This document shows positions 1 through 64,000 of a stretch of 64,000 nucleotides of DNA, in pieces. The notes beneath the pieces are model-generated. The model ran no database searches and was not told where the DNA came from. It worked only from the letters and a program-made list of their open reading frames with translations. Every line of letters begins with the position of its first letter. Position 1 is the stretch's first letter. Both the position numbers and the translations under genes were made by a program. This DNA comes from Clostridia bacterium (GTDB taxonomy: Bacteria > Bacillota > Clostridia > Oscillospirales > CAG-272): positions 1-64,000 of the forward strand of contig JAFULR010000017.1 in NCBI GenBank assembly GCA_017483195.1. The letters are read 5' to 3'.

Positions 1-91
1 GGTATCCAAGATGGTGTTCTCGCATATCCATTATAACACCTATCTTAAATTCTGTCGAGTACCTTTTTTGCTTTGACCCCTTCTTTGCCAT
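1..91 (-). CDS. IS3-family transposase OrfA, N-terminal part (runs off the left edge)
   Basis: A reading frame starts with ATG at 91 (minus) and stays open to the window edge, giving 30 residues that begin MAKKGSKQKRYSTEFKIGVI. A basic start followed by a YS-EFK motif is the usual beginning of the helix-turn-helix protein (OrfA) of IS3-type elements, which binds the element ends before transposition. A GGAGGTG ribosome binding site sits about nine bases upstream. Only this small fragment is visible, so whether the transposase is intact cannot be judged. The gene points away from the helicase gene and enters the chromosome only as the element end. Confidence 0.65.
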   Translation of the reverse strand, partial: MAKKGSKQKRYSTEFKIGVIMDMREHHLGY

Positions 92-138
92 AAAAAATAT
101 GCACCTCCAAAAGTGTCTAACTTTTGGGGTGCATATCA
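1..138 (-). mobile_element. End of an IS3-family (IS150-like) insertion sequence
   Basis: The left edge of the window holds one end of an insertion sequence that continues to the left. Read on the minus strand, the end begins near position 138 with TGATATGCACCCC and runs into a transposase start at 91. The end contains an inverted repeat (99-113 with 121-134) separated by TGTCTAA. This hairpin overlaps the ribosome binding site GGAGGTG of the transposase. TG-starting ends of this type are typical of IS3/IS150 elements (family knowledge). The outer boundary at about 138 is inferred from the TG end. The other end and any target duplication lie outside the window. Confidence 0.7.
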
Positions 139-162
139 TCGGTGGGAGTTTTAGTTTGTTGA

Positions 163-2556
163 TTATAATTTTTTTAATTTAGCATAGGTTGCCATAAGCT
201 TTTTGGTGCCGACCTTATCAAAGACGACCTCGTAGAGCCAATCCGCGCCCATACGCTTGATGCTTATCACATCGCCCTCGCCAAAGGTGGCGTGGAAAAC
301 TCTGTCGCCCGCCTCAAGCACCTCGCTCTTGGCTTGCGCCGCGGGCTTTTTGGGAGCTGCGTTTATCGTGAGCGTATCGTATCTCGGCTTTTCGCCCATA
401 TCGTTATAGCTGTAAACGGGCTTTTTAGGTCTATCGTAGGGGGATCTTTCCTTTGCGATAAGGGATTCGGGGATCTCCTTTAAAAAGCGCGATTCGGGAT
501 TGAACTGCGTTCTGCCGTAGAGCATACGCTGATTGGTATGAACTATGAAAAGCTCCTTTTTTGCTCTCGTTATCGCAACGTAGCAAAGCCTTCGCTCCTC
601 CTCGATCTCCGCATTGGTTGACGTTATGGATTGCATGGAGGGGAAGAGTCCTTCCTCCATACCGGGCAGGAATACGTAAGGAAATTCAAGTCCCTTTGCG
701 CTGTGAGCCGTCATAAGAACGACTGCGTCCGCAGTTTCATCATAGCGGTCAACGTCTGCGACAAGGCTCGTTTCCTCCATAAATCCTTCAAGCACCGAGG
801 TATATGATCCGTCATCGGCGTAGTTTTTTTCGTATTCGATAGCGCCGGTCAAAAATTCCTCAAGGTTTTCAAGTCTGTCGCGCTCCACCTCGCCCGCCGC
901 AACAAGCATCTGCTTGTAGCCGGATCTGTCCATTACCTGCGTGATGAATGCTTCGAGGGACATTTCACCCACAAGTGAGGTGAGATAATTTATAAGAGCC
1001 GCAAATCCGAGCAGCTTGTCCGCACTCTTTGAAAGGGCGGTGAATTTATCGGCGTTCTCAATTATTTTGAACATTGAGCAGCCTTGCTCCCTCGCGATCG
1101 CGCGCACACCGTCAAGCGTTTTGTCGCCAATCCCTCGCTTTGGCTCGTTAATTATACGAACCAGACGCTCGTCGTCGTTATGATTTTGAATGAGCTGAAG
1201 ATAAGCTACGATATCCTTGATTTCTTTCCTGTCCGCGAAGCGAACTCCGCCTATGATGCGATAGGGAATACCGCTCTTGGCAAAGGTGCGCTCTATCGTG
1301 CTTGATTGCGCGTTGTTACGGTAAAGGAGCGCAAAATCTCGGAACTGTGCGCCCTCGCTCACCATTTTTTGGATCTTGTCGGCTATGTAGCGAGCCTCCT
1401 CGTTATGATCGAACACCTTTTTCAGATGTATCTTTTCTCCCTCGCCCGCGTTAGTCCAAAGGGTCTTGCCCTTTCTGCCCGTGTTATTGCGGATCACCGC
1501 ATTTGCGGCATCAAGGATGTTCTGCGTGGAGCGGTAATTCTGCTCCAGGCGGACTATCTTAGCATTCGGGAAGGTCTTATCGAAATTGAGGATGTTCTCA
1601 ATTGTCGCGCCGCGGAATTTATAAATGCTCTGGTCGTCGTCGCCCACAACCATAATATTTCCAAAGCCGCCGGAAAGCAGGGCTGTGAGGGCAAACTGAG
1701 CCTCGTTGGTGTCCTGATACTCGTCAACGCAAACGTAACGGAAGCGGTTCTGATAATACTCACGCACCTCGGGAAATCTGCGAAGCAGTATGACGGTCTG
1801 CATAATGATATCGTCGAAATCGAGGGCATTCGATGCGCGGAGCTTGTTCTGGTAAGCCTCGTATATCCTGCCAATCTGCTTTAAGCGGTAGTCGTTACCG
1901 ACCTCACTGTAAAACATATCGGGGGTTATCATTTTGTCCTTTGCACGCGATATCGTATTCTGCACGCTCTTTACGGGGAGCATCTTCGTGTCGATATCGA
2001 GCTCCTTCATACAGGTGGTGATAGCCTTTTTGCTGTCGTCCTGATCGTAGATGGAAAAGCCCGTAGAATAACCTATCTTGTCGCCGTGAACTCTAAGGAT
2101 CCTGAGGCAGATCGAGTGGAATGTACCGCTCCAAATCTCGTTTGCGATATCGGAGTCGCCGAGCTGTGTGTTTATTCTCGACTTTATTTCTCCCGCCGCC
2201 TTGTTTGTGAAGGTGATGGCGAGCATACGCCAAGGCGCGCAGGGGCTTTGCGCAAAGCGGTCGAGCAAGGGAATGATCTCCTCTTTTGTGAGATTTAGCG
2301 CGTTTTCAAGCTGCTCCACCTCTCGATCCGAAATATCGAAGGGAATGTAATTTGAAGCGTACGCGTTGCCGTATTTGATTATGAAAGCAATTCTTTTAAC
2401 AAGAACCGTTGTTTTGCCGCTTCCCGCACCCGCTAAGATGAGCAGGGGACCGTCAACGGAAAATACCGATTGCCTTTGCATTTCGTTAAGCTCGCTGTAA
2501 GCCTTATTAAAAAGCTCGCGCTTGGCTTTTAAATATCTATCGTGTAAATTTTGCAT
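163..2556 (-). CDS. pcrA: ATP-dependent 3'-5' DNA helicase PcrA/UvrD
   Basis: The 797-residue protein is a superfamily 1A helicase that unwinds DNA in nucleotide excision repair, replication restart and plasmid replication. The Walker A motif AGAGSGKTT is at residues 42-50. The Walker B motif VDEYQD is near residue 280, followed by GDDDQSIYKFRGA, and the late motif TAHSAKGLEFPYVFLPG is near residue 640. The C-terminal 50 residues form the Tudor-like region seen in Bacillus PcrA (GDRVFHATFGEG). Length is slightly above the usual 720-780. The ATG at 2556 has GGAG upstream and its own promoter at 2585-2613. It stands alone, divergent from infC, with an insertion sequence end only 25 bases past its stop and no visible terminator between. 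Confidence 0.95.
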   Translation of the reverse strand: MQNLHDRYLKAKRELFNKAYSELNEMQRQSVFSVDGPLLILAGAGSGKTTVLVKRIAFIIKYGNAYASNYIPFDISDREVEQLENALNLTKEEIIPLLDRFAQSPCAPWRMLAITFTNKAAGEIKSRINTQLGDSDIANEIWSGTFHSICLRILRVHGDKIGYSTGFSIYDQDDSKKAITTCMKELDIDTKMLPVKSVQNTISRAKDKMITPDMFYSEVGNDYRLKQIGRIYEAYQNKLRASNALDFDDIIMQTVILLRRFPEVREYYQNRFRYVCVDEYQDTNEAQFALTALLSGGFGNIMVVGDDDQSIYKFRGATIENILNFDKTFPNAKIVRLEQNYRSTQNILDAANAVIRNNTGRKGKTLWTNAGEGEKIHLKKVFDHNEEARYIADKIQKMVSEGAQFRDFALLYRNNAQSSTIERTFAKSGIPYRIIGGVRFADRKEIKDIVAYLQLIQNHNDDERLVRIINEPKRGIGDKTLDGVRAIAREQGCSMFKIIENADKFTALSKSADKLLGFAALINYLTSLVGEMSLEAFITQVMDRSGYKQMLVAAGEVERDRLENLEEFLTGAIEYEKNYADDGSYTSVLEGFMEETSLVADVDRYDETADAVVLMTAHSAKGLEFPYVFLPGMEEGLFPSMQSITSTNAEIEEERRLCYVAITRAKKELFIVHTNQRMLYGRTQFNPESRFLKEIPESLIAKERSPYDRPKKPVYSYNDMGEKPRYDTLTINAAPKKPAAQAKSEVLEAGDRVFHATFGEGDVISIKRMGADWLYEVVFDKVGTKKLMATYAKLKKL

Positions 2557-2584
2557 ATTTTCTCCATTTAATTATAATATAATT

Positions 2585-2613
2585 ATTGTACCACAAGGGG
2601 CGCTTTTTTTCAA
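2585..2613 (-). promoter_or_regulatory. Sigma-A-type promoter of pcrA
   Basis: On the minus strand TTGAAA (2613-2608) and TACAAT (2590-2585) are separated by 17 bases, with TGTGG just upstream of the -10 box. The gene start is 29 bases from the -10. This promoter is divergent from the infC promoter at 2659-2687, with about 45 bases between the two -35 boxes. Confidence 0.75.
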
Positions 2614-2658
2614 GATGGGAAGGGCAAAAATTAAGTCGAAAATATTTTAAAAAAACTA

Positions 2659-2687
2659 TTGACAAAAGCGCGCTTGTGTGGTAAAAT
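2659..2687 (+). promoter_or_regulatory. Sigma-A-type promoter of infC-rpmI-rplT
   Basis: A perfect -35 box TTGACA (2659-2664) and a -10 box TAAAAT (2682-2687) are 17 bases apart, with TGTGG in front of the -10. Transcription would start near 2694 and give a leader of about 140 bases before infC. Confidence 0.85.
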
Positions 2688-2693
2688 ACATCA

Positions 2694-2836
2694 GTAATAA
2701 AGCAGAACTCCCCGTTCTCACCCTGCCACATAGGTGCGCTTGTGTTGATATTTTTGATATAAAGGCTCAATTTGGGCTTTGGGTGTCGTACGGGAGAAAT
2801 CTGCGTACGACTTTTATTTTTTGGAGGTGTTTACCC
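2694..2836 (+). ncRNA. Structured infC leader, probable L20-type autoregulatory leader
   Basis: About 140 bases of untranslated leader separate the promoter from infC. The leader has a GC-rich folded part (2700-2750), a small imperfect hairpin at 2761-2780, and an intrinsic terminator hairpin at 2785-2811. In Firmicutes, the infC-rpmI-rplT operon is controlled by a leader that binds ribosomal protein L20 and then favours termination (established for Bacillus). Position, length and terminator fit that class. I did not verify the L20-binding fold itself, so the class is inferred from context. Confidence 0.7.
2785..2822 (+). terminator. Intrinsic terminator inside the infC leader (attenuator)
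   Basis: GTCGTACG (2785-2792) pairs perfectly with CGTACGAC (2804-2811) across an 11-base loop and is followed by TTTTATTTTTT. It lies only 10-25 bases before the infC ribosome binding site GGAGGTG, so it can act only as a conditional terminator of the operon. Confidence 0.85.
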
Positions 2837-3355
2837 ATCGCTAACGCAAAAGAAATGCTGATAAACGAGCAGATCGACGCAAAGGAGATCAGAGTTATCG
2901 GCGCAGACGGAGAACAGCTTGGAATCATGAGCACGGATCAAGCGCTCAGAATGGCATATAACGACGGACTTGACCTCGTTATGATGGCAGGAAATTCAAA
3001 TCCCCCCGTTTGCAAGATCATGAATTTCGGAAAATTCCGTTTTGAACGTGAAAAGAAGGAAAAGGAAGCTAAGAAAAAGCAGCAGACCGTTGAGCTTAAG
3101 GAAATTCAGCTTTCCTGCCGAATTGAAAATCACGATTTCGAAACAAAGTTAAAGCACGCTCACAAGTTCTTGTCGGGCGGCAATAAGGTTCGTGTGGTTC
3201 TTCGCTTTAAGGGAAGAGAAATGTCACACCAGGACCTTGGCGTTGAAATTATGGAGGAATTCCGCGAGGCTTGCGCAGAGCTTGGCACGGTCGATAAAAA
3301 GCCCGCGCTCGACGGAAGAATTCTCAGCATGGTAATTTCGCCAATCAAGAAATAA
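2837..3355 (+). CDS. infC: Translation initiation factor IF-3, ATC start
   Basis: IF-3 binds the 30S subunit, blocks premature 50S joining and checks the start codon. The most likely start is the ATC at 2837, seven bases after GGAGGTG, giving 172 residues, the normal IF-3 length. The first ATG in frame is six codons later with no suitable ribosome binding site. Rare AUU/AUC/AUA starts are a known feature of infC, where they let IF-3 repress its own translation. The N-domain begins with NEQI and IRVIGADGEQLG, the basic linker (EREKKEKEAKKKQQ) lies in the middle, and the C-domain includes KVRVVLRFKGREM. It is first in the operon with rpmI and rplT. Confidence 0.92.
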   Translation: MANAKEMLINEQIDAKEIRVIGADGEQLGIMSTDQALRMAYNDGLDLVMMAGNSNPPVCKIMNFGKFRFEREKKEKEAKKKQQTVELKEIQLSCRIENHDFETKLKHAHKFLSGGNKVRVVLRFKGREMSHQDLGVEIMEEFREACAELGTVDKKPALDGRILSMVISPIKK

Positions 3356-3409
3356 ATCGGTACAAAAAACATTCTCGGATTTCCGAGTGAATTAAAAGGA
3401 GATAAAACA

Positions 3410-3604
3410 ATGGGAAAGATCAAAACACATAAGGCTTCATCCAAGAGATTTTCTGTAACAGGTACAGGTAAGGTTAAGCTCAACCACTGCTTCCGCCGTC
3501 ATAAGACAGGTAAGAAGTCCGGTAAGGCTCTCAGACAGGGCAGAGTAAACGGTTACCTTAGCGATGCTATGGCTGCTAACTACAAGGCACTCATTCAGAA
3601 ATAA
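3410..3604 (+). CDS. rpmI: 50S ribosomal protein L35
   Basis: The 64-residue, very basic protein begins MGKIKTHKASSKRF and has the RRHKTGKKSGKALRQ stretch of L35. Length is the family norm. An AGGAG site precedes the ATG. It lies between infC and rplT, the universal order of this operon, and shares the leader-controlled promoter. Confidence 0.97.
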   Translation: MGKIKTHKASSKRFSVTGTGKVKLNHCFRRHKTGKKSGKALRQGRVNGYLSDAMAANYKALIQK

Positions 3605-3635
3605 TCTAAAGAGAATTTATTAGGAGGATAGAAAA

Positions 3636-3989
3636 ATGGCAAGAATTAAGGGCGCAATGATGACGCGCAAGAGAAGAAATAAAGTACTTAAGGCTGCAAA
3701 GGGTTACTGGGGCGCAAAGTCCAAGCACTTCAAGATGGCTAAGCAGGCCGTAATGAAGAGCGGTAACTACGCATTCGCAGGCAGAAAGCTTAAGAAGAGA
3801 GACTTCCGTTCTCTTTGGATCGCAAGAATCAATGCACAGGCAAAGGTAAACGGCATCAACTACTCTCAGTTTATGCACGGCCTTAAAAAAGCTGGTATTG
3901 ACCTTAACAGAAAGATGCTCGCAGAGCTTGCAGTTAACGATAAGGCAGCTTTCGCTTCCCTCGTAGAGCAGGCTAAGGCAGCTCTCTAA
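3636..3989 (+). CDS. rplT: 50S ribosomal protein L20
   Basis: The 117-residue protein is the early 50S assembly protein L20. It has the long basic N-terminal helix ([26 protein letters not shown]) split here only for description, followed by [13 protein letters not shown] and the globular C-terminal domain. AGGAGG precedes the ATG. In Firmicutes L20 represses this operon by binding the mRNA leader, which fits the structured leader and terminator seen before infC. A strong terminator follows at 3999-4023. Confidence 0.97.
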
Positions 3990-3998
3990 TTATAGATA

Positions 3999-4023
3999 AA
4001 AAACCCGGACCTACCGGGTTTTT
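3999..4023 (+). terminator. Terminator of infC-rpmI-rplT
   Basis: AAAAACCCGG (3999-4008) and CCGGGTTTTT (4014-4023) form a ten-base-pair stem with a five-base loop, ten bases after the rplT stop. The A-run before and T-run after make it bidirectional in principle. Confidence 0.92.
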
Positions 4024-4057
4024 GTCATATTTATTTATCAATAAAAAATCACCAAAT

Positions 4058-4151
4058 CGGTACAGTTCTAGGATGAAACTCCTTAAAGCTGTACCGCTTG
4101 GCAGTTTTTATGAGTGTTGAAAAATCATAGAAAATCTCGTTGATTTTTCAA
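4058..4151 (+). other. Two strong hairpins upstream of the rRNA methyltransferase gene
   Basis: CGGTACAG (4058-4065) pairs with CTGTACCG (4089-4096), and inside it AGGA (4070-4073) can pair with TCCT (4080-4083). A second hairpin has 11 perfect pairs, TTGAAAAATCA (4117-4127) with TGATTTTTCAA (4141-4151). Together they fill most of the 210-base gap between rplT and the next gene. No known riboswitch consensus was recognised, and no clear promoter was found in the gap. They could be a leader RNA, a weak terminator, or a small repeat. Confidence 0.45.
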
Positions 4152-4200
4152 TTTTCATAATAATTTATTCACGCTGAATTCACAGGAAGGTGGCAGAATT

Positions 4201-5022
4201 ATGTCTTGCGAATGGCAATATATATCTTCAAAAAATAACGCGCTTGTGGTAAGACTTGCAAAGCTTAAGGATAAGAAATACAGAAAAGCTGAGGGGCTTT
4301 TTCGCTTCGACGGTATAAAGCTTTTTTGCGAGGCTGCCGCAAACGGCGCACCGGTGAAATACGTGTTGGTGTCCGAGAGCGCGGCTGAAAAATATAAAGA
4401 TACCGTTGAGGAAAGCGTTACGGATGCGCAGCTTGTCGTGCTTGCTGACGAGGCTTTTTCCAAAATGACGGACGAAAGCTCTCCGGAGGGAATAATAACC
4501 GTATGTGCGGGCCTTCCGGGTATTGTCGCGCTTGATAAAGGATGCGAGGACGTGCTCAGCGGCGATACGGAAAAATCTACTCTTATGCTTGAGAGCGTGC
4601 GCGACACGGGTAATATGGGAACCATAATCAGAAGTGCGAGGGCATTTGGAATAGATAGACTCGTTATCAGCTCCGATTGTGCGGATCTTTATAATCCCAA
4701 AACCGTGAGAGCGGCTATGGGCGCGCTTTTCACACAAAATATTTATGTTGTCGAATCAATATCTGATGCGGTCGGTGCAATCAGAAAAAGAGGCTCTAAG
4801 GTCTATGCGGCGGCTCTTGTAAGAGATGCCAAAAGACTTGGAGAGGCAGAGTTAAAATGCGGTGATGCCATACTTATCGGCAATGAGGGACACGGACTTT
4901 CGCAGAGTGCGATCGATGCGTGTGATGAATGTATATATATTCCCATGGAGGATGGAAGCGAGTCCCTTAACGCGGGCATAGCTGCTTCCGTTTGTATGTG
5001 GGAAATGTATAAGGTTAAATAA
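4201..5022 (+). CDS. TrmH/SpoU-family RNA 2'-O-methyltransferase
   Basis: The 273-residue protein is a SPOUT methyltransferase that adds a methyl group from SAM to a ribose 2'-OH, most likely in 23S rRNA (RlmB-like). An N-terminal substrate-binding domain (L30e-like, about 1-110) is followed by the knotted catalytic domain. The three SpoU motifs are visible: DTGNMGTIIRSARAFG near 135, GNEGHGLS near 230, and ESLNAGIAASVCMWE near 253. The ATG has AGGAAGG upstream. The exact target nucleotide cannot be deduced. The next gene, dprA, starts seven bases after the stop, so they are probably cotranscribed. Confidence 0.85.
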   Translation: MSCEWQYISSKNNALVVRLAKLKDKKYRKAEGLFRFDGIKLFCEAAANGAPVKYVLVSESAAEKYKDTVEESVTDAQLVVLADEAFSKMTDESSPEGIITVCAGLPGIVALDKGCEDVLSGDTEKSTLMLESVRDTGNMGTIIRSARAFGIDRLVISSDCADLYNPKTVRAAMGALFTQNIYVVESISDAVGAIRKRGSKVYAAALVRDAKRLGEAELKCGDAILIGNEGHGLSQSAIDACDECIYIPMEDGSESLNAGIAASVCMWEMYKVK

Positions 5023-5029
5023 AATCGAT

Positions 5030-6382
5030 ATGGAATTTAATTTGTTTAAAAAATCTGAGCTTACGTATTGGCTTTGGCTTTCATTAAGGCTCGGAAATCA
5101 AAATAAGGTTTTTCAGCGATTGCTCGATTGCTTTGAGGGCTCTTCCTATGCGATATACAAAGCTGACGAGTCTGCTCTCCGCAAGGCGGAGATATTAAAC
5201 GATATCCAGATATCCCGTTTGCTTGACAAAAGGCTTGATGAATCATTGACGATCCAGGGCTATTGCAGAAACAATTCCGTTGGGATCGTTACTTACGGTG
5301 ATTCACTTTATCCCGAGAGCCTTAAAGCTATGAAGGAGCCGCCGATACTATTTTATTATATGGGCGCGTTGCCCAATCTCAATAAAAGACTTTGCGTTTC
5401 CGTTGTCGGAACACGTAATATGACCGAATACGGTATGCGTTCCTGCTATAAAATAGCTTATGAGCTTGCTTCTGCGGGCGCTGTTGTGGTGAGCGGGATG
5501 GCTCTCGGTATAGATAGTGTTGCTCACGCGGGTGCTATTGGCGGAAGGGGAACAACCGTTGCGGTGCTTGGATGCGGAATCGACGTTATCTATCCCAAGC
5601 AGCACCGAAAGCTCAGAAAATATATTTGTGAAAACGGAGCGGTGATCACGGCATATCATCCCGGAACACCTGCCTATAAAAATAATTTCCCCGAGCGAAA
5701 CGCAATAATAAGCGCGCTGAGTGAGGGTACTCTTATAGTTGAAGCACCTAAGCATAGCGGAGCACTTATAACCGCGGATTGCGCGGCAGAGCAGTCCAGA
5801 ACTGTATATGCGCTTCCCGGCAGTATCGAGGAGCCTATGAGCGAGGGACCCAATATGCTTATAAAGAACGGCGCGATGGCAATTACGGGAGCGCGTGATA
5901 TACTTGAATATTATTTTGAGAATCACTCGCCGCTCGTTAATTCAGTAAAGCTTCGCCAGGGTGAGCTCAGCTCCGACTTTGACATGGGAATTCTTGAAGA
6001 GGTTGGAATATCCGTTACTAATCTCAGAAAAGGTCCCCGCGAAACGCCTGCATCCTTGCTTAAAAAGCTCAATTCGGAGCTTAACGATAATAAGGAGCAA
6101 AACAGCGATTATTACAGCATACCCAAAATAAAGAAAATAAGCGAGCAGGAGAACGTAAAAACGGAAAGTGATACGCGAAGCGTTGTGGATCAAGCCGTTT
6201 TTGATTCTCTCGGCTCTGATGAAAAACACGTATTTAATGATCTGCACTGCGATAGACCCATGTCCGTTGAGGAGCTTACAAAGCTCGGACACGACGTTTC
6301 ATCGCTAATGGCAACACTCACCATGCTTGAGATCAAGGGGCTTATATCCTCGTTGCCGGGCGGAATGTACATCAGAAAATAG
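5030..6382 (+). CDS. dprA: DNA-processing protein DprA (Smf)
   Basis: DprA loads RecA on incoming single-stranded DNA during transformation and is kept in nearly all bacteria. The 450-residue protein has an N-terminal SAM-like helical region, a Rossmann-like DprA domain (VVGTRNMTEYG near 125, VSGMALGIDSVAHAGA near 155, GCGIDVIYP near 180, FPERNAIISALSEGTLIVEA near 225), a variable charged linker of about 90 residues, and a C-terminal winged-helix-like end (VFNDLHCDRPMSVEEL). It is longer than the common 360 residues because of the linker. It lies just before topA, as in most Firmicutes. The ribosome binding site is weak. Confidence 0.93.
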   Translation: MEFNLFKKSELTYWLWLSLRLGNQNKVFQRLLDCFEGSSYAIYKADESALRKAEILNDIQISRLLDKRLDESLTIQGYCRNNSVGIVTYGDSLYPESLKAMKEPPILFYYMGALPNLNKRLCVSVVGTRNMTEYGMRSCYKIAYELASAGAVVVSGMALGIDSVAHAGAIGGRGTTVAVLGCGIDVIYPKQHRKLRKYICENGAVITAYHPGTPAYKNNFPERNAIISALSEGTLIVEAPKHSGALITADCAAEQSRTVYALPGSIEEPMSEGPNMLIKNGAMAITGARDILEYYFENHSPLVNSVKLRQGELSSDFDMGILEEVGISVTNLRKGPRETPASLLKKLNSELNDNKEQNSDYYSIPKIKKISEQENVKTESDTRSVVDQAVFDSLGSDEKHVFNDLHCDRPMSVEELTKLGHDVSSLMATLTMLEIKGLISSLPGGMYIRK

Positions 6383-6394
6383 AAAGGAAACTAT

Positions 6395-8686
6395 ATGGCA
6401 AATCTTGTTATAGTGGAGTCACCTACCAAGGTGGGTCCAATAAAAAAATATCTCGGATCAAACTATAAGGTAATCGCGTCCAAGGGACACCTTCGCGATC
6501 TTCCCAAAAGCTCCCTTGGTATTGACATAGAAAATGGATTTGATGCTCACTATATAAATATCAGAGGTAAGGGCGACCTTATCAAGGAGATAAAAAAAGA
6601 GGCTAAGAGCGCAAAGAAGGTGTTTCTTGCGACCGACCCTGACCGCGAGGGAGAGGCAATTGCATGGCATCTTGCAACAGTTCTTGGCATACCGCTTGAA
6701 AAAACGCTCAGAGTTGGCTTTAACGAGATCACGCCCACAGTGGTAAAGGCTTCTATCAAGGAGCCCAGAAATATCGATATGAATCTTGTGAACTCTCAGC
6801 AGACAAGAAGACTTCTTGACCGTATCGTGGGATATAAGATAAGCCCCCTTCTTTGGAAAACGGTTAAGAGCGGTCTTAGCGCCGGACGTGTTCAGTCCGT
6901 TGCGACAAGAATACTCGTTGAAAGAGAAAACGAAATTTCTGCTTTCGTACCCGTTGAATATTGGACTGTTGAGGCTGAGCTTCAGAATGCTGACGGAAAG
7001 AGCTTTACGGTTCGCTTTTACGGTGACGAGGACGGAAAGATCCGTCTTGGCAGCGAAGAGGATACAAATAATGTTCTCAGCGCGATAAAAAACGGTGAAT
7101 TTAATGTTAAAAGCATAAAGAAGGCGGATAAGCAGAAGCTTCCTGCGCCTCCTTTTACCACGTCCACTCTTCAGCAGGAGGCTGCAAATAAGCTTGGCTT
7201 CCAGTCTGCCCGTACTATGAGAGTCGCTCAGGAGCTTTACGAGGGAATCAACCTTGGCTCCGAGTTTGGAGGAGTTCAGGGCCTTATCACATATATGAGA
7301 ACCGACTCACTCAGAATTTCCGATGAGGCTCAGGCTTCTGCAAGAGAATTTATAGTGTCGGCATACGGTGAGGAATACGTTCCCGAATCCCCCAGAAAAT
7401 TCAAGGCAAATAAGGGCTCTCAGGATGCTCACGAGGCGATCAGACCCTCACAGGTAGAGCTTTTGCCCACAAAAATCAGAAAGGCGTTGACACCCGATCA
7501 GTATAAGCTTTATAAGCTCATCTGGGAGAGATTTGTAGCATCACAGATGCAGTCTGCAAGGCTCAACACAATTACCGCTGACGTTGAAAACAGCGGATAT
7601 ATCTTCCGTGCGAGCGGTTATTCCGTTGCGTTCCAGGGATATATGGCTGTGCATGAGGCTTCTGAGGAGGTGCGCTCACAGGGAGACGAGGTTGCTCTTG
7701 TAAAGGATATCAGAATTCCTGCGCTCAAAAAAGGAGAAAGTCTCCTCACAACCGGCATCAATGCAGAAAAGCACTTTACCGAAGCCCCCCCGAGATATAC
7801 AGAGGCTTCTCTTATCAAATTCCTTGAGGAGAAGGGTATCGGCAGACCGAGCACCTATACTCCCATTATAACTACCATCATTGCAAGAAACTACGTCCGC
7901 AGGGACGGTAAGGTATTGTTGCCCACCGAGCTTGGAACTCTTACTACCAAGATAATGGAGGAGAATTTCAGCGATATCGTGGATTATAAGTTTACCGCCA
8001 ATATGGAAACAAAACTCGATAAGATCGAGGACGGCAAGCTTGAATATATCGATGTGCTTTCAAGCTTCTGGAAGGATTTTAAGGCCGATCTTGAGAGAGC
8101 GGATCAGAAAATAGGCTCTGAGGATATTAAGATACCCGTTGAGGAAACGGATATCATCTGTGAAAAATGTGGCGCAAAAATGGTCGTAAGAACGGGTAAA
8201 TTCGGTAAATTTGCCGCTTGTCCCAACTTCCCCAAATGCAGAAATACCAAGCCCTTAGCACCCAAGGAGGAAGAGGAAAAGTCCGAGGAAAAGGTGGCTA
8301 AAAAGGAGATAATCGCAGATTTCAAATGTGAAAAATGCGGCTCCGATATGGTACTCAGAAACAGTAGATACGGCAGCTTCTTCGCTTGCTCCAAATATCC
8401 CGAGTGTAAGTTTATAAAAACTAAAACTCAGGAGCTTGAGGTTCCTTGTCCCAAGTGCGGCGGAAAGGTGATCACAAAGCACGGCAGAAACAAGAGTGTG
8501 TTCTATAGCTGTGTGAATTATCCCGCCTGCGATTTTTCAAGCTGGGATATGCCCACGTCCGAGATCTGTCCCGATTGCGGAAAGATGCTTTTCAGAAAGA
8601 AGGGCAAGAATCTTCTTGTTTGCGCTGAAAAGTCATGCGGATATAAAAGAGAATGTGAGACGCTTAAAACAGAGGTTGATGAATAA
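6395..8686 (+). CDS. topA: DNA topoisomerase I
   Basis: This type IA topoisomerase relaxes negative supercoils by passing strands through a transient break. The 763-residue protein starts with the Toprim domain ([11 protein letters not shown], then [14 protein letters not shown]). The catalytic tyrosine is in [10 protein letters not shown] near residue 300. The C-terminus carries four zinc-ribbon-like modules with paired cysteines ([32 protein letters not shown]), the last one shortened. AGAAAGGA precedes the ATG. It follows dprA by 12 bases and overlaps trmFO by one base, so translation is probably coupled. Confidence 0.97.
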
Positions 8687-10029
8687 TGAGCGATAATAAA
8701 TTTGTAAACGTTTACGGCGCGGGACTCGCGGGCTGTGAAGCAGCTTGGCAGATAGCCAAAAGGGGAGTGAGAGTTAGGCTTTATGAGATGAAGCCTCACA
8801 AATATACCCCTGCTCACCATTCCGAGGGCTTTGCGGAGCTTGTATGTTCCAATTCTCTCCGATCCGACAGTGTAACTAACGCGGTTGGACTTCTTAAGGA
8901 GGAGATGCGCCGCATAGGATCACTTATAATGGATGCCGCAGAGGCTACAAAGGTACCCGCAGGCTCAGCTCTTGCGGTGGATCGCGAGCTTTTCTCGGCA
9001 TATATTACCGATAAAATAAAAAATCATCCCCTTATAGAGGTGATTGAGGGAGAGGTCACGTCCGTCAATGAGGGTGAGATAACTGTTATCGCAACGGGAC
9101 CTCTTACAAGTGATGCTATGGCGGAATATATACAGAATGAGCTTGGCGCGTCAGGACTTCATTTCTTTGATGCGGCGGCCCCCATAGTGGATTTTTCAAG
9201 CATAAATATGGACGTTGCCTTCTTCGCTTCAAGATACGATAAGGGCGATGCGGACTATATCAACTGTCCTATGACTCGCGAGCAGTACGATGCGTTTTAT
9301 ACTGAGCTTGTCGGCGCGAGAGAGGCGGAGATAAAGGAATTCGACCGAGAGGAGCAGAATAAAAAGCTCAACGTATTCGAGGGCTGCATGCCCGTTGAGG
9401 TAATGGCAAAGCGCGGCTACGATACACTCTGCTACGGACCGCTCAAGCCCGTAGGACTCGTTGACCCGAGAACGGGTAAGGAGAGCTTTGCGGTGGTTCA
9501 GCTCCGTAAGGAGAATAAAGAGGGAACTATGTATAACATAGTCGGCTTCCAGACACATCTTGCCTTTCCGGAACAGAGAAGAGTATTCAGAATGATTCCC
9601 GGACTTGAAAACGCGGAGTTTTTGAGATACGGAATCATGCACAGAAATACCTATCTTAATTCTCCCGGATATTTGAATAACGATTACTCAATGCTGAATA
9701 ATAAAAATGTCTTTTTCGCAGGTCAGATGACGGGTGTTGAGGGGTATATCGAAAGTGCCGGAAGCGGACTCGTGGCTGGAATAAATGCTGCGGCGCGCGC
9801 ACTTGGCGATGATGGCGTCATATTCCCCGACACAACGATGATAGGCGCTATGGCAAGCTACGTAAAAAACGGCTCTATGAGCAGTAAGTTTGTGCCCATG
9901 AACGCGAATTTCGGAATTATCGAGCCCCTTGGCTATAGAGTTAAGGGCGGCAAGATAGCCAAATATGAGATCGTTTCAGCGCGTGCGCTCGAGGCGATCG
10001 ACGGCATTGTAGCCGACATAAAAAAATAA
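8686..10029 (+). CDS. trmFO: tRNA U54 methyltransferase TrmFO (folate/FAD dependent)
   Basis: TrmFO makes 5-methyluridine at position 54 of tRNA using methylenetetrahydrofolate as carbon donor and FADH2 as reductant. The 447-residue protein opens with the FAD-binding motif [17 protein letters not shown] and has [13 protein letters not shown] and the late [22 protein letters not shown] block. Length fits the family. Its ATG overlaps the topA stop (TAATG). The topA-trmFO pair is conserved in Firmicutes. FolD, supplying the folate cofactor, is encoded further along at 31.7 kb. Confidence 0.96.
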
Positions 10030-10045
10030 GAAAGGTGTGAAGAGT

Positions 10046-10753
10046 ATGCAGAATACAAACCTTTCCGAGCTTGAAGCAAGGCTTGGATATAAATTCAAAA
10101 ATATTGAATACCTTAAAACTGCTCTCACGCATTCCTCGTATTCAAATGAGCTTAAATTGAAGGGCAGAACTGTGGAGCACAATGAGCGACTTGAATTTCT
10201 TGGCGACAGTGTTCTTTCAATAATTGCCGCTACATATCTTTTTAACAAATACCCGGATCAGCCAGAGGGCGAGCTTACTCGCCGCCGCGCGGTCATTGTA
10301 TGCCGTGAGGCGCTTTCCTCATACGCTAAGGCATTTGACCTCGGTTCGTTCCTCTTTCTTGGAAACGGAGAGGAAAAAAATAACGCGCGCGACCGACAGA
10401 GCCTTCTTGAAAATACCTTTGAGGCTCTTATGGGTGCAATATATACCGATGGCGGAGATATGGGCTTTATCTCAGGGCTCGTTCATCCTTTTTTTGAAAA
10501 AAAGCTTGATGCTTGGGAAAAGGGAAAGGTAGTGGGAGATTACAAGAGCGAGCTTCAACAGATAATTCAGCAGTCCGGAGTGGACACGCTTACCTATGTG
10601 CTTGTCGGCACAAGCGGTCCCGATCACGAAAAGGTGTTCGAGGTAGAGGCGCGCCTTAATTCCAATATTATCGGAAGAGGCAAGGGAAGAACCAAAAGAG
10701 AGGCAGAGCAGTATGCCGCTAAGGAGGCATTGGCTCTCTTTGGAGAAATATAA
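10046..10753 (+). CDS. rnc: Ribonuclease III
   Basis: RNase III cuts double-stranded RNA, including the 30S rRNA precursor. The 235-residue protein has the catalytic signature NERLEFLGDSVLSII near 45 and the second acidic cluster LENTFEALMGAIYTDGG near 115. A C-terminal double-strand RNA-binding domain starts near 160 (DYKSELQQIIQQ to AEQYAAKEAL). An upstream GTG at 10037 is possible, but the AAAGG site at 10031-10035 is spaced properly only for the ATG at 10046. The rnc, radical SAM, smc, ftsY order is typical of Clostridia. Confidence 0.95.
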   Translation: MQNTNLSELEARLGYKFKNIEYLKTALTHSSYSNELKLKGRTVEHNERLEFLGDSVLSIIAATYLFNKYPDQPEGELTRRRAVIVCREALSSYAKAFDLGSFLFLGNGEEKNNARDRQSLLENTFEALMGAIYTDGGDMGFISGLVHPFFEKKLDAWEKGKVVGDYKSELQQIIQQSGVDTLTYVLVGTSGPDHEKVFEVEARLNSNIIGRGKGRTKREAEQYAAKEALALFGEI

Positions 10754-10764
10754 TAATAAGAACC

Positions 10765-10800
10765 GGAATCGCGTGATATACCCGATTCCCTTTCTTGCTT
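10765..10800 (+). terminator. Weak terminator-like hairpin after rnc
   Basis: GGAATCG (10765-10771) pairs with CGATTCC (10783-10789), followed by a T-rich stretch of about 14 bases broken by C and G. It may cause partial termination between rnc and the radical SAM gene. Confidence 0.4.
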
Positions 10801-10843
10801 TTTAAAGAAAGGAAAAATGATTAAGAAAGGAGGAAAAAATACC

Positions 10844-11860
10844 GTGAGACACGTAAATATACCCATTTTTATTCCCCATTTGGGATGCCCGAATATGTGT
10901 GTTTTCTGTAACCAAAGGTCAATATCCGGAAAGCTCAGCTTTGATATATCTGCGGTTGAAAACGATATAGAAACGGCTCTTTCAACGCTTTCTGCGGACG
11001 ATGATGCCGAGATCGCCTTTTTTGGTGGATCATTTACGGGAATAGATACTGATCTTATGATCGAGCTTCTCACTCTCGCGCAAAAATACGTTGAGGCAGG
11101 CAGGGTGCGATCAATAAGACTTTCAACGCGTCCTGATTATATTGATAACGGAATACTCGATATTTTATCCTCATTTTCGGTAAGAACCATAGAGCTTGGG
11201 CTTCAGAGTATGGATGATGATGTTCTCGTTGCTTGTAAGCGCGGACACACGGCTCTTCAAGCTGAAAAAGCCTGCAGAATGATAAAGGATCGCGGCTTTT
11301 CGCTCATCGGTCAGATGATGATCGGCTTGCCCGCATCAAGCGTTGAAAAGGAAATATATACCGCTAAAAGGATATGTGAAATGGGCGCGGACGGAGCGAG
11401 AGTTTACCCCACGGTGGTGTTCTACGGAACGGAGCTTTGCGATATGATGCACAGCGGAGAATATACCGCTATATCCAATGAGCAGGCTGTTGAGCGCACC
11501 AAGGAGGCACTTAAGGTTTTTGCTGAAAATAACGTCCCCTGTATAAGAGTGGGGCTCCAATCGGGCGAAAACCTTTCTGACGAATCGCACGTTGCCGGAG
11601 GGGCAAACCACTCTGCAATAGGCGAGCTTGCTATGAGTGCTCTCTATCTTGATGTAATATGCGAGAAGCTCGATGCGGCAGATAAATTGCCCCAAAATAT
11701 AATAATTTACTGCCCAAGGGGCGAAACGTCAAAAATAGTGGGGCAAAAACGTGCCAATATTCAAAAAATTTGCCAAAAATATGAAATAAAGAGAGTAAAA
11801 GTTCTTGAAAAAGACGAGCTTTTGCGGTATAATATAATAATAGATTTTAATCTTATATAA
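10844..11860 (+). CDS. Radical SAM protein, Elp3-like without acetyltransferase domain
   Basis: The 338-residue protein binds a 4Fe-4S cluster through the CxxxCxxC motif in GCPNMCVFCNQRS near residue 18. It continues with a radical SAM barrel (AFFGGSFTGI, RLSTRPDYID, LGLQSMDD, GQMMIGLP). It resembles the Elp3 radical SAM half and sits where Clostridia usually carry this uncharacterised gene, between rnc and smc. The substrate is unknown. The GTG at 10844 is preferred over the ATG at 10817, because AAAGGAGG (10827-10833) is correctly spaced for it and homologues begin near this RHVNIPIF sequence. A role in tRNA modification is possible but not shown. Confidence 0.8.
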   Translation: MRHVNIPIFIPHLGCPNMCVFCNQRSISGKLSFDISAVENDIETALSTLSADDDAEIAFFGGSFTGIDTDLMIELLTLAQKYVEAGRVRSIRLSTRPDYIDNGILDILSSFSVRTIELGLQSMDDDVLVACKRGHTALQAEKACRMIKDRGFSLIGQMMIGLPASSVEKEIYTAKRICEMGADGARVYPTVVFYGTELCDMMHSGEYTAISNEQAVERTKEALKVFAENNVPCIRVGLQSGENLSDESHVAGGANHSAIGELAMSALYLDVICEKLDAADKLPQNIIIYCPRGETSKIVGQKRANIQKICQKYEIKRVKVLEKDELLRYNIIIDFNLI

Positions 11861-11889
11861 TCTATCCTGAAAAATAGGAGGATACGGCA

Positions 11890-14800
11890 TTGTATTTAAA
11901 GAGCCTGGAAATGCAGGGATTTAAGTCATTCCCTGATAAAACGAAGCTTACCTTCGAGCATGGCGCAACTGTTATAGTCGGCCCTAACGGAAGCGGAAAA
12001 TCGAATATCTCCGACGCTATGCGTTGGGTTCTTGGCGAGATATCTTCAAAGAGCCTTCGCGGAAGCAAGATGGAGGACGTTATCTTCGGTGGTGCCGATT
12101 CACGAAAGCCCATGGGCTTTGCGGAGGTTTCCGTTACCTTTGATAATACCGATACCGAGAACCGACTCGATGCACCCTATGACGAGGTCATCGTTACGCG
12201 TCGCTATTACCGTTCCGGAGAGAGCGAATATTTTATAAACAAGAGGGCGGTTCGTCTTCGTGACATTTACGAGCTCTTTATGAATACGGGTATTGGGCGA
12301 GAGGGCTATTCCATTATCGGTCAGGGAAAGATCGCTGAGATAATTTCCCGCAAGAGCGAGGATAGAAGAAGCATCTTTGAGGATGCTTCGGGAATTGCGA
12401 AATTCCGTCATAAAAAGAACGAGAGTGAGAGAAAGCTTGCCCAGACAGAGGACAACATGACGCGTATCAACGATATCTTCGTTGAGATAAGCGCACAGGT
12501 GGGTCCTCTTGAAAAGGAGGCTGAAAAGGCCAAGCGCGCCCTTGAGCTTCTTGAAGCCAAGAAAAAGGTTGACGTTCAGCTTTGGTTCTTCGACACGGAA
12601 AAATACAGAAACGATATTGCTCGTATAGAGTCACTTTATAAGCAATCCGCGTTCGAGCTTGCGGCTGCGGAGGATGCTATAGCATCCTTTGAAGCGCAGA
12701 GAGATCACCTTACCGAGGTGTCCCAGGCAAACAGATATGAATCTGAAAGATTGCTTACACTTATTCGCGAAAAGACGGACGAAAACCATAAGCTCGAAAG
12801 CACGTACCGCGTAAACGAGAATGACGCATTACATATTCAGTCACTTATCGACGCAAGCGGAGATGCGAAGAATACCATCCGCGCAAGCATAGAAGCGGAA
12901 AATAAAGAAATTGAAAATCATCTTAATAAGATAGAGCAGATTAAAGAGGAGGCAAAGCTCAAATTCCGTCAGCACGACGAGGCTGAGGAAGAGATAGCGC
13001 GCCTTGAGGATGAGATATCCCGCCTTGAAAATGAAATCGACGTGGCATTTGCCGATATGAGAGAGCTTGAAGCGCAGCAGATGCAGCTCAAGGTTCGTCT
13101 TTCGGTTATAGAGAATGCAAAAAGCACGGATAACGATAAGAACGATACCATTCTTGCAGAAATGCAGGAATACGCGCGCATCGACGATGAGCTTACAAGA
13201 TCTCAAAAGGCTACACAGCGCACGGTTGACGATTATAACGACGATATTGCGAAAAGCGATGAAAAGATATCGGATCTTAATTCCGAGCTTGCGCGTATTC
13301 TTCAGCAAAAGGAAGGACTTGACTCAGAGCTTAACGATAAAAAGCTTCAGCTTCAGTCAACCAAGCAGAGAATAGATACCTACAAGGCTATGGACGAGCA
13401 GTTCGAGGGTTATAATAACAGTGTGCGCTTTGTTATGAAATCATACTCCGAGGGTAAGCTTACGGGCGCTGACGGTAAGAGCGTTGGCAAGATCTACGGA
13501 CCCGTTTCAAAGCTTATCTCCGTTGATGAAAAATACGTGGTGGCGGTGGAAACGAGCCTTGGCGCGTCCATTCAGAACATAGTTGTAGAGAATGAAGGCG
13601 TCGCAAAGGCGGCTATGCTTATGCTTAAAAAACACGAGCAGGGCAGAGCAACGTTTATGCCCATCACCGCAATAAAAGCGCCCACTATCACAAAGGAGCT
13701 TAAGGACGCATCGGGCTTCCGCGGCTTTATCGCATTTGCTGACGACCTTGTAAGCACCAAGAGCGAGTATATGAATATAGTTTCGTATATGCTCGGCAGA
13801 ATAGCGGTTTTTGATAATATCGATAACGCCACCGAAATGGCGAAGGCTCTCGGATATAAGGTGAGAGCAATCACACTCGACGGTCAGCAGATCAACGTGG
13901 GAGGTTCATTCACGGGTGGATCTGTAAAGCACGGACAGAGTATTCTTTCACGCGCAGGTCAGGTTAAGAAGCTTGAGGATGAGTGCCAAAGCATAGAAAA
14001 TGCTGTCAGAAAGCTTTCTGAAACTCATAGATCACTTTCATCCGACGTTGAAAAAATGGAACGTGAGATAGGTGCGCTTGAGGACAGAAAGAAGATAATC
14101 GCGCTTATGGCGGGAAGTGAAAATACTAAGCTTCAGCAGATAAACGCAAAGATTGATGCGAACCGTACCCTTATGGATAAGCTTCAGGAGGATTACGATA
14201 ATATCGTAAGAATGCGCGAGCGCTATGAGGAGGATTTTGCAAGCCTTACGGAGCAGATAGCGGAATTTGATAAAAAGATATCCGCTATAAGTGAGCTTCG
14301 AGGCGATAAGGACGTTGAAAAGAACGGTCTTATCGATAAGAAGGACGAGCTTTCCGGATCCCTTACGGCTATCTATATCCGTATCAACGAGCTTCAGAAG
14401 GACATAGAAACCGAGAATATCCTTATCGAAAAGAGCCGAGAGCATATCGAAGCTCTGAAATCCGATATAGACGGTCAGGATCAGAAGGTAAGGGAATACA
14501 GTGAGCGCCTTCTCGCTCTTGAGGCAGAGAGAAAAGAGAACCGTGAGCGCCTTTCAAGGGGTGAAGTGGAGCTTGCTTCTCTTAATGAGGAAAGAACAAG
14601 ACTTGAAGACAACGAAACCGAATACGAAAAGAAGATAAACGCTGTCAATGCAAAGATAAAGGAAAAGAATGCTCATAAGGAGATCCTTTACCGCGAGCAT
14701 TCGACTAACGAAAATAAGCTTGCCAATCTCAGAGATGCCTACGATAAGCTTTCAAGCAAGCTTTGGGACGATCACGAGCTTACAAGAAATCAGGCTATGG

Positions 14801-15522
14801 AGCTTGGCTACGAGGAGATCACCGCAGAGGAGCGCCCCGCACTTGCCAAGCTGCAAACGGAATGCAGAAACAAGCTCCGCGCCATCGGTAACGTTGACCT
14901 TGATGCGGTTAATAAGTATAAAGAGGTCAAGGAGCGCTATGACTATATGGATAAGCAGATCCGAGATCTTAATGCTTCAAAGGTAGAGCTTGAAAAGATA
15001 ATTTCACAGCTTGATTCCGAAATGAAGACCTCGTTTATAGAGTCCTTTAATAAGATTAACGAAAACTTTAACAGAGTATTCTGTGAGCTTTTCGGCGGCG
15101 GATATGCAGAGCTTCAGCTTACTGATCCCGAGGACGTTCTCAACTGCGGCATTGAGATTAAAGCCGCACCTCCCGGAAAGATCATAAAGAGCCTTATGCA
15201 GCTTTCGGGCGGTGAGCAGGCATTTATAGCAATTGCACTTTTCTTTGCGGTGCTTCAGGTAAATCCGTCACCCTTCTGCATACTTGACGAGATCGAGGCG
15301 GCTCTTGACGAGGCGAACGTATCAAGATTTTCGGAATACATCAAAAAATATACGGGCGGAACGCAGTTCATACTTATCACGCACAGACGCGGTACTATGG
15401 AGAGCGCGAACCGTCTTTACGGCGTAACGATGCCCGAGCGCGGCATTTCAAAGATACTTTCTTTGAACGTTGCGGATATTGCTAAAAAGAAGGAAGGAGA
15501 TTGGGATGGCATTTTTGGATAA
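11890..15522 (+). CDS. smc: Chromosome segregation protein SMC
   Basis: SMC is the ATPase of bacterial condensin and acts with ScpA and ScpB to organise chromosomes. The 1210-residue protein has the N-terminal ATPase lobe (Walker A GPNGSGKSN near 32), a long coiled coil, and a hinge near residues 500-680 (SVGKIYGPVSKLI to GGSFTGGS). The return coiled coil follows, then the C-terminal lobe with signature LSGGEQAFIAIAL and Walker B CILDEIEAALDEANV. It uses a TTG start at 11890, 7-8 bases after AGGAGGATA. The last 17 bases overlap ftsY. Confidence 0.97.
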   Translation: MYLKSLEMQGFKSFPDKTKLTFEHGATVIVGPNGSGKSNISDAMRWVLGEISSKSLRGSKMEDVIFGGADSRKPMGFAEVSVTFDNTDTENRLDAPYDEVIVTRRYYRSGESEYFINKRAVRLRDIYELFMNTGIGREGYSIIGQGKIAEIISRKSEDRRSIFEDASGIAKFRHKKNESERKLAQTEDNMTRINDIFVEISAQVGPLEKEAEKAKRALELLEAKKKVDVQLWFFDTEKYRNDIARIESLYKQSAFELAAAEDAIASFEAQRDHLTEVSQANRYESERLLTLIREKTDENHKLESTYRVNENDALHIQSLIDASGDAKNTIRASIEAENKEIENHLNKIEQIKEEAKLKFRQHDEAEEEIARLEDEISRLENEIDVAFADMRELEAQQMQLKVRLSVIENAKSTDNDKNDTILAEMQEYARIDDELTRSQKATQRTVDDYNDDIAKSDEKISDLNSELARILQQKEGLDSELNDKKLQLQSTKQRIDTYKAMDEQFEGYNNSVRFVMKSYSEGKLTGADGKSVGKIYGPVSKLISVDEKYVVAVETSLGASIQNIVVENEGVAKAAMLMLKKHEQGRATFMPITAIKAPTITKELKDASGFRGFIAFADDLVSTKSEYMNIVSYMLGRIAVFDNIDNATEMAKALGYKVRAITLDGQQINVGGSFTGGSVKHGQSILSRAGQVKKLEDECQSIENAVRKLSETHRSLSSDVEKMEREIGALEDRKKIIALMAGSENTKLQQINAKIDANRTLMDKLQEDYDNIVRMRERYEEDFASLTEQIAEFDKKISAISELRGDKDVEKNGLIDKKDELSGSLTAIYIRINELQKDIETENILIEKSREHIEALKSDIDGQDQKVREYSERLLALEAERKENRERLSRGEVELASLNEERTRLEDNETEYEKKINAVNAKIKEKNAHKEILYREHSTNENKLANLRDAYDKLSSKLWDDHELTRNQAMELGYEEITAEERPALAKLQTECRNKLRAIGNVDLDAVNKYKEVKERYDYMDKQIRDLNASKVELEKIISQLDSEMKTSFIESFNKINENFNRVFCELFGGGYAELQLTDPEDVLNCGIEIKAAPPGKIIKSLMQLSGGEQAFIAIALFFAVLQVNPSPFCILDEIEAALDEANVSRFSEYIKKYTGGTQFILITHRRGTMESANRLYGVTMPERGISKILSLNVADIAKKKEGDWDGIFG

Positions 15523-16411
15523 ACTTAAAGCCGGACTTCAGAAAACGAAGAAGGCGCTTTTTGCTCCCATTGATCAGATGCTCAAGGCTTTTACCAAGGT
15601 AGATGAAGATCTTTTGGAGGAGCTTGAGGAGATGCTCATCTGTGCCGACGTTGGCGCAGGTGCTACCGACGAGATAATCGAAAAGCTCCGCGATGACATC
15701 AAGGAGGAAAAAATAAAGGATGCGGACGAGGTTCGCGCATTCCTTAAAAATACTCTTAAGGAAATGATAGGTGAAGGACAACCCTTAAAGCTTGATACCA
15801 AGCCCTCCGTTATCCTCGTTATCGGAGTGAACGGCGCGGGTAAGACCACATCCATCGGCAAGATTTCAAACAAGCTTCGCCAGGATGGAAAAAAGGTAGT
15901 TGTTGCGGCGGCGGATACCTTCCGTGCGGCGGCTATCGATCAGCTTGCGGTATGGTGCGAGCGAAGTGGAGTTGACCTTGTTAAACAGAGCGAGGGAAGT
16001 GATCCCGCAGCTGTGGTTTACGATGCTATCAGCTATGCGAAAAATAAGGGCGCGGATGTTCTTATCGTAGATACCGCAGGACGACTTCACAACAAGAAGA
16101 ACCTTATGAATGAGCTTGAGAAGATCAACCGTGTTATCTCACGCGAGCTTCCTGATGCAAGCAGGGAGAACCTTTTGGTGCTTGATGCTACCACTGGACA
16201 GAACGCAGTCCTTCAGGCGAAGGAGTTTAAAAATGCGGCGGAGATCACGGGACTTGTTCTCAATAAGCTCGACGGAACCGCAAAGGGCGGTATAGTGCTT
16301 TCAATAAAGAGAGAGCTTGGAATACCTGTTAAATTCATAGGCGTTGGCGAAAAGATCGACGATATGCAGCCCTTCTGCGCAGAGGAATTTATTTCCGCGC
16401 TTTTCGAATGA
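15506..16411 (+). CDS. ftsY: Signal recognition particle receptor FtsY
   Basis: FtsY is the membrane-associated GTPase that receives SRP-ribosome complexes for cotranslational insertion. The 301-residue protein has almost no acidic A domain, then the N domain and the G domain with GVNGAGKTTSIGK near 113, DTFRAAAIDQL, DTAGRL, and TKLDG-type NKLDGTAKGG near 258. The ATG at 15506 lies inside the smc end and follows AGGAAGGAG. The partner SRP GTPase Ffh is encoded at 24.6-26.0 kb. Confidence 0.96.
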   Translation: MAFLDKLKAGLQKTKKALFAPIDQMLKAFTKVDEDLLEELEEMLICADVGAGATDEIIEKLRDDIKEEKIKDADEVRAFLKNTLKEMIGEGQPLKLDTKPSVILVIGVNGAGKTTSIGKISNKLRQDGKKVVVAAADTFRAAAIDQLAVWCERSGVDLVKQSEGSDPAAVVYDAISYAKNKGADVLIVDTAGRLHNKKNLMNELEKINRVISRELPDASRENLLVLDATTGQNAVLQAKEFKNAAEITGLVLNKLDGTAKGGIVLSIKRELGIPVKFIGVGEKIDDMQPFCAEEFISALFE

Positions 16412-16412
16412 T

Positions 16413-17015
16413 ATGAAGATAGTATTCGCAAGCGGGAATAAGCACAAGATAGAGGAGTTCAGCGCGATAATCCGTAAATATATTCCCGAAATCGAGGTCG
16501 TTTCAATGAAGGATGTCGGAATATTTGACGATATCGTTGAGGACGGCGACACCTTTGAAGCAAACGCGATGATCAAGGCGAAAGCCGTGGCATCTTACGG
16601 ATATATCGGAGTGGGCGACGATTCGGGTCTTTCCGTCGATGCGCTCGGTGGCGCACCGGGAATATACTCGGCAAGATATGCAGGCGATCACGGGAACGAT
16701 AAGAAGAATAACGCAAAGCTCCTTGAGGATATGAAGGATGAAGATAACCGAAGCTGCGCGTTCGTAAGCACGATAGCCTGCGCTTTTCCGAATGGATCTG
16801 AATATTCGGATTTCGTTGTTCGCGGTGAATGTCAGGGTGAGCTTCTTTATGAGGAAAGGGGAAACGGTGGCTTTGGCTACGATCCGCTCTTCTTCGTAGA
16901 AAAATACGGTAAAACCTTTGGCGAGCTTTTGCCGGAGGAAAAAAATGAAATAAGCCACAGAGCGGTGGCAACCGAGCTTTTCGCAAGAAAATTCTGCGAA
17001 ATGCTTGGAATTTAA
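16413..17015 (+). CDS. rdgB: XTP/dITP diphosphatase (RdgB/HAM1)
   Basis: This house-cleaning pyrophosphatase hydrolyses non-canonical purine nucleotides such as dITP and XTP, keeping them out of DNA and RNA. The 200-residue protein starts with FASGNKHKIEEF, has DDSGLSVDALGGAPGIYSAR near 72, and GNGGFGYDPLFF near 155. All three are family signatures. The ATG at 16413 lies one base after the ftsY stop, indicating translational coupling. Confidence 0.95.
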   Translation: MKIVFASGNKHKIEEFSAIIRKYIPEIEVVSMKDVGIFDDIVEDGDTFEANAMIKAKAVASYGYIGVGDDSGLSVDALGGAPGIYSARYAGDHGNDKKNNAKLLEDMKDEDNRSCAFVSTIACAFPNGSEYSDFVVRGECQGELLYEERGNGGFGYDPLFFVEKYGKTFGELLPEEKNEISHRAVATELFARKFCEMLGI

Positions 17016-17029
17016 GGAGAAAATTTTAA

Positions 17030-17506
17030 ATGTTAAGATACTATACCACATCGCTTTACGTTTTCAGCACTATTGGCGGTATAGTGACCTTTATGGTGCT
17101 TTCGGGATTTGCGGATCTGCCAACCTCAGTACTGTTTTCCGCAATCACAACACTCGTTATAGCAACGATCATTCCTGCGCTTTTCGCATTGGCGGACAGA
17201 AAGTTCATCCCTTTGAAAAAGGAGATCAAGGATAAAATAGTTCTTGACGAGAGGGTGAGCTTCGTTGTCGGCGAGGAGATCAGGCAGGGCTTTATGGTTA
17301 CGACCGAGAGTAGTATGTTCGTTCTTTCCACAGAGGGTGAGAGAGCGATCAAGTTTGAAATAAAGAAAAGCGATATTAAAAAAATATCGATATCGGAGGG
17401 CGTGTTTTTAAACATATTCCTCGATTACGATAAATGCATCAGAGTCTTTGCCGGCAACTGTGAGGAGCTTGTGAAAAAGCTCCACGCCGAGGGCTTTGGA
17501 AAATAA
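17030..17506 (+). CDS. Small membrane protein with two N-terminal membrane segments
   Basis: I do not recognise the family. The 158-residue protein has two hydrophobic segments (about 6-26 and 32-55) joined by a short loop. A soluble domain of about 95 residues follows, rich in beta-type sequence and charged residues (EEIRQGFMVTTESSMFVLS). The layout resembles small membrane proteins with a PH-like or GRAM-like cytoplasmic domain, but this is a guess from pattern only. AAGGAG precedes the ATG. It lies 14 bases after rdgB and 18 before yhbY, inside the ftsY-leuS gene run. Confidence 0.6.
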   Translation: MLRYYTTSLYVFSTIGGIVTFMVLSGFADLPTSVLFSAITTLVIATIIPALFALADRKFIPLKKEIKDKIVLDERVSFVVGEEIRQGFMVTTESSMFVLSTEGERAIKFEIKKSDIKKISISEGVFLNIFLDYDKCIRVFAGNCEELVKKLHAEGFGK

Positions 17507-17523
17507 AACAACGGAGAAAAAAT

Positions 17524-17811
17524 ATGATAAATTCAAAACAGAGAGCCACTTTGCGCTCAATGGCATCGCAGATGCAGCCCATTATGCAGATAGGCAAGGG
17601 CGGAATTGCGGAAAACCTTGTAAAAACGGTTTCTGATGCGCTTGAGGCAAGGGAGCTTATTAAGCTTACCGTGCTTGATAACTGTGACTATACACCAAGG
17701 GAAATGGCGGAGGAGCTTGCAGAGGCAACACGCGCTGAGGTGGTAGGAGTTATAGGCAGAAAGGTAATTCTTTACCGCGAAAGTAAAACTAAAAAGAGAA
17801 TTGAGATTTAA
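17524..17811 (+). CDS. yhbY: CRM-domain RNA-binding protein YhbY
   Basis: The 95-residue protein is a single CRM domain, which binds RNA and associates with the pre-50S ribosomal subunit. It starts with LRSMASQMQPIMQIGKGGI and contains the GxxG-type loop of the KH-like CRM fold, then LVKTVSDALEARELIK and GRKVILYR. The size is the family norm. It lies directly before nadD (two bases apart), the usual Firmicutes order. Confidence 0.92.
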   Translation: MINSKQRATLRSMASQMQPIMQIGKGGIAENLVKTVSDALEARELIKLTVLDNCDYTPREMAEELAEATRAEVVGVIGRKVILYRESKTKKRIEI

Positions 17812-17813
17812 TT

Positions 17814-18425
17814 ATGGATGAAATTACAAGAATAGGTATATACTGCGGCACGTTCGCACCCATTCACAATGGGCATGTAAACGCGGCAAAGGCGTTTATG
17901 GATCAGATGCAGCTTCACTATCTCTTTGTTATCCCAACAGCTCTTGATCCCTCTAAGATCAGGGACGAGGGTGACGAGGCACGCCACAGAATGAAAATGT
18001 GCGAGCTTGCGTTTGAGGGGGAAGCGGGCGTTGTTATAATCGATATGGAGATAGAAAAGGGCGGAATAAGCTATACTGTAGATACTCTTCGCGCGCTTGC
18101 GAGAGAGGACAGAAGACTCTTTATGCTCGTTGGCACCGATATGGCGCTTAAGCTTGATAGCTGGCGCGAGCCCGAGGAGATATTCAAGCTCTGCTATCCT
18201 ACCTATGTTCGCCGCGAAAGTGACAAGCTTCTTGAAAATCAGATAATTGAAAAAAACACGAAATATCTTAATGATTACGGAAAGATCTGCCGCCGAATAA
18301 TGACACCGGAGATCGAGCTTTCTTCAACCGAGATCCGTGAAATGGTAAAGAGGGGCGAGGATATTTCCGATCTCGTGCCCGAAAAGGTTGCGGAGTATAT
18401 TAAGGAAAACAAGCTTTATTTGTAA
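17814..18425 (+). CDS. nadD: Nicotinate-nucleotide adenylyltransferase
   Basis: NadD joins ATP and nicotinate mononucleotide to form deamido-NAD, a late step of NAD synthesis. The 203-residue protein has the nucleotidyltransferase signature GTFAPIHNGHVNAAKAF near 13. Downstream are VGTDMALKLDSWREPEEIF near 105 and SSTEIREM near 170. It is followed by yqeK, the HD phosphohydrolase that usually accompanies nadD. Confidence 0.94.
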   Translation: MDEITRIGIYCGTFAPIHNGHVNAAKAFMDQMQLHYLFVIPTALDPSKIRDEGDEARHRMKMCELAFEGEAGVVIIDMEIEKGGISYTVDTLRALAREDRRLFMLVGTDMALKLDSWREPEEIFKLCYPTYVRRESDKLLENQIIEKNTKYLNDYGKICRRIMTPEIELSSTEIREMVKRGEDISDLVPEKVAEYIKENKLYL

Positions 18426-18486
18426 TTTTTTATTTTCTTAACAAAATTTGACCGACGCAAGTCGGCGCATATATAGCGAGGTTTTT

Positions 18487-19116
18487 ATGAATAATAAATT
18501 TACCGAGAAAATGCTTGAAAAATTACGTACCGATGTAAAGAAGGAAATGGGAGAGAAGCGCTATAATCACACGCTTGAGGTGGAAAAAATGGCAATACGC
18601 CTCAGCGAGATCTACGCGCCCGATAAGATCCCCACTCTTCGTGCGGCTGCGCTTTTGCACGACGTTACTAAGGAGAGAAGTACAGAGGAGCATATCGCAA
18701 TCTGTGAAAAAGCGGGACTTGTGGTAAGCGAGGCTGAGCGAAAGGCTCCCAAAATGTTCCATTCAAAAACGGCTGCGCTCGTAATTCCCGAAAAATATCC
18801 CGAATTTGCCGTTCCCGAGCTTGTTGAAGCAGTAAGGTATCATACTACGGGCAAGGCAAATATGAATATAATCGAAAAGATAATCTATCTTGCGGATTAT
18901 ATCGATATGTCAAGAAGCTTCGAGGATTGCGTTGCGCTTCGCAAATACTTTTTTGACTTTGATTTTGAAAATGCGAGTGAGGAGGACAAAATTGCCCATC
19001 TTCGCGAAACGCTTATAAGATCATATGACTATACAATACGCGGTCTGCTTGAGGACGGAAAGTACATAAACGATAATACATTCGAGGCAAGGAATTTTTT
19101 GATACTTGAAAGATAG
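18487..19116 (+). CDS. yqeK: HD-domain hydrolase YqeK
   Basis: YqeK-family HD proteins hydrolyse diadenosine tetraphosphate symmetrically (known for Bacillus and Clostridium members). The 209-residue protein has the metal-binding histidine near RYNHTLEVE, the HD pair in LLHDVTKE near 58, and YHTTGKANMNIIEKIIYLADYID near 120. The ATG at 18487 is preferred to an upstream TTG, because it restores the usual start relative to the HTLEVE motif, though only a weak GCGAGG site precedes it. It follows nadD as expected. Confidence 0.9.
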   Translation: MNNKFTEKMLEKLRTDVKKEMGEKRYNHTLEVEKMAIRLSEIYAPDKIPTLRAAALLHDVTKERSTEEHIAICEKAGLVVSEAERKAPKMFHSKTAALVIPEKYPEFAVPELVEAVRYHTTGKANMNIIEKIIYLADYIDMSRSFEDCVALRKYFFDFDFENASEEDKIAHLRETLIRSYDYTIRGLLEDGKYINDNTFEARNFLILER

Positions 19117-19118
19117 AC

Positions 19119-19173
19119 TTATCCTTCATCTCTTAAATACATAAAAAATTAAGAGGTGAGTTATGAAGGATAA
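19119..19173 (+). promoter_or_regulatory. Hairpin that pairs the start codon region of the LCP gene
   Basis: TTATCCTTCAT (19119-19129) is the exact reverse complement of the first 11 bases of the LCP gene (19163-19173, start codon included). The next CTCTTAA (19130-19136) pairs with TTAAGAG (19149-19155), which contains part of the ribosome binding site AAGAGGTG. Eighteen pairs, a 12-base loop and a seven-base bulge result. In mRNA this would hide both the binding site and the ATG, so it probably tunes translation. The yqeK stop lies just upstream. Confidence 0.65.
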
Positions 19174-20158
19174 TATTTTGATCAAGCTGATGCTTTTGAG
19201 CTTTGTGCTTTTGCTTGTGGTGGCTTTGATAGCCTATGCGACGTCGCTTCCCGATAAGAAGAGCGACGCGCTTGAAACTGCCGCATCTCAGAAAATTTAT
19301 AATATTCTTGTCCTCGGTGAAGATAGTGTTGCAGGTCTTTGCGACCTTACTATGCTTGTTTCCTTGAACTGCGCAAGCGGTGACGTTAACGTTATGCAGA
19401 TACCAAGGGATACGTATTATAATTTTACTGATGGGAATTATAAAAAGATCAATGGTGCTCCAAGAGCTCTTGGAGTGAGCAAATTTGCGCAAGAGCTTGG
19501 AGAGAGCCTTGGCATAGGTATAGATTATTATCTCGCAATTACAACGGATACAGTAAAGGGTATGGTCGATGCGCTTGGCGGAGTTACACTTAACGTGCCG
19601 CAGAATATGGATTATGACGATCCTGATCAGGGCTTGCACATACATCTTAATGCAGGAGAGCATACGCTTGACGGAGAGTCCGCAGTTCAATTTTTAAGAT
19701 ATCGCTCGGGATACGTTACGGGGGATCTTGGCAGGGCTGATGCTCAAAAGATATTTATGGCGGCTTTTGTGAAAAAGCTCGGAACCAAAAAAGACCCCAT
19801 TCTTTTCTATAAGCTTTTGAAAATGATATCGGATAGCGGAAAAATGAATATCGGCGAGAGGGATATCCTGAAGGTTATGAAGGATATGTCGGGCTCTGAT
19901 AAGGGGGAAGCATATTATCTTACGGCACCGGGTGAAGCGATCAGAAGCGAGAAAAGCGGCGCGTGGTATTATATACTTTCGCGCTCTTGTATGAACGAGA
20001 TATTGTGTGAGCGCTTTGGCGCTAAGAATGATTTTGATTTAAGCGATAAATTTGTTGACAAAACCGTTAAAAGGTTTTACGATATATACGAAAAGCGATG
20101 TGAATATAAGGTTCACACTGCAGATGATATCGAAAATGATTTTTTACACATAAATTAA
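19163..20158 (+). CDS. LytR-CpsA-Psr (LCP) family protein
   Basis: LCP enzymes sit in the membrane with an outside catalytic domain and transfer lipid-linked glycopolymers such as teichoic acids to peptidoglycan. The 331-residue protein has one N-terminal membrane segment (about 6-28). The LCP domain starts near 50 (NILVLGEDSVAGLCDLTMLVS) with MQIPRDTY near 85, GGVTLNVP near 137, and FLRYRSGYVTGDLGRADAQ near 175, which holds the arginines that hold pyrophosphate. It lies between yqeK and rsfS, a common arrangement in Clostridia. Its start codon is within a strong hairpin. Confidence 0.92.
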   Translation: MKDNILIKLMLLSFVLLLVVALIAYATSLPDKKSDALETAASQKIYNILVLGEDSVAGLCDLTMLVSLNCASGDVNVMQIPRDTYYNFTDGNYKKINGAPRALGVSKFAQELGESLGIGIDYYLAITTDTVKGMVDALGGVTLNVPQNMDYDDPDQGLHIHLNAGEHTLDGESAVQFLRYRSGYVTGDLGRADAQKIFMAAFVKKLGTKKDPILFYKLLKMISDSGKMNIGERDILKVMKDMSGSDKGEAYYLTAPGEAIRSEKSGAWYYILSRSCMNEILCERFGAKNDFDLSDKFVDKTVKRFYDIYEKRCEYKVHTADDIENDFLHIN

Positions 20159-20169
20159 GGAGTAATTCT

Positions 20170-20556
20170 ATGGAAGAAATGACCAATTTGAATGAGGAGA
20201 TGGTATCTCTTGAAAATGCATCACCCCTTGAAGTAGCAAGGGCGATCGAGAGCTTCCTTGACAACAAGAAGGGAAGGGACATTAAGGTCCTTCACGTTGA
20301 GGACGTGAGCAATATTGCGGACTACTTCGTAGTATGCACGGCAACGAGCAACACGCACGTTAAGGCTCTTTCGGGCGAGGTTGAATATCAGCTTGAGCGC
20401 CGCGGAGTTAACGCGTACCACATTGAGGGAAGGGATAATAACTCCTGGGTGGTACTCGACTATTGCAATGTTCTTGTTCACATCTTTAACAGAGAAGCAA
20501 GAGATTTTTATAATCTTGACAAATTATACGAAAATACCACAGAGGTTGAGGAATAA
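20170..20556 (+). CDS. rsfS: Ribosome silencing factor RsfS
   Basis: RsfS (YbeB/Iojap) binds ribosomal protein L14 and stops 50S from joining 30S during starvation. The 128-residue protein has the core IKVLHVEDVSNIADYFVV near 38, ATSNTHVKALSGEVE, and SWVVLDYCNVLVHIFN near 97. An extra 15 residues at the N-terminus precede the domain. It is 11 bases after the LCP gene and two bases before leuS. Confidence 0.94.
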   Translation: MEEMTNLNEEMVSLENASPLEVARAIESFLDNKKGRDIKVLHVEDVSNIADYFVVCTATSNTHVKALSGEVEYQLERRGVNAYHIEGRDNNSWVVLDYCNVLVHIFNREARDFYNLDKLYENTTEVEE

Positions 20557-20558
20557 AA

Positions 20559-22994
20559 ATGAAATACGAGCATTTATTGATTGAAAAGAAATGGCAGGAA
20601 TATTGGGAGAAGAACCACACCTTCAAAACCGACGTGTGGGATTTTTCAAAGCCCAAATACTACGTGCTTGATATGTTCCCCTATCCTTCGGGTGTTGGAC
20701 TTCACGCAGGTCATCCCGAGGGATATACCGCAACGGATATTGTTTCCCGTATGAAGAGGATGCAGGGCTATAACGTCCTTCACCCAATGGGTTACGACTC
20801 CTTCGGACTTCCCGCAGAGCAGTATGCTGTAAGCACGGGCAATCATCCCAACGGCTTTACGCAGGCTAATATCAAGACCTTCTCAAACCAGCTCCGTGAG
20901 CTTGGCTTTGACTATGACTGGGATAAGATGATAGCAACGAGCGATCCCGAGTTTTACAAGTGGACGCAGTGGATATTCAAGCAGCTCTATCTCGACGGCT
21001 ACGCTCAGTACATAGATATGCCCGTAAACTGGTGCGAGGAGCTTGGCACAGTGCTTTCAAATGACGAGGTCATCGACGGCAAGAGCGAGCGCGGCGGTTT
21101 CCCCGTAGTGCGCAAGAATATGAAGCAGTGGGTCATCAATCAGCCCGCGTTTGCAGAGCAGCTTCTTGAAGGACTTGACGAGATCGATTGGCCCGAATCC
21201 ACAAAGGCTATGCAGAAAAACTGGATAGGCAAATCCACAGGCGTTGAGGTGAAATTCAACATCGTGGGCGGCGGTGAATTTTCAATATTTACAACCTGCA
21301 TCGAAACAATCTACGGTATAACCTTTATGGTGCTTGCTCCCGACGGTGAGACCGTAAAGCAGCTTATGCCGAGAATTGAAAATAAGGAAGAGGTAGAGGC
21401 TTATATTGCCGAAACTCTTAAGAAGAACGATATGGACCGCACCGAGCTTAACAAGACCAAATCCGGCTGTGAGCTTAAGGGCGTTACCTGCATAAATCCC
21501 GTAAACGGTAAGGAAGCAAGAATGTTCATCGGTGACTTCGTGCTTGCAAGCTACGGCACGGGTGCGGTTATGGCGGTTCCTTCACACGATCAGCGCGATT
21601 TCGAGTATGCTCAGGCGCATGGAATCGATATGATACAGGTAATCGACGGTGATGAAAAGCTCGGCCACGTTGACGTAAGCGAGCACGCCTTTGAAAAGGG
21701 AGATTACCTTGGCAAGGGCTACAGACTTGTAAATTCCGAGGAATTCACGGGACTTACCGTTGAGGAGGCAAAGGAAGCGATCACTGCAAAGCTCGAAGCT
21801 ATGGGTGTTGCAAAGAGAACCGTAAACTATCATTTCAGAGAGTGGATCTTCGCGCGTCAGAGATATTGGGGCGAGCCCGTTCCCGTGGTTCACGGTGAGG
21901 ACGGAGCAGTTCACGTGCTTCCCGACGAGGAGCTTCCTCTCATTCTTCCCGAGCTTGAAAACTATAAGGGCGTTGGCGGAAAAGCTCCCCTTGAAAACGC
22001 GGAGGAATGGAAATACTACGATAAAAACGGTATAAAGGGCAAGAGAGAGACCTCTACTATGCCCGGCTCCGCAGGCTCAAGCTGGTACTATCTCAGATAT
22101 ATCGATCCTAAAAACGATAAGGCTCTTGCCGATCCCGCGCTTCTTAAGCATTGGATGCCCGTTGACCTCTATATCGGAGGACCCGAGCACGCGGTAGGTC
22201 ACCTTATGTATTCAAGGATCTGGAACAGATACCTTTACGATAAGGGCATTGCTCCCACAAAGGAGCCCTTTAAAAAGCTCGTTCATCAGGGAATGATCCT
22301 CGGCTCAAACGGTATCAAGATGGGTAAGAGATTCCCCGAGTTCGTTGTTAATTCCAGCGACGTTGTAAGAGAGTACGGCGCGGATACGCTCCGCCTTTAC
22401 GAGATGTTTATGGGTCCTCTTGAGGTTTCCAAGCCTTGGAGCGATCAGGGCGTTGAGGGCGCAAGACGATTCCTTAACAGAGTATGGGCATTCTTCACAG
22501 AGCCTGAAAACGTTGTGGACTGCGCAGTTCCCGCGCTTGAGAAGATATACCATAAGAGCGTAAAGAAGATCACCGAGGATTTTGAAAAGCTCGCGTTCAA
22601 CACGGCTATTTCTCAGATGATGATATTTGTAAATGCGGTGTATAAAGAGGGCAAATGCCCCCGTGAATATGCGGAGGGACTTATCAAAATGCTTTCTTGC
22701 ATTACTCCTCATATCGGTGAGGAAATGTGGAGTGTTCTCGGACATAACGATACCATTGCCTACGAGCCTTGGCCCGTTTATGACGAGAGCAAATGCGCAG
22801 ACGATACCGTAGAGGTTGCGGTTCAGGTAAACGGCAAGCTCAGAGCAACCGTTATGCTTCCCATAGATTGTCCCAAGGACGAGGCAATTGATATAGCAAA
22901 GGCGGATGAAAAGGTAGCAGCAGCGATTGAAGGCAAAACAGTGATCAAAGAAATCTCTGTTCCGAATAAAATCGTAAATATCGTTGTAAAATAA
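20559..22994 (+). CDS. leuS: Leucyl-tRNA synthetase with unusual KMSKS and editing-site motifs
   Basis: The 811-residue class I synthetase charges tRNA-Leu. The HIGH signature is HAGH near residue 50, in FPYPSGVGLHAGHPEG. The CP1 editing domain is present (GAVMAVPSHDQRDFEYA near 340). Two motifs differ from the textbook form. The usual TTRPDT of the editing pocket reads TTCIET, and the KMSKS loop reads KMGKR followed by FPEFVVN. The rest of the protein, including the anticodon-binding and C-terminal domains, is complete, so the gene is probably functional. It is the last gene of the long run that starts at smc or ftsY. No terminator was found before the rpsU promoter. Confidence 0.95.
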   Translation: MKYEHLLIEKKWQEYWEKNHTFKTDVWDFSKPKYYVLDMFPYPSGVGLHAGHPEGYTATDIVSRMKRMQGYNVLHPMGYDSFGLPAEQYAVSTGNHPNGFTQANIKTFSNQLRELGFDYDWDKMIATSDPEFYKWTQWIFKQLYLDGYAQYIDMPVNWCEELGTVLSNDEVIDGKSERGGFPVVRKNMKQWVINQPAFAEQLLEGLDEIDWPESTKAMQKNWIGKSTGVEVKFNIVGGGEFSIFTTCIETIYGITFMVLAPDGETVKQLMPRIENKEEVEAYIAETLKKNDMDRTELNKTKSGCELKGVTCINPVNGKEARMFIGDFVLASYGTGAVMAVPSHDQRDFEYAQAHGIDMIQVIDGDEKLGHVDVSEHAFEKGDYLGKGYRLVNSEEFTGLTVEEAKEAITAKLEAMGVAKRTVNYHFREWIFARQRYWGEPVPVVHGEDGAVHVLPDEELPLILPELENYKGVGGKAPLENAEEWKYYDKNGIKGKRETSTMPGSAGSSWYYLRYIDPKNDKALADPALLKHWMPVDLYIGGPEHAVGHLMYSRIWNRYLYDKGIAPTKEPFKKLVHQGMILGSNGIKMGKRFPEFVVNSSDVVREYGADTLRLYEMFMGPLEVSKPWSDQGVEGARRFLNRVWAFFTEPENVVDCAVPALEKIYHKSVKKITEDFEKLAFNTAISQMMIFVNAVYKEGKCPREYAEGLIKMLSCITPHIGEEMWSVLGHNDTIAYEPWPVYDESKCADDTVEVAVQVNGKLRATVMLPIDCPKDEAIDIAKADEKVAAAIEGKTVIKEISVPNKIVNIVVK

Positions 22995-23006
22995 TTTAAA
23001 AACCTA

Positions 23007-23035
23007 TTGACAAATAGGGAATTTTGGTGTAAAAT
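23007..23035 (+). promoter_or_regulatory. Sigma-A-type promoter of rpsU with a palindrome over the -35
   Basis: TTGACA (23007-23012) and TAAAAT (23030-23035) are 17 bases apart. The -35 box lies inside a perfect inverted repeat, CCTATT (23003-23008) and AATAGG (23013-23018) with a four-base centre, which could be an operator. Confidence 0.8.
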
Positions 23036-23048
23036 ATAACAGTATATT

Positions 23049-23065
23049 GTTCGAGTTACTCGAAC
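23049..23065 (+). promoter_or_regulatory. Small hairpin in the rpsU 5' leader
   Basis: GTTCGAG (23049-23055) and CTCGAAC (23059-23065) form a seven-pair stem with a three-base loop, just before the ribosome binding site GGGGAGGG. It lies entirely in the short leader and may bind S21 or simply shape the initiation region. Confidence 0.5.
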
Positions 23066-23087
23066 CTTGAGGGGAGGGAAACAGAAA

Positions 23088-23264
23088 ATGGCAGAAGTAA
23101 GAGTTAAGGAAGGCGAATCCTTGGATAGTGCCCTTCGTCGCTTCAAGCGCCAGTGCGCTCGTTCCGGTATCCTCACTGAGCTTCGTAAGAGAGAACACTA
23201 TGAGAAACCCAGTGTTAAGCGCAAGAAGAAGTCAGAGGCTGCAAGAAAGCGCAAATACAAATAA
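23088..23264 (+). CDS. rpsU: 30S ribosomal protein S21
   Basis: The 58-residue protein begins [20 protein letters not shown] and ends with a lysine/arginine-rich tail ([15 protein letters not shown]), as S21 does. It helps mRNA selection near the 3' end of 16S rRNA. The ATG at 23088 follows GGGGAGGG. It is a single-gene unit with its own promoter and a strong terminator. Confidence 0.97.
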
Positions 23265-23284
23265 TATTTGTTAATAACAAAATT

Positions 23285-23312
23285 GCCGATGTGATATCAC
23301 ATCGGCTTTTGT
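23285..23312 (+). terminator. Terminator of rpsU (perfect 22-base palindrome)
   Basis: Positions 23285-23306 form a perfect palindrome starting GCCGATGTGA, followed by TTTTGTTTTTG. On the other strand the same palindrome contains the last codons and stop of the convergent hypothetical gene, so it can end transcripts from both sides. Confidence 0.93.
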
Positions 23313-23965
23313 TTTTGTATTGCGTTTATTTTTTCCGTAAAGGCATATATATCTCTAAAAAGCTCACCGCCGTTGAATTCTTTAAACCTTGGCGAACCGG
23401 AGTGCAGGGTAATGCTTTTGTAAAAATCGGGGATAACACTGTCGCATATCAGAGCGAGAGTGCCAAGCCTTTCCTTTTTGTGTAAAATATATTTTTTTGC
23501 TTCTTCAATTGACGAGGTGAATTCGCCGTCAATTTGCTTGATCTCTGCTCCGTAATCAAGGCTGTCATAAAGAGCCGCCTTGTATGGCAGAAATTTCGAA
23601 TATCCGCGTAAAAGAGAGGCGCACTCTTTGTCAAGCGCTAATATGGATTGTGAAAGGCTTGAGATCTCCGCATACAAAGATTTTCTTAATACCTCGATAT
23701 TGTTTATCATATTAAAATATGAAGCTTTGAACTCCTCCATTTCCTCTTTCGTCATCTTGGACGCGAAGAAGCAACCGTTTTTTTGATATGAAAGCAAGGC
23801 TTTTGCATTTTCTGCCATTTCTTCGAGTGTCGGTATAATATCAATTTCTTCGTCGTACGAATAATCAAAGCTCGTTTCAAATGTGGGCAGGGAGCTATAG
23901 CCACATTTTATTTCATTGTATTTTTTTAGCTGCTCCGGTGTAAAGGTAAGTATCAGTCCGTCCAT
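23297..23965 (-). CDS. Hypothetical protein, mostly helical, no recognised family
   Basis: I do not recognise this 222-residue protein. It has no signal peptide or membrane segment. It is rich in Glu, Lys, Tyr and Ser and looks mostly alpha-helical, with a stretch at about 65-115 (MTKEEMEEFKASYFNM and on) that could form a coiled coil. The ATG follows AAAGGAG on the minus strand and a promoter at 23994-24022 whose -35 box lies in the khpA terminator. Its stop codon lies inside the rpsU terminator palindrome. The coding signal is good: long frame, ribosome binding site, promoter and typical codon use. Confidence 0.65.
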   Translation of the reverse strand: MDGLILTFTPEQLKKYNEIKCGYSSLPTFETSFDYSYDEEIDIIPTLEEMAENAKALLSYQKNGCFFASKMTKEEMEEFKASYFNMINNIEVLRKSLYAEISSLSQSILALDKECASLLRGYSKFLPYKAALYDSLDYGAEIKQIDGEFTSSIEEAKKYILHKKERLGTLALICDSVIPDFYKSITLHSGSPRFKEFNGGELFRDIYAFTEKINAIQKQKPM

Positions 23966-23993
23966 ATTCTTCTCCTTTCAGCTTTATGATATA

Positions 23994-24034
23994 ATTATAA
24001 TAAAAAACCCGACTGTAGTCAAGTCGGGTTTTTT
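23994..24034 (-). promoter_or_regulatory. khpA terminator overlapping the promoter of the next gene
   Basis: AAAAAACCCGACT (24002-24014) and AGTCGGGTTTTTT (24022-24034) form a 13-pair terminator with a seven-base loop, just past the khpA stop. On the minus strand the loop and stem contain TTGACT (24022-24017), and TATAAT follows 17 bases later (23999-23994). The hairpin that ends the ylxM-ffh-rpsP-khpA transcript therefore also carries the -35 box of the 23297-23965 gene. Confidence 0.8.
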
Positions 24035-24045
24035 ATTCAAGTAAA

Positions 24046-24282
24046 TTATTTTATTTCAACATTTACTTTCTTGCCGCAATCTGCGCTTGCCGCCTTAATT
24101 ACAGAGCGGATAGCCTTTGCGATCTTTCCGTTTTTGCCGATAACCATTCCCATATCCTCGGGTGCAACGTTGAGGGAAAGGGTAATGCTACGGTCATCTT
24201 CGGTAAGGATAACGGTAACCTCATCGGGATTATCGACTATCGCTCTCGCGATGTCGGTCAAGGTCTGCTTCAAATCCGTCAT
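24046..24282 (-). CDS. khpA: KH-domain RNA-binding protein KhpA
   Basis: The 78-residue protein is a single type II KH domain with the GxxG loop in MVIGKNGKIAKAIRSVIKAA near 55. KhpA works with KhpB/EloR in RNA binding and cell elongation control in Gram-positive bacteria. It follows rpsP by 19 bases on the minus strand, the conserved ffh-rpsP-khpA order. A strong terminator follows it. Confidence 0.93.
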   Translation of the reverse strand: MTDLKQTLTDIARAIVDNPDEVTVILTEDDRSITLSLNVAPEDMGMVIGKNGKIAKAIRSVIKAASADCGKKVNVEIK

Positions 24283-24301
24283 CGGTATCTCCTGCCTTTA
24301 A

Positions 24302-24547
24302 TTAGTCAACGATGTTGCTTCTCTTAAGCAAGGATTTAACAGTGTCTGTGGGCTGAGCGCCGTTAGCGATCCACTTTTTAGCCTTTTCTGCGTCGATCTT
24401 GATCTCAGCGGGCTCTGTGATGGGGTTGTAGTAACCGATCTCCTCGATGAAACGACCATCTCTGGGGTAGCGGCTGTCTGCAACAACTACACGGTAAAAG
24501 GGTGCCTTCTTCTGACCCATTCTTCTAAGTCTGATTTTTACTGCCAT
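24302..24547 (-). CDS. rpsP: 30S ribosomal protein S16
   Basis: The 81-residue protein has the S16 start ([20 protein letters not shown]), followed by [20 protein letters not shown] and the conserved NGAQPTDTV near 65. It is an assembly protein of the 30S subunit. GGAGGAATATTACA precedes the ATG on the minus strand. The 83-base gap to ffh contains a small weak hairpin (24604-24617 in plus coordinates) followed on the minus strand by T residues. This could partly reduce read-through from ffh. Confidence 0.97.
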
Positions 24548-24630
24548 TGTAATATTCCTCCAAGAATAAAATTAAATTATTTTTTGACTTTTTTATTAAA
24601 AATCCGTATTTTTACGGTATTTTTTACTAA

Positions 24631-25974
24631 TTAAAACGGAAATCTTCCGCGTCCTGTGCCAAAGCCCATTCTCTTGAGCTTTTTGGGATCTGAGAATTGC
24701 TTCATCATCTTCTTCATCTGCTCGAACTGACGAAGCAGCTTGTTAACTTCCTCAACACTTGTGCCGCTGCCCTTGGCAATTCTTTGCTTTCTTGACGAGT
24801 TGATGATTTCGGGATTGACTCTTTCCTTCATGGTCATGGAGCGGATGATCGCTTCCATATGAGCCATAGCCTTTTCGTCTATCTTAACGTCCTTCATAGC
24901 CGCGCCGCCGGGCATCATACCAAGCATCTGCTCAACGCCGCCCATATTGCGAAGCTGCTGGAACTGCTCAAGGAAGTCGTCAAGCGTGAATTTCTGCTGA
25001 CGTATCTTCTTTTCAAGCTCCGCGCTCTGCTTTTCGTCGTAAGCGGTCTGCGCCTTTTCGATAAGTGTGAGAACGTCACCCATTCCAAGAATTCTTGATG
25101 CCATTCTCTCGGGATGGAAGGGCTCTATCGTGTCGAGCTTTTCACCCGTACCGATGAATTTTATAGGCTTGCCGGTAACGTGCTTTATTGAAAGCGCCGC
25201 ACCGCCTCGTGTATCGCCGTCAAGCTTTGTAAGAACCACACCCGTGATATCGAGAAGCTCGTTAAAGGTCTCCGCAACGTTAACTGCGTCCTGACCTATC
25301 ATAGCGTCAACGGTGAGAAGTATCTCCGTCGGCTTGGTTTCTGCCTTGATAGCCTTAAGCTCCGCCATAAGCTCTTCATCGATGTGAAGACGGCCTGCGG
25401 TATCGATAAATACCATATCGTAGCCCTTTTGCTTAGCGTAAGCCACGCCCTCCTTCGCAATGGTGATGGGAGAAACCTTGTCGCCCATTGTGAAAACGGG
25501 GATATCGAGCTTTTCGCCCACTATCTGAAGCTGCTTGATAGCGGCGGGACGATAGATATCGCACGCGACGAGCAAGGGATGCTTGCCCTGCTTTTTATAA
25601 AGACCTGCGAGCTTACCTGCGTGAGTGGTTTTACCCGCGCCCTGAAGACCCACCATCATAATAACGGTTGGCGGAGCGGAGGCGATCGTCAGCTTTGACT
25701 GAGTTCCACCCATAAGGTTTATAAGCTCTTCATTAACTATCTTGACTATCTGCTGCGCGGGGAGGAGGGATTCGAGCACCTCTGCGCCCACGGCACGCTC
25801 TGAAACTGTATTGACAAAGCTTTTTACTACCTTGAAGTTTACATCCGCCTCAAGGAGAGCAAGCTTTATTTCTCTCATACCGACCTTAACATCCTCGGGG
25901 GTGAGCTTACCTTTGTTTCTGAATTTTTTGAATGCGTTGTTCAGCTTGTCGCTGAGGCTTTCAAACATACCCAT
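24631..25974 (-). CDS. ffh: Signal recognition particle GTPase Ffh (SRP54)
   Basis: Ffh binds signal sequences at the ribosome and, with FtsY, delivers them to the Sec translocon. The 447-residue protein has the N domain and the G domain (GLQGAGKTTHAGKLA near 108, DIYRPAAIKQL, DTAGRL, TKLDGDTRGG). The methionine-rich M domain (NMGGVEQMLGMMPGG, RIAKGSGTSVEEVNKLLRQF, EQMKKMMKQF) ends in GRGRFPF. Length is normal. ylxM lies 22 bases upstream, which is the standard Firmicutes pairing. Confidence 0.97.
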   Translation of the reverse strand: MGMFESLSDKLNNAFKKFRNKGKLTPEDVKVGMREIKLALLEADVNFKVVKSFVNTVSERAVGAEVLESLLPAQQIVKIVNEELINLMGGTQSKLTIASAPPTVIMMVGLQGAGKTTHAGKLAGLYKKQGKHPLLVACDIYRPAAIKQLQIVGEKLDIPVFTMGDKVSPITIAKEGVAYAKQKGYDMVFIDTAGRLHIDEELMAELKAIKAETKPTEILLTVDAMIGQDAVNVAETFNELLDITGVVLTKLDGDTRGGAALSIKHVTGKPIKFIGTGEKLDTIEPFHPERMASRILGMGDVLTLIEKAQTAYDEKQSAELEKKIRQQKFTLDDFLEQFQQLRNMGGVEQMLGMMPGGAAMKDVKIDEKAMAHMEAIIRSMTMKERVNPEIINSSRKQRIAKGSGTSVEEVNKLLRQFEQMKKMMKQFSDPKKLKRMGFGTGRGRFPF

Positions 25975-25995
25975 ATTACTTGCCTCCTGAATGTA

Positions 25996-26328
25996 TTATT
26001 TTATTATATCGGATATCTCCTTTATCTCATTTCTGAGGGAAGGGGGGATCTCCTCGGTATTTGCGATATTCACCATATTATCCGCGTGGCTGCGAAGCGC
26101 TCTCATTTTCTTAGCAAGTCCAAGCTTTTCTTCAAGGAAAAGAAGCTCGTCCTCCGCCTTCTTTATAAGCTCACGCACACCCTGACGGGAAATGCCTATT
26201 TGCTCGGCTATCTCGGCAAGAGAGAGATCCTCGTTGTAATACATATCAAGCACTTCTTTTTTACGCTCCGTAAGCACGTCACCGTAAAAATCAAGCAGAT
26301 AAGATATTCTAAGATCCTTCTCAAACAT
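25996..26328 (-). CDS. ylxM: YlxM-family helix-turn-helix protein, SRP-associated
   Basis: The 110-residue protein has a sigma-70 region 4-like helix-turn-helix (LTERKKEVLDMYYNEDLSLAEIAEQIGISRQGV split across residues 20-52). YlxM proteins occur next to ffh and affect the SRP GTPase cycle. Its role as a DNA-binding protein is unclear. The ATG at 26328 is chosen because GGAG lies eight bases upstream and the protein then has the family length. A longer frame would run into the promoter. It is first in ylxM-ffh-rpsP-khpA. Confidence 0.9.
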   Translation of the reverse strand: MFEKDLRISYLLDFYGDVLTERKKEVLDMYYNEDLSLAEIAEQIGISRQGVRELIKKAEDELLFLEEKLGLAKKMRALRSHADNMVNIANTEEIPPSLRNEIKEISDIIK

Positions 26329-26344
26329 AGATAACTCCAAAAAA

Positions 26345-26400
26345 TAATGTGTAAAGCAAAATACTTTACACATTATAGCATAAGACTGTTTTATTGTCAA
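26345..26400 (-). promoter_or_regulatory. Promoter of ylxM-ffh with a 12-base inverted repeat at the start site
   Basis: On the minus strand TTGACA (26400-26395) and TATAAT (26377-26372) are 17 bases apart. A perfect inverted repeat, TAATGTGTAAAG (26345-26356) and CTTTACACATTA (26364-26375), covers the -10 box and the expected start site. It could be an operator, since the first arm would not be fully transcribed. If transcription starts early it could instead form an RNA hairpin followed by ATTTTTT. Confidence 0.8.
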
Positions 26401-26416
26401 TAGATTTTTTAAAAAA

Positions 26417-28006
26417 TTACTGCGGAAGAGTGAAATTATTTTCGTAAATCGCGTATGGGGAAACGGGAATTCCGTTCACCGTGGTTATAAGGTAGAATCC
26501 TGTCTGATCATATACCGCGGAGCTACCCGATTTTGCAACTGTGTCACCCTTTGCAACCCGTTCGCCTATTTCAAACGAAGCGCCGCTTGTGTTACAGTAC
26601 CAGCTCTTGAGTCCGTATCCGTGATCCACAACAACGTACTTTCCAAGTATCGCATCCTCGCCGATAGCGCAAACGATGCCGTCGTTCATGGCGGGAATGT
26701 TCATATCCGCAAGTCCTGAAAATTCAACTCCGATCATATTAAGGCTTTCTCCCTCGGTAAAGCTTCTCACCTTACCGTATCCAAGAGTGAGCGTAAAATA
26801 CTTTGCATACTGTGTTTCGTAGTTTATAAAGGAGCCCGTTGCGATTGAATCATTTGACGATTGAGCGCCGATGCTTTGCAAAAGAGAGCTCATATCGTTC
26901 AGCATTTGTGCGGTTATGGGGGTTTTTGGAGTATATACCTTGCTGCTCACGGAAAAGTCGGGCTTAGTTATCTCAACGTTCAGGGACTTGCTTGTCTCAC
27001 CGCATTTGAACGTAAGCTTGTGATTGCCTGCGTCGAGAACGTTTGCGATCGGTATAAGTGCATAATAATTGTCATTTGATTTAAAGAACGTGGTTTCAAT
27101 ATTTTTGCCGTTTGAAAGAGTGCATAAAATATTTTCGGGGTCGCGCACGTTCTGAGCCTTCACAACAAGGAATTCATCTTTAATGCTCTCAATTGTAAAT
27201 GAAGGGGCGGGCGCATAGCTTATATAAAAGCTGTAATGAGCCTCACCAAAGCAGTTGTTGGCATTGGTGGGCATCCACGTTGCGTCTATTTCATATTTTA
27301 CGGTGGTGTCGCTTCTCTTAATAACAGACGGATCAAAATCGTAAAGGTATCCGTCATAGCGGCAAACGTCATTAACGTAAACCTTGAGGAAGCAAAGATC
27401 GGGAGTTACGGAAAATGCAAACGATGATACGTTGCTTGAATAATAAACCCGTGTGTCCTTGGAGGTTGCGATATTATGAGCAACAATAGGTTCTGTTCCG
27501 TTCTTTGGCGAGTACTTAAGACTTACCGATTGAGGAAGGATGGGCTGCTCTGAGAAGGACAGAAGGGAGGGGGTGTATTTCTCTTCATACAGACTAACCA
27601 CGTACTGAGAATTTAGCAAGGTATTCGCATAGGCTGTATCTATGCGGTAAAGCTCACTGTTTTCATTCTTGTAATAGCAGTTTCCGAGAATTGAGAGATA
27701 AAACTCAAGCGTTTGCTTTTTTTCCTTCTTAACTATCTCTGCTATGAACTTTTTATCATATTTTATATTTTCGGGGGTATATAGACTCGGTGATGAATTT
27801 TCATCAAGATCATCAAAAAACGATGCAAGGAAAGCGTTGCTATTTCTGTTGAATTCATATCCTCTGCCATCCTCATCCAAAAAAGTGCCGCTGAGATTTA
27901 CGGGCGTTTGTATTATTTCGTTGGGAGTGAGATGGATTATTGCACCCGCTATGGTCGGTAAAAGCACGAGTATGGTTACAAAAATAACCGTAAGTGTTTT
28001 TTTCAT
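26417..28006 (-). CDS. Secreted or membrane-anchored protein with a degenerate M23 (LytM) domain
   Basis: The 529-residue protein starts MKKTLTVIFVTILVLLPTIA, a signal peptide or single N-terminal anchor, so the rest is outside the membrane. The middle (about 30-400) has no family I recognise. The C-terminal 110 residues have the M23 peptidase outline (MNDGIVCAIGED, KYVVVDHGYGLKSWY, ERVAKGDTVAKSG), but the zinc-binding pattern is lost. The HxGxD position reads MIGVE, and the HLH of TGPHLHFE reads YLI in TGFYLIT. It is therefore probably a binding or regulatory domain and not a hydrolase. The ATG at 28006 follows GGAG. It has its own promoter, and its stop lies 17 bases before the ylxM -35 box. 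Confidence 0.8.
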   Translation of the reverse strand: MKKTLTVIFVTILVLLPTIAGAIIHLTPNEIIQTPVNLSGTFLDEDGRGYEFNRNSNAFLASFFDDLDENSSPSLYTPENIKYDKKFIAEIVKKEKKQTLEFYLSILGNCYYKNENSELYRIDTAYANTLLNSQYVVSLYEEKYTPSLLSFSEQPILPQSVSLKYSPKNGTEPIVAHNIATSKDTRVYYSSNVSSFAFSVTPDLCFLKVYVNDVCRYDGYLYDFDPSVIKRSDTTVKYEIDATWMPTNANNCFGEAHYSFYISYAPAPSFTIESIKDEFLVVKAQNVRDPENILCTLSNGKNIETTFFKSNDNYYALIPIANVLDAGNHKLTFKCGETSKSLNVEITKPDFSVSSKVYTPKTPITAQMLNDMSSLLQSIGAQSSNDSIATGSFINYETQYAKYFTLTLGYGKVRSFTEGESLNMIGVEFSGLADMNIPAMNDGIVCAIGEDAILGKYVVVDHGYGLKSWYCNTSGASFEIGERVAKGDTVAKSGSSAVYDQTGFYLITTVNGIPVSPYAIYENNFTLPQ

Positions 28007-28054
28007 TATATCTCCAATCCGCCGCAAGCGGCAAATTAACTTTGTCTTTTGATT

Positions 28055-28083
28055 ATTTTATCACAATTTATCGATTTATGCAA
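28055..28083 (-). promoter_or_regulatory. Promoter of the degenerate M23 gene
   Basis: On the minus strand TTGCAT (28083-28078) and TAAAAT (28060-28055) are 17 bases apart with TGTGA before the -10. A short GCCGC/GCGGC hairpin lies in the leader. Confidence 0.65.
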
Positions 28084-28123
28084 GTATAAACAAATAATTT
28101 ACAAATAAAAACACAATATATGG

Positions 28124-28152
28124 TTGCAAAATCAGGAAAAATAGTGTAAAAT
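28124..28152 (+). promoter_or_regulatory. Promoter of ymfF-ymfH-lgt-folD
   Basis: TTGCAA (28124-28129) and TAAAAT (28147-28152) are 17 bases apart, with TAGTG before the -10. It is divergent from the promoter at 28055-28083. Confidence 0.65.
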
Positions 28153-28183
28153 AAAATGAATACATATATTTGAAAGAGAAAAA

Positions 28184-29494
28184 ATGATGATAGATATTGA
28201 ATATACGTCCAAGTGTGACCGTGTAAAGGTATATAAATACGGAACCGACGTATTTAAAAGTGAAAATATTTCCATATATTTTGCTGTTCCCACCGAAAAG
28301 GAGAAGAACGTGTCCCGTTCTCTTCTGCTTTCCGTTTTGAAAAGGGGAACTGAGAGCTTTCCTTCGCAAAGGCAGATAAACGAGAGGCTTGACGAGCTTT
28401 ATGCAACGCTGGTAAATCTTAAAAATCAGAAATATGACGGCGTTCAGCTTCTCGGCATATCCGCAGATGCCATAAAGCGGGACTATACCAATGGAGAGGA
28501 CGTTCTTTCACAGGCACTCGACGTTATGGGAGAAATGCTGTTTAAGCCCCTTTTTGATGAAAGAACGGGCTTGCTGTGTGAGGAATACGTAAGCAGTGAA
28601 AAGGAAAATTATAAAAGTATAATCCTTTCGCAGATCAATGAGCCCCGCACCTATGCCGCTATCAGGTGCCGTGAGGAGATGTTTTCTTCTCTTGGTCTTA
28701 TTGAAACGCTTGACGGTATGTGTGAGCGAATAGACGAGCAAACGGCAGAGAGCCTCACAAAAGCTTACCGTGAGATACTTGAGTCCTTGGAGATCGTGGT
28801 GTTTTACGTTGGTGAGCGATCCGCTTCTGAAATAGCGGATAGAGTGGAAGCTATGCTTCCAAGCCTTGATTCCGTGGCTTCGTTACCCGGAAAAACGCAA
28901 GGAGCTGCGCTTTTGGAAAACAGGGAAGAGCCTGTAGAGATCATAGAAAGCCACGACTCATCGCAAAGCAGACTTGTAATGGGATATAACTGCCGCGTCA
29001 CGTGGCATGACGAGGATTATTACGCAATGCTTTTGTGTAATGAGATACTTGGCGCATCCCCCGTCTCAAAGTTGTTTATGAATGTGCGAGAGGCACTTTC
29101 GCTTTGCTATGAATGCTCCTCGGTTTATAATAGTGCTCGCGGTGCTTTGTTCGTTACAACGGGAATAGATTCCGAAAATTACGCACTTGCTCTGTCCGCT
29201 ATTAAGGAGCAGGTGGAGGATATAAAAAAAGGAAAATTTACCGATGCGGAGCTTTCCGCAGCTAAAAAATCCGTTGCAAACGTTTATGCGGCGGTTTATG
29301 ATTCTCCGTCCGCTATCGAGAGATTTTATCTTGGCAGGATAATAAACGGTATCGATATGGACGTTGCGGGCTTTCTTGAAAAAATATCCGCGCTTGCAAG
29401 GGAGGATGTTGTTGGAGCCGCCGAAAAGCTGTCGCTCCACACAGTATATCTATTGCGCGGAGAGGGAATGGATGAGGAGGCGGACCGTGAATAA
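28184..29494 (+). CDS. ymfF: M16-like protein without the zinc motif (YmfF/YfmF family)
   Basis: The 436-residue protein has the M16 (insulinase/pitrilysin) fold pattern, with RGTESFPSQRQINERLDELYATL where active members carry HxxEH. The motif is absent, so it is probably the non-catalytic partner of the next gene. In Firmicutes this adjacent pair is annotated as associated with 5-aminopentanol modification of EF-P. That link comes from gene neighbourhoods and is not proven here. The ATG at 28184 has a modest GAAAGAG site. It overlaps the next gene by eight bases. Confidence 0.85.
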   Translation: MMIDIEYTSKCDRVKVYKYGTDVFKSENISIYFAVPTEKEKNVSRSLLLSVLKRGTESFPSQRQINERLDELYATLVNLKNQKYDGVQLLGISADAIKRDYTNGEDVLSQALDVMGEMLFKPLFDERTGLLCEEYVSSEKENYKSIILSQINEPRTYAAIRCREEMFSSLGLIETLDGMCERIDEQTAESLTKAYREILESLEIVVFYVGERSASEIADRVEAMLPSLDSVASLPGKTQGAALLENREEPVEIIESHDSSQSRLVMGYNCRVTWHDEDYYAMLLCNEILGASPVSKLFMNVREALSLCYECSSVYNSARGALFVTTGIDSENYALALSAIKEQVEDIKKGKFTDAELSAAKKSVANVYAAVYDSPSAIERFYLGRIINGIDMDVAGFLEKISALAREDVVGAAEKLSLHTVYLLRGEGMDEEADRE

Positions 29495-30776
29495 AAGATT
29501 TACTTTGTTTGAAGATAAGGTATTAAAGGAAAAATATTATTATGCCAAGCACGAAAGCGGACTTGATATATATGTTTTTCCAAAAAGGATGACTCAGAAG
29601 ACCGCCTGGCTCGGTGTTAAGCTCGGCTCATTTTACGAGGAGGGAGCAATTGTCGATGGCGATAAAAAGAGTTATCCCTCGGGTATAGCGCATTTTCTTG
29701 AGCATAAGCTTTTTTCAAGCGCTGACGGAGTTGACGCGTGCGAGATACTTGCATCCATTGGTGCAGATGCAAATGCGTTTACCTCAAATAACAAGACAGT
29801 GTATATGTTTTCCTGCACCGAGAATTTTGACAAAGCTCTTGCCGAGCTTGTGCGCTTTGTATATAATCCGCACTTTACTGCGGAAAATGTTAAGAGCGAG
29901 CGCGGAATAATAACCCAGGAGATCAGAATGTGTGCCGACAGCCCTTATGATACGGTATCAAGAAATCTTCTGATGGCTCTTTATGGCAAATGTAAGCTTT
30001 CTTCCGACGTTCTCGGAACTGAAGGAAGCATAGCCAAAATAAACGAAAAAACACTTTATGATTGCTACCGTAGCTTTTACAGATGCTCCAATATGGCACT
30101 CGTGGTTTGCGGTGACGTTGACGGAGATGCGGTGCTTGATGCGGTTGATAACAATCTTCCGAAAAAGGCGGCGCAGGATAGTCCTGTTTTACCTGTGTTA
30201 AGTCATACCTCTGCGGTAAAGAAGTCATATATCGAAAAAGCTATGTCGGTGAGCCAACCGATATTTGAGATCGGTATAAAGGATGCTATGCCGAGCGCCG
30301 ATCCTTGTGAAAGATTATCGCGCGACGTTGCTATGACGATACTCGATGAGATGCTCTTTTCCCGCGCGAGCGAGCTTTTTGGGGAGCTTTTTGAGGGAGG
30401 ATTTATCAACGAATCGTATTCGTACGGATATTCCATAACCCGCGATGCGGCATTTCATTCAATATACGGAGAGGGGGATGACCCCAAATTCGTTCTTGAA
30501 AAGATAAAAGCATATATAAGAAGAATAAAGGAAATAGGACTGTCAGAGAGTGATTTTTTAAGATGTAAGAGGGTTATGTATGCGGAGTTCATAAGGGACT
30601 TTGACTCCGTTGATGATGTTGCCGGCTCCCTTATAAATATCGTCTTTGACGGCGGTGAGCTTTTTGAATACAGAAAAATAATAGACGGTGTTACGTTTGA
30701 GGACGTAAATGCTTGTCTTTACAGCTCGTTTAATGAAGAGTGCTTTGCGCTTTCTGTTATAAATAAAATCGATTAA
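29487..30776 (+). CDS. ymfH: M16-family zinc metallopeptidase (YmfH/YfmH family)
   Basis: The 429-residue protein carries the inverted zinc motif HxxEH in GIAHFLEHKLF near residue 72, with the third ligand expected in the ERGIITQEI region about 75 residues later. This makes it the likely active half of a heterodimer with the upstream gene. The GTG at 29487 follows GAGGAGG, overlaps the previous stop, and gives the family length. A longer in-frame extension runs inside the previous gene and is unlikely. lgt follows 22 bases later. Confidence 0.9.
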   Translation: MNKRFTLFEDKVLKEKYYYAKHESGLDIYVFPKRMTQKTAWLGVKLGSFYEEGAIVDGDKKSYPSGIAHFLEHKLFSSADGVDACEILASIGADANAFTSNNKTVYMFSCTENFDKALAELVRFVYNPHFTAENVKSERGIITQEIRMCADSPYDTVSRNLLMALYGKCKLSSDVLGTEGSIAKINEKTLYDCYRSFYRCSNMALVVCGDVDGDAVLDAVDNNLPKKAAQDSPVLPVLSHTSAVKKSYIEKAMSVSQPIFEIGIKDAMPSADPCERLSRDVAMTILDEMLFSRASELFGELFEGGFINESYSYGYSITRDAAFHSIYGEGDDPKFVLEKIKAYIRRIKEIGLSESDFLRCKRVMYAEFIRDFDSVDDVAGSLINIVFDGGELFEYRKIIDGVTFEDVNACLYSSFNEECFALSVINKID

Positions 30777-30798
30777 TGTAAATATATAGGAGGATTTT

Positions 30799-31755
30799 AT
30801 GTTAAGAAATATTACGGTGTCCTTTCCGGGACTTGGAATTGAGAACTTTGACCTCGATAACGTAGCCTTTAAGATAGGTGAAAGCTTCGAGGTTATGTGG
30901 TATGGCGTTGTTATTGCGCTTGGTATGCTTATGGCAATAGGCTACGCGGCTTACCGCTGCAAGCAGTCGGGTATATCCGTTGACGATCTCACCGATATAG
31001 CTATATTCACGATCCTTTTCGGTGTTATCGGTGCAAGACTTTATTACGTAGCTTTTTCTCCCAATCAGTTCAAAACCATTTGGGACATCCTTAATCTCAG
31101 AAGCGGTGGACTTGCTATCTACGGCGGAATTATTGCGGGTGCCTTAACTGTTTTCGTGTGCTGCCTCATTAAGAAGATAAGTTGGAGAAAGCTTTTCGAC
31201 TGCGTGGGCCCCGGTGTAATGATCGCGCAGGCTATGGGACGTTGGGGCAATTTCTTCAACGGTGAAGCATTTGGCGGACTTGTACAAGAGGGACATCCCT
31301 TGTATTTCCTTCGTATGGGACTTATCTCAAGAAACACCTACGGGGACTTCGGAACTTACGATATGGTTTACGTTCATCCCACCTTCCTTTACGAATCACT
31401 TTGGAACGTTTTGGGATTTGTTCTTATAAACATTGTATTCAAAAAGAAGAAATTTGACGGACAGAACGCGCTTTATTATTTCGCTTGGTACGGCTTTGGT
31501 AGAATGTTTATAGAGGGACTCCGCACCGACGCACTCTTTATCGGCGACACGGGAATAAGAGTTTCTCAGCTTCTCGGCTTCATTCTTTTTGCAGTAGCGA
31601 CAGCACTTATCGTTTATGGACTTATCTACGTTAAAAATCATCCCGACTCCAAGCTTGCTATCGTGAACAATGCTCCTGCGGTTGAGGTTAAGGAAGAAAA
31701 AGCAGAAGAAACAAAAGCAACAGAAGAAAATTGTGAAAACACCGAAAATGGCTAA
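30799..31755 (+). CDS. lgt: Prolipoprotein diacylglyceryl transferase
   Basis: Lgt transfers a diacylglyceryl group from phosphatidylglycerol to the lipobox cysteine of prelipoproteins, the first step of lipoprotein maturation. The 318-residue membrane protein has about seven hydrophobic segments and the signature AMGRWGNFFNGEAFGG near 145. GARLYYVAF is near 75 and YFAWYGFGRMFIEGLRTD near 230. The last 35 residues form a charged, Lys/Glu-rich tail not needed in the family. AGGAGG precedes the ATG. At least one likely substrate, the lipoprotein at 47986-48360, is in this window. It overlaps folD by eight bases. Confidence 0.95.
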   Translation: MLRNITVSFPGLGIENFDLDNVAFKIGESFEVMWYGVVIALGMLMAIGYAAYRCKQSGISVDDLTDIAIFTILFGVIGARLYYVAFSPNQFKTIWDILNLRSGGLAIYGGIIAGALTVFVCCLIKKISWRKLFDCVGPGVMIAQAMGRWGNFFNGEAFGGLVQEGHPLYFLRMGLISRNTYGDFGTYDMVYVHPTFLYESLWNVLGFVLINIVFKKKKFDGQNALYYFAWYGFGRMFIEGLRTDALFIGDTGIRVSQLLGFILFAVATALIVYGLIYVKNHPDSKLAIVNNAPAVEVKEEKAEETKATEENCENTENG

Positions 31756-32590
31756 TATAATAGACGGAAAGGCAATATCCGCTCAGATAAGAGAAGAAAT
31801 TGCAGAAAAGGTAAAATTATATAACGAAAAAACAGGCTCGCGCCCGGGACTTGCGGTAATAATTGTGGGAGAAAACCCCGCATCTCAGGTCTATGTCAGA
31901 AATAAGAAAAAGGCTTGTGAGCAGGTGGGATTTAATTCGTGGGTTTACGAAATGCCCGAAAGCACGACTCAGGACGAGCTTAACGCGCTTATTGATCAGC
32001 TTAACGGTGACCCCGGCGTTCACGGAATACTCGTTCAGCTTCCTCTGCCAAAGCATCTTGATGAGGAAGAGGTAATACTTCGCATAAAGCCCGAAAAGGA
32101 CGTCGATGCGTTCCATCCTTATAACGTTGGCAGGATCACTATCGGAGACCCCAAATTTTTGCCCTGCACCCCCGCGGGAATTATGGAGCTTTTAAAACGC
32201 TCAAATATTGAAATTTCCGGCAAAGAATGTGTTGTTATCGGTCGTTCCAATATCGTTGGTAAGCCAATGGCGCTCCTTCTTCTTGCAGAAAACGGCACCG
32301 TTACCGTTTGCCATAGCAGAACAAAAGATTTGAAAGAGGTCTGCCGCAGGGCTGATATCCTTGTGGTCGCGATAGGCAGAGCGGACTTCGTTACAGCCGA
32401 TATGGTAAAGGAGGGCGCGGTGGTAATCGACGTCGGAATGAACAGAAATGCCGAGGGCAAGCTTACGGGCGACGTCGATTTTGCGTCCGTTAGCGAGGTG
32501 GCATCGTATATTACCCCCGTTCCGGGCGGCGTTGGACCTATGACCATAACTATGCTCCTTCAGAATACGCTTACTGCTGCAGAAAACTGA
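31748..32590 (+). CDS. folD: Methylenetetrahydrofolate dehydrogenase/cyclohydrolase FolD
   Basis: FolD interconverts methylene-, methenyl- and formyl-tetrahydrofolate. The 280-residue protein has VGENPASQVYVRNKKKACEQVG near 40 with the catalytic lysine, VQLPLPKHLDE near 98, and the NAD(P)-binding motif VVIGRSNIVGKPMALLL near 160. PVPGGVGPMTITMLLQNT is near the end. The ATG at 31748 is within the lgt end. It is followed one base later by a cyclase-family gene. Confidence 0.96.
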   Translation: MANIIDGKAISAQIREEIAEKVKLYNEKTGSRPGLAVIIVGENPASQVYVRNKKKACEQVGFNSWVYEMPESTTQDELNALIDQLNGDPGVHGILVQLPLPKHLDEEEVILRIKPEKDVDAFHPYNVGRITIGDPKFLPCTPAGIMELLKRSNIEISGKECVVIGRSNIVGKPMALLLLAENGTVTVCHSRTKDLKEVCRRADILVVAIGRADFVTADMVKEGAVVIDVGMNRNAEGKLTGDVDFASVSEVASYITPVPGGVGPMTITMLLQNTLTAAEN

Positions 32591-32591
32591 T

Positions 32592-33179
32592 ATGAGAATT
32601 ATTGATATTTCGCAGGAGGTTCTTTCGTGCGAGACCTATGAGGGAGACCCCACACCGAGCGCAGAGAGGATAAACGATATGAAAAGGGGAGAGCTATACA
32701 ATCTCTCCGCCTTCTCGATGTGCGCGCATAACGGTACGCATATAGATGCTCCGCTCCACTTTTTCGAGGACGGAAGATCGGTTGATAAAATTCCCCTTGA
32801 ATATTTCGTTGGCGAGTGCTTTGTTGCCGAAGAAAAAGGTGATATTTGCGCGAAAAAAGCGCTTGAAATTCTTGAAAAGGCAAGAAAATCAGGCACAGAT
32901 AAACGCATTTTGATAAAGGGCGACGTTACTGTTACAGAGGATGGCGCACGCGTGTTTGCAGATGCGGATATTTTGCTTCTCGGAAATGAGAGCCAAAGCG
33001 TCGGACCCCTTGACTCCCCGATGGCGGTGCATAAAATTTTGCTTGGCAAGTATATTGTTCTGCTTGAAGGAATAACCCTTAAAGATATAAAAGAGGGAAG
33101 ATATATCTTAAATTGCGCGCCGCTGAATTTGGCGGGATTTGAAGGATCACCCTGCAGAGCGATACTTATAGAAGAATAA
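32592..33179 (+). CDS. Cyclase-family metal-dependent hydrolase (kynurenine formamidase-like)
   Basis: The 195-residue protein has the family motif HxGTHxDxPxH, here AHNGTHIDAPLHFFEDG near 47, which binds metal. The remaining signature positions GNESQSVGPLDSP and LEGITLKDI follow. Members hydrolyse amides or ring esters, for example N-formylkynurenine. The substrate here is unknown and tryptophan breakdown genes are not nearby. It starts one base after the folD stop and ends two bases before a strong terminator. Confidence 0.85.
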   Translation: MRIIDISQEVLSCETYEGDPTPSAERINDMKRGELYNLSAFSMCAHNGTHIDAPLHFFEDGRSVDKIPLEYFVGECFVAEEKGDICAKKALEILEKARKSGTDKRILIKGDVTVTEDGARVFADADILLLGNESQSVGPLDSPMAVHKILLGKYIVLLEGITLKDIKEGRYILNCAPLNLAGFEGSPCRAILIEE

Positions 33180-33180
33180 A

Positions 33181-33212
33181 GAAACGGCGGTTGAACCCGC
33201 CGTTTCTTTTTT
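33181..33212 (+). terminator. Terminator of ymfF-ymfH-lgt-folD-cyclase
   Basis: GAAACGGCGG (33181-33190) and CCGCCGTTTC (33197-33206) form ten pairs with a six-base loop, followed by TTTTTT. The hairpin is also just past the stop of the convergent DUF6472 gene and may serve both. Confidence 0.93.
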
Positions 33213-33384
33213 ATATCTGCTTATGCACCGATTTATATTCGTCGTAAAACTTATAATAGGGACATTGCTTGCCCTTACTCTGTGAAAAACGGACGTACTC
33301 GTCCTCGTCAAGATTTATTGTGCAAACGTTATCGTCATATTCCTCGTCGTAATCAAAATATACACAGCTTTCGCAAAGAGTCAT
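33211..33384 (-). CDS. DUF6472-like small cysteine protein (57 residues)
   Basis: A 57-residue frame starts at ATG 33384 after AAAGGAG and has its own promoter (33418-33446). It begins MTLCESCVYFDYDEEYDD and has four cysteines (residues 4, 7, 21, 41) spaced like a small zinc-binding module. It is rich in Asp, Glu and Tyr. It resembles the DUF6472 family of Clostridia, which has no known function. The assignment is from recall of the pattern, not from a search. Confidence 0.75.
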   Translation of the reverse strand: MTLCESCVYFDYDEEYDDNVCTINLDEDEYVRFSQSKGKQCPYYKFYDEYKSVHKQI

Positions 33385-33417
33385 AGTGCCGTTCTCCTTT
33401 CGTTTTGGAATATATGT

Positions 33418-33446
33418 ATTATATCACAAAAAACATTAAATTGCAA
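33418..33446 (-). promoter_or_regulatory. Promoter of the DUF6472-like gene
   Basis: On the minus strand TTGCAA (33446-33441) and a perfect TATAAT (33423-33418) are 17 bases apart, with TGTGA before the -10 box. Confidence 0.75.
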
Positions 33447-33476
33447 CGGATTATATGAATTTGTATAATTAATTCG

Positions 33477-33716
33477 GGGTTTTACGGTTCGTTTGAAAAA
33501 GTTAGTTTTATATTAGCACCCTCTCCCTTTGCCTTTCGGCAGCCACCCCTATTTCCTTCGGAAACCCCTCTCCGTCTGCCTTCGGCAGCCACCTCTCCCG
33601 GAGTGAGAGGCTTAGGTTGCAAGCGTTCACGATAAAAAGGCTCGCCCTCTGGGAGAGCTGGCGCATCGCGCCTGAGAGGGATGTTCAATAAAACTAACAT
33701 CCCGACAAACCAAAAC
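33477..33716. repeat. MITE-like palindromic repeat element, about 240 bases
   Basis: The stretch between the DUF6472 promoter and the metY promoter holds no gene. It has imperfect terminal inverted repeats with a perfect 11-base core, GTTAGTTTTAT (33501-33511) and ATAAAACTAAC (33688-33698), followed inward by CCCTCTC on both sides. The interior is made of repeated CCTCTCC / TTCGGCAGCCACC units and a GGCGCATCGCGCC palindrome. Such CT/GA-rich palindromic units are common between genes in gut Clostridia. A frame of 81 codons crosses it on the minus strand but is Arg/Pro-rich by accident of the repeat. Confidence 0.6.
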
Positions 33717-33750
33717 TTGTACCTCAAATGTTAATAATTATCCTAATTTA

Positions 33751-33779
33751 TTGACACACTCAAAAATCTATGATATAAT
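33751..33779 (+). promoter_or_regulatory. Promoter of metY-metA
   Basis: TTGACA (33751-33756) and TATAAT (33774-33779) are both perfect and 17 bases apart. Only about 35 bases of leader separate the start site from metY, so there is no room for a SAM riboswitch. Confidence 0.88.
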
Positions 33780-33822
33780 CTACTGTCAGTTAATAAATTC
33801 TTATATATAGAGAGGTATCGCA

Positions 33823-35097
33823 ATGAACAACAAAAAGCTTGATACTGTTTGCGTGCAGGGAGCATACAGACCCAAAAGCGGGGAGGCAAGAGTTTGCCCC
33901 GTTGTTAAAAGCACAACGTTTTATTATGAAAAGGCTCAGCCAATGGCGGATCTTTTCGATCTCAAATCGGAAGGTTATTTTTATTCCAGAATAGGCAACC
34001 CCACCGTTAATGCCTTTGAAGAAAAGCTCTCAATGCTTGATGGGGGCACGGGTGCGATCGCTTGCGCATCCGGTATGAGCGCGACAATGCTCGCGGTTCT
34101 TAACGTTTGTAACGCAGGCGACAATATCGTTTCCTCGTCCGCGGTTTACGGAGGTACGTACAATCTTTTCTCCGTAACACTTAAAAAATACGGCATTGAA
34201 ACGCGCTTCTTCGATCCCGATGACAGCGCAGAGAATATCGAAAAGCTCATCGATAAAAATACAAAGGTGATATTTGCCGAAACGGTGGCAAATCCCACTA
34301 TCGTAGTTCTTGATTTTGATAAGGTTGCAGGACTTGCCAAGAAGCACGGCATTCTCTTTATGGTAGATAACACCCTTGTAACTCCCGTTCTGTGCAAGCC
34401 CCGTGATTTCGGCGCAAACGTGATCCTTTATTCAAGCTCAAAATATCTTGACGGACACGCCGTTGCTCTTGGCGGAGCGATCGTTGACTGCGGCAACTTC
34501 GATTTTGCCGCTTCCGACAGATACGTAGAATTCAATATCCCCGACGACAGCTATCACGGTCTTGTGTATTCAACGCTTGGCGAAAAGGCGTTCGGAACAA
34601 AATGCCGCGTTCAAATGATGCGCGATCTCGGCGCTATAATGAGCCCGGAAAACGCATTCCTTACCAATCTCGGTATGGAAACTCTCGCGCTCCGTATGGA
34701 AAGACATTCAAGAAATGCAGAGAGAGTAGCGGAGTATCTTGCGCATCACCCGAAGGTCGAGTGGGTAAAATACGGCTCGCTTGAGAGCGACAAGTATCAT
34801 TCGCTTGCAAAAAAATATATGCCGAACGGACAGGGCGGTATGCTCAGCTTTGGCGTAAAGGGAGGCTCGGAAGCCGCAACGGTCGTTATGGAGGGTCTTA
34901 AAATGATCGCCATAGTAACTCACGTAGCTGACGTGCGCTCCTGTGTGCTCCACCCAGCATCCACCACTCACCGTCAGCTATCCGCTGCGGATCTTGAGAA
35001 TATCGGAATTGCCGATAATCTCATTCGTCTTTCGGTTGGTATCGAGAATATAGACGATATCATTTCCGATCTCGACGGCGCACTTTCACAAATTTGA
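33823..35097 (+). CDS. metY: O-acetylhomoserine sulfhydrylase (MetY), PLP enzyme
   Basis: The 424-residue Cys/Met-metabolism PLP enzyme condenses O-acetylhomoserine with sulfide to make homocysteine. It has ACASGMSATMLAVLN near 80, FAETVANPTIVVLD near 150, and the PLP lysine in SSSKYLDGH near 208. RSCVLHPASTTHRQL near 375 contacts the substrate carboxylate. The length matches MetY and is longer than the 380 residues of MetB/MetC. It precedes metA by 17 bases, so the two steps after homoserine are encoded together. Cystathionine gamma-synthase cannot be excluded on sequence alone but is less likely. Confidence 0.92.
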   Translation: MNNKKLDTVCVQGAYRPKSGEARVCPVVKSTTFYYEKAQPMADLFDLKSEGYFYSRIGNPTVNAFEEKLSMLDGGTGAIACASGMSATMLAVLNVCNAGDNIVSSSAVYGGTYNLFSVTLKKYGIETRFFDPDDSAENIEKLIDKNTKVIFAETVANPTIVVLDFDKVAGLAKKHGILFMVDNTLVTPVLCKPRDFGANVILYSSSKYLDGHAVALGGAIVDCGNFDFAASDRYVEFNIPDDSYHGLVYSTLGEKAFGTKCRVQMMRDLGAIMSPENAFLTNLGMETLALRMERHSRNAERVAEYLAHHPKVEWVKYGSLESDKYHSLAKKYMPNGQGGMLSFGVKGGSEAATVVMEGLKMIAIVTHVADVRSCVLHPASTTHRQLSAADLENIGIADNLIRLSVGIENIDDIISDLDGALSQI

Positions 35098-35114
35098 TTT
35101 AAGGAAGAAGAATA

Positions 35115-36026
35115 ATGCCAATTATAATTCCGCAGGAAATGCCTGCATATTCCACTCTTAAGAGTGAAAACATATTCGTGATGAACGAGCAGCGCGCGCA
35201 GCGTCAGGATATCCGTCCGATTGAGATTGCAATTCTCAATCTCATGCCCACGAAGGTAGAAACCGAAACTCAGCTTATCCGCATGCTCTCAAATTCACCG
35301 CTTCAAATAAGAGTGACGCTCCTTGCCACCGAGTCCTATACGGGAACTCACACGCCGGAGCATCATCTTGATAAATTTTATAAGACCTTCAGTGAGATAA
35401 ATGACCGCCGCTTCGACGGAATGATAATCACGGGCGCGCCCGTTGAAACGATACCGTTCGAGGAGGTCAAATATTGGGACGAGCTTACAAAAATTATGGA
35501 CTTTGCGCGCACAAACGTGCAAAGCACCGTGTTCATTTGTTGGGGAGCACAGGCGGCTCTGCATTACTATTACGGACTTGAAAAAACCGAGCTTCCTAAA
35601 AAGGTGTTCGGTATCTTCCCGCACGAAAAGGTTATGCGCTATGATCCGCTACTGAAGGGAACCGATAAGTATATCAATATCCCCCACTCGCGCCACACTG
35701 AGATAAGCGAGCTTGAAATTGCCAAGATCGACGATCTTGTAACGCTTGCGAGAAGCGACGAGGTGGGCGCATCCATCCTTCGCTCGCGCGACGGACGTCA
35801 GATATACTTTATGGGACACCTTGAATACAGCAAGGAAACGCTTAAGACGGAGTATCTTCGCGACGTTGCAAAGGGCTTGCCGATCGAGCCGCCCAAAAAT
35901 TACTTTGTGGATGAAACTATGACCGAAATTAATCCCAATTGGTATTCCACCACATCGCTCATCTATTCAAACTGGCTCAATTACTACGTTTATCAGGTAA
36001 CGCCTTATAATATTTCACTCATATAA
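35115..36026 (+). CDS. metA: Homoserine O-acyltransferase MetA (probably acetyl-specific)
   Basis: The 303-residue protein activates homoserine with an acyl group for methionine synthesis. It has IAILNLMPTKVETETQLIRML near 42 and the catalytic cysteine in FICWGAQAALHYYYG near 142. The histidine is in FMGHLEYSKETL near 235. Despite the family name, most Firmicutes members use acetyl-CoA, which suits the upstream O-acetylhomoserine enzyme. The choice of acyl donor is inferred. It is the last native gene before the accessory block. Confidence 0.94.
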   Translation: MPIIIPQEMPAYSTLKSENIFVMNEQRAQRQDIRPIEIAILNLMPTKVETETQLIRMLSNSPLQIRVTLLATESYTGTHTPEHHLDKFYKTFSEINDRRFDGMIITGAPVETIPFEEVKYWDELTKIMDFARTNVQSTVFICWGAQAALHYYYGLEKTELPKKVFGIFPHEKVMRYDPLLKGTDKYINIPHSRHTEISELEIAKIDDLVTLARSDEVGASILRSRDGRQIYFMGHLEYSKETLKTEYLRDVAKGLPIEPPKNYFVDETMTEINPNWYSTTSLIYSNWLNYYVYQVTPYNISLI

Positions 36027-36031
36027 CAAAA

Positions 36032-36071
36032 AAATCCGAGAGCATTAGCCTCGGGTGCTAAAGGACAGTTT
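36032..36071 (+). repeat. Left copy of a 40-base hairpin motif bordering the accessory block
   Basis: The motif starts AAATCCGAGAGCA, has TCGGGT in the middle, and ends GGACAGTTT. It begins five bases after the metA stop. CCGAG can pair with CTCGG. A second copy in opposite orientation is at 47934-47973, with about 33 of 40 positions alike. It may be a terminator-like element of metA or the edge of an inserted block. Confidence 0.6.
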
Positions 36072-36073
36072 TA

Positions 36074-36115
36074 CAAGAATACGGTATATTTCGTAAGAGA
36101 TATGCCGTATTCTTG
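36074..36115. terminator. Large hairpin after metA / before the recombinase remnant
   Basis: CAAGAATACGG (36074-36084) pairs perfectly with CCGTATTCTTG (36105-36115), with further pairing inside (TATAT with ATATG). It lies between the end of metA and the convergent recombinase remnant and probably ends transcripts from one or both sides. No clean T-run follows. Confidence 0.5.
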
Positions 36116-36117
36116 CT

Positions 36118-37001
36118 TTAAGCGCTTTTACCACTTTGGATTTCTTGCATCATTTCAAAGAGTTCCTTTTCGTCGGGAAGATTGATCAGACCTACCGCCG
36201 TAAAGTAAACGTCAAGGCGCACTCGTTTTTTTCATCGATCTTTTCGCTCTTGCGTACCTTGTAACTGACAAGCGATGTTTTGAAATTCACCGTACATCCC
36301 GTATATTGGCGGTTATCCAATATATGCTCGATGGAACTTGTTTACCAAGCGTAATTTCCACGCTCCGAAAACGTATTAGTCGTTTTTCTTCCCACAGAAA
36401 GCTGATACGACGTGGGATTCATAAATCCGTCAGCCTCCAAACGACGGGCGATTTTAGTAGGTCCGAGACCTTCAATGCAAAGCTCAAAGATGCGTCTTAC
36501 AGTCTTTGCCGCAGGCTCATCCACGATCCATTGTTTAGGATTATCCTCGGATTTCTTATACCCGAAAGGCACAGCAGAAGCTACGCGCTCTCCCTTGTCA
36601 GCCTTGGATTTCCATACTGCGCGGATCTTCTTGCTCGTCTGCGCGGCATACCACTTGTTGAAGATGTTATTGAACGGCATCATTTCCGTACCGGTGTTCT
36701 TCAAAGTATCAGCATTTTCTTGAATTGCTATGAAGCGGATACCTAATGTCGGGTATTTGATCTCCAAGTATTCTCCAACGTCGAGGTAGTTGCGCCCGAA
36801 GCGGCTGAGGTCTTTGACGATGACCACACCGATCTCTCCGTTCTCGATCATCCGCTGCATTCGTTGGAAGTCCGGACGATCAAAGGTCGTTCCCGATATG
36901 CCGTCGTCCACAAAGAATATTGTGTTGTGAAATCCGTTTGCCCTTGCATATTGAGAGAGGATTTCTTTTTGAGACGGATTTGTCAAGGGGGCTTTCTGCA
37001 A
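36118..37001 (-). pseudogene. Remnant of a large serine recombinase (resolvase family)
   Basis: The open part (37001-36342, 219 codons) matches the middle of large serine recombinases: FVDDGISGTTFDRPDFQRM, IVKDLSRFGRNYLDVGEY, PFGYKK, and the recombinase domain. The N-terminal 25 or so residues that hold the catalytic serine are missing. A stop at 36342-36344 is followed in the same frame by more family sequence (SIEHILDNRQYTGCTVNFKT). A run of seven A's near 36226-36232 then appears to shift the frame to a last piece (RLDVYFTAVGLINLP, stop at 36118-36120). The gene is therefore truncated and broken in at least two places. It marks the block as derived from an integrative element. Confidence 0.85.
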
Positions 37002-37037
37002 AAGTTACAGATTGTTCAAGATAATATATATACAAGC

Positions 37038-37077
37038 CATTTAGAGCAGCCCTCAAAAGTGAGAACTGCTCTAAATG
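37038..37077 (-). terminator. Terminator-like hairpin after the second ABC exporter pair
   Basis: CATTTAGAGCAG (37038-37049) and CTGCTCTAAATG (37066-37077) form 12 perfect pairs directly after the ABC gene stop on the minus strand. Inside, CTCA and TGAG add more pairing. The following bases are only moderately T-rich. Confidence 0.65.
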
Positions 37078-37081
37078 TGTT

Positions 37082-38944
37082 TTACTCAGTATAATACTGT
37101 GCTTGCGCGTGCCAAAGCTCGTAATACTTTCCACTTTCATCAGCAACGAGCGAAGCGTGAGTTCCTTGTTGAATTACCGCGCCCTCGTGGAACACGGCGA
37201 TCTCGTCGCAGAACTTACAAGAGGACAGACGATGGGAGATATAGATTGCGGTCTTGTCGCCTGCAATTTTGTCAAACTTTCCGTAGATCTCCGCTTCGGC
37301 AATCGGGTCGAGAGCTGCGGTAGGCTCGTCAAGGATAATGAACGGAGCGTCCTTGTAGAGCGCACGGGCAATGGCGATTTTCTGTGCTTCACCACCGGAA
37401 ACGTCAACGCCATCTTCGGATAGACTCTTATAGATCATCGTATCCAACCCCTTTTCCATAGTCGCAAGGCGTTCTCCAAATCCTGCATCCACCAATGCTT
37501 TCTGTACACGTTCACGGTCATAGTGCATACTGCCCGCAACATTATTGCCTAAGGGTTGGCTAATCAACTGGAAGTCTTGGAAAACGATGGAGAAGATATT
37601 CATGTAATCGTCATACTTGTACTTGCGAATATCAATGCCGTTAAGTAGAATTTGACCCTCCTGCGGATCGTACAAGCGACACAGCAGCTTGATGAAGGTT
37701 GTTTTACCGCTTCCGTTTTCACCAACAATGGCAAGTCTTTTGCCGACTTTGAATTTCATATTTACATGACGGAGCGCCCAAATGTCGGAGCCGGGATACT
37801 TGAAAGACACATCCTTGAACTCCACTTCATATCTGCGATCAGCTCTCTTTTCAGTAGTGAGACTACCTTGATACATAGCGTTTGGAATATCAAGAAATTC
37901 AAATGTTTTATCCAAGTAGCCTGTGTTGGTTTCCAAAATTCCAAACAGACCGGTTAGTGCAAAAATATTGGAGACCATTGCTGTAGCAGCACCAACGTAC
38001 TGAGTAATGCTACCTACATCAAATGCACCGCCCCACGCTTTAAGGCAAGTAAAGACATAAATAGAACCGGTAATGAGAGTAGTAATGCATACACCCAAAC
38101 TTGCGTATATACCCATTTTGCCTCTCGCTGATTTACCGAAAGGACCATGCACTCCAAAAGAGGAATTTGTATCCCAATAAGCGCTAACAAGATTCTGCTG
38201 ATTATTCATTCGGATGTCTATGCTTCGTTCCTTATCCATTCCGATAAAGCCAAAATGTCCAAACAGACGATTTCCGAAAGTAGCTTCTTCTGCGAAGTCA
38301 CTCCAACACTTCGTTGATGCTGCGCTGAATTTTCCTGCAAGGATACTAACACCAACCATAAGAATTGCCAGAGCAATGATAAACAAAGAATTATTCAACG
38401 CAGTTAGCCAACCGGCATCGCCCGGTACAGGAGAGGTAAACAAACTGATTGTCAACGTAATACCGCTTATAATACCAAATATACTTGTTACTGCACTTAC
38501 ATACGCTTCTTGAATTTTCATCAATCCCCAAGCAGACCAATTTTCGTTTTGCTGAATCTGTATTCGGAGATCATGGTTCTCCTGTTTATCGAGTTCTGAA
38601 AAATCAAGCGAAAACATTTTGTGGATAAACAGAATCTCTTTTCTTCCCGACAAATCACTATACAATGTGCCGTAACGTCGCTGAAGAATAGCGTTCAAAA
38701 TAGAAGCAACACCAACGCATATCACGCTTGCGATTACCCATTTCCAAAGGATGTCTGCTCTGCGTAAGGTTGCAAGTTCTTTCAGTATTTGCGCCGAGAA
38801 GAAAACTGTTATGTACGGCGTAACTGCACTGACGATACAATACAAAGTCAAAATCGGAAAGAACTTAGGGGATACTTTATGGAGTTCCTTAATGCCACGC
38901 AAATGCGAAGCAACGGCGTGGCGCATATTTGTTTTTTCTTTCAT
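37082..38944 (-). CDS. ABC exporter, fused membrane and ATPase domains (pair 2, second subunit)
   Basis: The 620-residue half-transporter has an N-terminal membrane domain with about six segments (from residue 28) and a C-terminal nucleotide-binding domain. Walker A is AIVGENGSGKTTFIK near 415, the signature reads DVSGGEAQKIAIARAL near 525, and Walker B is FIILDEPTAALDP. The switch histidine is in AIYISHRLSSCKF. Residue spacing in the membrane part is longer than usual. It starts two bases after its partner, so the two probably form a heterodimer. The substrate is unknown. Control by the nearby two-component system and LytTR repeats suggests peptide or antibiotic export. Confidence 0.9.
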   Translation of the reverse strand: MKEKTNMRHAVASHLRGIKELHKVSPKFFPILTLYCIVSAVTPYITVFFSAQILKELATLRRADILWKWVIASVICVGVASILNAILQRRYGTLYSDLSGRKEILFIHKMFSLDFSELDKQENHDLRIQIQQNENWSAWGLMKIQEAYVSAVTSIFGIISGITLTISLFTSPVPGDAGWLTALNNSLFIIALAILMVGVSILAGKFSAASTKCWSDFAEEATFGNRLFGHFGFIGMDKERSIDIRMNNQQNLVSAYWDTNSSFGVHGPFGKSARGKMGIYASLGVCITTLITGSIYVFTCLKAWGGAFDVGSITQYVGAATAMVSNIFALTGLFGILETNTGYLDKTFEFLDIPNAMYQGSLTTEKRADRRYEVEFKDVSFKYPGSDIWALRHVNMKFKVGKRLAIVGENGSGKTTFIKLLCRLYDPQEGQILLNGIDIRKYKYDDYMNIFSIVFQDFQLISQPLGNNVAGSMHYDRERVQKALVDAGFGERLATMEKGLDTMIYKSLSEDGVDVSGGEAQKIAIARALYKDAPFIILDEPTAALDPIAEAEIYGKFDKIAGDKTAIYISHRLSSCKFCDEIAVFHEGAVIQQGTHASLVADESGKYYELWHAQAQYYTE

Positions 38945-38946
38945 TC

Positions 38947-40755
38947 TCAGAACTCCTTTCCTTCTTGATAATAACGACTTTGTACTTCAAAGAGATTTGC
39001 GTATTCTCCGCCTAAAGCCAAGAGGCTTTCGTGCGTTCCTTCCTCTTTGATTCCTCCGTCAGCGACAAAAATAATACGATCACAGAATCGAGTGGAAGCC
39101 AAACGATGTGAGATGAACAGCGAGGTTTTTCCGCTTGTCATTTCACTATATTTCATGTAAATATCGTTTTCTGCGATAGGATCAAGAGCTGCCGTCGGTT
39201 CGTCAAGCAACAGAATCGGACCATTCTTATATAAGGCTCTTGCCAACATAAGACGTTGAGTTTGACCACCGGAAAACAACACGCCATCCAAATGGACTTC
39301 ACGCCCAACGTGAGTTTCAAGTCCTTTGGGCAACTTCTCAATCGTAGAAGTCAGTCCTGCTTTCTCCACGCAATCAGCGATTTTATCATAGTCAATATTA
39401 ACTGTCGTTTGTGCGATTTGCTCTGCAACGGTTACATCCAGTACAGAGAACTCTTGGAACACGGCACTAAATAAGTCATAATAGCTTCTGCGATTGAAGT
39501 CTCTTATGTCCTTTCCGTTTAGCAATACGGCTCCTTCTGTGGGATCTAAAAGACCGCAAAGAAGTTTCACTAATGTTGTTTTACCCGCACCATTCAAACC
39601 AACGATCGCTAATTTCTCGCCCGGACGAACTGTTAAATTCAAGCCGTGAATCGTATCGGTTTCCGCACCGGGATAACGGAAAGAGACATTAACCAATTTC
39701 AACTCATAATTTTCTGCCGCAGGAATTTCTTCACCATTTTCAAACTTGAACGGTTCGGGATAATCCAAAAATTCACGGAGACGAGATATGTCCAAACTCT
39801 CTTTATGTAATGCGCTCATCTCCTGCAGAATACCCATGACCCACGTAGTAAACGTAGTTACAGCCGTGAAGTAGAGCAAAAACTCTGAAACGCTCAACCC
39901 TTCATTAAGTGCCATGTTGATGAGATAGATGTAGGCAATACCATTACGAGCTACTGTCAGAATCACTTCTGTAATATCAGCAAGCACTTCTACACGCTCG
40001 CAACGAAGGCTGAAATCCAAATAGAGATTGTGAATTTGATCTAATAGCTCATTGAGCCAGTTTTGCAAGCCAAAAATTCGGATGTCTTTCGCCATTTCTA
40101 CGGATTCAGACTTGTTGCGAAGGTAATATTTCTTTTGGAAATACTGTTCTTCTTCATCTCTGCGAGCATAACGCCAGTTGTTGGTGTATCGGGATACGAA
40201 GAACCCTGCAAAACAAGTGGCAATCACAACAAGCAGGAGTACGGCATCTATCCGAGAGAGAATGGTCAAATAAATAATCAGTCCACCAATGTTTTTCAGC
40301 AACATCGTTAGTGTCTGCCAGATATGCTCTGTCGCTTGATTATTGCCTTCACAAGCGAGATGCGCTTTTTCTCGCATTTTAATAAAGTCTGCATCCAACG
40401 TGTTAGGGTACGAGGTCATGTTGCATTTTTTGGCAACCTTCGCAATAATGGCAGATCGTACATCAATACGAACAAACAGAGTGTTTTGCTTTACATATTC
40501 CTTAAAGCCATTGATTAAAAACAAGGCTACTGTAAATACGCCTATAGTTGTCAACAGCATCCACATCGGAGACTTCTGCTCAACACGTGCAAGGACTTCG
40601 GGAGCGATATAAAGCTGTGTCAAATTCAGCAACACTTCCAGAATTGCGGTCAATATACAGAATAACAAAACTCGTCTTCTGTTTTTCCACGCTATGTTTA
40701 CCATCCAACTAATATTTTTGACGGTATTGTATTTCGGTTTTTCTTTGTTTTTCAT
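38947..40755 (-). CDS. ABC exporter, fused membrane and ATPase domains (pair 2, first subunit)
   Basis: The 602-residue half-transporter begins with a membrane domain (hydrophobic from about residue 28). The ATPase domain has AIVGLNGAGKTTLVK near 393, LFSGGQTQRLMLARALYK near 500, and LLLDEPTAALDP. FISHRLASTRFCD holds the switch histidine. GAGGTGAGG precedes the ATG on the minus strand. Promoter elements with two LytTR-like repeats lie just upstream. Its ATPase motifs differ from those of the partner, consistent with a heterodimer. Confidence 0.9.
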   Translation of the reverse strand: MKNKEKPKYNTVKNISWMVNIAWKNRRRVLLFCILTAILEVLLNLTQLYIAPEVLARVEQKSPMWMLLTTIGVFTVALFLINGFKEYVKQNTLFVRIDVRSAIIAKVAKKCNMTSYPNTLDADFIKMREKAHLACEGNNQATEHIWQTLTMLLKNIGGLIIYLTILSRIDAVLLLVVIATCFAGFFVSRYTNNWRYARRDEEEQYFQKKYYLRNKSESVEMAKDIRIFGLQNWLNELLDQIHNLYLDFSLRCERVEVLADITEVILTVARNGIAYIYLINMALNEGLSVSEFLLYFTAVTTFTTWVMGILQEMSALHKESLDISRLREFLDYPEPFKFENGEEIPAAENYELKLVNVSFRYPGAETDTIHGLNLTVRPGEKLAIVGLNGAGKTTLVKLLCGLLDPTEGAVLLNGKDIRDFNRRSYYDLFSAVFQEFSVLDVTVAEQIAQTTVNIDYDKIADCVEKAGLTSTIEKLPKGLETHVGREVHLDGVLFSGGQTQRLMLARALYKNGPILLLDEPTAALDPIAENDIYMKYSEMTSGKTSLFISHRLASTRFCDRIIFVADGGIKEEGTHESLLALGGEYANLFEVQSRYYQEGKEF

Positions 40756-40776
40756 TTTGCCTCACCTCACAAGCAT

Positions 40777-40841
40777 ATCATAGCACAAAAATTCGTCCCC
40801 GGTTGATTTCGGGGACGAATCGTCATTTTGGGGTGACGAAT
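40777..40841 (-). promoter_or_regulatory. Candidate LytTR-controlled promoter of ABC pair 2, overlapping a terminator
   Basis: On the minus strand ATTCGTC occurs twice (40841-40835 and 40820-40814), 21 bases start to start, each followed by C-rich sequence. This is the spacing of LytTR direct repeats. A -10-like TATGAT lies at 40782-40777 and there is no good -35 box, as in activator-dependent promoters. The second repeat is also one arm of an 11-pair hairpin (ATTCGTCCCCG 40791-40801 with CGGGGACGAAT 40810-40820) followed on the minus strand by TTTTG, which could end the kinase transcript. No gene was seen in the 180 bases between the kinase and the exporter. Confidence 0.6.
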
Positions 40842-40934
40842 TGCAGCGGAGAGCCTCCGCAGGCAATAAAACAAGGTTCATTTTATCCCAAATGCGATAT
40901 CAAGCAATTCCGTTCAAATGAAATCCATTGCGTG

Positions 40935-41597
40935 TTAGACCTGCGGAATGAGGATTTCCGTGGTAAATGCGCCGTCCTCGCTGTTTCGTGAGAGGTATCC
41001 GTCAAGACGCTCAATGATATTGTCTATACGCACCAAGCCGAAGCCGTGTCCGTCACCCTTGGTAGTGTGGAAACGGTTGCCAACCTTTGCAAGCTTCTTC
41101 GTCGCCGTGAAATTGGTAAACGAGATATAAAGCTGTGTGTTTTTCATATCCATATATACACGGATAAGTCTTTGTTCTTCGGGCAACGCCATACTTGCAT
41201 CAATGGCGTTATCGAAAAGGTTTCCGATGATAACGCATAGGTCAAGCTCGCTCATTTTCAGCTTGACAGGAATATGTGCATCTACCTTTACCGCTATGCC
41301 TTTGGATTTCGCAAGTGAGATCTTACTGTTCAGTATCGCATCTGCCATAGCATTGCCGGTCTTTACGACGGTATCGACCGTAGAGAGATCGGTGTCGAGC
41401 TTATCAAGATAATCCTTGATTGCATCCATATCGCCGTTCGCCGCAAGCACCTTCATCAACTGAATATGATTTCGGTAATCGTGTCGCCAACCTCGGATTT
41501 GCTTATACATTGTTTCGACTTCCTGATAGTGTGTTTCTATCAGTTCTCTTTGATAGGCGGCTATGCGCTTATCTATATGTTTTGAGAATATGGACAT
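40935..41597 (-). CDS. Soluble GHKL-type sensor histidine kinase
   Basis: The 220-residue protein has the phosphorylated histidine in GWRHDYRNHIQLMKVL near 38, an N-box in IGNLFDNAIDASMALP near 127, and a G-box in GDGHGFGLVRI near 182. This is the AgrC-type GHKL catalytic core. No membrane segment or sensor domain is visible, so it must sense inside the cell or through a partner, perhaps the ABC transporter. It follows its response regulator by nine bases. Such kinases normally pair with LytTR regulators. Confidence 0.88.
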   Translation of the reverse strand: MSIFSKHIDKRIAAYQRELIETHYQEVETMYKQIRGWRHDYRNHIQLMKVLAANGDMDAIKDYLDKLDTDLSTVDTVVKTGNAMADAILNSKISLAKSKGIAVKVDAHIPVKLKMSELDLCVIIGNLFDNAIDASMALPEEQRLIRVYMDMKNTQLYISFTNFTATKKLAKVGNRFHTTKGDGHGFGLVRIDNIIERLDGYLSRNSEDGAFTTEILIPQV

Positions 41598-41606
41598 AGC
41601 CCCTCC

Positions 41607-42305
41607 TTATGTATGAGATATAATTGCTCGGTTCAACGGCTCGTAAGCCCCTCTCGGCAGAGGAAGAACCGTACCGTCCGAGAGATAGACGTCTGTTTTC
41701 GTCACGCGGCTGATGTAGGTGAGATTGACGATCATAGCTCGTCCTACTCTTGTAAAACGGTCATCAAGGAGCTTTTCGAATTCTCCGAGAGTGCGCTTTA
41801 CCGTGTATTCTCCTTTTGAGTGAACCGTAACGTAGTTTTGGTGAACATCGAGATATTTGACCTCGTGCAGAGGAATACGCACCATCTCACCCGACAAGGT
41901 AAGATTGAGGCAACGCTCGTTCTGAATAAGCTTTTCGCAGGCTCGGTCAAGAACGGCGTATAGCTTCTGCTCGTTTACGGGTTTCATAAGGTAGTGGAGC
42001 GCCGCCACCTCGTAACCCTCGGATATGTAATCGGAGTATCCCGTGATGAACACGATCTGAACGGTCTGATTATCTCGGCGTATCTCTCGTGCCATTGTAA
42101 CACCGTCCATTTTTCCCATTTCTATGTCAAGCAGAAGAATATCGTAGGTCTTATCCTCGGCATAGTGAAAGAGGAATGCCTCGGCTGACGGAAAGCACTC
42201 CGTTTGTATTGCTATTTGATTTTTCTTTGCCCAATTTGTCAGCAACGAAAGCACATATTCTGCATCGCGCTGACTATCGTCGCATATTGCTACTCTGTAT
42301 TCCAT
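41607..42305 (-). CDS. LytTR-type response regulator
   Basis: The 232-residue protein has a receiver domain with acidic residues in ICDDSQRD, the phosphorylated aspartate in ILLLDIEMGKMDGVTMA near 60, and the lysine in HYLMKPVNEQKL near 107. A LytTR DNA-binding domain follows (VKYLDVHQNYVTVH, FTRVGRAMIVNLTYISRV). LytTR domains bind pairs of nine-base direct repeats, which are present upstream of the second ABC exporter. It stands between the methyltransferase remnant and the kinase, all closely spaced. Confidence 0.92.
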   Translation of the reverse strand: MEYRVAICDDSQRDAEYVLSLLTNWAKKNQIAIQTECFPSAEAFLFHYAEDKTYDILLLDIEMGKMDGVTMAREIRRDNQTVQIVFITGYSDYISEGYEVAALHYLMKPVNEQKLYAVLDRACEKLIQNERCLNLTLSGEMVRIPLHEVKYLDVHQNYVTVHSKGEYTVKRTLGEFEKLLDDRFTRVGRAMIVNLTYISRVTKTDVYLSDGTVLPLPRGAYEPLNRAIISHT

Positions 42306-42317
42306 TGATTTATTTCC

Positions 42318-43118
42318 TTATATTTTTTCTCCCACGAACAGCAAATGATTCGTCATACCAAGCAGTTCCGGCTTTTCGCAGATATAAAAGTGATAGCGGA
42401 GATACTGCGTATAGTCCTCGTCGCTCATTTCATTGATCCTTGCGGCTAAAAGCTCACTTGCACCGTCGGATGCTACCTCATGCAGTATGTGAACATTACC
42501 GTCTTCAAGAAGTTTTCTCGCAGCACCAACCGTATGGAACACAAACGGAAAGTCATTGAGCTTGAAGGTTTCCTTATCGTAATCGCCGTTGCTGAAATAT
42601 TCAACGTCATATCCAAATTCGGTGAGGAATACAAAGTCATTGGAAATGAAAGCAAAGAAGATCTTACCGCCGTCCTTGCAGACACGTTTTGCCTGGCTGA
42701 TGCATTTCTGCTTATCTGCATCGTTCTTCAGATGATAAAGAGGACCGAACAAAAGCACAATATCAAATGACTTATCCTCATAGCGAGATAAGTCAAGTGC
42801 ATTGCCTTGAACAAGGTCAATTTTATCCTCGGGGGTTAGTTTCTTTTTGAAAGCGGCGATGTTGGCATCTGCAAGCTCAAGAGCCGACACTTCATAACCC
42901 TTACGGGCAAAGTAAAGGCTATATTCACCTGCGCCTGCACCGATGTCGAGAATCTTGTCGCCATCCTTCAAATATTTTTATATGTAGTGAACGGTAGTCA
43001 AAAATTCAACCCGTGCGGCTTTTGAATGATTGAGCCTTGCATCCTCGTTAAATATGTCATAGGTTCTGTTTACACGTTCACTTTCGTTTTCTATTTTTGC
43101 AAGTTGTTCAAAGTCCAT
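42318..43118 (-). pseudogene. Class I SAM-dependent methyltransferase with one premature stop
   Basis: The frame starts at ATG 43118 after AAAGGAG (MDFEQLAKIENESERVNR) and runs 46 codons to a TAA at 42978-42980. It then continues in the same frame with the SAM-binding motif ILDIGAGAGEYSLYFARKG and 210 further residues to 42318. Without the stop the protein would be about 266 residues, the size of this small-molecule methyltransferase family. The rest of the gene is intact, so the mutation may be recent. Re-initiation at a TTG just after the stop could make a shorter protein with the SAM motif. It is close to its neighbours on both sides, in the same operon. Confidence 0.85.
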
Positions 43119-43134
43119 AGTTACTCCTTTCTAT

Positions 43135-43836
43135 TCAAAAGCAAAACGGATTTGCTACATTCTCTGCGCCAAAAACCTTTACCGCCATTCGATACATCGC
43201 TCTTGCGTGGATTCGGTCGTGCCAAATGAAACGGCGAAGCACCTTGCGAAGTGTCCAATCCTCTCCGTAGCTACCTTCAATAACAGCATTTTGAAGAAAA
43301 TCGGGCTTTGCTTCAAGTATTTCAAATCCACGTTTGCGGCATTCGTATATAGTGCCGCCGTTATCGGCATCAACCGCTATCTCCGCAAAATAATACTCGT
43401 TTACGTTCTTCGTATGCTCATACATTTCATCGGCAGAGCGAGGAACTTGACCGTAAAAAGTTTTGCGCTCCGCTATGACAGTGGCACTCTTGTCGGGGAT
43501 AGAGTTATACAAGGTCAAAAAACCCTTTGCCGATTTTAATGCGAGAGCTTTCAGCTTTTCATATTCATCTGCCGTCAGCGGCACTTTTTCGCTCTCAAAA
43601 AGCACGTCAGAATCGGCATCCTTAATAGCAAGATCCGAGCCTTTTTCCCCGGCGATCACAACTTCCATACTGTCGGAAACATCCTCTCCCAACCATCTGA
43701 AATAAGAAGCAATCTCATCGGGCATCTTTGCCTTTGCTATTTCAAGGCTTTCGCCACGGGTATATGCTCCGATATAATCAACCGCATAAAGCAACGTGTC
43801 GTTGCCGTTATGTTCCCATACACAGTATATTATCAT
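43135..43836 (-). CDS. DinB-like domain protein, function unknown
   Basis: The 233-residue protein has an N-terminal part of unknown type (IYCVWEHNGNDTLLYAVD) and a C-terminal helical part. That part contains WTLRKVLRRFIWHDRIHARAMYRMA near 195, read here in two pieces, which resembles the last helix of DinB/YfiT-type metal-binding bundles. Histidines that could bind metal are at that motif and in MYEHTKNVNEY near 140. Such proteins can be thiol-dependent transferases. It lies between the first ABC exporter and the methyltransferase gene, in the same direction. Confidence 0.55.
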   Translation of the reverse strand: MIIYCVWEHNGNDTLLYAVDYIGAYTRGESLEIAKAKMPDEIASYFRWLGEDVSDSMEVVIAGEKGSDLAIKDADSDVLFESEKVPLTADEYEKLKALALKSAKGFLTLYNSIPDKSATVIAERKTFYGQVPRSADEMYEHTKNVNEYYFAEIAVDADNGGTIYECRKRGFEILEAKPDFLQNAVIEGSYGEDWTLRKVLRRFIWHDRIHARAMYRMAVKVFGAENVANPFCF

Positions 43837-43869
43837 AAAAATCTTTCCCCTCAGTCATTGATAAATCAG

Positions 43870-45654
43870 TTATGCTCTTTGCACTTTCGGATATTGACTA
43901 TTATAAATTCTTGCATACAATCCGTTTTGCTCTAATAATTCAGAATGCTTTCCTTGCTCGACAATATGACCGTTGTCTACAACTAATATTACGTCAGCAT
44001 TTTCGATGGTTGAAAGTCGGTGAGCAATTACAAAAGCCGTACGTCCCTTCATAAGCTCATCCATGGTTTGCTGTATCAAAAGCTCAGTACGGGTATCAAC
44101 GTTACTTGTTGCCTCGTCAAGAATAAGAATAGGTCTATCGGAAAGATATGCTCTTGCAATTGTCAAAAGCTGCTTTTGTCCAGCACTAATATTGGTACTG
44201 TCCTCATTAATTTCGGTATCATATCCGTTAGGAAGAGCATCAATAAAGCTATCTATGTGAGCCTTTCTCGCTGCCTCCATTACCTCGTCTCGGGTTGCAC
44301 CTTCTTTTCCGTATGCGATGTTGTCATATACGCTACCCGAAAACAGCATCGTGTCCTGCAATACCATACCGAACATTTCTCTGACATCGGTACGGCTCAT
44401 AGCGGTAATATCCTTGCCGTCAACAAGCACTTTACCGGACTTTGAATCGTAAAAGCGCATCAATATGTTAACGATTGTTGTCTTTCCACCGCCCGTAGGT
44501 CCTACGATTGCGATCTTTTCTCCGGGATTTACGTGCAGATTTAAGTTTTCAATAAGAGGCTTGTCATCCGTATAAGAGAAGCAAACGTCAACGAAATCAA
44601 CTGCTCCTTTGACGGACACATTTCCTTCGGGTTCTATTTCTTCCATCTCCTCACCGTCAAGGTATTCATACACTCTTCTTGCCGAGGCAATCGTAGATTG
44701 TATCATAGACATACCGTTTGCGATGGATTCGAGAGGACCGGAGAAAAGTTTGGTATACATAATAAATGCTACAAGTGCTCCGACGTTTACGCTACCGTTT
44801 ATCACGAGGTACGCACCGATAACGCAGATTGCAACGTATGAAAGGTTGTTGATAAGTCCGACAATAGGACTTACAAGCCCCGATACAAAGTATCCTTTTG
44901 CGGAATAGTCTGCATACTTTTTGGTAACGTACTTGTATTTCTCGTTTTGCGCCTTCTCGATAGAGAATATCTTGACGGCATCAAAGCAAGCCAAGTTTTC
45001 CTCGCAAATACTATACAATTTTCCCGATTGGGTACGAGAATCGTTAAAATGCTTTTCACTTTTCGATGCAAGAACTGCGGAGAGCACAAGCGAAAGCGGC
45101 ACAAATACAATAACAGCAACCGCCATAATGGGCTCTTGTGTGAAAATAATCACCGAGATCATTACAAGCTGAATAACGCCGTTAATGATAACGCCGAAAA
45201 TATCGTGTATCGATCCACCCATAATCGAAACGTCATTGGTCATTCTCGATATAAATTCGCCGTTGGGAGTGCTGTCAACTACCTTAATAGGAATTCTTGC
45301 GATTTTCTCGCTCATTTTGATTCTTATCTTGCAAGTAAAGAAGCTGCTGACAGAGTAATTCATAACCGCCTTGGTCAATGCGCCGAGAAGTGCTGACAAA
45401 AGATATACCACCGCGAGAGTTATAATGCGGTTATTAAACAACGAAGTATCGATTGGTGTTCCAATGTCAAGGAGATCATATATCTGATTTGTAAGATTTC
45501 CGAGAATTTCGGGCGCTGTCATAGCAAGATACGCTGAACCGATGCTCAAAACAGTAGCAAGGGAAAGCCAATGAATAATGCCAAGCGAATCCTTCATAAT
45601 TCTAAGGATTACCTTTGCAGAGCTGAGTCCGTTGCTCTTTTTATTTTTCTTCAT
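43870..45654 (-). CDS. ABC exporter half-transporter (pair 1, second subunit)
   Basis: The 594-residue protein has a six-segment membrane domain (about 20-320) and an ATPase domain. Walker A is AIVGPTGGGKTTIVN near 395, the signature is NISAGQKQLLTIARAYL near 498, and Walker B is ILILDEATSNVDTRTE. The switch histidine is in FVIAHRLSTIENAD. It is closely related to LmrD/YheH/EfrB-type multidrug exporters. The ATG at 45654 follows AGGAGGG and lies inside the end of the upstream partner gene, so the two are translationally coupled and probably form a heterodimer. Confidence 0.92.
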   Translation of the reverse strand: MKKNKKSNGLSSAKVILRIMKDSLGIIHWLSLATVLSIGSAYLAMTAPEILGNLTNQIYDLLDIGTPIDTSLFNNRIITLAVVYLLSALLGALTKAVMNYSVSSFFTCKIRIKMSEKIARIPIKVVDSTPNGEFISRMTNDVSIMGGSIHDIFGVIINGVIQLVMISVIIFTQEPIMAVAVIVFVPLSLVLSAVLASKSEKHFNDSRTQSGKLYSICEENLACFDAVKIFSIEKAQNEKYKYVTKKYADYSAKGYFVSGLVSPIVGLINNLSYVAICVIGAYLVINGSVNVGALVAFIMYTKLFSGPLESIANGMSMIQSTIASARRVYEYLDGEEMEEIEPEGNVSVKGAVDFVDVCFSYTDDKPLIENLNLHVNPGEKIAIVGPTGGGKTTIVNILMRFYDSKSGKVLVDGKDITAMSRTDVREMFGMVLQDTMLFSGSVYDNIAYGKEGATRDEVMEAARKAHIDSFIDALPNGYDTEINEDSTNISAGQKQLLTIARAYLSDRPILILDEATSNVDTRTELLIQQTMDELMKGRTAFVIAHRLSTIENADVILVVDNGHIVEQGKHSELLEQNGLYARIYNSQYPKVQRA

Positions 45655-47383
45655 GTGCACCCTCCTTTCTGCCGCCAAGCTGTGAATCGGCAATTTCATG
45701 GTATATGGGACAGGATGAAAGAAGCTCTTTGTGTGTTCCAACTCCGATGATTCGACCGTTATCTAACACGTATATGCGATCAGCGCTCATAGCTGTACTG
45801 ATACGTTGAGTAGCAACGATTCTGCTTTTTCCTTGAAGGAGATTCGCGTAGTTTTCTTTGATCTCACTTTCTGTAAGGAAATCCAACGCGCTGAAGCTGT
45901 CGTCGAAGATATACACGTCGGCTTTCTTTATAACCGTCCTCGCCATATTGAGTCTTTGACGCTGACCTCCGCTAACGTTTTGACCGCTGCCTACCAAAAT
46001 ATAGTCAAGTCCTTCTTCGTGCGAGTCAACGAACTCTGCCATTTTGGAAAGCCCGAGAACTTTGTATACTTCTTCGTCCGTCGCATCAGGTTTTCCCATT
46101 TTGATATTATCGCGCACGGTTCCTTCAAATATCTGTGCTTTTTGCAAAGCCACCGAGAAATGCGAACGAACATCTACCTTTCGCATATCCTTGTATGAAG
46201 CCCCGCCGATAATTATTTCGCCTTCGCTCGGTTCAAAGAGTCCGGCAAGTAACTTGATAAGAGTGCTTTTTCCGCTTCCCGTACCTCCAATCAAGGCGAT
46301 TTGTTCACCTTGTTTTACAGTAAGCGAGAGGTTTTCAAGAACATTTTTGGTTGAGTCGGGATATGTAAAGGAAAGGTTATTGATTTCAATATCAAAACCG
46401 TTTGGTACGTCACCTTCGCCCTCGGGTATCGTTTCTTCGTCGGGGCTTGAATGAATTTCATTCAAACGCCGTATGGATACCTTCACCTTGGGGAGCCAAG
46501 CAAGCGTCCAAGATATGCTGATAACAGCATTGGTAATCATTCCGATGTATTGAAGCACGGCAATAATACCGCCCGTGCTGATGCCCGAGCCTGCCTGCGC
46601 TCTGATACCTCCAAAGTAAATTACAGCAACGGTAGCAAGATTAAGAAGCAACATAGCAAAGGGATCGACCATTCCTCCGCGAGTATTGGCGCGTATCATA
46701 TACTTTGCCATTTCCTCGGTTGCAAATTTAGCTCTGCCGTGTTCACGCTTTTCATTGTTGAAGGCTCTGACAACGCGAAGTCCCGAAAGACGTTCTCTCA
46801 CGATCTTGTTTTGCATATCCACGTACTTATCCGATTTATCCCACATATCGTACAAAGGACGCATCAGAATAAGCACCAAAATGAGAATTGGCGGGATAGA
46901 TAGCATAAATACAGCCGACAAAACGGGATCTGCCAAAAACGCAAGAACAGCCGAGCCAATAAACATAATGGGAACTGTAAAAAGGGTATAAGGTAAGCTC
47001 GTTATCGTTCCCTCAACATTCCATATATCATCGGTAGCTCTTGTTAAAAGTCCCGAAGGACCTATTTTTGTGTAATTCGTGTAGGATAGCGAATTGATTT
47101 TTTCAAAGGTTACACGGCAAAGATCGGATGAATACCCCGCAGAAATAGCGGTGTTGAGCTTCGCAGAAATAATATTTGCTGCAACCGATACGATTGCCAA
47201 CAACACCATTATAACTGCGTATTGCCACACAAAAGGGATATTCTGCTCCGAGATGCCTTTTTCGACTATCTCACTCATAACAAAGGGCAATAAAAGTGAG
47301 CATATCATACCGATACCGTCGATCAAGGCGACTCCTACAAGTTTTTTTCGATAAGGTTTTAATAATTCAAGTAGTTTTTTCAT
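45641..47383 (-). CDS. ABC exporter half-transporter (pair 1, first subunit)
   Basis: The 580-residue protein has a membrane domain (from residue 12) and an ATPase domain with ALIGGTGSGKSTLIKLLAGLF near 360, NVSGGQRQRLNMARTVIKK near 468, and YIFDDSFSALDFLTE. In that last motif the usual catalytic glutamate after the Walker B aspartate is replaced by aspartate (FDDS). The switch histidine is also replaced, reading IVATQRISTAM. A degenerate ATP site of this kind is typical of one half of heterodimeric exporters such as BmrC/BmrD and LmrC/LmrD. The gene follows a leader peptide and two terminators. Confidence 0.93.
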   Translation of the reverse strand: MKKLLELLKPYRKKLVGVALIDGIGMICSLLLPFVMSEIVEKGISEQNIPFVWQYAVIMVLLAIVSVAANIISAKLNTAISAGYSSDLCRVTFEKINSLSYTNYTKIGPSGLLTRATDDIWNVEGTITSLPYTLFTVPIMFIGSAVLAFLADPVLSAVFMLSIPPILILVLILMRPLYDMWDKSDKYVDMQNKIVRERLSGLRVVRAFNNEKREHGRAKFATEEMAKYMIRANTRGGMVDPFAMLLLNLATVAVIYFGGIRAQAGSGISTGGIIAVLQYIGMITNAVISISWTLAWLPKVKVSIRRLNEIHSSPDEETIPEGEGDVPNGFDIEINNLSFTYPDSTKNVLENLSLTVKQGEQIALIGGTGSGKSTLIKLLAGLFEPSEGEIIIGGASYKDMRKVDVRSHFSVALQKAQIFEGTVRDNIKMGKPDATDEEVYKVLGLSKMAEFVDSHEEGLDYILVGSGQNVSGGQRQRLNMARTVIKKADVYIFDDSFSALDFLTESEIKENYANLLQGKSRIVATQRISTAMSADRIYVLDNGRIIGVGTHKELLSSCPIYHEIADSQLGGRKEGAHEEK

Positions 47384-47443
47384 TTTTCGTTGTTTGTCTT
47401 TGTTCTTTTAGATGTGTGGTTGTGTAAACATCCACCTTCCGAG

Positions 47444-47483
47444 AAAAAAGCATAAAGCACCCGTGAGCCGCCACGGGTGCTTT
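47444..47483 (-). terminator. Second leader terminator before ABC exporter pair 1
   Basis: AAAGCACCCGTG (47454-47465) and CACGGGTGCTTT (47472-47483) form 12 perfect pairs with a six-base loop. On the minus strand the stem is followed by ATGC and TTTTTT (47449-47444). About 60 bases remain to the first exporter gene. Confidence 0.9.
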
Positions 47484-47523
47484 ATAAATAAAAAATGCCC
47501 GAGGCGTACTCATACGCACCGGG
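47484..47523 (-). terminator. First leader terminator, overlapping a possible antiterminator
   Basis: On the minus strand CCCGGTGCGTA (47523-47513) pairs with TACGCCTCGGG (47508-47498) with one mismatch and a four-base loop, followed by CATTTTTTATTT. The 3' arm can alternatively pair with the leader peptide coding region: CCGAGG with CCTCGG, or CGTACTC with GAGTACG. This gives two exclusive structures. Confidence 0.8.
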
Positions 47524-47547
47524 AACAATTAAGTATTGAATACCCAA

Positions 47548-47619
47548 TTATGCTTGTATATCCTCGGAGGCGAGTACGATAAAATTGATAGAACGATCGT
47601 TGTAATTGATGTTAGTCAT
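47548..47619 (-). CDS. Leader peptide of 23 residues upstream of ABC exporter pair 1
   Basis: A 24-codon frame starts at ATG 47619, eight bases after a perfect AAAGGAGGAG site, and ends at TAA 47548-47550. The peptide begins MTNINYNDRS and ends ASEDIQA, with a hydrophobic centre. It has no signal peptide, no double-glycine leader and no Cys/Ser/Thr core, so a peptide toxin or pheromone is less likely. It lies 30 bases past a strong promoter and is followed by two terminators. This layout matches ribosome-mediated attenuators of multidrug ABC genes, such as BmrB before bmrCD in Bacillus. The regulatory role is inferred. Confidence 0.75.
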   Translation of the reverse strand: MTNINYNDRSINFIVLASEDIQA

Positions 47620-47646
47620 TGTATTCTCCTCCTTTCATAAAAATTT

Positions 47647-47784
47647 TCAAACGATATTATACCACAATTTTCCGAGTTTGTCAATAGAATGTTGGTTGAT
47701 TTTTAAGGGAAGTTCAAGCAGGGGATAATATTGTTCACCTCTAAGTTCGTAGGTAATTCCGTTTTTCTCAATATACTTTTCTAT
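47647..47784 (-). pseudogene. Remnant of a tnpV-like transposon gene with lost start codon
   Basis: A 45-codon frame from 47784 reads EKYIEKNGITYELRGEQYY and then PLLELP, matching the beginning of TnpV-type proteins of Clostridial mobile elements. The rest diverges and ends in TGA at 47647-47649. GGAGGG is correctly placed for a start, but the codon there is ATA and not ATG, so the start is probably mutated. The promoter for the leader peptide (47656-47684) lies within the diverged end of this remnant. Confidence 0.65.
47656..47684 (-). promoter_or_regulatory. Promoter of the leader peptide and ABC exporter pair 1
   Basis: On the minus strand TTGACA (47684-47679) and TATAAT (47661-47656) are both perfect and 17 bases apart, with TGTGG before the -10. 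It would be strong, so control must come from downstream events. Confidence 0.88.
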
Positions 47785-47863
47785 TTATTGCACCCTCCTT
47801 TCTCTTGGGTGCTTTTAGTTTACTATAAAGACGTAAAATATGCAAATGTGCAAAAAAAGAAAA

Positions 47864-47892
47864 ATACGAGAAACACCGAAATGTTCTCGTAT
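47864..47892 (-). terminator. Terminator after the lipoprotein gene
   Basis: ATACGAGAA (47864-47872) and TTCTCGTAT (47884-47892) form nine pairs. On the minus strand they are followed by TTTTCTTTTTTTG. It would end the transcript of the lipoprotein gene before the accessory block. Confidence 0.8.
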
Positions 47893-47933
47893 CTTTCTTC
47901 ACCTTCGCAATGCTCGTTATTCCTAATTATCAG

Positions 47934-47973
47934 AAACTGTCCTTAGGAACCCGAAGCATCTGCTCTCGGATTT
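47934..47973 (-). repeat. Right copy of the 40-base hairpin motif
   Basis: Read on the minus strand, the copy begins AAATCCGAGAGCA and ends GGACAGTTT, the same ends as the copy at 36032-36071, but in opposite orientation. The hairpin is kept although bases differ: here CCGA pairs with TCGG and AGCA with TGCT. It begins 12 bases after the stop of the lipoprotein gene, just as the left copy begins five bases after metA. Confidence 0.6.
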
Positions 47974-47985
47974 CTATTAATTTAA

Positions 47986-48360
47986 TTATTTTACCTTTGT
48001 AAATGTCGTGCCGTTGATGATGATAACCTTTTCACCGTCAAGCTCACCCTCGGAGTAGGAATATGTTGTTGTATCGTCGCCGAATGTGAATTTGATTACG
48101 AGCTTATCAGCATTTTCTTCGCTTTCAACGATTTCATAAGTACCTGTCTTTGTGTCGTTCTTTTCGAAACCAGCGATACCTGTTGTTGTTGTCATTGTAA
48201 CGTCATTGCCCTTGAATTCGTATGTAACGTTACCCTTAACAATACCCCAGTCAACTTCGGAAGTATACTTACCGTTAAGTGTCTTAGCACAAGCAACGAG
48301 TGAAAGAGCGAGCATAGCAATAACCATAACTACTGCAACGAGTTTAATTGTCTTTTTCAT
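47986..48360 (-). CDS. Small lipoprotein of unknown function
   Basis: The 124-residue protein begins MKKTIKLVAVVMVIAMLALS and has the lipobox LVAC with cysteine 24, so Lgt should modify it. The mature part of about 100 residues is Thr-, Lys- and Glu-rich with a beta pattern (GKYTSEVDWGIVKGNVTYEF), resembling small extracytoplasmic lipoprotein domains of Clostridia. The function is unknown. AAAGGAG precedes the ATG. It has a strong promoter at 48416-48444, divergent from the smsCB promoter with a Fur-box-like site between, so it may respond to iron. Confidence 0.8.
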   Translation of the reverse strand: MKKTIKLVAVVMVIAMLALSLVACAKTLNGKYTSEVDWGIVKGNVTYEFKGNDVTMTTTTGIAGFEKNDTKTGTYEIVESEENADKLVIKFTFGDDTTTYSYSEGELDGEKVIIINGTTFTKVK

Positions 48361-48415
48361 AAAAAATTCTCCTTTGATCGTATTAATTTGGAGCTACCGC
48401 TCCTCTATATGTCGT

Positions 48416-48444
48416 ATTATACCAAAAAGTTAACAAAATGTCAA
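48416..48444 (-). promoter_or_regulatory. Promoter of the lipoprotein gene
   Basis: On the minus strand TTGACA (48444-48439) and TATAAT (48421-48416) are both perfect and 17 bases apart. The leader has a GGAGC/GCTCC hairpin before the ribosome binding site. Confidence 0.85.
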
Positions 48445-48475
48445 TGATTAATCAATAAAAAATAAAATTTCTATC

Positions 48476-48495
48476 AATAATGATAATTATTACTA
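48476..48495. promoter_or_regulatory. Fur-box-like site between divergent lipoprotein and smsCB promoters
   Basis: Bases 48476-48494 match 15 of 19 positions of the Fur consensus (GATAATGATAATCATTATC). TGATAAT-T-ATTACTA (48481-48495) matches 12 of 14 positions of the 7-1-7 form. It lies 31 bases from the lipoprotein -35 and 45 bases from the smsCB -35. The region is AT-rich, so chance similarity is possible. Confidence 0.5.
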
Positions 48496-48540
48496 TCTAT
48501 TTTTGTTTAAAATAAATAATGTTCATTATATTAAAAAATA

Positions 48541-48569
48541 TAGACAAAGCATCAATTTTATGATATAAT
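48541..48569 (+). promoter_or_regulatory. Promoter of smsC-smsB
   Basis: TAGACA (48541-48546) and a perfect TATAAT (48564-48569) are 17 bases apart. About 70 bases of AT-rich leader precede the smsC start. Confidence 0.75.
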
Positions 48570-48644
48570 ATATTGTTAAAATGCAAAATAATGCAAATTA
48601 AGTTAATAATTTACTATATATATTATATTGAAAGGAGCAATTTA

Positions 48645-49370
48645 ATGCTTGAGCTTAAAAACGTGTCCTACGTTGTTAAGGATGAAAACGGCGAGGATAA
48701 AGCAATTTTAAAGAACATCAATTTAAAAATAGACGAGCGCTTTGTGGCTATTACAGGTCCGAACGGCGGCGGAAAGTCAACGCTTGCAAAAATAATAGCG
48801 GGCATTTATCAGCCCACGGGCGGTCAGATTCTTTTTGACGGTGAGGATATAACCGACTTGTCAATAACAGATAGAGCGAAAAAGGGAATAAGCTTTGCTT
48901 TTCAGCAGCCCGTTCGTTTCAAGGGACTTACTGTTAAGGATCTCATCACACTTGCCGCAGGCAAGCCCATCAGTGTGGCAGAGGCATGCAACTATCTTTC
49001 AGAGGTTGGACTTTGCGCCAGAGATTATATCAATCGCGAGGTAAATGCATCTCTTTCAGGCGGTGAGCTTAAGAGGATCGAGATCGCGCTCATCATCGCG
49101 AGAAGCACAAAGCTCTCAGTTTTCGACGAGCCCGAGGCGGGCATCGACCTTTGGAGCTTTAACAATCTTATCAAGGTGTTTGAGAGAATGCACGAAAAAA
49201 CGCAGGGTTCAATCCTCATTATCTCCCACCAGGAGAGGATTTTGAATATTGCGGACAGAATTATCGTAATTGCCGACGGAGAGATCCGCAAGAGCGGAAC
49301 CAAGGACGAGATCATGCCCTCGGTTCTCGGAACGGGCGCACCCTGCTCGGTGCTTACGGAAAACATATAA
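48645..49370 (+). CDS. smsC: SufC-like ATPase of a minimal Fe-S cluster assembly system
   Basis: The 241-residue ABC-type ATPase has Walker A ITGPNGGGKSTLAKIIAG near 38, a Q-loop in SFAFQQPVRFKG near 87, and the signature SLSGGELKRIEIALII near 143. Walker B is in LSVFDEPEAGIDLWS and the switch histidine in ILIISHQERIL. SufC powers Fe-S cluster assembly on a SufB-type scaffold. The ATG at 48645 follows AAAGGAG. Only a SufB-like gene follows, with no SufD, SufS or SufU, which fits the two-gene SMS type found in anaerobes. Confidence 0.9.
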   Translation: MLELKNVSYVVKDENGEDKAILKNINLKIDERFVAITGPNGGGKSTLAKIIAGIYQPTGGQILFDGEDITDLSITDRAKKGISFAFQQPVRFKGLTVKDLITLAAGKPISVAEACNYLSEVGLCARDYINREVNASLSGGELKRIEIALIIARSTKLSVFDEPEAGIDLWSFNNLIKVFERMHEKTQGSILIISHQERILNIADRIIVIADGEIRKSGTKDEIMPSVLGTGAPCSVLTENI

Positions 49371-49380
49371 GGAGGCGGCT

Positions 49381-50298
49381 ATGGATCAGATCAAAAAGAA
49401 TTTACTTATGCAGGTCGCTGACCTTCACACAGTGCCCGAGGGAGCATATAACATCCGTGAAAACGGCGCGGCGGCAGGAAGAAAAACAACTGCAAATATC
49501 GACATTGTTTCAAAGACGGACAAGCCCGGCATTGATATCATTGTAAAGCCCGGCACTAAGAGAGAGAGCATCCATATTCCCGTTATCATCAGCGAGAGCG
49601 GACTTAAGGATTTGGTATATAATGACTTTTATATTGGAGAGGATGCGGACGTAACCATTATCGCAGGCTGCGGAATTCACAACTGTGGCGATCAGGACTC
49701 CGCGCACGACGGTATTCACAGCTTCCACGTTGGAAAGGGCGCGCGCGTTCGCTACGTTGAGCGTCACTACGGCGAGGAAGAGGGAACGGGCGAGAACATA
49801 ATGAACCCCACAACGATCATTGAGATCGACGAGGGCGGATATCTTGAAATGGAGACCACCCAAATAAAGGGCATCGACTCCACCATCCGAAATACGAACG
49901 CAGTTCTTGGTAAGGATGCCACACTTATTGTAAAAGAGAAGATCATGACGCACGGACGTCAGCACGCGGAGACCGTTTTCAACGTTGATCTCAACGGTGA
50001 AAGGTCAAGCACGAACGTTATCTCTCGTTCCGTTGCAAAGAATGTGTCAACGCAGACCTTCTTGTCAAAGATCAACGGTAATGCTGAGTGCTACGGTCAC
50101 ACCGAGTGCGACGCAATCATAATGGATAACGCGTCCGTTCGCGCTATTCCCGAAATTACTGCAAACGATATCAATGCAAGCCTTATTCACGAGGCTGCTA
50201 TCGGTAAGATCGCAGGCGAGCAGATAATCAAGCTTATGACCTTGGGACTTACCGAGCAGGAGGCAGAGGAGCAGATCGTAAACGGATTTTTGAAATAA
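49381..50298 (+). CDS. smsB: SufB-like scaffold of a minimal Fe-S cluster assembly system
   Basis: The 305-residue protein is a beta-helix SufB/SufD-family scaffold, much shorter than SufB of the full Suf system (about 480 residues). Near the end ECYGHTECDAIIMDN holds the cysteine at the position of E. coli SufB Cys405. ASLIHEAAIGKIAGEQ holds the glutamate equivalent to Glu434, both needed for cluster assembly. With the upstream ATPase it would form a B2C2-type complex. AAGGAGG precedes the ATG. It is ten bases after smsC. Confidence 0.9.
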   Translation: MDQIKKNLLMQVADLHTVPEGAYNIRENGAAAGRKTTANIDIVSKTDKPGIDIIVKPGTKRESIHIPVIISESGLKDLVYNDFYIGEDADVTIIAGCGIHNCGDQDSAHDGIHSFHVGKGARVRYVERHYGEEEGTGENIMNPTTIIEIDEGGYLEMETTQIKGIDSTIRNTNAVLGKDATLIVKEKIMTHGRQHAETVFNVDLNGERSSTNVISRSVAKNVSTQTFLSKINGNAECYGHTECDAIIMDNASVRAIPEITANDINASLIHEAAIGKIAGEQIIKLMTLGLTEQEAEEQIVNGFLK

Positions 50299-50331
50299 GC
50301 GATTTATTATATCAATTACGAGGTATTATTT

Positions 50332-51570
50332 ATGGATAAGCTTATAGGCAACGCAATAGTAGGGCAGTCGGGCGGACCGACTGCGGCAATAAACGCAACG
50401 CTTGCGGGAGTTATACGCGGTGTTCTTGAAAACGTGCATAACGGCGCCATTCCCACGCTTTACGGAATGAGAAACGGTGTAGAAGGGCTTTTAAAAGAGG
50501 ATATCGTCAATTTGTCCGAGCTTTTTGCAGATGCTGACAAAATAAAGATTCTTGAGCAAACGCCTGCGGCGGCTCTCGGCTCGTGCCGAAAGAAGCTCCC
50601 GAAAATAGACGAGGGCAGGGATACCTACGAAAAGCTTATCGAGATATTCAAAAAATACGATATAAGGTACTTTTTCTATATCGGAGGCAACGATTCTATG
50701 GATACCGTTGCAAAGCTCTCCGAATATACAAAGGAGTGCGATTACGAAATGAGAGTGATCGGAGTTCCCAAAACCATCGATAATGACCTTGTTGTTACAG
50801 ATCACACCCCGGGCTTCGCTTCAGCGGCTAAATATATCGCAACCACCGTTACCGAATGTATCCGCGACTGCGCGGTATATAAGACCAAGGCGGTTACGGT
50901 TATTGAGATAATGGGACGTGACGCGGGCTGGCTCACGGCTTCTGCGGGTATTCCAAGGGCATTTGGCGGCGAGACTCCCGACCTTATCTACCTTCCCGAG
51001 AGGGCATTCAATAAGGAGGAATTCTTTGAGGATCTCCGCGCCCTTCTTAATAAAAAGCCCAACGTTGTTGTCGCGGTAAGCGAGGGTATAAGGTTTGCCG
51101 ACGGCACTTACGTATGCGATGGCTTTGGTATTGCCTCTACGGACGTTTTCGGACATAAGCAGCTCTCCGGTACGGGCAAGGCTCTTGAATATGCGATCAA
51201 GGCTGAGCTTGGCTGCAAGGTGCGCTCTGTTGAGCTGAACATCGTACAGAGATGCGCTTCGCATATCGCTTCAAGGGTGGATATAGAGGAGTCCGTGCGT
51301 GTCGGACGCGCTGCTATCAAGGCGGCGAGCGATGGCGTAACGAGACAGATGATGACTATTGAAAGAGTCAGCACAGAGCCTTATTGGGTTGAAATATCAC
51401 ACCGCGACGTAAGTGAGATCGCGAATAAGGTCAAGCACGTGCCGACGGAATTTATAAACGAGCGCGGAAATCATATTACGGACGAATGCGCGAGCTATCT
51501 TTTGCCCCTTATTCAGGGCGAGCTTGATGTAAAATACGAAAACGGCATCCCCAAACATATAATTATATGA
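50332..51570 (+). CDS. pfp: Pyrophosphate-dependent 6-phosphofructokinase
   Basis: The 412-residue enzyme phosphorylates fructose 6-phosphate in glycolysis, and reversibly when PPi is the donor. The donor site reads IGGNDSMDT near 122, with Asp in place of the Gly of ATP enzymes, and PKTIDNDL near 145 has Lys in place of Gly. Both changes mark PPi-dependent enzymes (family knowledge). The start GNAIVGQSGGPTAAINATLAG and the sugar site IEIMGRDAGWLTA are as expected. It shares an ATGA overlap with the next gene. The donor is inferred from motifs only. Confidence 0.92.
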   Translation: MDKLIGNAIVGQSGGPTAAINATLAGVIRGVLENVHNGAIPTLYGMRNGVEGLLKEDIVNLSELFADADKIKILEQTPAAALGSCRKKLPKIDEGRDTYEKLIEIFKKYDIRYFFYIGGNDSMDTVAKLSEYTKECDYEMRVIGVPKTIDNDLVVTDHTPGFASAAKYIATTVTECIRDCAVYKTKAVTVIEIMGRDAGWLTASAGIPRAFGGETPDLIYLPERAFNKEEFFEDLRALLNKKPNVVVAVSEGIRFADGTYVCDGFGIASTDVFGHKQLSGTGKALEYAIKAELGCKVRSVELNIVQRCASHIASRVDIEESVRVGRAAIKAASDGVTRQMMTIERVSTEPYWVEISHRDVSEIANKVKHVPTEFINERGNHITDECASYLLPLIQGELDVKYENGIPKHIII

Positions 51571-52529
51571 AGATAAAGCAATCGCAAATTAATCCTTTTG
51601 AAAATAGCGACAGCAATAAAAGATACTATACCTACGACTATTTTTTGAAGAAAACATACGGCGGAAAATGCGCCAAGATTCCGCTTGATGCAGGATTTTC
51701 CTGTCCAAATATGGACGGAAGATGCGGCGTTGGCGGCTGTATATACTGCTCACCAAGAGGAAGCGGAGATTTCGCAGCGAGCGCGGCTCTGCCGATAGCG
51801 GAGCAGTATGAGATCACACGCGCAAAGCTCTCTGAAAAATGGAGCGTTGAGCGGTGTATTCCGTATTTTCAGGCGAGGACGAACACCTACGCTCCCCTTG
51901 AGAAAATAAAGGAAAAATTTGAGGCGGCTCTGCTTTGTGAGGGCGTTGTGGCGGTGAACGTGGCAACGAGGGCGGATTGCCTTCCGGATGATGTGGTGGA
52001 GTATCTTTCAGAGCTTGCGGATAGGGTGGATCTTACCGTGGAATTGGGGCTTCAGACCGTTCACGACGGTATTGCTGAGCTGATAAACAGGGGACATACC
52101 TTTGCGCAATTTGTGGAAGGATATGAAAAATTAAGAAGGGCAAATCCTAAGATAATGATCTGCGTGCATATCATTTTCGGACTTCCGAATGAAACCGATG
52201 AGATGATGCTTCAAACTGCCAAGGTGGTGGGAAAGCTCCTGCCCGATATGGTAAAAATACATCTTTTGCACGTGATTCGCGATACAGAGCTTGCAAAATG
52301 GTACGAAAGTGGGGAATATACCCCTCTTGAACGCGAACGGTACATCGAGCTTACGGCAACGGCATTGCAGTATTTTCATAAGGATACGGTCATTGCCCGA
52401 TTGACCGGCGACGGCGCCTTTGATGACCTGCTCGCGCCCGAATGGTCGCGCAAAAAGGTGACGGTCATCAACGATATCGATAAATATCTTTACACCCACA
52501 ATATGTGGCAGGGAAAATTATTTGAATAA
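51567..52529 (+). CDS. Radical SAM protein of the YhcC family (TIGR01212)
   Basis: The 320-residue protein has a Cys motif in AGFSCPNMDGRCGVGGCIYCSPRG near 42, read here in pieces as CPNMDG then GGCIYC, which binds a 4Fe-4S cluster in the C-x-C-x2-C arrangement of the family. It also has VNVATRADCLPDD near 132, ELGLQTVHDGIAELINRGH near 160, and a C-terminal domain. Function is not settled. The family is widespread and some members affect chemotaxis or tRNA. The ATG overlaps the pfp stop by four bases. A perfect terminator follows. Confidence 0.88.
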   Translation: MKIKQSQINPFENSDSNKRYYTYDYFLKKTYGGKCAKIPLDAGFSCPNMDGRCGVGGCIYCSPRGSGDFAASAALPIAEQYEITRAKLSEKWSVERCIPYFQARTNTYAPLEKIKEKFEAALLCEGVVAVNVATRADCLPDDVVEYLSELADRVDLTVELGLQTVHDGIAELINRGHTFAQFVEGYEKLRRANPKIMICVHIIFGLPNETDEMMLQTAKVVGKLLPDMVKIHLLHVIRDTELAKWYESGEYTPLERERYIELTATALQYFHKDTVIARLTGDGAFDDLLAPEWSRKKVTVINDIDKYLYTHNMWQGKLFE

Positions 52530-52538
52530 AAAACAAAG

Positions 52539-52568
52539 AAAAGACAGGACGCGCGTCCTGTCTTTTTT
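52539..52568 (+). terminator. Terminator of pfp and the YhcC-family gene
   Basis: A perfect palindrome at 52541-52564 (AAGACAGGACGC with its complement), extended by two pairs, has a T-run TTTTTT at its end. It lies 10 bases after the stop codon. Confidence 0.95.
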
Positions 52569-52577
52569 GTATAAATT

Positions 52578-52620
52578 CTCCTTTTATTCGCATACTATAT
52601 TATAGTGACTATAAAAGGAG
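52578..52620 (+). promoter_or_regulatory. Hairpin that can hide the ribosome binding site of the ferritin-like gene
   Basis: CTCCTTTTAT (52578-52587) is the perfect complement of ATAAAAGGAG (52611-52620), which contains the ribosome binding site AAAAGGAGG. Between them lies a 15-base palindrome, TTATAGT-G-ACTATAA (52600-52614). No clear -35/-10 pair was seen. Which structure acts depends on the start site, which is not known. Confidence 0.55.
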
Positions 52621-52627
52621 GTAAGAC

Positions 52628-53908
52628 ATGAATCCATTTAAAGAAAGAGGGATCGCGCCGGAGAGGGCGCTGCAGAGCTTTTGTGAGATGTATCCCGAGT
52701 CCTACAACAAAAAGACGGTCGATCCCTACACGAAAACGCGCATAATACTTATGAACGGCACGGAATTTGAGGCAAACTGGTTTTCGCATCAATTTGCGCG
52801 CCATTGCGGTGACAACGAGCTTCGCCGTGAGATAGCTCTCAGCCGCGAGGTCGAAAAGCAGCAGCAGCTGAAGATCTCACTTTTAAAGCCCATTAACGAA
52901 ACTGTGCTTGAGCACACCATCGGTTACGAGCAGCTTGCGGTGGATCTTACCGCGGAGCTTGCAAAGAGGGAGCGGGACTGCAACGTTAAGCGCGCGCTTG
53001 ATTTTGCGCTCCTTGAGGACTTTGACCATCTTTACCGTTATTCGGATCTTCTTGAAATGACGGAGGGAACGTCTCCCGAGCATTTAGTGGGCAGATATAC
53101 CGAGATAATGCCCGGCAGACCGACGATCGCCCACCACCGCCACCCATTTGACAACGTTCGTAAAAGCATCAATTCCAAGCTCGCAGACGTGCAGACCGTT
53201 CTTGACACGATGATAATTACCGCCGCAGAGCAGCAGACGATGAATTACTATATGAACGTTACGAACTTTGCCTGCAACGATCTCGCAAGGCGCTTGTATC
53301 AGGAGATCGCGCTCGTCGAGGAGGAGCACGTTACGCATTACGAGGCACTCATGGACCCGAATGCGACTTGGCTTGAAATGCTTTTGTGGCACGAATACTG
53401 CGAGTGCTATCTCTACTGGTCCTGCTATATGACGGAGGGAGATCCTTACGTCAAGAAGCTTTGGGAATGCAATCTTGAAGCGGAGATAGGGCATCTTCAC
53501 AAGGCGGCTGAGCTTTTGCAGAAATACGAGGGCAAATCGTGGGAGCAGATGATACCCTGCGCGGATTTCCCGGCTCCGCTTTCTCTCCATTCGAATATAG
53601 AATACGTGCGCGACGTTCTTGCGAACACCGTTCAATTTACCACGGGGAAGGACAACACCTACGAAAAGGTAGAGCGCTTGCCCGCGGACGCGGACTTTTA
53701 CCGTTTCCAGAAGATAAGTATTCCTACGGTCGATTGCGTTCCGTCGCATAATGTGATAGACGCATATCTGCGCCGCCACCGTACCGATTACAGATTTGAG
53801 GTGGCAGAAAATCCCATCCCCGCGCTCAGAAACCGCAGATGTGATAACGTCGAGGTCGGACGCGTTCCGCACGCGGCGGAGTCCACGGATTTTAAATGCA
53901 ACTGCTGA
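52628..53908 (+). CDS. Ferritin-like (diiron-type) protein of unknown function
   Basis: I do not recognise a named family for this 426-residue protein. The region about 190-300 has the four-helix diiron pattern: glutamate in AAEQQTMNYYMN (E201), ExxH in VEEEHVTHYEAL (E231, H234), a third glutamate in LLWHEYCECYL (E256), and ExxH in LEAEIGHLHK (E286, H289). A second helical region at 85-145 (ETVLEHTIGYEQLA, LLEDFDHLYRYSD) may be a partial duplicate. The C-terminal 130 residues have cysteines ending in KCNC. Such proteins often handle oxygen, peroxide or iron. It is a single-gene unit with a strong AAAAGGAGG site and a terminator. Confidence 0.7.
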   Translation: MNPFKERGIAPERALQSFCEMYPESYNKKTVDPYTKTRIILMNGTEFEANWFSHQFARHCGDNELRREIALSREVEKQQQLKISLLKPINETVLEHTIGYEQLAVDLTAELAKRERDCNVKRALDFALLEDFDHLYRYSDLLEMTEGTSPEHLVGRYTEIMPGRPTIAHHRHPFDNVRKSINSKLADVQTVLDTMIITAAEQQTMNYYMNVTNFACNDLARRLYQEIALVEEEHVTHYEALMDPNATWLEMLLWHEYCECYLYWSCYMTEGDPYVKKLWECNLEAEIGHLHKAAELLQKYEGKSWEQMIPCADFPAPLSLHSNIEYVRDVLANTVQFTTGKDNTYEKVERLPADADFYRFQKISIPTVDCVPSHNVIDAYLRRHRTDYRFEVAENPIPALRNRRCDNVEVGRVPHAAESTDFKCNC

Positions 53909-54007
53909 TTTTCACCCCAAAAATGATCAATTTTTTGCCCGAAAATTGAAAAACCAGGGAAAATCCCCCACCGAAATATTATAGCTGCGAGAAAAAGTTA
54001 TAATTTA

Positions 54008-54048
54008 GCCCCAAAGCCCCTCGAAACGATGGGTTTTGGGGCGTTTTT
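54008..54048 (+). terminator. Terminator of the ferritin-like gene
   Basis: GCCCCAAAGCCC (54008-54019) pairs with GGGTTTTGGGGC (54031-54042) with one G-T pair and an 11-base loop, followed by GTTTTTTG. The 345 bases between this gene and mraZ hold this terminator, AT-rich sequence, the mraZ promoter and the mraZ leader. No other gene was seen. Confidence 0.92.
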
Positions 54049-54136
54049 TGTGGGAAAAGGGCAAAAATTCACAAATTAATGTAATTTTGTTTACAAAAAA
54101 TTAATAAATTTTTTCGCAGAAATTTTGAAAAAACTA

Positions 54137-54165
54137 TTGCATTTTTCCCATACATTTAGTATAAT
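54137..54165 (+). promoter_or_regulatory. Promoter of the mraZ division and cell-wall cluster
   Basis: TTGCAT (54137-54142) and a perfect TATAAT (54160-54165) are 17 bases apart. Downstream, in the leader of about 80 bases, G-rich repeats such as GTGGTGG, AAAGTGT and AAATGTGG (about 54177-54215) look like the spaced boxes bound by MraZ in other bacteria. The box match is loose, so MraZ control here is only inferred. Confidence 0.75.
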
Positions 54166-54253
54166 AGTGATGCATCGTGGTGGAAAAGCCCACGAAAGTG
54201 TTTAAATGTGGTGAATTTCACGGATTTTACCTCGTTTGGAAAGGAGCAAGGGT

Positions 54254-54676
54254 ATGTTATCAAATAATTTCAGACATAACGTTGACGCGAAAAACCGTCT
54301 CTTCGTTCCCGCGAAATACCGCGAGGAGCTTGGCGAAACATTCATCGTTTCTCAGAGCATCCGCGGAAATTATCTTAAGATATACTCTCACGAGGAGTGG
54401 GAAAAGTACATAGCCCCCATCAAGCTCCTGCCTCGTAAGACGAGCGAAGAGGCACTCCGCTTCCTCATCGGTAATTCTATAGAGGTTTCACCCGACGGAC
54501 AGGGAAGAATTATTCTTCCGGGCTCAATGCTTCAGTTTGCTTCTATTACAAAGGGCACGGTTATTATCGGCTGCGGTGATTACGCGGAAATCTGGGCAGA
54601 GGAGTCTTACGAAAGCAATCAGGCAGAGCAGGATATGGAAGCTCTCAGAGCCGCTCTTGAGGATTGCGGACTTTAA
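54254..54676 (+). CDS. mraZ: Transcriptional regulator MraZ
   Basis: The 140-residue protein has two SpoVT/AbrB-like halves: FRHNVDAKNRLFVPAKYREELG near 8, and IEVSPDGQGRIILPGSML near 80. MraZ binds repeats in its own promoter and controls the division cluster. The ATG at 54254 follows AAAGGAG. It is first in the run mraZ-rsmH-(ftsL slot)-PBP-murE-murF-mraY-ftsW. Confidence 0.95.
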   Translation: MLSNNFRHNVDAKNRLFVPAKYREELGETFIVSQSIRGNYLKIYSHEEWEKYIAPIKLLPRKTSEEALRFLIGNSIEVSPDGQGRIILPGSMLQFASITKGTVIIGCGDYAEIWAEESYESNQAEQDMEALRAALEDCGL

Positions 54677-54685
54677 TTTGAGATT

Positions 54686-55621
54686 ATGAGTGAATTTTCA
54701 CATTTTTCGGTGCTTCTTTCGGAGTGCATTGAAAATTTAGATATAAAGCCCGACGGAATATACGTTGACGGTACTGCGGGCGGCGCGGGACATTCTTCCA
54801 AAATCGCGGAACGTCTTGAGCGCGGATTGCTTATCCCGATCGATCAGGATGAGGATGCAATCAAGGTAATAAGCGAGCGACTTGCTCAATACGGCGAGCG
54901 TGTGAGGATAGTAAGAGATAATTTCTCCAATATCAAAAGCATTCTTGACGGCTTAGGGATTGAGAAAATAGACGGACTTCTTCTCGACCTTGGCGTTTCA
55001 TCGTACCAGCTCGATACGGCGGAGCGCGGATTTTCCTATATGGCAGATGCGCCGCTTGACATGAGAATGGATAACAGAGCCGCAAGAAGCGCATATACCG
55101 TTATCAATGAATATTCGGCGGATGAGCTTAAAAAAATCATTTACGATTTCGGCGAAGAAAGATTTGCGCCCAAGATCGTTTCGGGAATAATAAACGCAAG
55201 AGAGAAAGCGCCCGTTAAGACTACGGGAGAGCTTGTTGAAATAATTAAAAATTCGTTGCCTTCGTTCGCTCGTCGCGAGGAGTGGAGCTCTGTAAAGAGA
55301 GTTTTCCAGGCGGTGCGAATCGAAGTAAATAAAGAGCTTGACGTTATCGCTCCCACCATTGAGGCGGCGGTTAATATGATGAACAAGGGCGGAAGGATAG
55401 TGATAATCACCTTCCACAGTCTTGAGGACAGAATAGTCAAGCAGACGTTTAACGCGCTCGCGAGCGGATGCACTTGCCCAAAGGATTTTCCCGTTTGTGT
55501 GTGCGGCAACAAGCCAAAAATTAAGATACTTACCAAAAAACCGATACTCCCGAGTGAAGCGGAGCTTGCGGTGAATTCACGAAGCAAGAGTGCGAAGCTC
55601 AGAGTGGCGGAAAAAATATAA
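54686..55621 (+). CDS. rsmH: 16S rRNA (cytosine-1402-N4) methyltransferase RsmH
   Basis: The 311-residue SAM-dependent enzyme methylates C1402 in the ribosomal P site. It opens with HFSVLLSECIENL, has YVDGTAGGAGHSSKIAERL near 25, DQDEDAIKVI, and DGLLLDLGVSSYQLD near 95. RIVIITFHSLEDRIVKQTF is near 232. A methylated-site insert domain lies in the middle. It starts nine bases after mraZ, the standard position. Confidence 0.96.
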   Translation: MSEFSHFSVLLSECIENLDIKPDGIYVDGTAGGAGHSSKIAERLERGLLIPIDQDEDAIKVISERLAQYGERVRIVRDNFSNIKSILDGLGIEKIDGLLLDLGVSSYQLDTAERGFSYMADAPLDMRMDNRAARSAYTVINEYSADELKKIIYDFGEERFAPKIVSGIINAREKAPVKTTGELVEIIKNSLPSFARREEWSSVKRVFQAVRIEVNKELDVIAPTIEAAVNMMNKGGRIVIITFHSLEDRIVKQTFNALASGCTCPKDFPVCVCGNKPKIKILTKKPILPSEAELAVNSRSKSAKLRVAEKI

Positions 55622-55638
55622 ATGAAAGGATTTTCGCG

Positions 55639-56286
55639 ATGAAACAAGTTCAGAACGCTTCATTTGACAACAGAGCGATAGAAGAACTTTGCAGACGTTA
55701 CCGTGATCGCGGAATGAATTACAGCGGCGCGCGAGAGAGTGCGGAGCAGGAGGAGAATGAGATCTGTTCAAGAACGGTAGCTCCTCGGTCGTACAAAACC
55801 TCAAGTGAAGCTGCATATGAAAAATACAAATATAAGAACGGAGTCGAAAACGGTCGAAGATATATGACCGAGGGAGATTTCGTGAATTTCTATCGCGCGA
55901 CGCGCGAGTACGCGCCCACGTATGATGACCGTTTGGATACGGCGGTCATACTTGATAATATAGATCGAAAGAGGTACAAGAAGCACGTTCCCGACAAGGT
56001 GGTTAAAAAGGACGTTAAGGCTCAGCTTAAGGTTGAGGCACAAAAAGCAAACCCAAAACCAAAGCGGACGGCAGAGCAGGATCTTGTGCAAGCAAATGAG
56101 ATTCGAAAAGCTCCCTCCAAGATCGATAAAAAAACAAAAAAGGCTGATGTATCACATAAAAAGTCTGACAACGATTTTAAAAACAATAACGAGCCTGTGA
56201 GTGTTACTTCAATGATTACGTTTGCCGCAGTTGCGCTCTCGTTTATCCTGATAGTTGGCTCGGGTGTGATATTCAGCATTATATAG
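55639..56286 (+). CDS. Single-pass protein in the ftsL position, tail-anchored
   Basis: The 215-residue protein occupies the slot of ftsL between rsmH and the penicillin-binding protein. FtsL has a short cytoplasmic part, one membrane segment and an outside coiled coil. Here there is a long hydrophilic, Lys-, Arg- and Asn-rich N-terminal part (about 190 residues), a single membrane segment at about 192-213 (MITFAAVALSFILIVGSGVI), and no outside part. It might be a diverged FtsL that keeps only the membrane piece, or another division protein. AAAGGA precedes the ATG. I see no further coding sequence after it in other frames. Confidence 0.6.
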   Translation: MKQVQNASFDNRAIEELCRRYRDRGMNYSGARESAEQEENEICSRTVAPRSYKTSSEAAYEKYKYKNGVENGRRYMTEGDFVNFYRATREYAPTYDDRLDTAVILDNIDRKRYKKHVPDKVVKKDVKAQLKVEAQKANPKPKRTAEQDLVQANEIRKAPSKIDKKTKKADVSHKKSDNDFKNNNEPVSVTSMITFAAVALSFILIVGSGVIFSII

Positions 56287-56310
56287 CCCATTAAACCAAA
56301 TACCTAAACT

Positions 56311-56360
56311 GATTTTTGAAGATCAAAAATCATAAAGCCACTCATCATCGAATATGATGA
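56311..56360 (+). other. Two small perfect hairpins after the ftsL-position gene
   Basis: GATTTTTGA (56311-56319) and TCAAAAATC (56323-56331) form nine pairs with a three-base loop. TCATCAT (56342-56348) and ATGATGA (56354-56360) form seven pairs with a five-base loop. Both precede the larger three-way structure and may belong to the same RNA. Neither has a T-run. Confidence 0.45.
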
Positions 56361-56393
56361 AGAGGGCAGATCTCTTAATTTGCCACATTTGAA

Positions 56394-56499
56394 AAACGGT
56401 GAAGAGCAGGTCGGTGTCTTTCGTGGAGGTTAGACACACGGCACGGAGCAAAAGCAACGGCCCATTTGCTTGAATCCGGCTCTCACCGTTTATTTTTTC
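56394..56499 (+). ncRNA. Predicted three-way-junction RNA ending in a T-run, before the PBP gene
   Basis: AAACGGTGA (56394-56402) pairs with TCACCGTTT (56483-56491), continued by GAGC (56404-56407) with GCTC (56479-56482) and GG with CC. Inside are two hairpins: GTGTCT (56414-56419) with AGACAC (56432-56437), and AGCAAA (56447-56452) with TTTGCT (56465-56470). The last stem runs into TTTATTTTTTC. No known riboswitch, SRP, 6S or T-box consensus was recognised. It could be a regulatory leader with a conditional terminator for the downstream cell-wall genes, or a processed small RNA. Confidence 0.5.
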
Positions 56500-56530
56500 T
56501 AAATCGGTGCAGATTAAGGAGCGTGATGGT

Positions 56531-58786
56531 ATGGGTATTGGTCGTGTGAGCGGCACAACGTTAAAAAGAGCATTAGCGGTCCTTGTGAGTATGTTGCTGG
56601 TATTTGCAATGCTGCTCGGAAGGATATTGATCATACAAACGGTCGATTATGACCGATATTTAAAAAAAGTCATCTATCAGATGAATACGCAAAGCACTCT
56701 TCAAGCCGAGCGCGGAATTATTTACGATGCTAACGGTGATGTGCTTGCAACAAACGTTACAACATACAGAGTATTTATCTCGCCGTCATCGATAAAAGCC
56801 AAGCAGAAAAGCGCTGAAGGCGGTGTCCGATATGCCGAGGATATTTCGAAAGGACTTTCCGATATTCTTGGGATCGATTATGACACGGTTTACAAGCAAA
56901 CCACCTATACCGCTTATTTGGACAGAACGGTTCAAAAAAATCTCTCTGATGAAAAGGCGGACGAGGTAAGAGCTTTTATCAACGAAAACGGCTATCACGA
57001 TATGGTCTTTCTTGAGGCCACGAGCAAAAGATATTATCCAAACGGATCGCTTGGCTCGGCGGTGATAGGATTTACAAATTCCGATGGTAAAGGCATATAC
57101 GGTCTTGAGGCGTTTTACAATGAGGATCTTAGCGGTACAAACGGTTATTACCTTACCGCCAGGGATTCATTTGGTAACCGGATGCCACAGGAGTATGACA
57201 CATATATTCCTGCCGAAAACGGAAGCAACATTACTACTACGATAGATTCATATATACAGCGCGCGCTTGAAGAACAGTTGATTGCAACGGTTAACGAAAG
57301 CGGAGCGCAGAACAGGGCATGCGGTATAGTGGTGAACGTGAAAACGGGCGCTATACTTGCTATGGCAACGGTCCCCGGCTTTGATCTTAACGATCCGTGG
57401 ATTCTTAATGATTATTACAGTGGCTTTCTTTTGAGTGATGGATACGCTCAGGGGAGCGACGAATATAAGAAGGCATATCAGAATTATCTATTCGATATGT
57501 GGCGGAACAAGGCGGTTTCCGATTCATACATACCGGGATCTACTTTTAAGATCCTGACCTCATCAATGGCACTTAGCGAAAATAAGGTCAGCCTTTCGGG
57601 CGATACGGTATGCTGCGGTGGATCATTAAGGCTTTTTGGCTACACGATACACTGTCATAAGGTCAAGGGACACGGTGTCTTAAGCTTTGCACAGGGACTT
57701 GTTCAATCCTGCAACGTGTGGTTTATGACACTTGGAGAGAGGCTTGGAATAAGCAAATTCTATGAGTATTTCAAATCCTTTGGATATCTTGAAAAGACCG
57801 GCATTGATCTTCCCGGTGAAGGAAACAGCGTTGTAAAAACCAAAAATGCTATGACAGCTCTCGACCTTGCGATATACGCGTTCGGTCAGAACTTTAATAT
57901 AACTCCTATTCAACACATAATGGCGATAGCCGCTGCCGCGAACGGCGGGTATCTTCTTGAGCCTTATCTGGTTGAGAAGGTAACGGATCGCGACGGAAAC
58001 GTTACTTATACTCATCAGGCACAGGTCAAGCGTCGGGTAATAAGTGAAGAAGTTTGCAAAACACTTGCTGAGATACTTGAGGACGGTGTTTCCGGTGACG
58101 GAGGCGCAAAAAACGCCTACGTTGCGGGCTATAAAATAGCCGCTAAAACCGGAACGAGTGAAAAGAAGGGAACGGAGATACGCGTTGAGGACGTAAAGGC
58201 TTACGTTTGCTCTTGCGTTGCGTTTGCCCCTGCGGACGATCCCGAGATCGCGGTGCTTATGATGGTTGATGAGCCTAGCAATGGTGTGCTTTACGGAAGC
58301 GTTATTGCCGCGCCTTACGTTGGAGCTTTTCTTGAAACTGTGCTCCCATATATCGGAGTACAAAGAGATGAGGCTCTTGTGAACGATGTGGCGGTTCCGA
58401 ATTTTGAAGATATGAAGCTTAACGATGCCAAAAAGGCTGCAAGTGAGCTTGGATACAAGGTGAACGTCAAGGGCAATGGCGAGTACGTAACGAGTCAGAT
58501 CCCGCGAGCGGAGACCGTGATAGATAAAAATAACAAGATAATAACGTTCTACACGGGAACCTCCCGTGAGGATAAGGGAATCGCAGTGCCCGAGCTTATC
58601 GGAAAAAGCGTTTATGTTGCAAACCGCCTCTTAGCGGATGCGGGCTTGAACGTGAGCATAGTTGGTACCGACAACTATCTTAGCGGTGGCGGTGCTACCG
58701 TTATGGAGCAATCGATACCTGCAGGAACACTCGTTTCCGAGGGAACGGCAATTACTATCAGAATCAGATACTCCGATCCCGACTGA
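56531..58786 (+). CDS. Class B penicillin-binding protein with two PASTA domains (FtsI/SpoVD type)
   Basis: The 751-residue transpeptidase crosslinks peptidoglycan at the septum. An N-terminal membrane segment lies near 15-37 (ALAVLVSMLLVFAMLLGRIL), followed by a dimerisation domain. The transpeptidase has SxxK in PGSTFKI near 335, SxN in VQSCNVWF near 395, and KTGT in AAKTGTSEK near 540. Two PASTA domains (VPNFEDMKLNDA and VPELIGKSVYVANRLL) end the protein. The ATG at 56531 is ten bases after AAGGAG. An earlier in-frame GTG at 56507 lies upstream of that site. SpoVD and vegetative FtsI cannot be told apart here. Confidence 0.93.
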   Translation: MGIGRVSGTTLKRALAVLVSMLLVFAMLLGRILIIQTVDYDRYLKKVIYQMNTQSTLQAERGIIYDANGDVLATNVTTYRVFISPSSIKAKQKSAEGGVRYAEDISKGLSDILGIDYDTVYKQTTYTAYLDRTVQKNLSDEKADEVRAFINENGYHDMVFLEATSKRYYPNGSLGSAVIGFTNSDGKGIYGLEAFYNEDLSGTNGYYLTARDSFGNRMPQEYDTYIPAENGSNITTTIDSYIQRALEEQLIATVNESGAQNRACGIVVNVKTGAILAMATVPGFDLNDPWILNDYYSGFLLSDGYAQGSDEYKKAYQNYLFDMWRNKAVSDSYIPGSTFKILTSSMALSENKVSLSGDTVCCGGSLRLFGYTIHCHKVKGHGVLSFAQGLVQSCNVWFMTLGERLGISKFYEYFKSFGYLEKTGIDLPGEGNSVVKTKNAMTALDLAIYAFGQNFNITPIQHIMAIAAAANGGYLLEPYLVEKVTDRDGNVTYTHQAQVKRRVISEEVCKTLAEILEDGVSGDGGAKNAYVAGYKIAAKTGTSEKKGTEIRVEDVKAYVCSCVAFAPADDPEIAVLMMVDEPSNGVLYGSVIAAPYVGAFLETVLPYIGVQRDEALVNDVAVPNFEDMKLNDAKKAASELGYKVNVKGNGEYVTSQIPRAETVIDKNNKIITFYTGTSREDKGIAVPELIGKSVYVANRLLADAGLNVSIVGTDNYLSGGGATVMEQSIPAGTLVSEGTAITIRIRYSDPD

Positions 58787-58826
58787 TAAAGGAAGTTTAA
58801 AGCATTTCAAAATTTTTGGAGGCTTT

Positions 58827-60305
58827 ATGAGGCTTTACGATATCTGCCGCGGAGCAAATATAGAATGTCCCGAGCATCTTAGGGGTGCGGAAATCGAGGG
58901 GATAACCTCGGATTCGAGAAAGGTCAAGAGAAATTATTTGTTCTTCTGCCTTAGCGGAACGAGGAATGACGGTCATCACTATATAGAAAGCGCTATCGCT
59001 AAAGGCGCTTGCGCCGTGGTGATCGAGAATGAGAAATATGTGTGCGAAAAATCCTTATCGGTTGAAAGCACAAGGGCGTCTCTTGCAAGGGCAATGAACG
59101 TTTTTTGCGGTGAGCCCACTAAAAAGCTTAAGTTCATAGGCATAACGGGTACGAACGGTAAAACGAGCGTATCGGTTATGATTAAAAATATATTTGATAC
59201 TTCCAAAAATACTTGTGAGATCATCGGAACGCTGAATTGTTCGTCCTTTTCTGAAAAAACCGATGACTCCACGAAAAATTTCACAACGCCCGATCCTGAG
59301 GAGCTTTATCCAATGCTCCAAAGGATCTCGGACGCCGGTATCGAATGGGTGGTAATGGAAGCGAGCTCACACGCGTTGAAGCTACACAAGCTTGAGCCGA
59401 TAGAGTTTGAGATTGGGATTTTTACCAATCTTACCGAGGATCACCTTGATTTCCATAGCGATATGGAAGATTATTTCAAATCAAAGCTCTTGTTATTTGA
59501 CAAGTGCAGGCTTGGAATAATAAATGTTGACAGCGAATACGGAAAGAAAATTTTTTATCTTGCGAAATGCAAGGTAAAAGCTTGTTCTTTTTCGGGTTCT
59601 GCCGACTATATTGCGAATGATATTAATTATTTCGGTGAGCGCGGAACGAAATATACCTTGAAAACTAAGTCAGAAAGCTTAAACGTTTTCTGCAGAGTTC
59701 CCGCGAGCTTTTCGGTGATGAATTCAATGCAGGCGATAGCCGCGGCGCTTGAGCTTCGAATAGATAAAAACGATATTGAGCGGTCCTTCGAGAGCTTTTG
59801 CGGAGTTCCGGGAAGACTTGAAAAAGCCGAGCTGCCGGAGGGCTGGGGATTTGCGGTCTTTATAGATTACGCTCACACTCCGGATGCATTAGAGCAGCTT
59901 ATCAAAGCTGCGAGGGGCTTTAAAAAAGAGGATGCGAGGATTATTTTGGTCTTTGGATGCGGCGGTGACCGCGAAAAAGAGAAGAGAGCCAAGATGGGAA
60001 GGATAGCAGCTGAGCTTGCGGATATTACGGTCGTTACAAATGACAATCCGCGGAGTGAGGATCCTGACAAAATTATAGACGATATTCTTTCGGGAATAGA
60101 CAAAAGCAAGGAATATGCGGTTATTCCAAACAGAAAAAATGCTATCGGATATGCGATGGCTATCGCACGCGAGGGTGACGTGGTTCTCCTTGCGGGCAAG
60201 GGACACGAAAATTACGAAATTAATGCGCGCGGGCGCTTCCATTTTGATGAAAGAGAGATAATCCGCGCTATTGTAGATAAAACTAAAAGGAGGAATGAGC
60301 TATGA
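58827..60305 (+). CDS. murE: UDP-MurNAc-tripeptide ligase MurE (meso-DAP type)
   Basis: MurE adds the third amino acid to UDP-MurNAc-Ala-Glu. The 492-residue protein has a substrate domain, a central ATPase domain (ITGTNGKTSVSVMIKNIF near 108, MEASSHALKLHKLE near 175), and a C-terminal domain (VFGCGGDREKEKRAKMGRIA near 380). The motif DNPRSEDP near 410 is the DNPR signature of enzymes that add meso-diaminopimelate, so the wall is probably of DAP type. TTGGAGG precedes the ATG. It overlaps murF by four bases. Confidence 0.95.
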   Translation: MRLYDICRGANIECPEHLRGAEIEGITSDSRKVKRNYLFFCLSGTRNDGHHYIESAIAKGACAVVIENEKYVCEKSLSVESTRASLARAMNVFCGEPTKKLKFIGITGTNGKTSVSVMIKNIFDTSKNTCEIIGTLNCSSFSEKTDDSTKNFTTPDPEELYPMLQRISDAGIEWVVMEASSHALKLHKLEPIEFEIGIFTNLTEDHLDFHSDMEDYFKSKLLLFDKCRLGIINVDSEYGKKIFYLAKCKVKACSFSGSADYIANDINYFGERGTKYTLKTKSESLNVFCRVPASFSVMNSMQAIAAALELRIDKNDIERSFESFCGVPGRLEKAELPEGWGFAVFIDYAHTPDALEQLIKAARGFKKEDARIILVFGCGGDREKEKRAKMGRIAAELADITVVTNDNPRSEDPDKIIDDILSGIDKSKEYAVIPNRKNAIGYAMAIAREGDVVLLAGKGHENYEINARGRFHFDEREIIRAIVDKTKRRNEL

Positions 60306-61723
60306 AAATAAGACTTGGTCTTGGACGTCTTGCGGCTGATAAGGTGGCATCGATCTGCGGTGGCACTCTTTATTCCGTTGCGTGCGAGAATAAAGTGGTT
60401 TTTGAATCGGTATGCACCGACTCTCGCGAAGCAGACAACACATCCATGTTCGTAGCCATCCGCGGCGAGAGAGTTGACGGACATTCCTTCATTTCAAACG
60501 TTGTTAAGCAGGGATGCCGTTGCGTTATCGCTGAGAGAATCCCCCTTGACGTTAAGGGAATTGCGGTTATCCTTGTTCAGGACTCTGTTCGCGCTATTCG
60601 TGATATTGCGGAGTACGTTAAGAGCCAGGTTGACATCAAGACCGTTGCAATTACGGGTTCGGTTGGCAAGACCACCACAAAGGAATTCGTTTCAGCCGTG
60701 CTTGACAGAAAATATAAGCTTTATAAGACAGCGGGAAATTTCAACTCCACTATAGGTATGCCCATGAGTATGCTTGAGCTTAGCCAGAAAAACGACGCGG
60801 CAGTATTCGAGATGGGTATGAGCGGCCTTGGTGAGATCGAGTATATGAGCGAGGCTGCAAAGCCCGACGTTGCCATAGTTACGAATATCGGCTCCTCACA
60901 TCTTGAGGCTCTTGGCTCAAGAGAGAACATCTGCAGAGCAAAGATGGAGATCACAGCAGGTCTTAAGGACGGGGGAACACTTTTCTTGAACGGTGACGAG
61001 CCCTTACTTGCAGGTCACAGCAGCGACAGGTACAATACTGTTTATTTCGGTATGAAAAATGAATCCTGCGATTATTTTGCAAGCAATATAAGAAGTGCAG
61101 AGCAGGGCATCGTTTTCGATATGAGAACACCCGTTGCTGAATACAAGAATATCGCGATCAACCTTGCGGGAGCGCACAACGTTTACAATGCTATGGTGGC
61201 ATTTTCCGTGGGCCTTAAGATGAATATGAGCGAGGCTCAGATCAGAGAAGGACTTCTTTCATACGTTCCTGCGGGAATGCGTCAGAATATATACGAGGTT
61301 GGCGGAGTTACCGTCATCGAGGACTGCTACAACGCAAGCCCCGAGTCTATGAACGCTGCTATCAACGTGCTTGGCGACACGGCAAAGAGAAGTGGCGGCA
61401 GAATGATCGCGCTCCTTGGAGATATGAAGGAGCTTGGTGACACAAGCCCTGCGCTTCACGCAGGCGTTGGATCATATCTTGCGCAGCAGCATCCCGATTT
61501 CCTCTTTACCTACGGCGAGCTTTCATCAAAGAATCTTGCTGACGGCGCGGCGGCAAACGGTATGAGCGAAAAGCAGATCTTCAGAAGCCCCGTAACGGAC
61601 GCAGAGAGCGTTGGTAAAAAGCTTCTTGGCGTTCTTAAGAGCGGAGACGTGCTTCTCGTTAAAGCGAGCCGCTCCATTGCGGCAGAGAACGTGCTTAATT
61701 ACGTTAAGGCACAGTTGGTTTGA
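60302..61723 (+). CDS. murF: UDP-MurNAc-tripeptide D-Ala-D-Ala ligase MurF
   Basis: MurF adds D-Ala-D-Ala to complete the UDP-MurNAc-pentapeptide. The 473-residue protein has the N-terminal domain (VCTDSREADNTSMFVAIRGE near 38), the ATP motif ITGSVGKTTTKEFVSAVL near 117, and FEMGMSGLGEIEYMSEAAKPD near 170. IEDCYNASPESMNAAI is near 340 and the C-terminal GDMKELGDTS near 378. It starts in the ATGA overlap with murE. Confidence 0.95.
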   Translation: MKIRLGLGRLAADKVASICGGTLYSVACENKVVFESVCTDSREADNTSMFVAIRGERVDGHSFISNVVKQGCRCVIAERIPLDVKGIAVILVQDSVRAIRDIAEYVKSQVDIKTVAITGSVGKTTTKEFVSAVLDRKYKLYKTAGNFNSTIGMPMSMLELSQKNDAAVFEMGMSGLGEIEYMSEAAKPDVAIVTNIGSSHLEALGSRENICRAKMEITAGLKDGGTLFLNGDEPLLAGHSSDRYNTVYFGMKNESCDYFASNIRSAEQGIVFDMRTPVAEYKNIAINLAGAHNVYNAMVAFSVGLKMNMSEAQIREGLLSYVPAGMRQNIYEVGGVTVIEDCYNASPESMNAAINVLGDTAKRSGGRMIALLGDMKELGDTSPALHAGVGSYLAQQHPDFLFTYGELSSKNLADGAAANGMSEKQIFRSPVTDAESVGKKLLGVLKSGDVLLVKASRSIAAENVLNYVKAQLV

Positions 61724-61736
61724 TTAAGAGGACAAA

Positions 61737-62723
61737 ATGATTATTGAGTTTATTACAGTTGCACTTGCCGTATTTTTGGTTACGGTAATACTTGAAAAGC
61801 TCATAATTCCCATATTGCAGAGCCACAAGGTCGGTCAGAGGATACTTGAGATCGGACCGCGTTGGCACAAGAATAAAGCAGGTACTCCCACTATGGGCGG
61901 CATCTGCTTTATTATGGCAATATTGGTAATTATGGTTATAGTTGCTATTATTTCCGCTATAAAGGGTAAGAATGACGAGCTTATTTCTCTTGCTTTGGCA
62001 TTGGGACTTGCGGTCTTTAACGGTATGATCGGATTTTTTGACGATTATACTAAGCTGATAAAAAAGCAGAACGAGGGATTTACCGCAAAGCAGAAGATCG
62101 TTCTTCAGTCCCTTGCGGCGATCCTTTATCTTGCGGCTATGTCGTTGACGGATAATATAAATACCGCTCTCCACATTCCCTTCACGAGTGTGAGCCTTGA
62201 GCTTGGCTGGTTCTATTACGTTTTCGCTTTCGTGCTTATTATCGGCTTTGTAAACAGTGTAAACCTTACGGACGGTATTGACGGTCTTGCAAGCTCCGTT
62301 ACCTTGGTGGTGGGATTATTTTTCGGCGTTGTTGCCTTGATAGCAAACGACGTTGCTCTTATGCTTATAGGTGCTGCTCTTGTTGGAGCTACGGCTGGAT
62401 TTTTGGTTTATAATTTCTATCCGGCAAGAGTATTTATGGGTGATACGGGCTCTCTCTTTCTCGGCGGTCTTGTGGTTGGTGCGACGTTCGTTCTTGATGA
62501 GCCGATGATTATTTTCCTTGTGGGTATAATCTATCTTATCGAGGCGGCTTCGGATATAATCCAGGTCGGTGTTTTCAAGCTTTCCGGCAGAAAGATCAGA
62601 GTTTTCAAGATGGCGCCAATTCATCATCATTTTGAAAAATGCGGTTGGAGTGAGATAAAGATAGTGATCGTATTTTCACTTGTTACTCTTTTGTTCTGCG
62701 TTGCGGCATTCTTTGGTATATAA
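61737..62723 (+). CDS. mraY: Phospho-MurNAc-pentapeptide translocase MraY
   Basis: MraY makes lipid I from UDP-MurNAc-pentapeptide and undecaprenyl phosphate in the membrane. The 328-residue protein has about ten membrane segments. It has KAGTPTMGGICF near 43, the aspartate pair in FFDDYTKLIKKQN near 103, NSVNLTDGIDGLASSV near 175, and the HHHFEKCGWSE motif near 300. GAGGAC precedes the ATG. It is followed six bases later by ftsW. Confidence 0.95.
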   Translation: MIIEFITVALAVFLVTVILEKLIIPILQSHKVGQRILEIGPRWHKNKAGTPTMGGICFIMAILVIMVIVAIISAIKGKNDELISLALALGLAVFNGMIGFFDDYTKLIKKQNEGFTAKQKIVLQSLAAILYLAAMSLTDNINTALHIPFTSVSLELGWFYYVFAFVLIIGFVNSVNLTDGIDGLASSVTLVVGLFFGVVALIANDVALMLIGAALVGATAGFLVYNFYPARVFMGDTGSLFLGGLVVGATFVLDEPMIIFLVGIIYLIEAASDIIQVGVFKLSGRKIRVFKMAPIHHHFEKCGWSEIKIVIVFSLVTLLFCVAAFFGI

Positions 62724-62728
62724 TCGCT

Positions 62729-64000
62729 TTGGCAGAAAAGAGATCGCTCAAGAACTATAAAGACTTAAAAAGAAGAATAAATGAATATTTTGAATCGAGG
62801 CGTGAAAGACTTTACAAAAGGGATATCTCCCGTGTACATCCTATAGCGCCCGACGGTTCCTCCGCCGTTTCGGAGGGGAAGAGTAAAACGATTAGTTATA
62901 GAAGCGGTGTGGATACGCGCTTTCTTATATACGTAATCGTTTTACTTTGTTTTGGAGCCATAGCGTCACATAGCGCAAGCTACGTTTACGCGGAGCAGAA
63001 GTACGGCGACGGATATTATTTCACGGTGCGTTATATTATATTTGCTTTTGCTGCGGTTGCGGTTACTATATTTTTTGTTTTGTATGCCACTCCGCGCTTA
63101 TGGAAGGGCTTTGGGGCTTGGTTATACGGTATTTCCATAGTATTGCTTGTTCTCGTTATTTTTATTGGAAGTGACGGCGGCGGTGCACAAAGGTGGCTTG
63201 ATCTCGGATTTATAACTCTTCAGCCATCAGAGATAGCAAAGACCGGAGTTGTAATGATGCTGGCTCTTTATATGTCTAAATACTCGGATAAGATAACTGA
63301 TAAAAAATTCGGCGGATCGGATTTTAAGTACGGAGTTTTATATCCTGCGTGCATATTTGGTGCAGTTTGCCTGCTTGTTGCTCTTGAAAAGCACATTTCA
63401 GGTCTTATGATCGTGGGAATGATCGGAATTGCCGTTATGTATATGGGGGGAACGCGCGCCAAGTGGATAGCCCTGATAATAGGAGCTATCGCCGCCGCAG
63501 GATGCGTTCTGATACTTGTATCCGATTATGCTCAAGAGAGAGTAAACACCTGGCTCTACATTGAGAACGTTGATCCACTGGGACCTGCGTGGCAGACATT
63601 ACAGGGGCTTTACGCGATAGGCTCGGGAGGAATTTTCGGTGTTGGACTTGGAAACAGCAGGCAAAAGCACGGGTACGTTTCCCAGCCGCAGAACGATTTT
63701 ATATTCACAATAATATGCGAGGAGCTTGGCTTTTTAGGCGCTCTTGCCGTAATGGGATTGTTTTGCATGCTCGTTATCCGCGGATTTAAAATAGCCGCAC
63801 GTGCGCCTGACGCATACAGCTCGTTATTGGTTTTCGGGCTTACGTTCAAGGTTGCGCTTCAAACTGTGATGAATATCGCGGTAGTGACAAATTCCATGCC
63901 GAATACGGGAATATCACTCCCATTCTTCAGCTCGGGTGGTACGTCACTCGCGTTACAAATATTTGAAATGGGAATAATACTGTCCGTATCGAAATACAGC
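62729..64000 (+). CDS. ftsW: Peptidoglycan polymerase FtsW (SEDS family), cut by the window end
   Basis: The frame runs from a TTG at 62729 (LAEKRSLKNYKDLKRRIN, with a basic cytoplasmic part of about 65 residues) to the window end, 424 codons so far. It has many membrane segments and the SEDS signatures AQRWLDLGFITLQPSEIAKT near 155 and VGLGNSRQKHGYVSQPQNDF near 305. FSSGGTSLALQIFEMG is near 410. FtsW polymerises glycan strands with the class B PBP encoded upstream. The start is uncertain, because no strong ribosome binding site is seen; it is six bases after mraY. The basic N-terminal tail is longer than usual. Confidence 0.88.
   Translation, partial: MAEKRSLKNYKDLKRRINEYFESRRERLYKRDISRVHPIAPDGSSAVSEGKSKTISYRSGVDTRFLIYVIVLLCFGAIASHSASYVYAEQKYGDGYYFTVRYIIFAFAAVAVTIFFVLYATPRLWKGFGAWLYGISIVLLVLVIFIGSDGGGAQRWLDLGFITLQPSEIAKTGVVMMLALYMSKYSDKITDKKFGGSDFKYGVLYPACIFGAVCLLVALEKHISGLMIVGMIGIAVMYMGGTRAKWIALIIGAIAAAGCVLILVSDYAQERVNTWLYIENVDPLGPAWQTLQGLYAIGSGGIFGVGLGNSRQKHGYVSQPQNDFIFTIICEELGFLGALAVMGLFCMLVIRGFKIAARAPDAYSSLLVFGLTFKVALQTVMNIAVVTNSMPNTGISLPFFSSGGTSLALQIFEMGIILSVSKYS

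Follow-up and report, generated by a model that had tools for sequence, protein, structure and literature searches.

Within the division and cell-wall (dcw) cluster the boundary between ftsL and the gene for the following penicillin-binding protein (PBP) is usually regarded as seamless, and the locus described here raises the question of what occupies this boundary in a gut Clostridia species, and what it does there. The window, by which we mean the whole 64,000-nt stretch of contig JAFULR010000017.1 that was analysed, has an open reading frame in the ftsL position that ends at 56286. The next gene, for the PBP, begins with the ATG at 56531 and has a Shine-Dalgarno (SD) sequence AAGGAG at 56516-56521, so that 244 nt lie between the two, in good agreement with the 240 bases first reported. 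A Pfam search of the neighbouring genes identified MraZ, RsmH/MraW, a class B PBP with two PASTA domains and a Mur ligase, and returned no match for the ftsL-position membrane protein. The genes that flank the gap are:

55639-56286, + strand: ftsL-position gene, whose product is without the extracytoplasmic DivIC/FtsL coiled coil
56531-58786, + strand: class B PBP of the SpoVD/FtsI type with two PASTA domains, downstream of the RNA

The gap as a whole folds (RNAfold) to -85.4 kcal/mol, against -55.8 +/- 4.5 kcal/mol in dinucleotide shuffles (z = -6.6, with 0 of 200 shuffles as good), and the three-way junction alone reaches -44.6 kcal/mol (z = -5.0 vs shuffles). The original prediction had described a closed three-way junction of 106 bases whose last stem enters a U-tract some 30 bases ahead of the PBP gene, and this is what we observe: the junction covers 56394-56491 (98 nt, or about 106 when the U-tract is counted) and its closing helix P1 leads into TTATTTTTTC, 31 nt from the ATG. 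It had also described two perfect hairpins, which is correct for hairpin 1 (10 bp, 3-nt loop) and incorrect for hairpin 2, which contains a bulge and a mismatch. From 5' to 3' the elements are:

56310-56332, + strand: hairpin 1, TGATTTTTGA/TCAAAAATCA, just 3' of the ftsL stop codon
56337-56367, + strand: hairpin 2, seen only in the window's genus
56374-56383, + strand: 5' strand of outer helix P0, CTTAATTTGC, pairing with 56509-56518
56394-56407, + strand: 5' strand of P1, AAACGGTGA-A-GAGC, with AACGGTG invariant across three genera
56410-56442, + strand: P2 hairpin, 8 of its 9 modelled pairs changing on both sides
56444-56478, + strand: P3 hairpin, with a CGGA/TCCG base and an AAGCAA/TTGCTT apical stem
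56458-56465, + strand: P3 octaloop, CGGCCCAT, unchanged in 10 species save C/T at base 1
56480-56491, + strand: 3' strand of P1, CTCTCACCGTTT, continuing directly into the U-tract
56490-56499, + strand: U-tract, TTATTTTTTC, a terminator-like tail
56509-56518, + strand: 3' strand of P0, GCAGATTAAG, overlapping the first bases of the SD AAGGAG

The folded RNA in the ftsL-PBP gap is genuine, as confirmed by covariation among ten species of gut Clostridia that belong to three genera. Blastn found the gap in 5/5 genomes of the window's genus and in 0/34 other genomes of the family and order, and a covariance model built from the window's genus (R1) located five further species, divided between two additional genera of that family, and from the two sets together a ten-species model (R2) was made; in all ten the RNA occupies the ftsL-PBP gap. 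When these species were aligned to the model, 17 of 32 pairs had changed on both sides (0/500 shuffles) and 96.2% of cells could pair, with none of the 500 shuffles reaching any of five measures. As such an alignment leans to its model, we also folded a sequence-only MAFFT alignment, from which RNAalifold recovered P1, the P2 base and the P3 apical stem; double changes were seen in 8 of the 18 pairs. The genus-only alignment gave 5 such pairs, a value equalled in 25/500 shuffles, and because of this weaker control the covariation case rests on the three-genus set. The covariance search in Clostridia that the original prediction had called for has thus found both sequence and structure conserved, at the same place, in 10 species.

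Conservation is distributed unevenly over the RNA. P1 is nearly invariant in the ten species (consensus RAACGGTG...CACCGTTY) and is followed in most by a TTYATTTTT or TTTTTTT tail (TTTATTTATTTACTT in one), while the P2 stem is wholly rewritten between species and its loop is conserved within the window's genus only. Of the 6 pairs in the P3 apical stem, 5 show changes in both partners, giving AAGCAA/TTGCTT, ACACGG/CCGTGT, TTTGCGG/CCGCAAA and TTCGGCGG/CTGCCGAA, and the 8-nt octaloop (YGGCCCAU) stays fixed while the stem that carries it is rewritten. Upstream, the hairpin 1 stem is kept by compensating changes within the window's genus, and across the same genus the hairpin 2 stem varies with compensation around a conserved CGAATA(A)TAT loop. 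The P0 helix is predicted only after read-through, and a P0-like outer pairing is found, besides the window's genus, in both g85 species. SD sequestration by P0 was considered and rejected, as SD pairing was slightly greater than in upstream-shuffled controls with most leaders falling within the shuffle range.

The RNA is present as a single copy per genome. Searches with R1 and R2 of samples of 295-395 family and 295-394 order genomes returned only the three genera, and R2 run over 395 family and 394 order genomes found no further genus above noise; in genus g19 it is present in 3 of 4 genomes, the fourth being 59% complete. A GTDB-wide pattern scan (one genome per species) gave 40 stretches, the 9 from Clostridia being contigs that were already known and the 31 from elsewhere failing the covariance model. 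Weak matches of ~50 nt (L016-L019) proved to be plain terminators, near which neither rsmH nor a PBP gene was present, and a mobile or multi-copy element was dismissed on the single genomic copy and on the absence of pattern matches in viral contigs. The relatives that carry the RNA are uncultured assemblies, several from ruminant gut. Mapped onto a quick RsmH tree, its presence requires 4 changes across many weak forks, with starred branches forcing at least 2, and either a single origin with losses or repeated gain may account for this pattern. No known class had been recognised in the original prediction, and in accord with this the window has no match to any Rfam 15 family at the gathering score; relaxing the threshold to E up to 10 yields low-scoring snoRNA matches only, none over the junction. 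In the main texts of the structured-RNA and attenuator surveys consulted, ftsL, pbpB/spoVD and penicillin-binding proteins go unmentioned apart from the mraW RNA motif, listed there for Actinomycetales (PMC2864571). As listed, that motif is similarly a candidate for a cis element and belongs to the same cluster of genes (PMC2864571), and is set apart by its name and listing (mraW, Actinomycetales), the junction RNA having no Rfam match.

We favour, with a probability of about 50%, the reading that the junction RNA is an elaborated, partial intrinsic terminator or attenuator at the ftsL|PBP boundary which limits the output of the downstream cell-wall genes. It has the features of an intrinsic terminator in that a G+C-containing P1 (13 bp, one bulge) is followed by TTATTTTTTC, and a U-rich tail comes directly after P1 in 10/10 species. 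The distance from stem end to start codon is about 25-50 nt in the ten leaders, none of which has a promoter above shuffles, and no good promoter lies between the U-tract and the PBP gene. Given this short distance and the lack of a promoter above shuffles, transcription of the PBP gene must cross the U-tract. A sigma-A promoter in front of the junction was also looked for and was no better than shuffles in 10/10. We envisage an element that acts in cis at a boundary within the division/cell-wall cluster: as polymerase crosses the ftsL|PBP boundary P2 and P3 would form first, P1 would then shut beside the U-tract, and termination would presumably occur there and be partial, with some polymerases stopping and the remainder reading through into PBP-murE-murF-mraY and beyond. 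The outcome would be an mraZ-rsmH-ftsL output set apart from the PBP-mur output, and an upstream transcript left with a stable folded 3' end. Several points count against a terminator. A stem enclosing ~90 nt would be an unusual one; a strong stop ahead of the PBP and mur genes would do harm if it were neither partial nor regulated; a simple terminator scan makes no call at the junction because the loop is longer than 8 nt; and the invariant octaloop and P1 sequence exceed what a plain terminator needs.

The gaps of relatives help place this element. The original prediction held that division clusters have almost no gap here, which is untrue in this lineage: extracted from 74 family loci the gap has a median of 130 nt (the ftsL and PBP boundaries were set by script, and single lengths may be off), and other families of the order, represented by 25 genomes, have a median gap of 104 nt. 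By a broad criterion (gaps of 40-360 nt with the ten junction leaders counted in, and a stem at least as stable as -12 kcal/mol) 54 of 68 family gaps have a closed stem before a T-rich tail vs 28 in shuffles, and by a strict criterion with the ten leaders removed 34 of 58 contain terminator-like stems, where shuffles average 5.4 and reach 10 at most. The strict test is also passed by 13 of the 25 gaps from other families, a set that has no shuffle control, several of them having a GAGTGAG...CTGACTC stem. Many members of one gut Clostridia order, then, have a terminator-like stem at the ftsL|PBP boundary. These plain stems share with the junction RNA its position and U-tract, usually 20-65 nt before the PBP start, and differ in being diverse in sequence and without the P2/P3 junction or octaloop; in G021, however, P1 itself is kept (CGGTGAAGAGC/GCTCCTCACCG then TTTGGCTTTTT), capped by a short loop with no P2/P3. 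Our proposal is that the simple stem of relatives may have been elaborated into a three-way junction in three genera. The plain stems at the same place, and G021 with the same P1 under a short loop, would also suit an unregulated terminator or an RNase-processing or stability stem in which P2, P3 and the octaloop merely aid folding. We consider this unlikely, since a neutral cap would be expected to drift, whereas the octaloop is invariant among genera whose RsmH is only about 60% identical and its stem is rewritten.

The same survey yielded several further features. Other branched structures with U-tails occupy this gap in L065 (G069), L073 (G086) and L141 (G088); those of G069 and G086, which are junction-like, have no match to R2, and in G086 TTGACA-N17-TATAAT stands just upstream. 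In L113, L115 and L105 good promoter-like sequences follow the terminator-like stem and precede the PBP gene, and judged by these sequences the clusters look as if they were split into two transcription units at that point.

If a terminator-like end is accepted, is it controlled? The invariant octaloop hints at some partner, and control of the RNA is possible; under the attenuator reading YGGCCCAU would probably bind a protein or RNA through which either the degree of stopping or the stability is adjusted. The original prediction had gone further and suggested a ligand- or protein-controlled switch, which is so far unsupported, there being no antiterminator pairing of P1 conserved in the ten leaders, and P1 being very stable. 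An antiterminator was sought by folding transcripts of the ten leaders cut before the P1 3' strand, which revealed no two mutually exclusive conserved pairings: the partners of the P1 5' strand differ in each species, and for this reason a classical terminator/antiterminator exchange is unsupported. A metabolite or ion riboswitch, or a T-box or leader-like switch, in which a ligand at the junction or octaloop picks terminator or antiterminator, is accordingly very improbable in our estimate. A junction with conserved nucleotides and a terminator-like end upstream of a biosynthetic operon would fit such a switch, as would the stability added by the upstream region in the window's genus. However, the P1 5' strand has no conserved alternative pairing, the conserved bases are mostly in P1 and the distal loop rather than in the junction core, the RNA is confined to 3 genera, and there is no Rfam match. 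Somewhat less doubtful, and still tentative, is the idea that the RNA represents a new class of regulated terminator, with P1 closing the three-way junction and the octaloop bound by a dedicated protein or RNA that signals cell-wall or division state, gating PBP-mur.

The octaloop could alternatively face outward, with the locus serving as the source of a trans-acting small RNA: stopping at the U-tract would release an RNA of ~110 nt whose octaloop pairs with targets, as would processing between hairpin 2 and P1. A stable closed fold, a U-tail and an invariant unpaired octaloop on a changing stem are all consistent with this, and there is precedent in UpsM, a terminated transcript of the dcw 5' leader in Rhodobacter sphaeroides that has been read as trans-acting (PMC5089854), and in the pairing of StsR with UpsM and the dcw leader, which affects dcw expression both in cis and in trans (PMC8307010). 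Yet the RNA is never found outside the ftsL-PBP gap in any genome, and no promoter above shuffles lies ahead of it in the ten leaders, both of which make this explanation unlikely. UpsM and the extended dcw leader of Rhodobacteraceae likewise combine a structured dcw leader with a Rho-independent-terminator end, family restriction and read-through into division genes (PMC5089854, PMC8307010). However, UpsM precedes mraZ in a 268-nt 5' UTR of alphaproteobacteria, whereas the junction RNA lies inside the cluster before the PBP gene of Clostridia and is set apart by its three-way junction and invariant octaloop; it is not a leader before mraZ in Rhodobacteraceae and we claim no sequence relation. 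By analogy, UpsM is its nearest working counterpart, not a family member.

If the junction RNA does stop polymerase, it would offer a tangible point of entry to how these bacteria adjust the levels of PBP and Mur enzymes independently of FtsL. The PBP encoded in the dcw cluster of Clostridioides difficile is SpoVD, the enzyme used in sporulation (PMC10693644), and such a role would be a reason for separate control.

The division genes of the window's species are themselves unusual, in that the FtsQ-FtsL-DivIC subcomplex looks to have been lost. Its ftsL-position protein stops after the membrane helix, while three same-genus relatives carry an extracytoplasmic DivIC-type coil. A PF04977 search found no DivIC in the window's genome (G000), G123 or G165 and noise only in G004, and a POTRA_1 search found no convincing FtsQ in any of these four; G004 and the two g85 genomes have no convincing FtsQ or DivIC. 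With gene names assigned by sequence recognition and synteny, the yabP-yabQ-trxB locus of G000 is without divIC, which in G003 sits between yabQ and trxB, and ftsZ directly follows murG without ftsQ in G000 (L162, G000:C15:62500-76000; L168). It is likewise the next gene in G004, while G003 has an ORF with an FtsQ domain after murG. Because the RNA occurs in species with and without these genes, the RNA and the apparent loss of FtsQ/DivIC are independent. In the window's genome the murG-ftsZ interval holds a strong terminator-like hairpin with a T-tract (L162 2648-2700). Lastly, GGAATA-N12..15-GAATA, which we take to resemble a sigma-H type promoter, lies over the ftsL end in ~16 of 68 family gaps (e.g. 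L083, L090, L095, L096) vs 0.24 expected from mononucleotide shuffles, an excess that may be inflated by the overlap of its first half with coding sequence.
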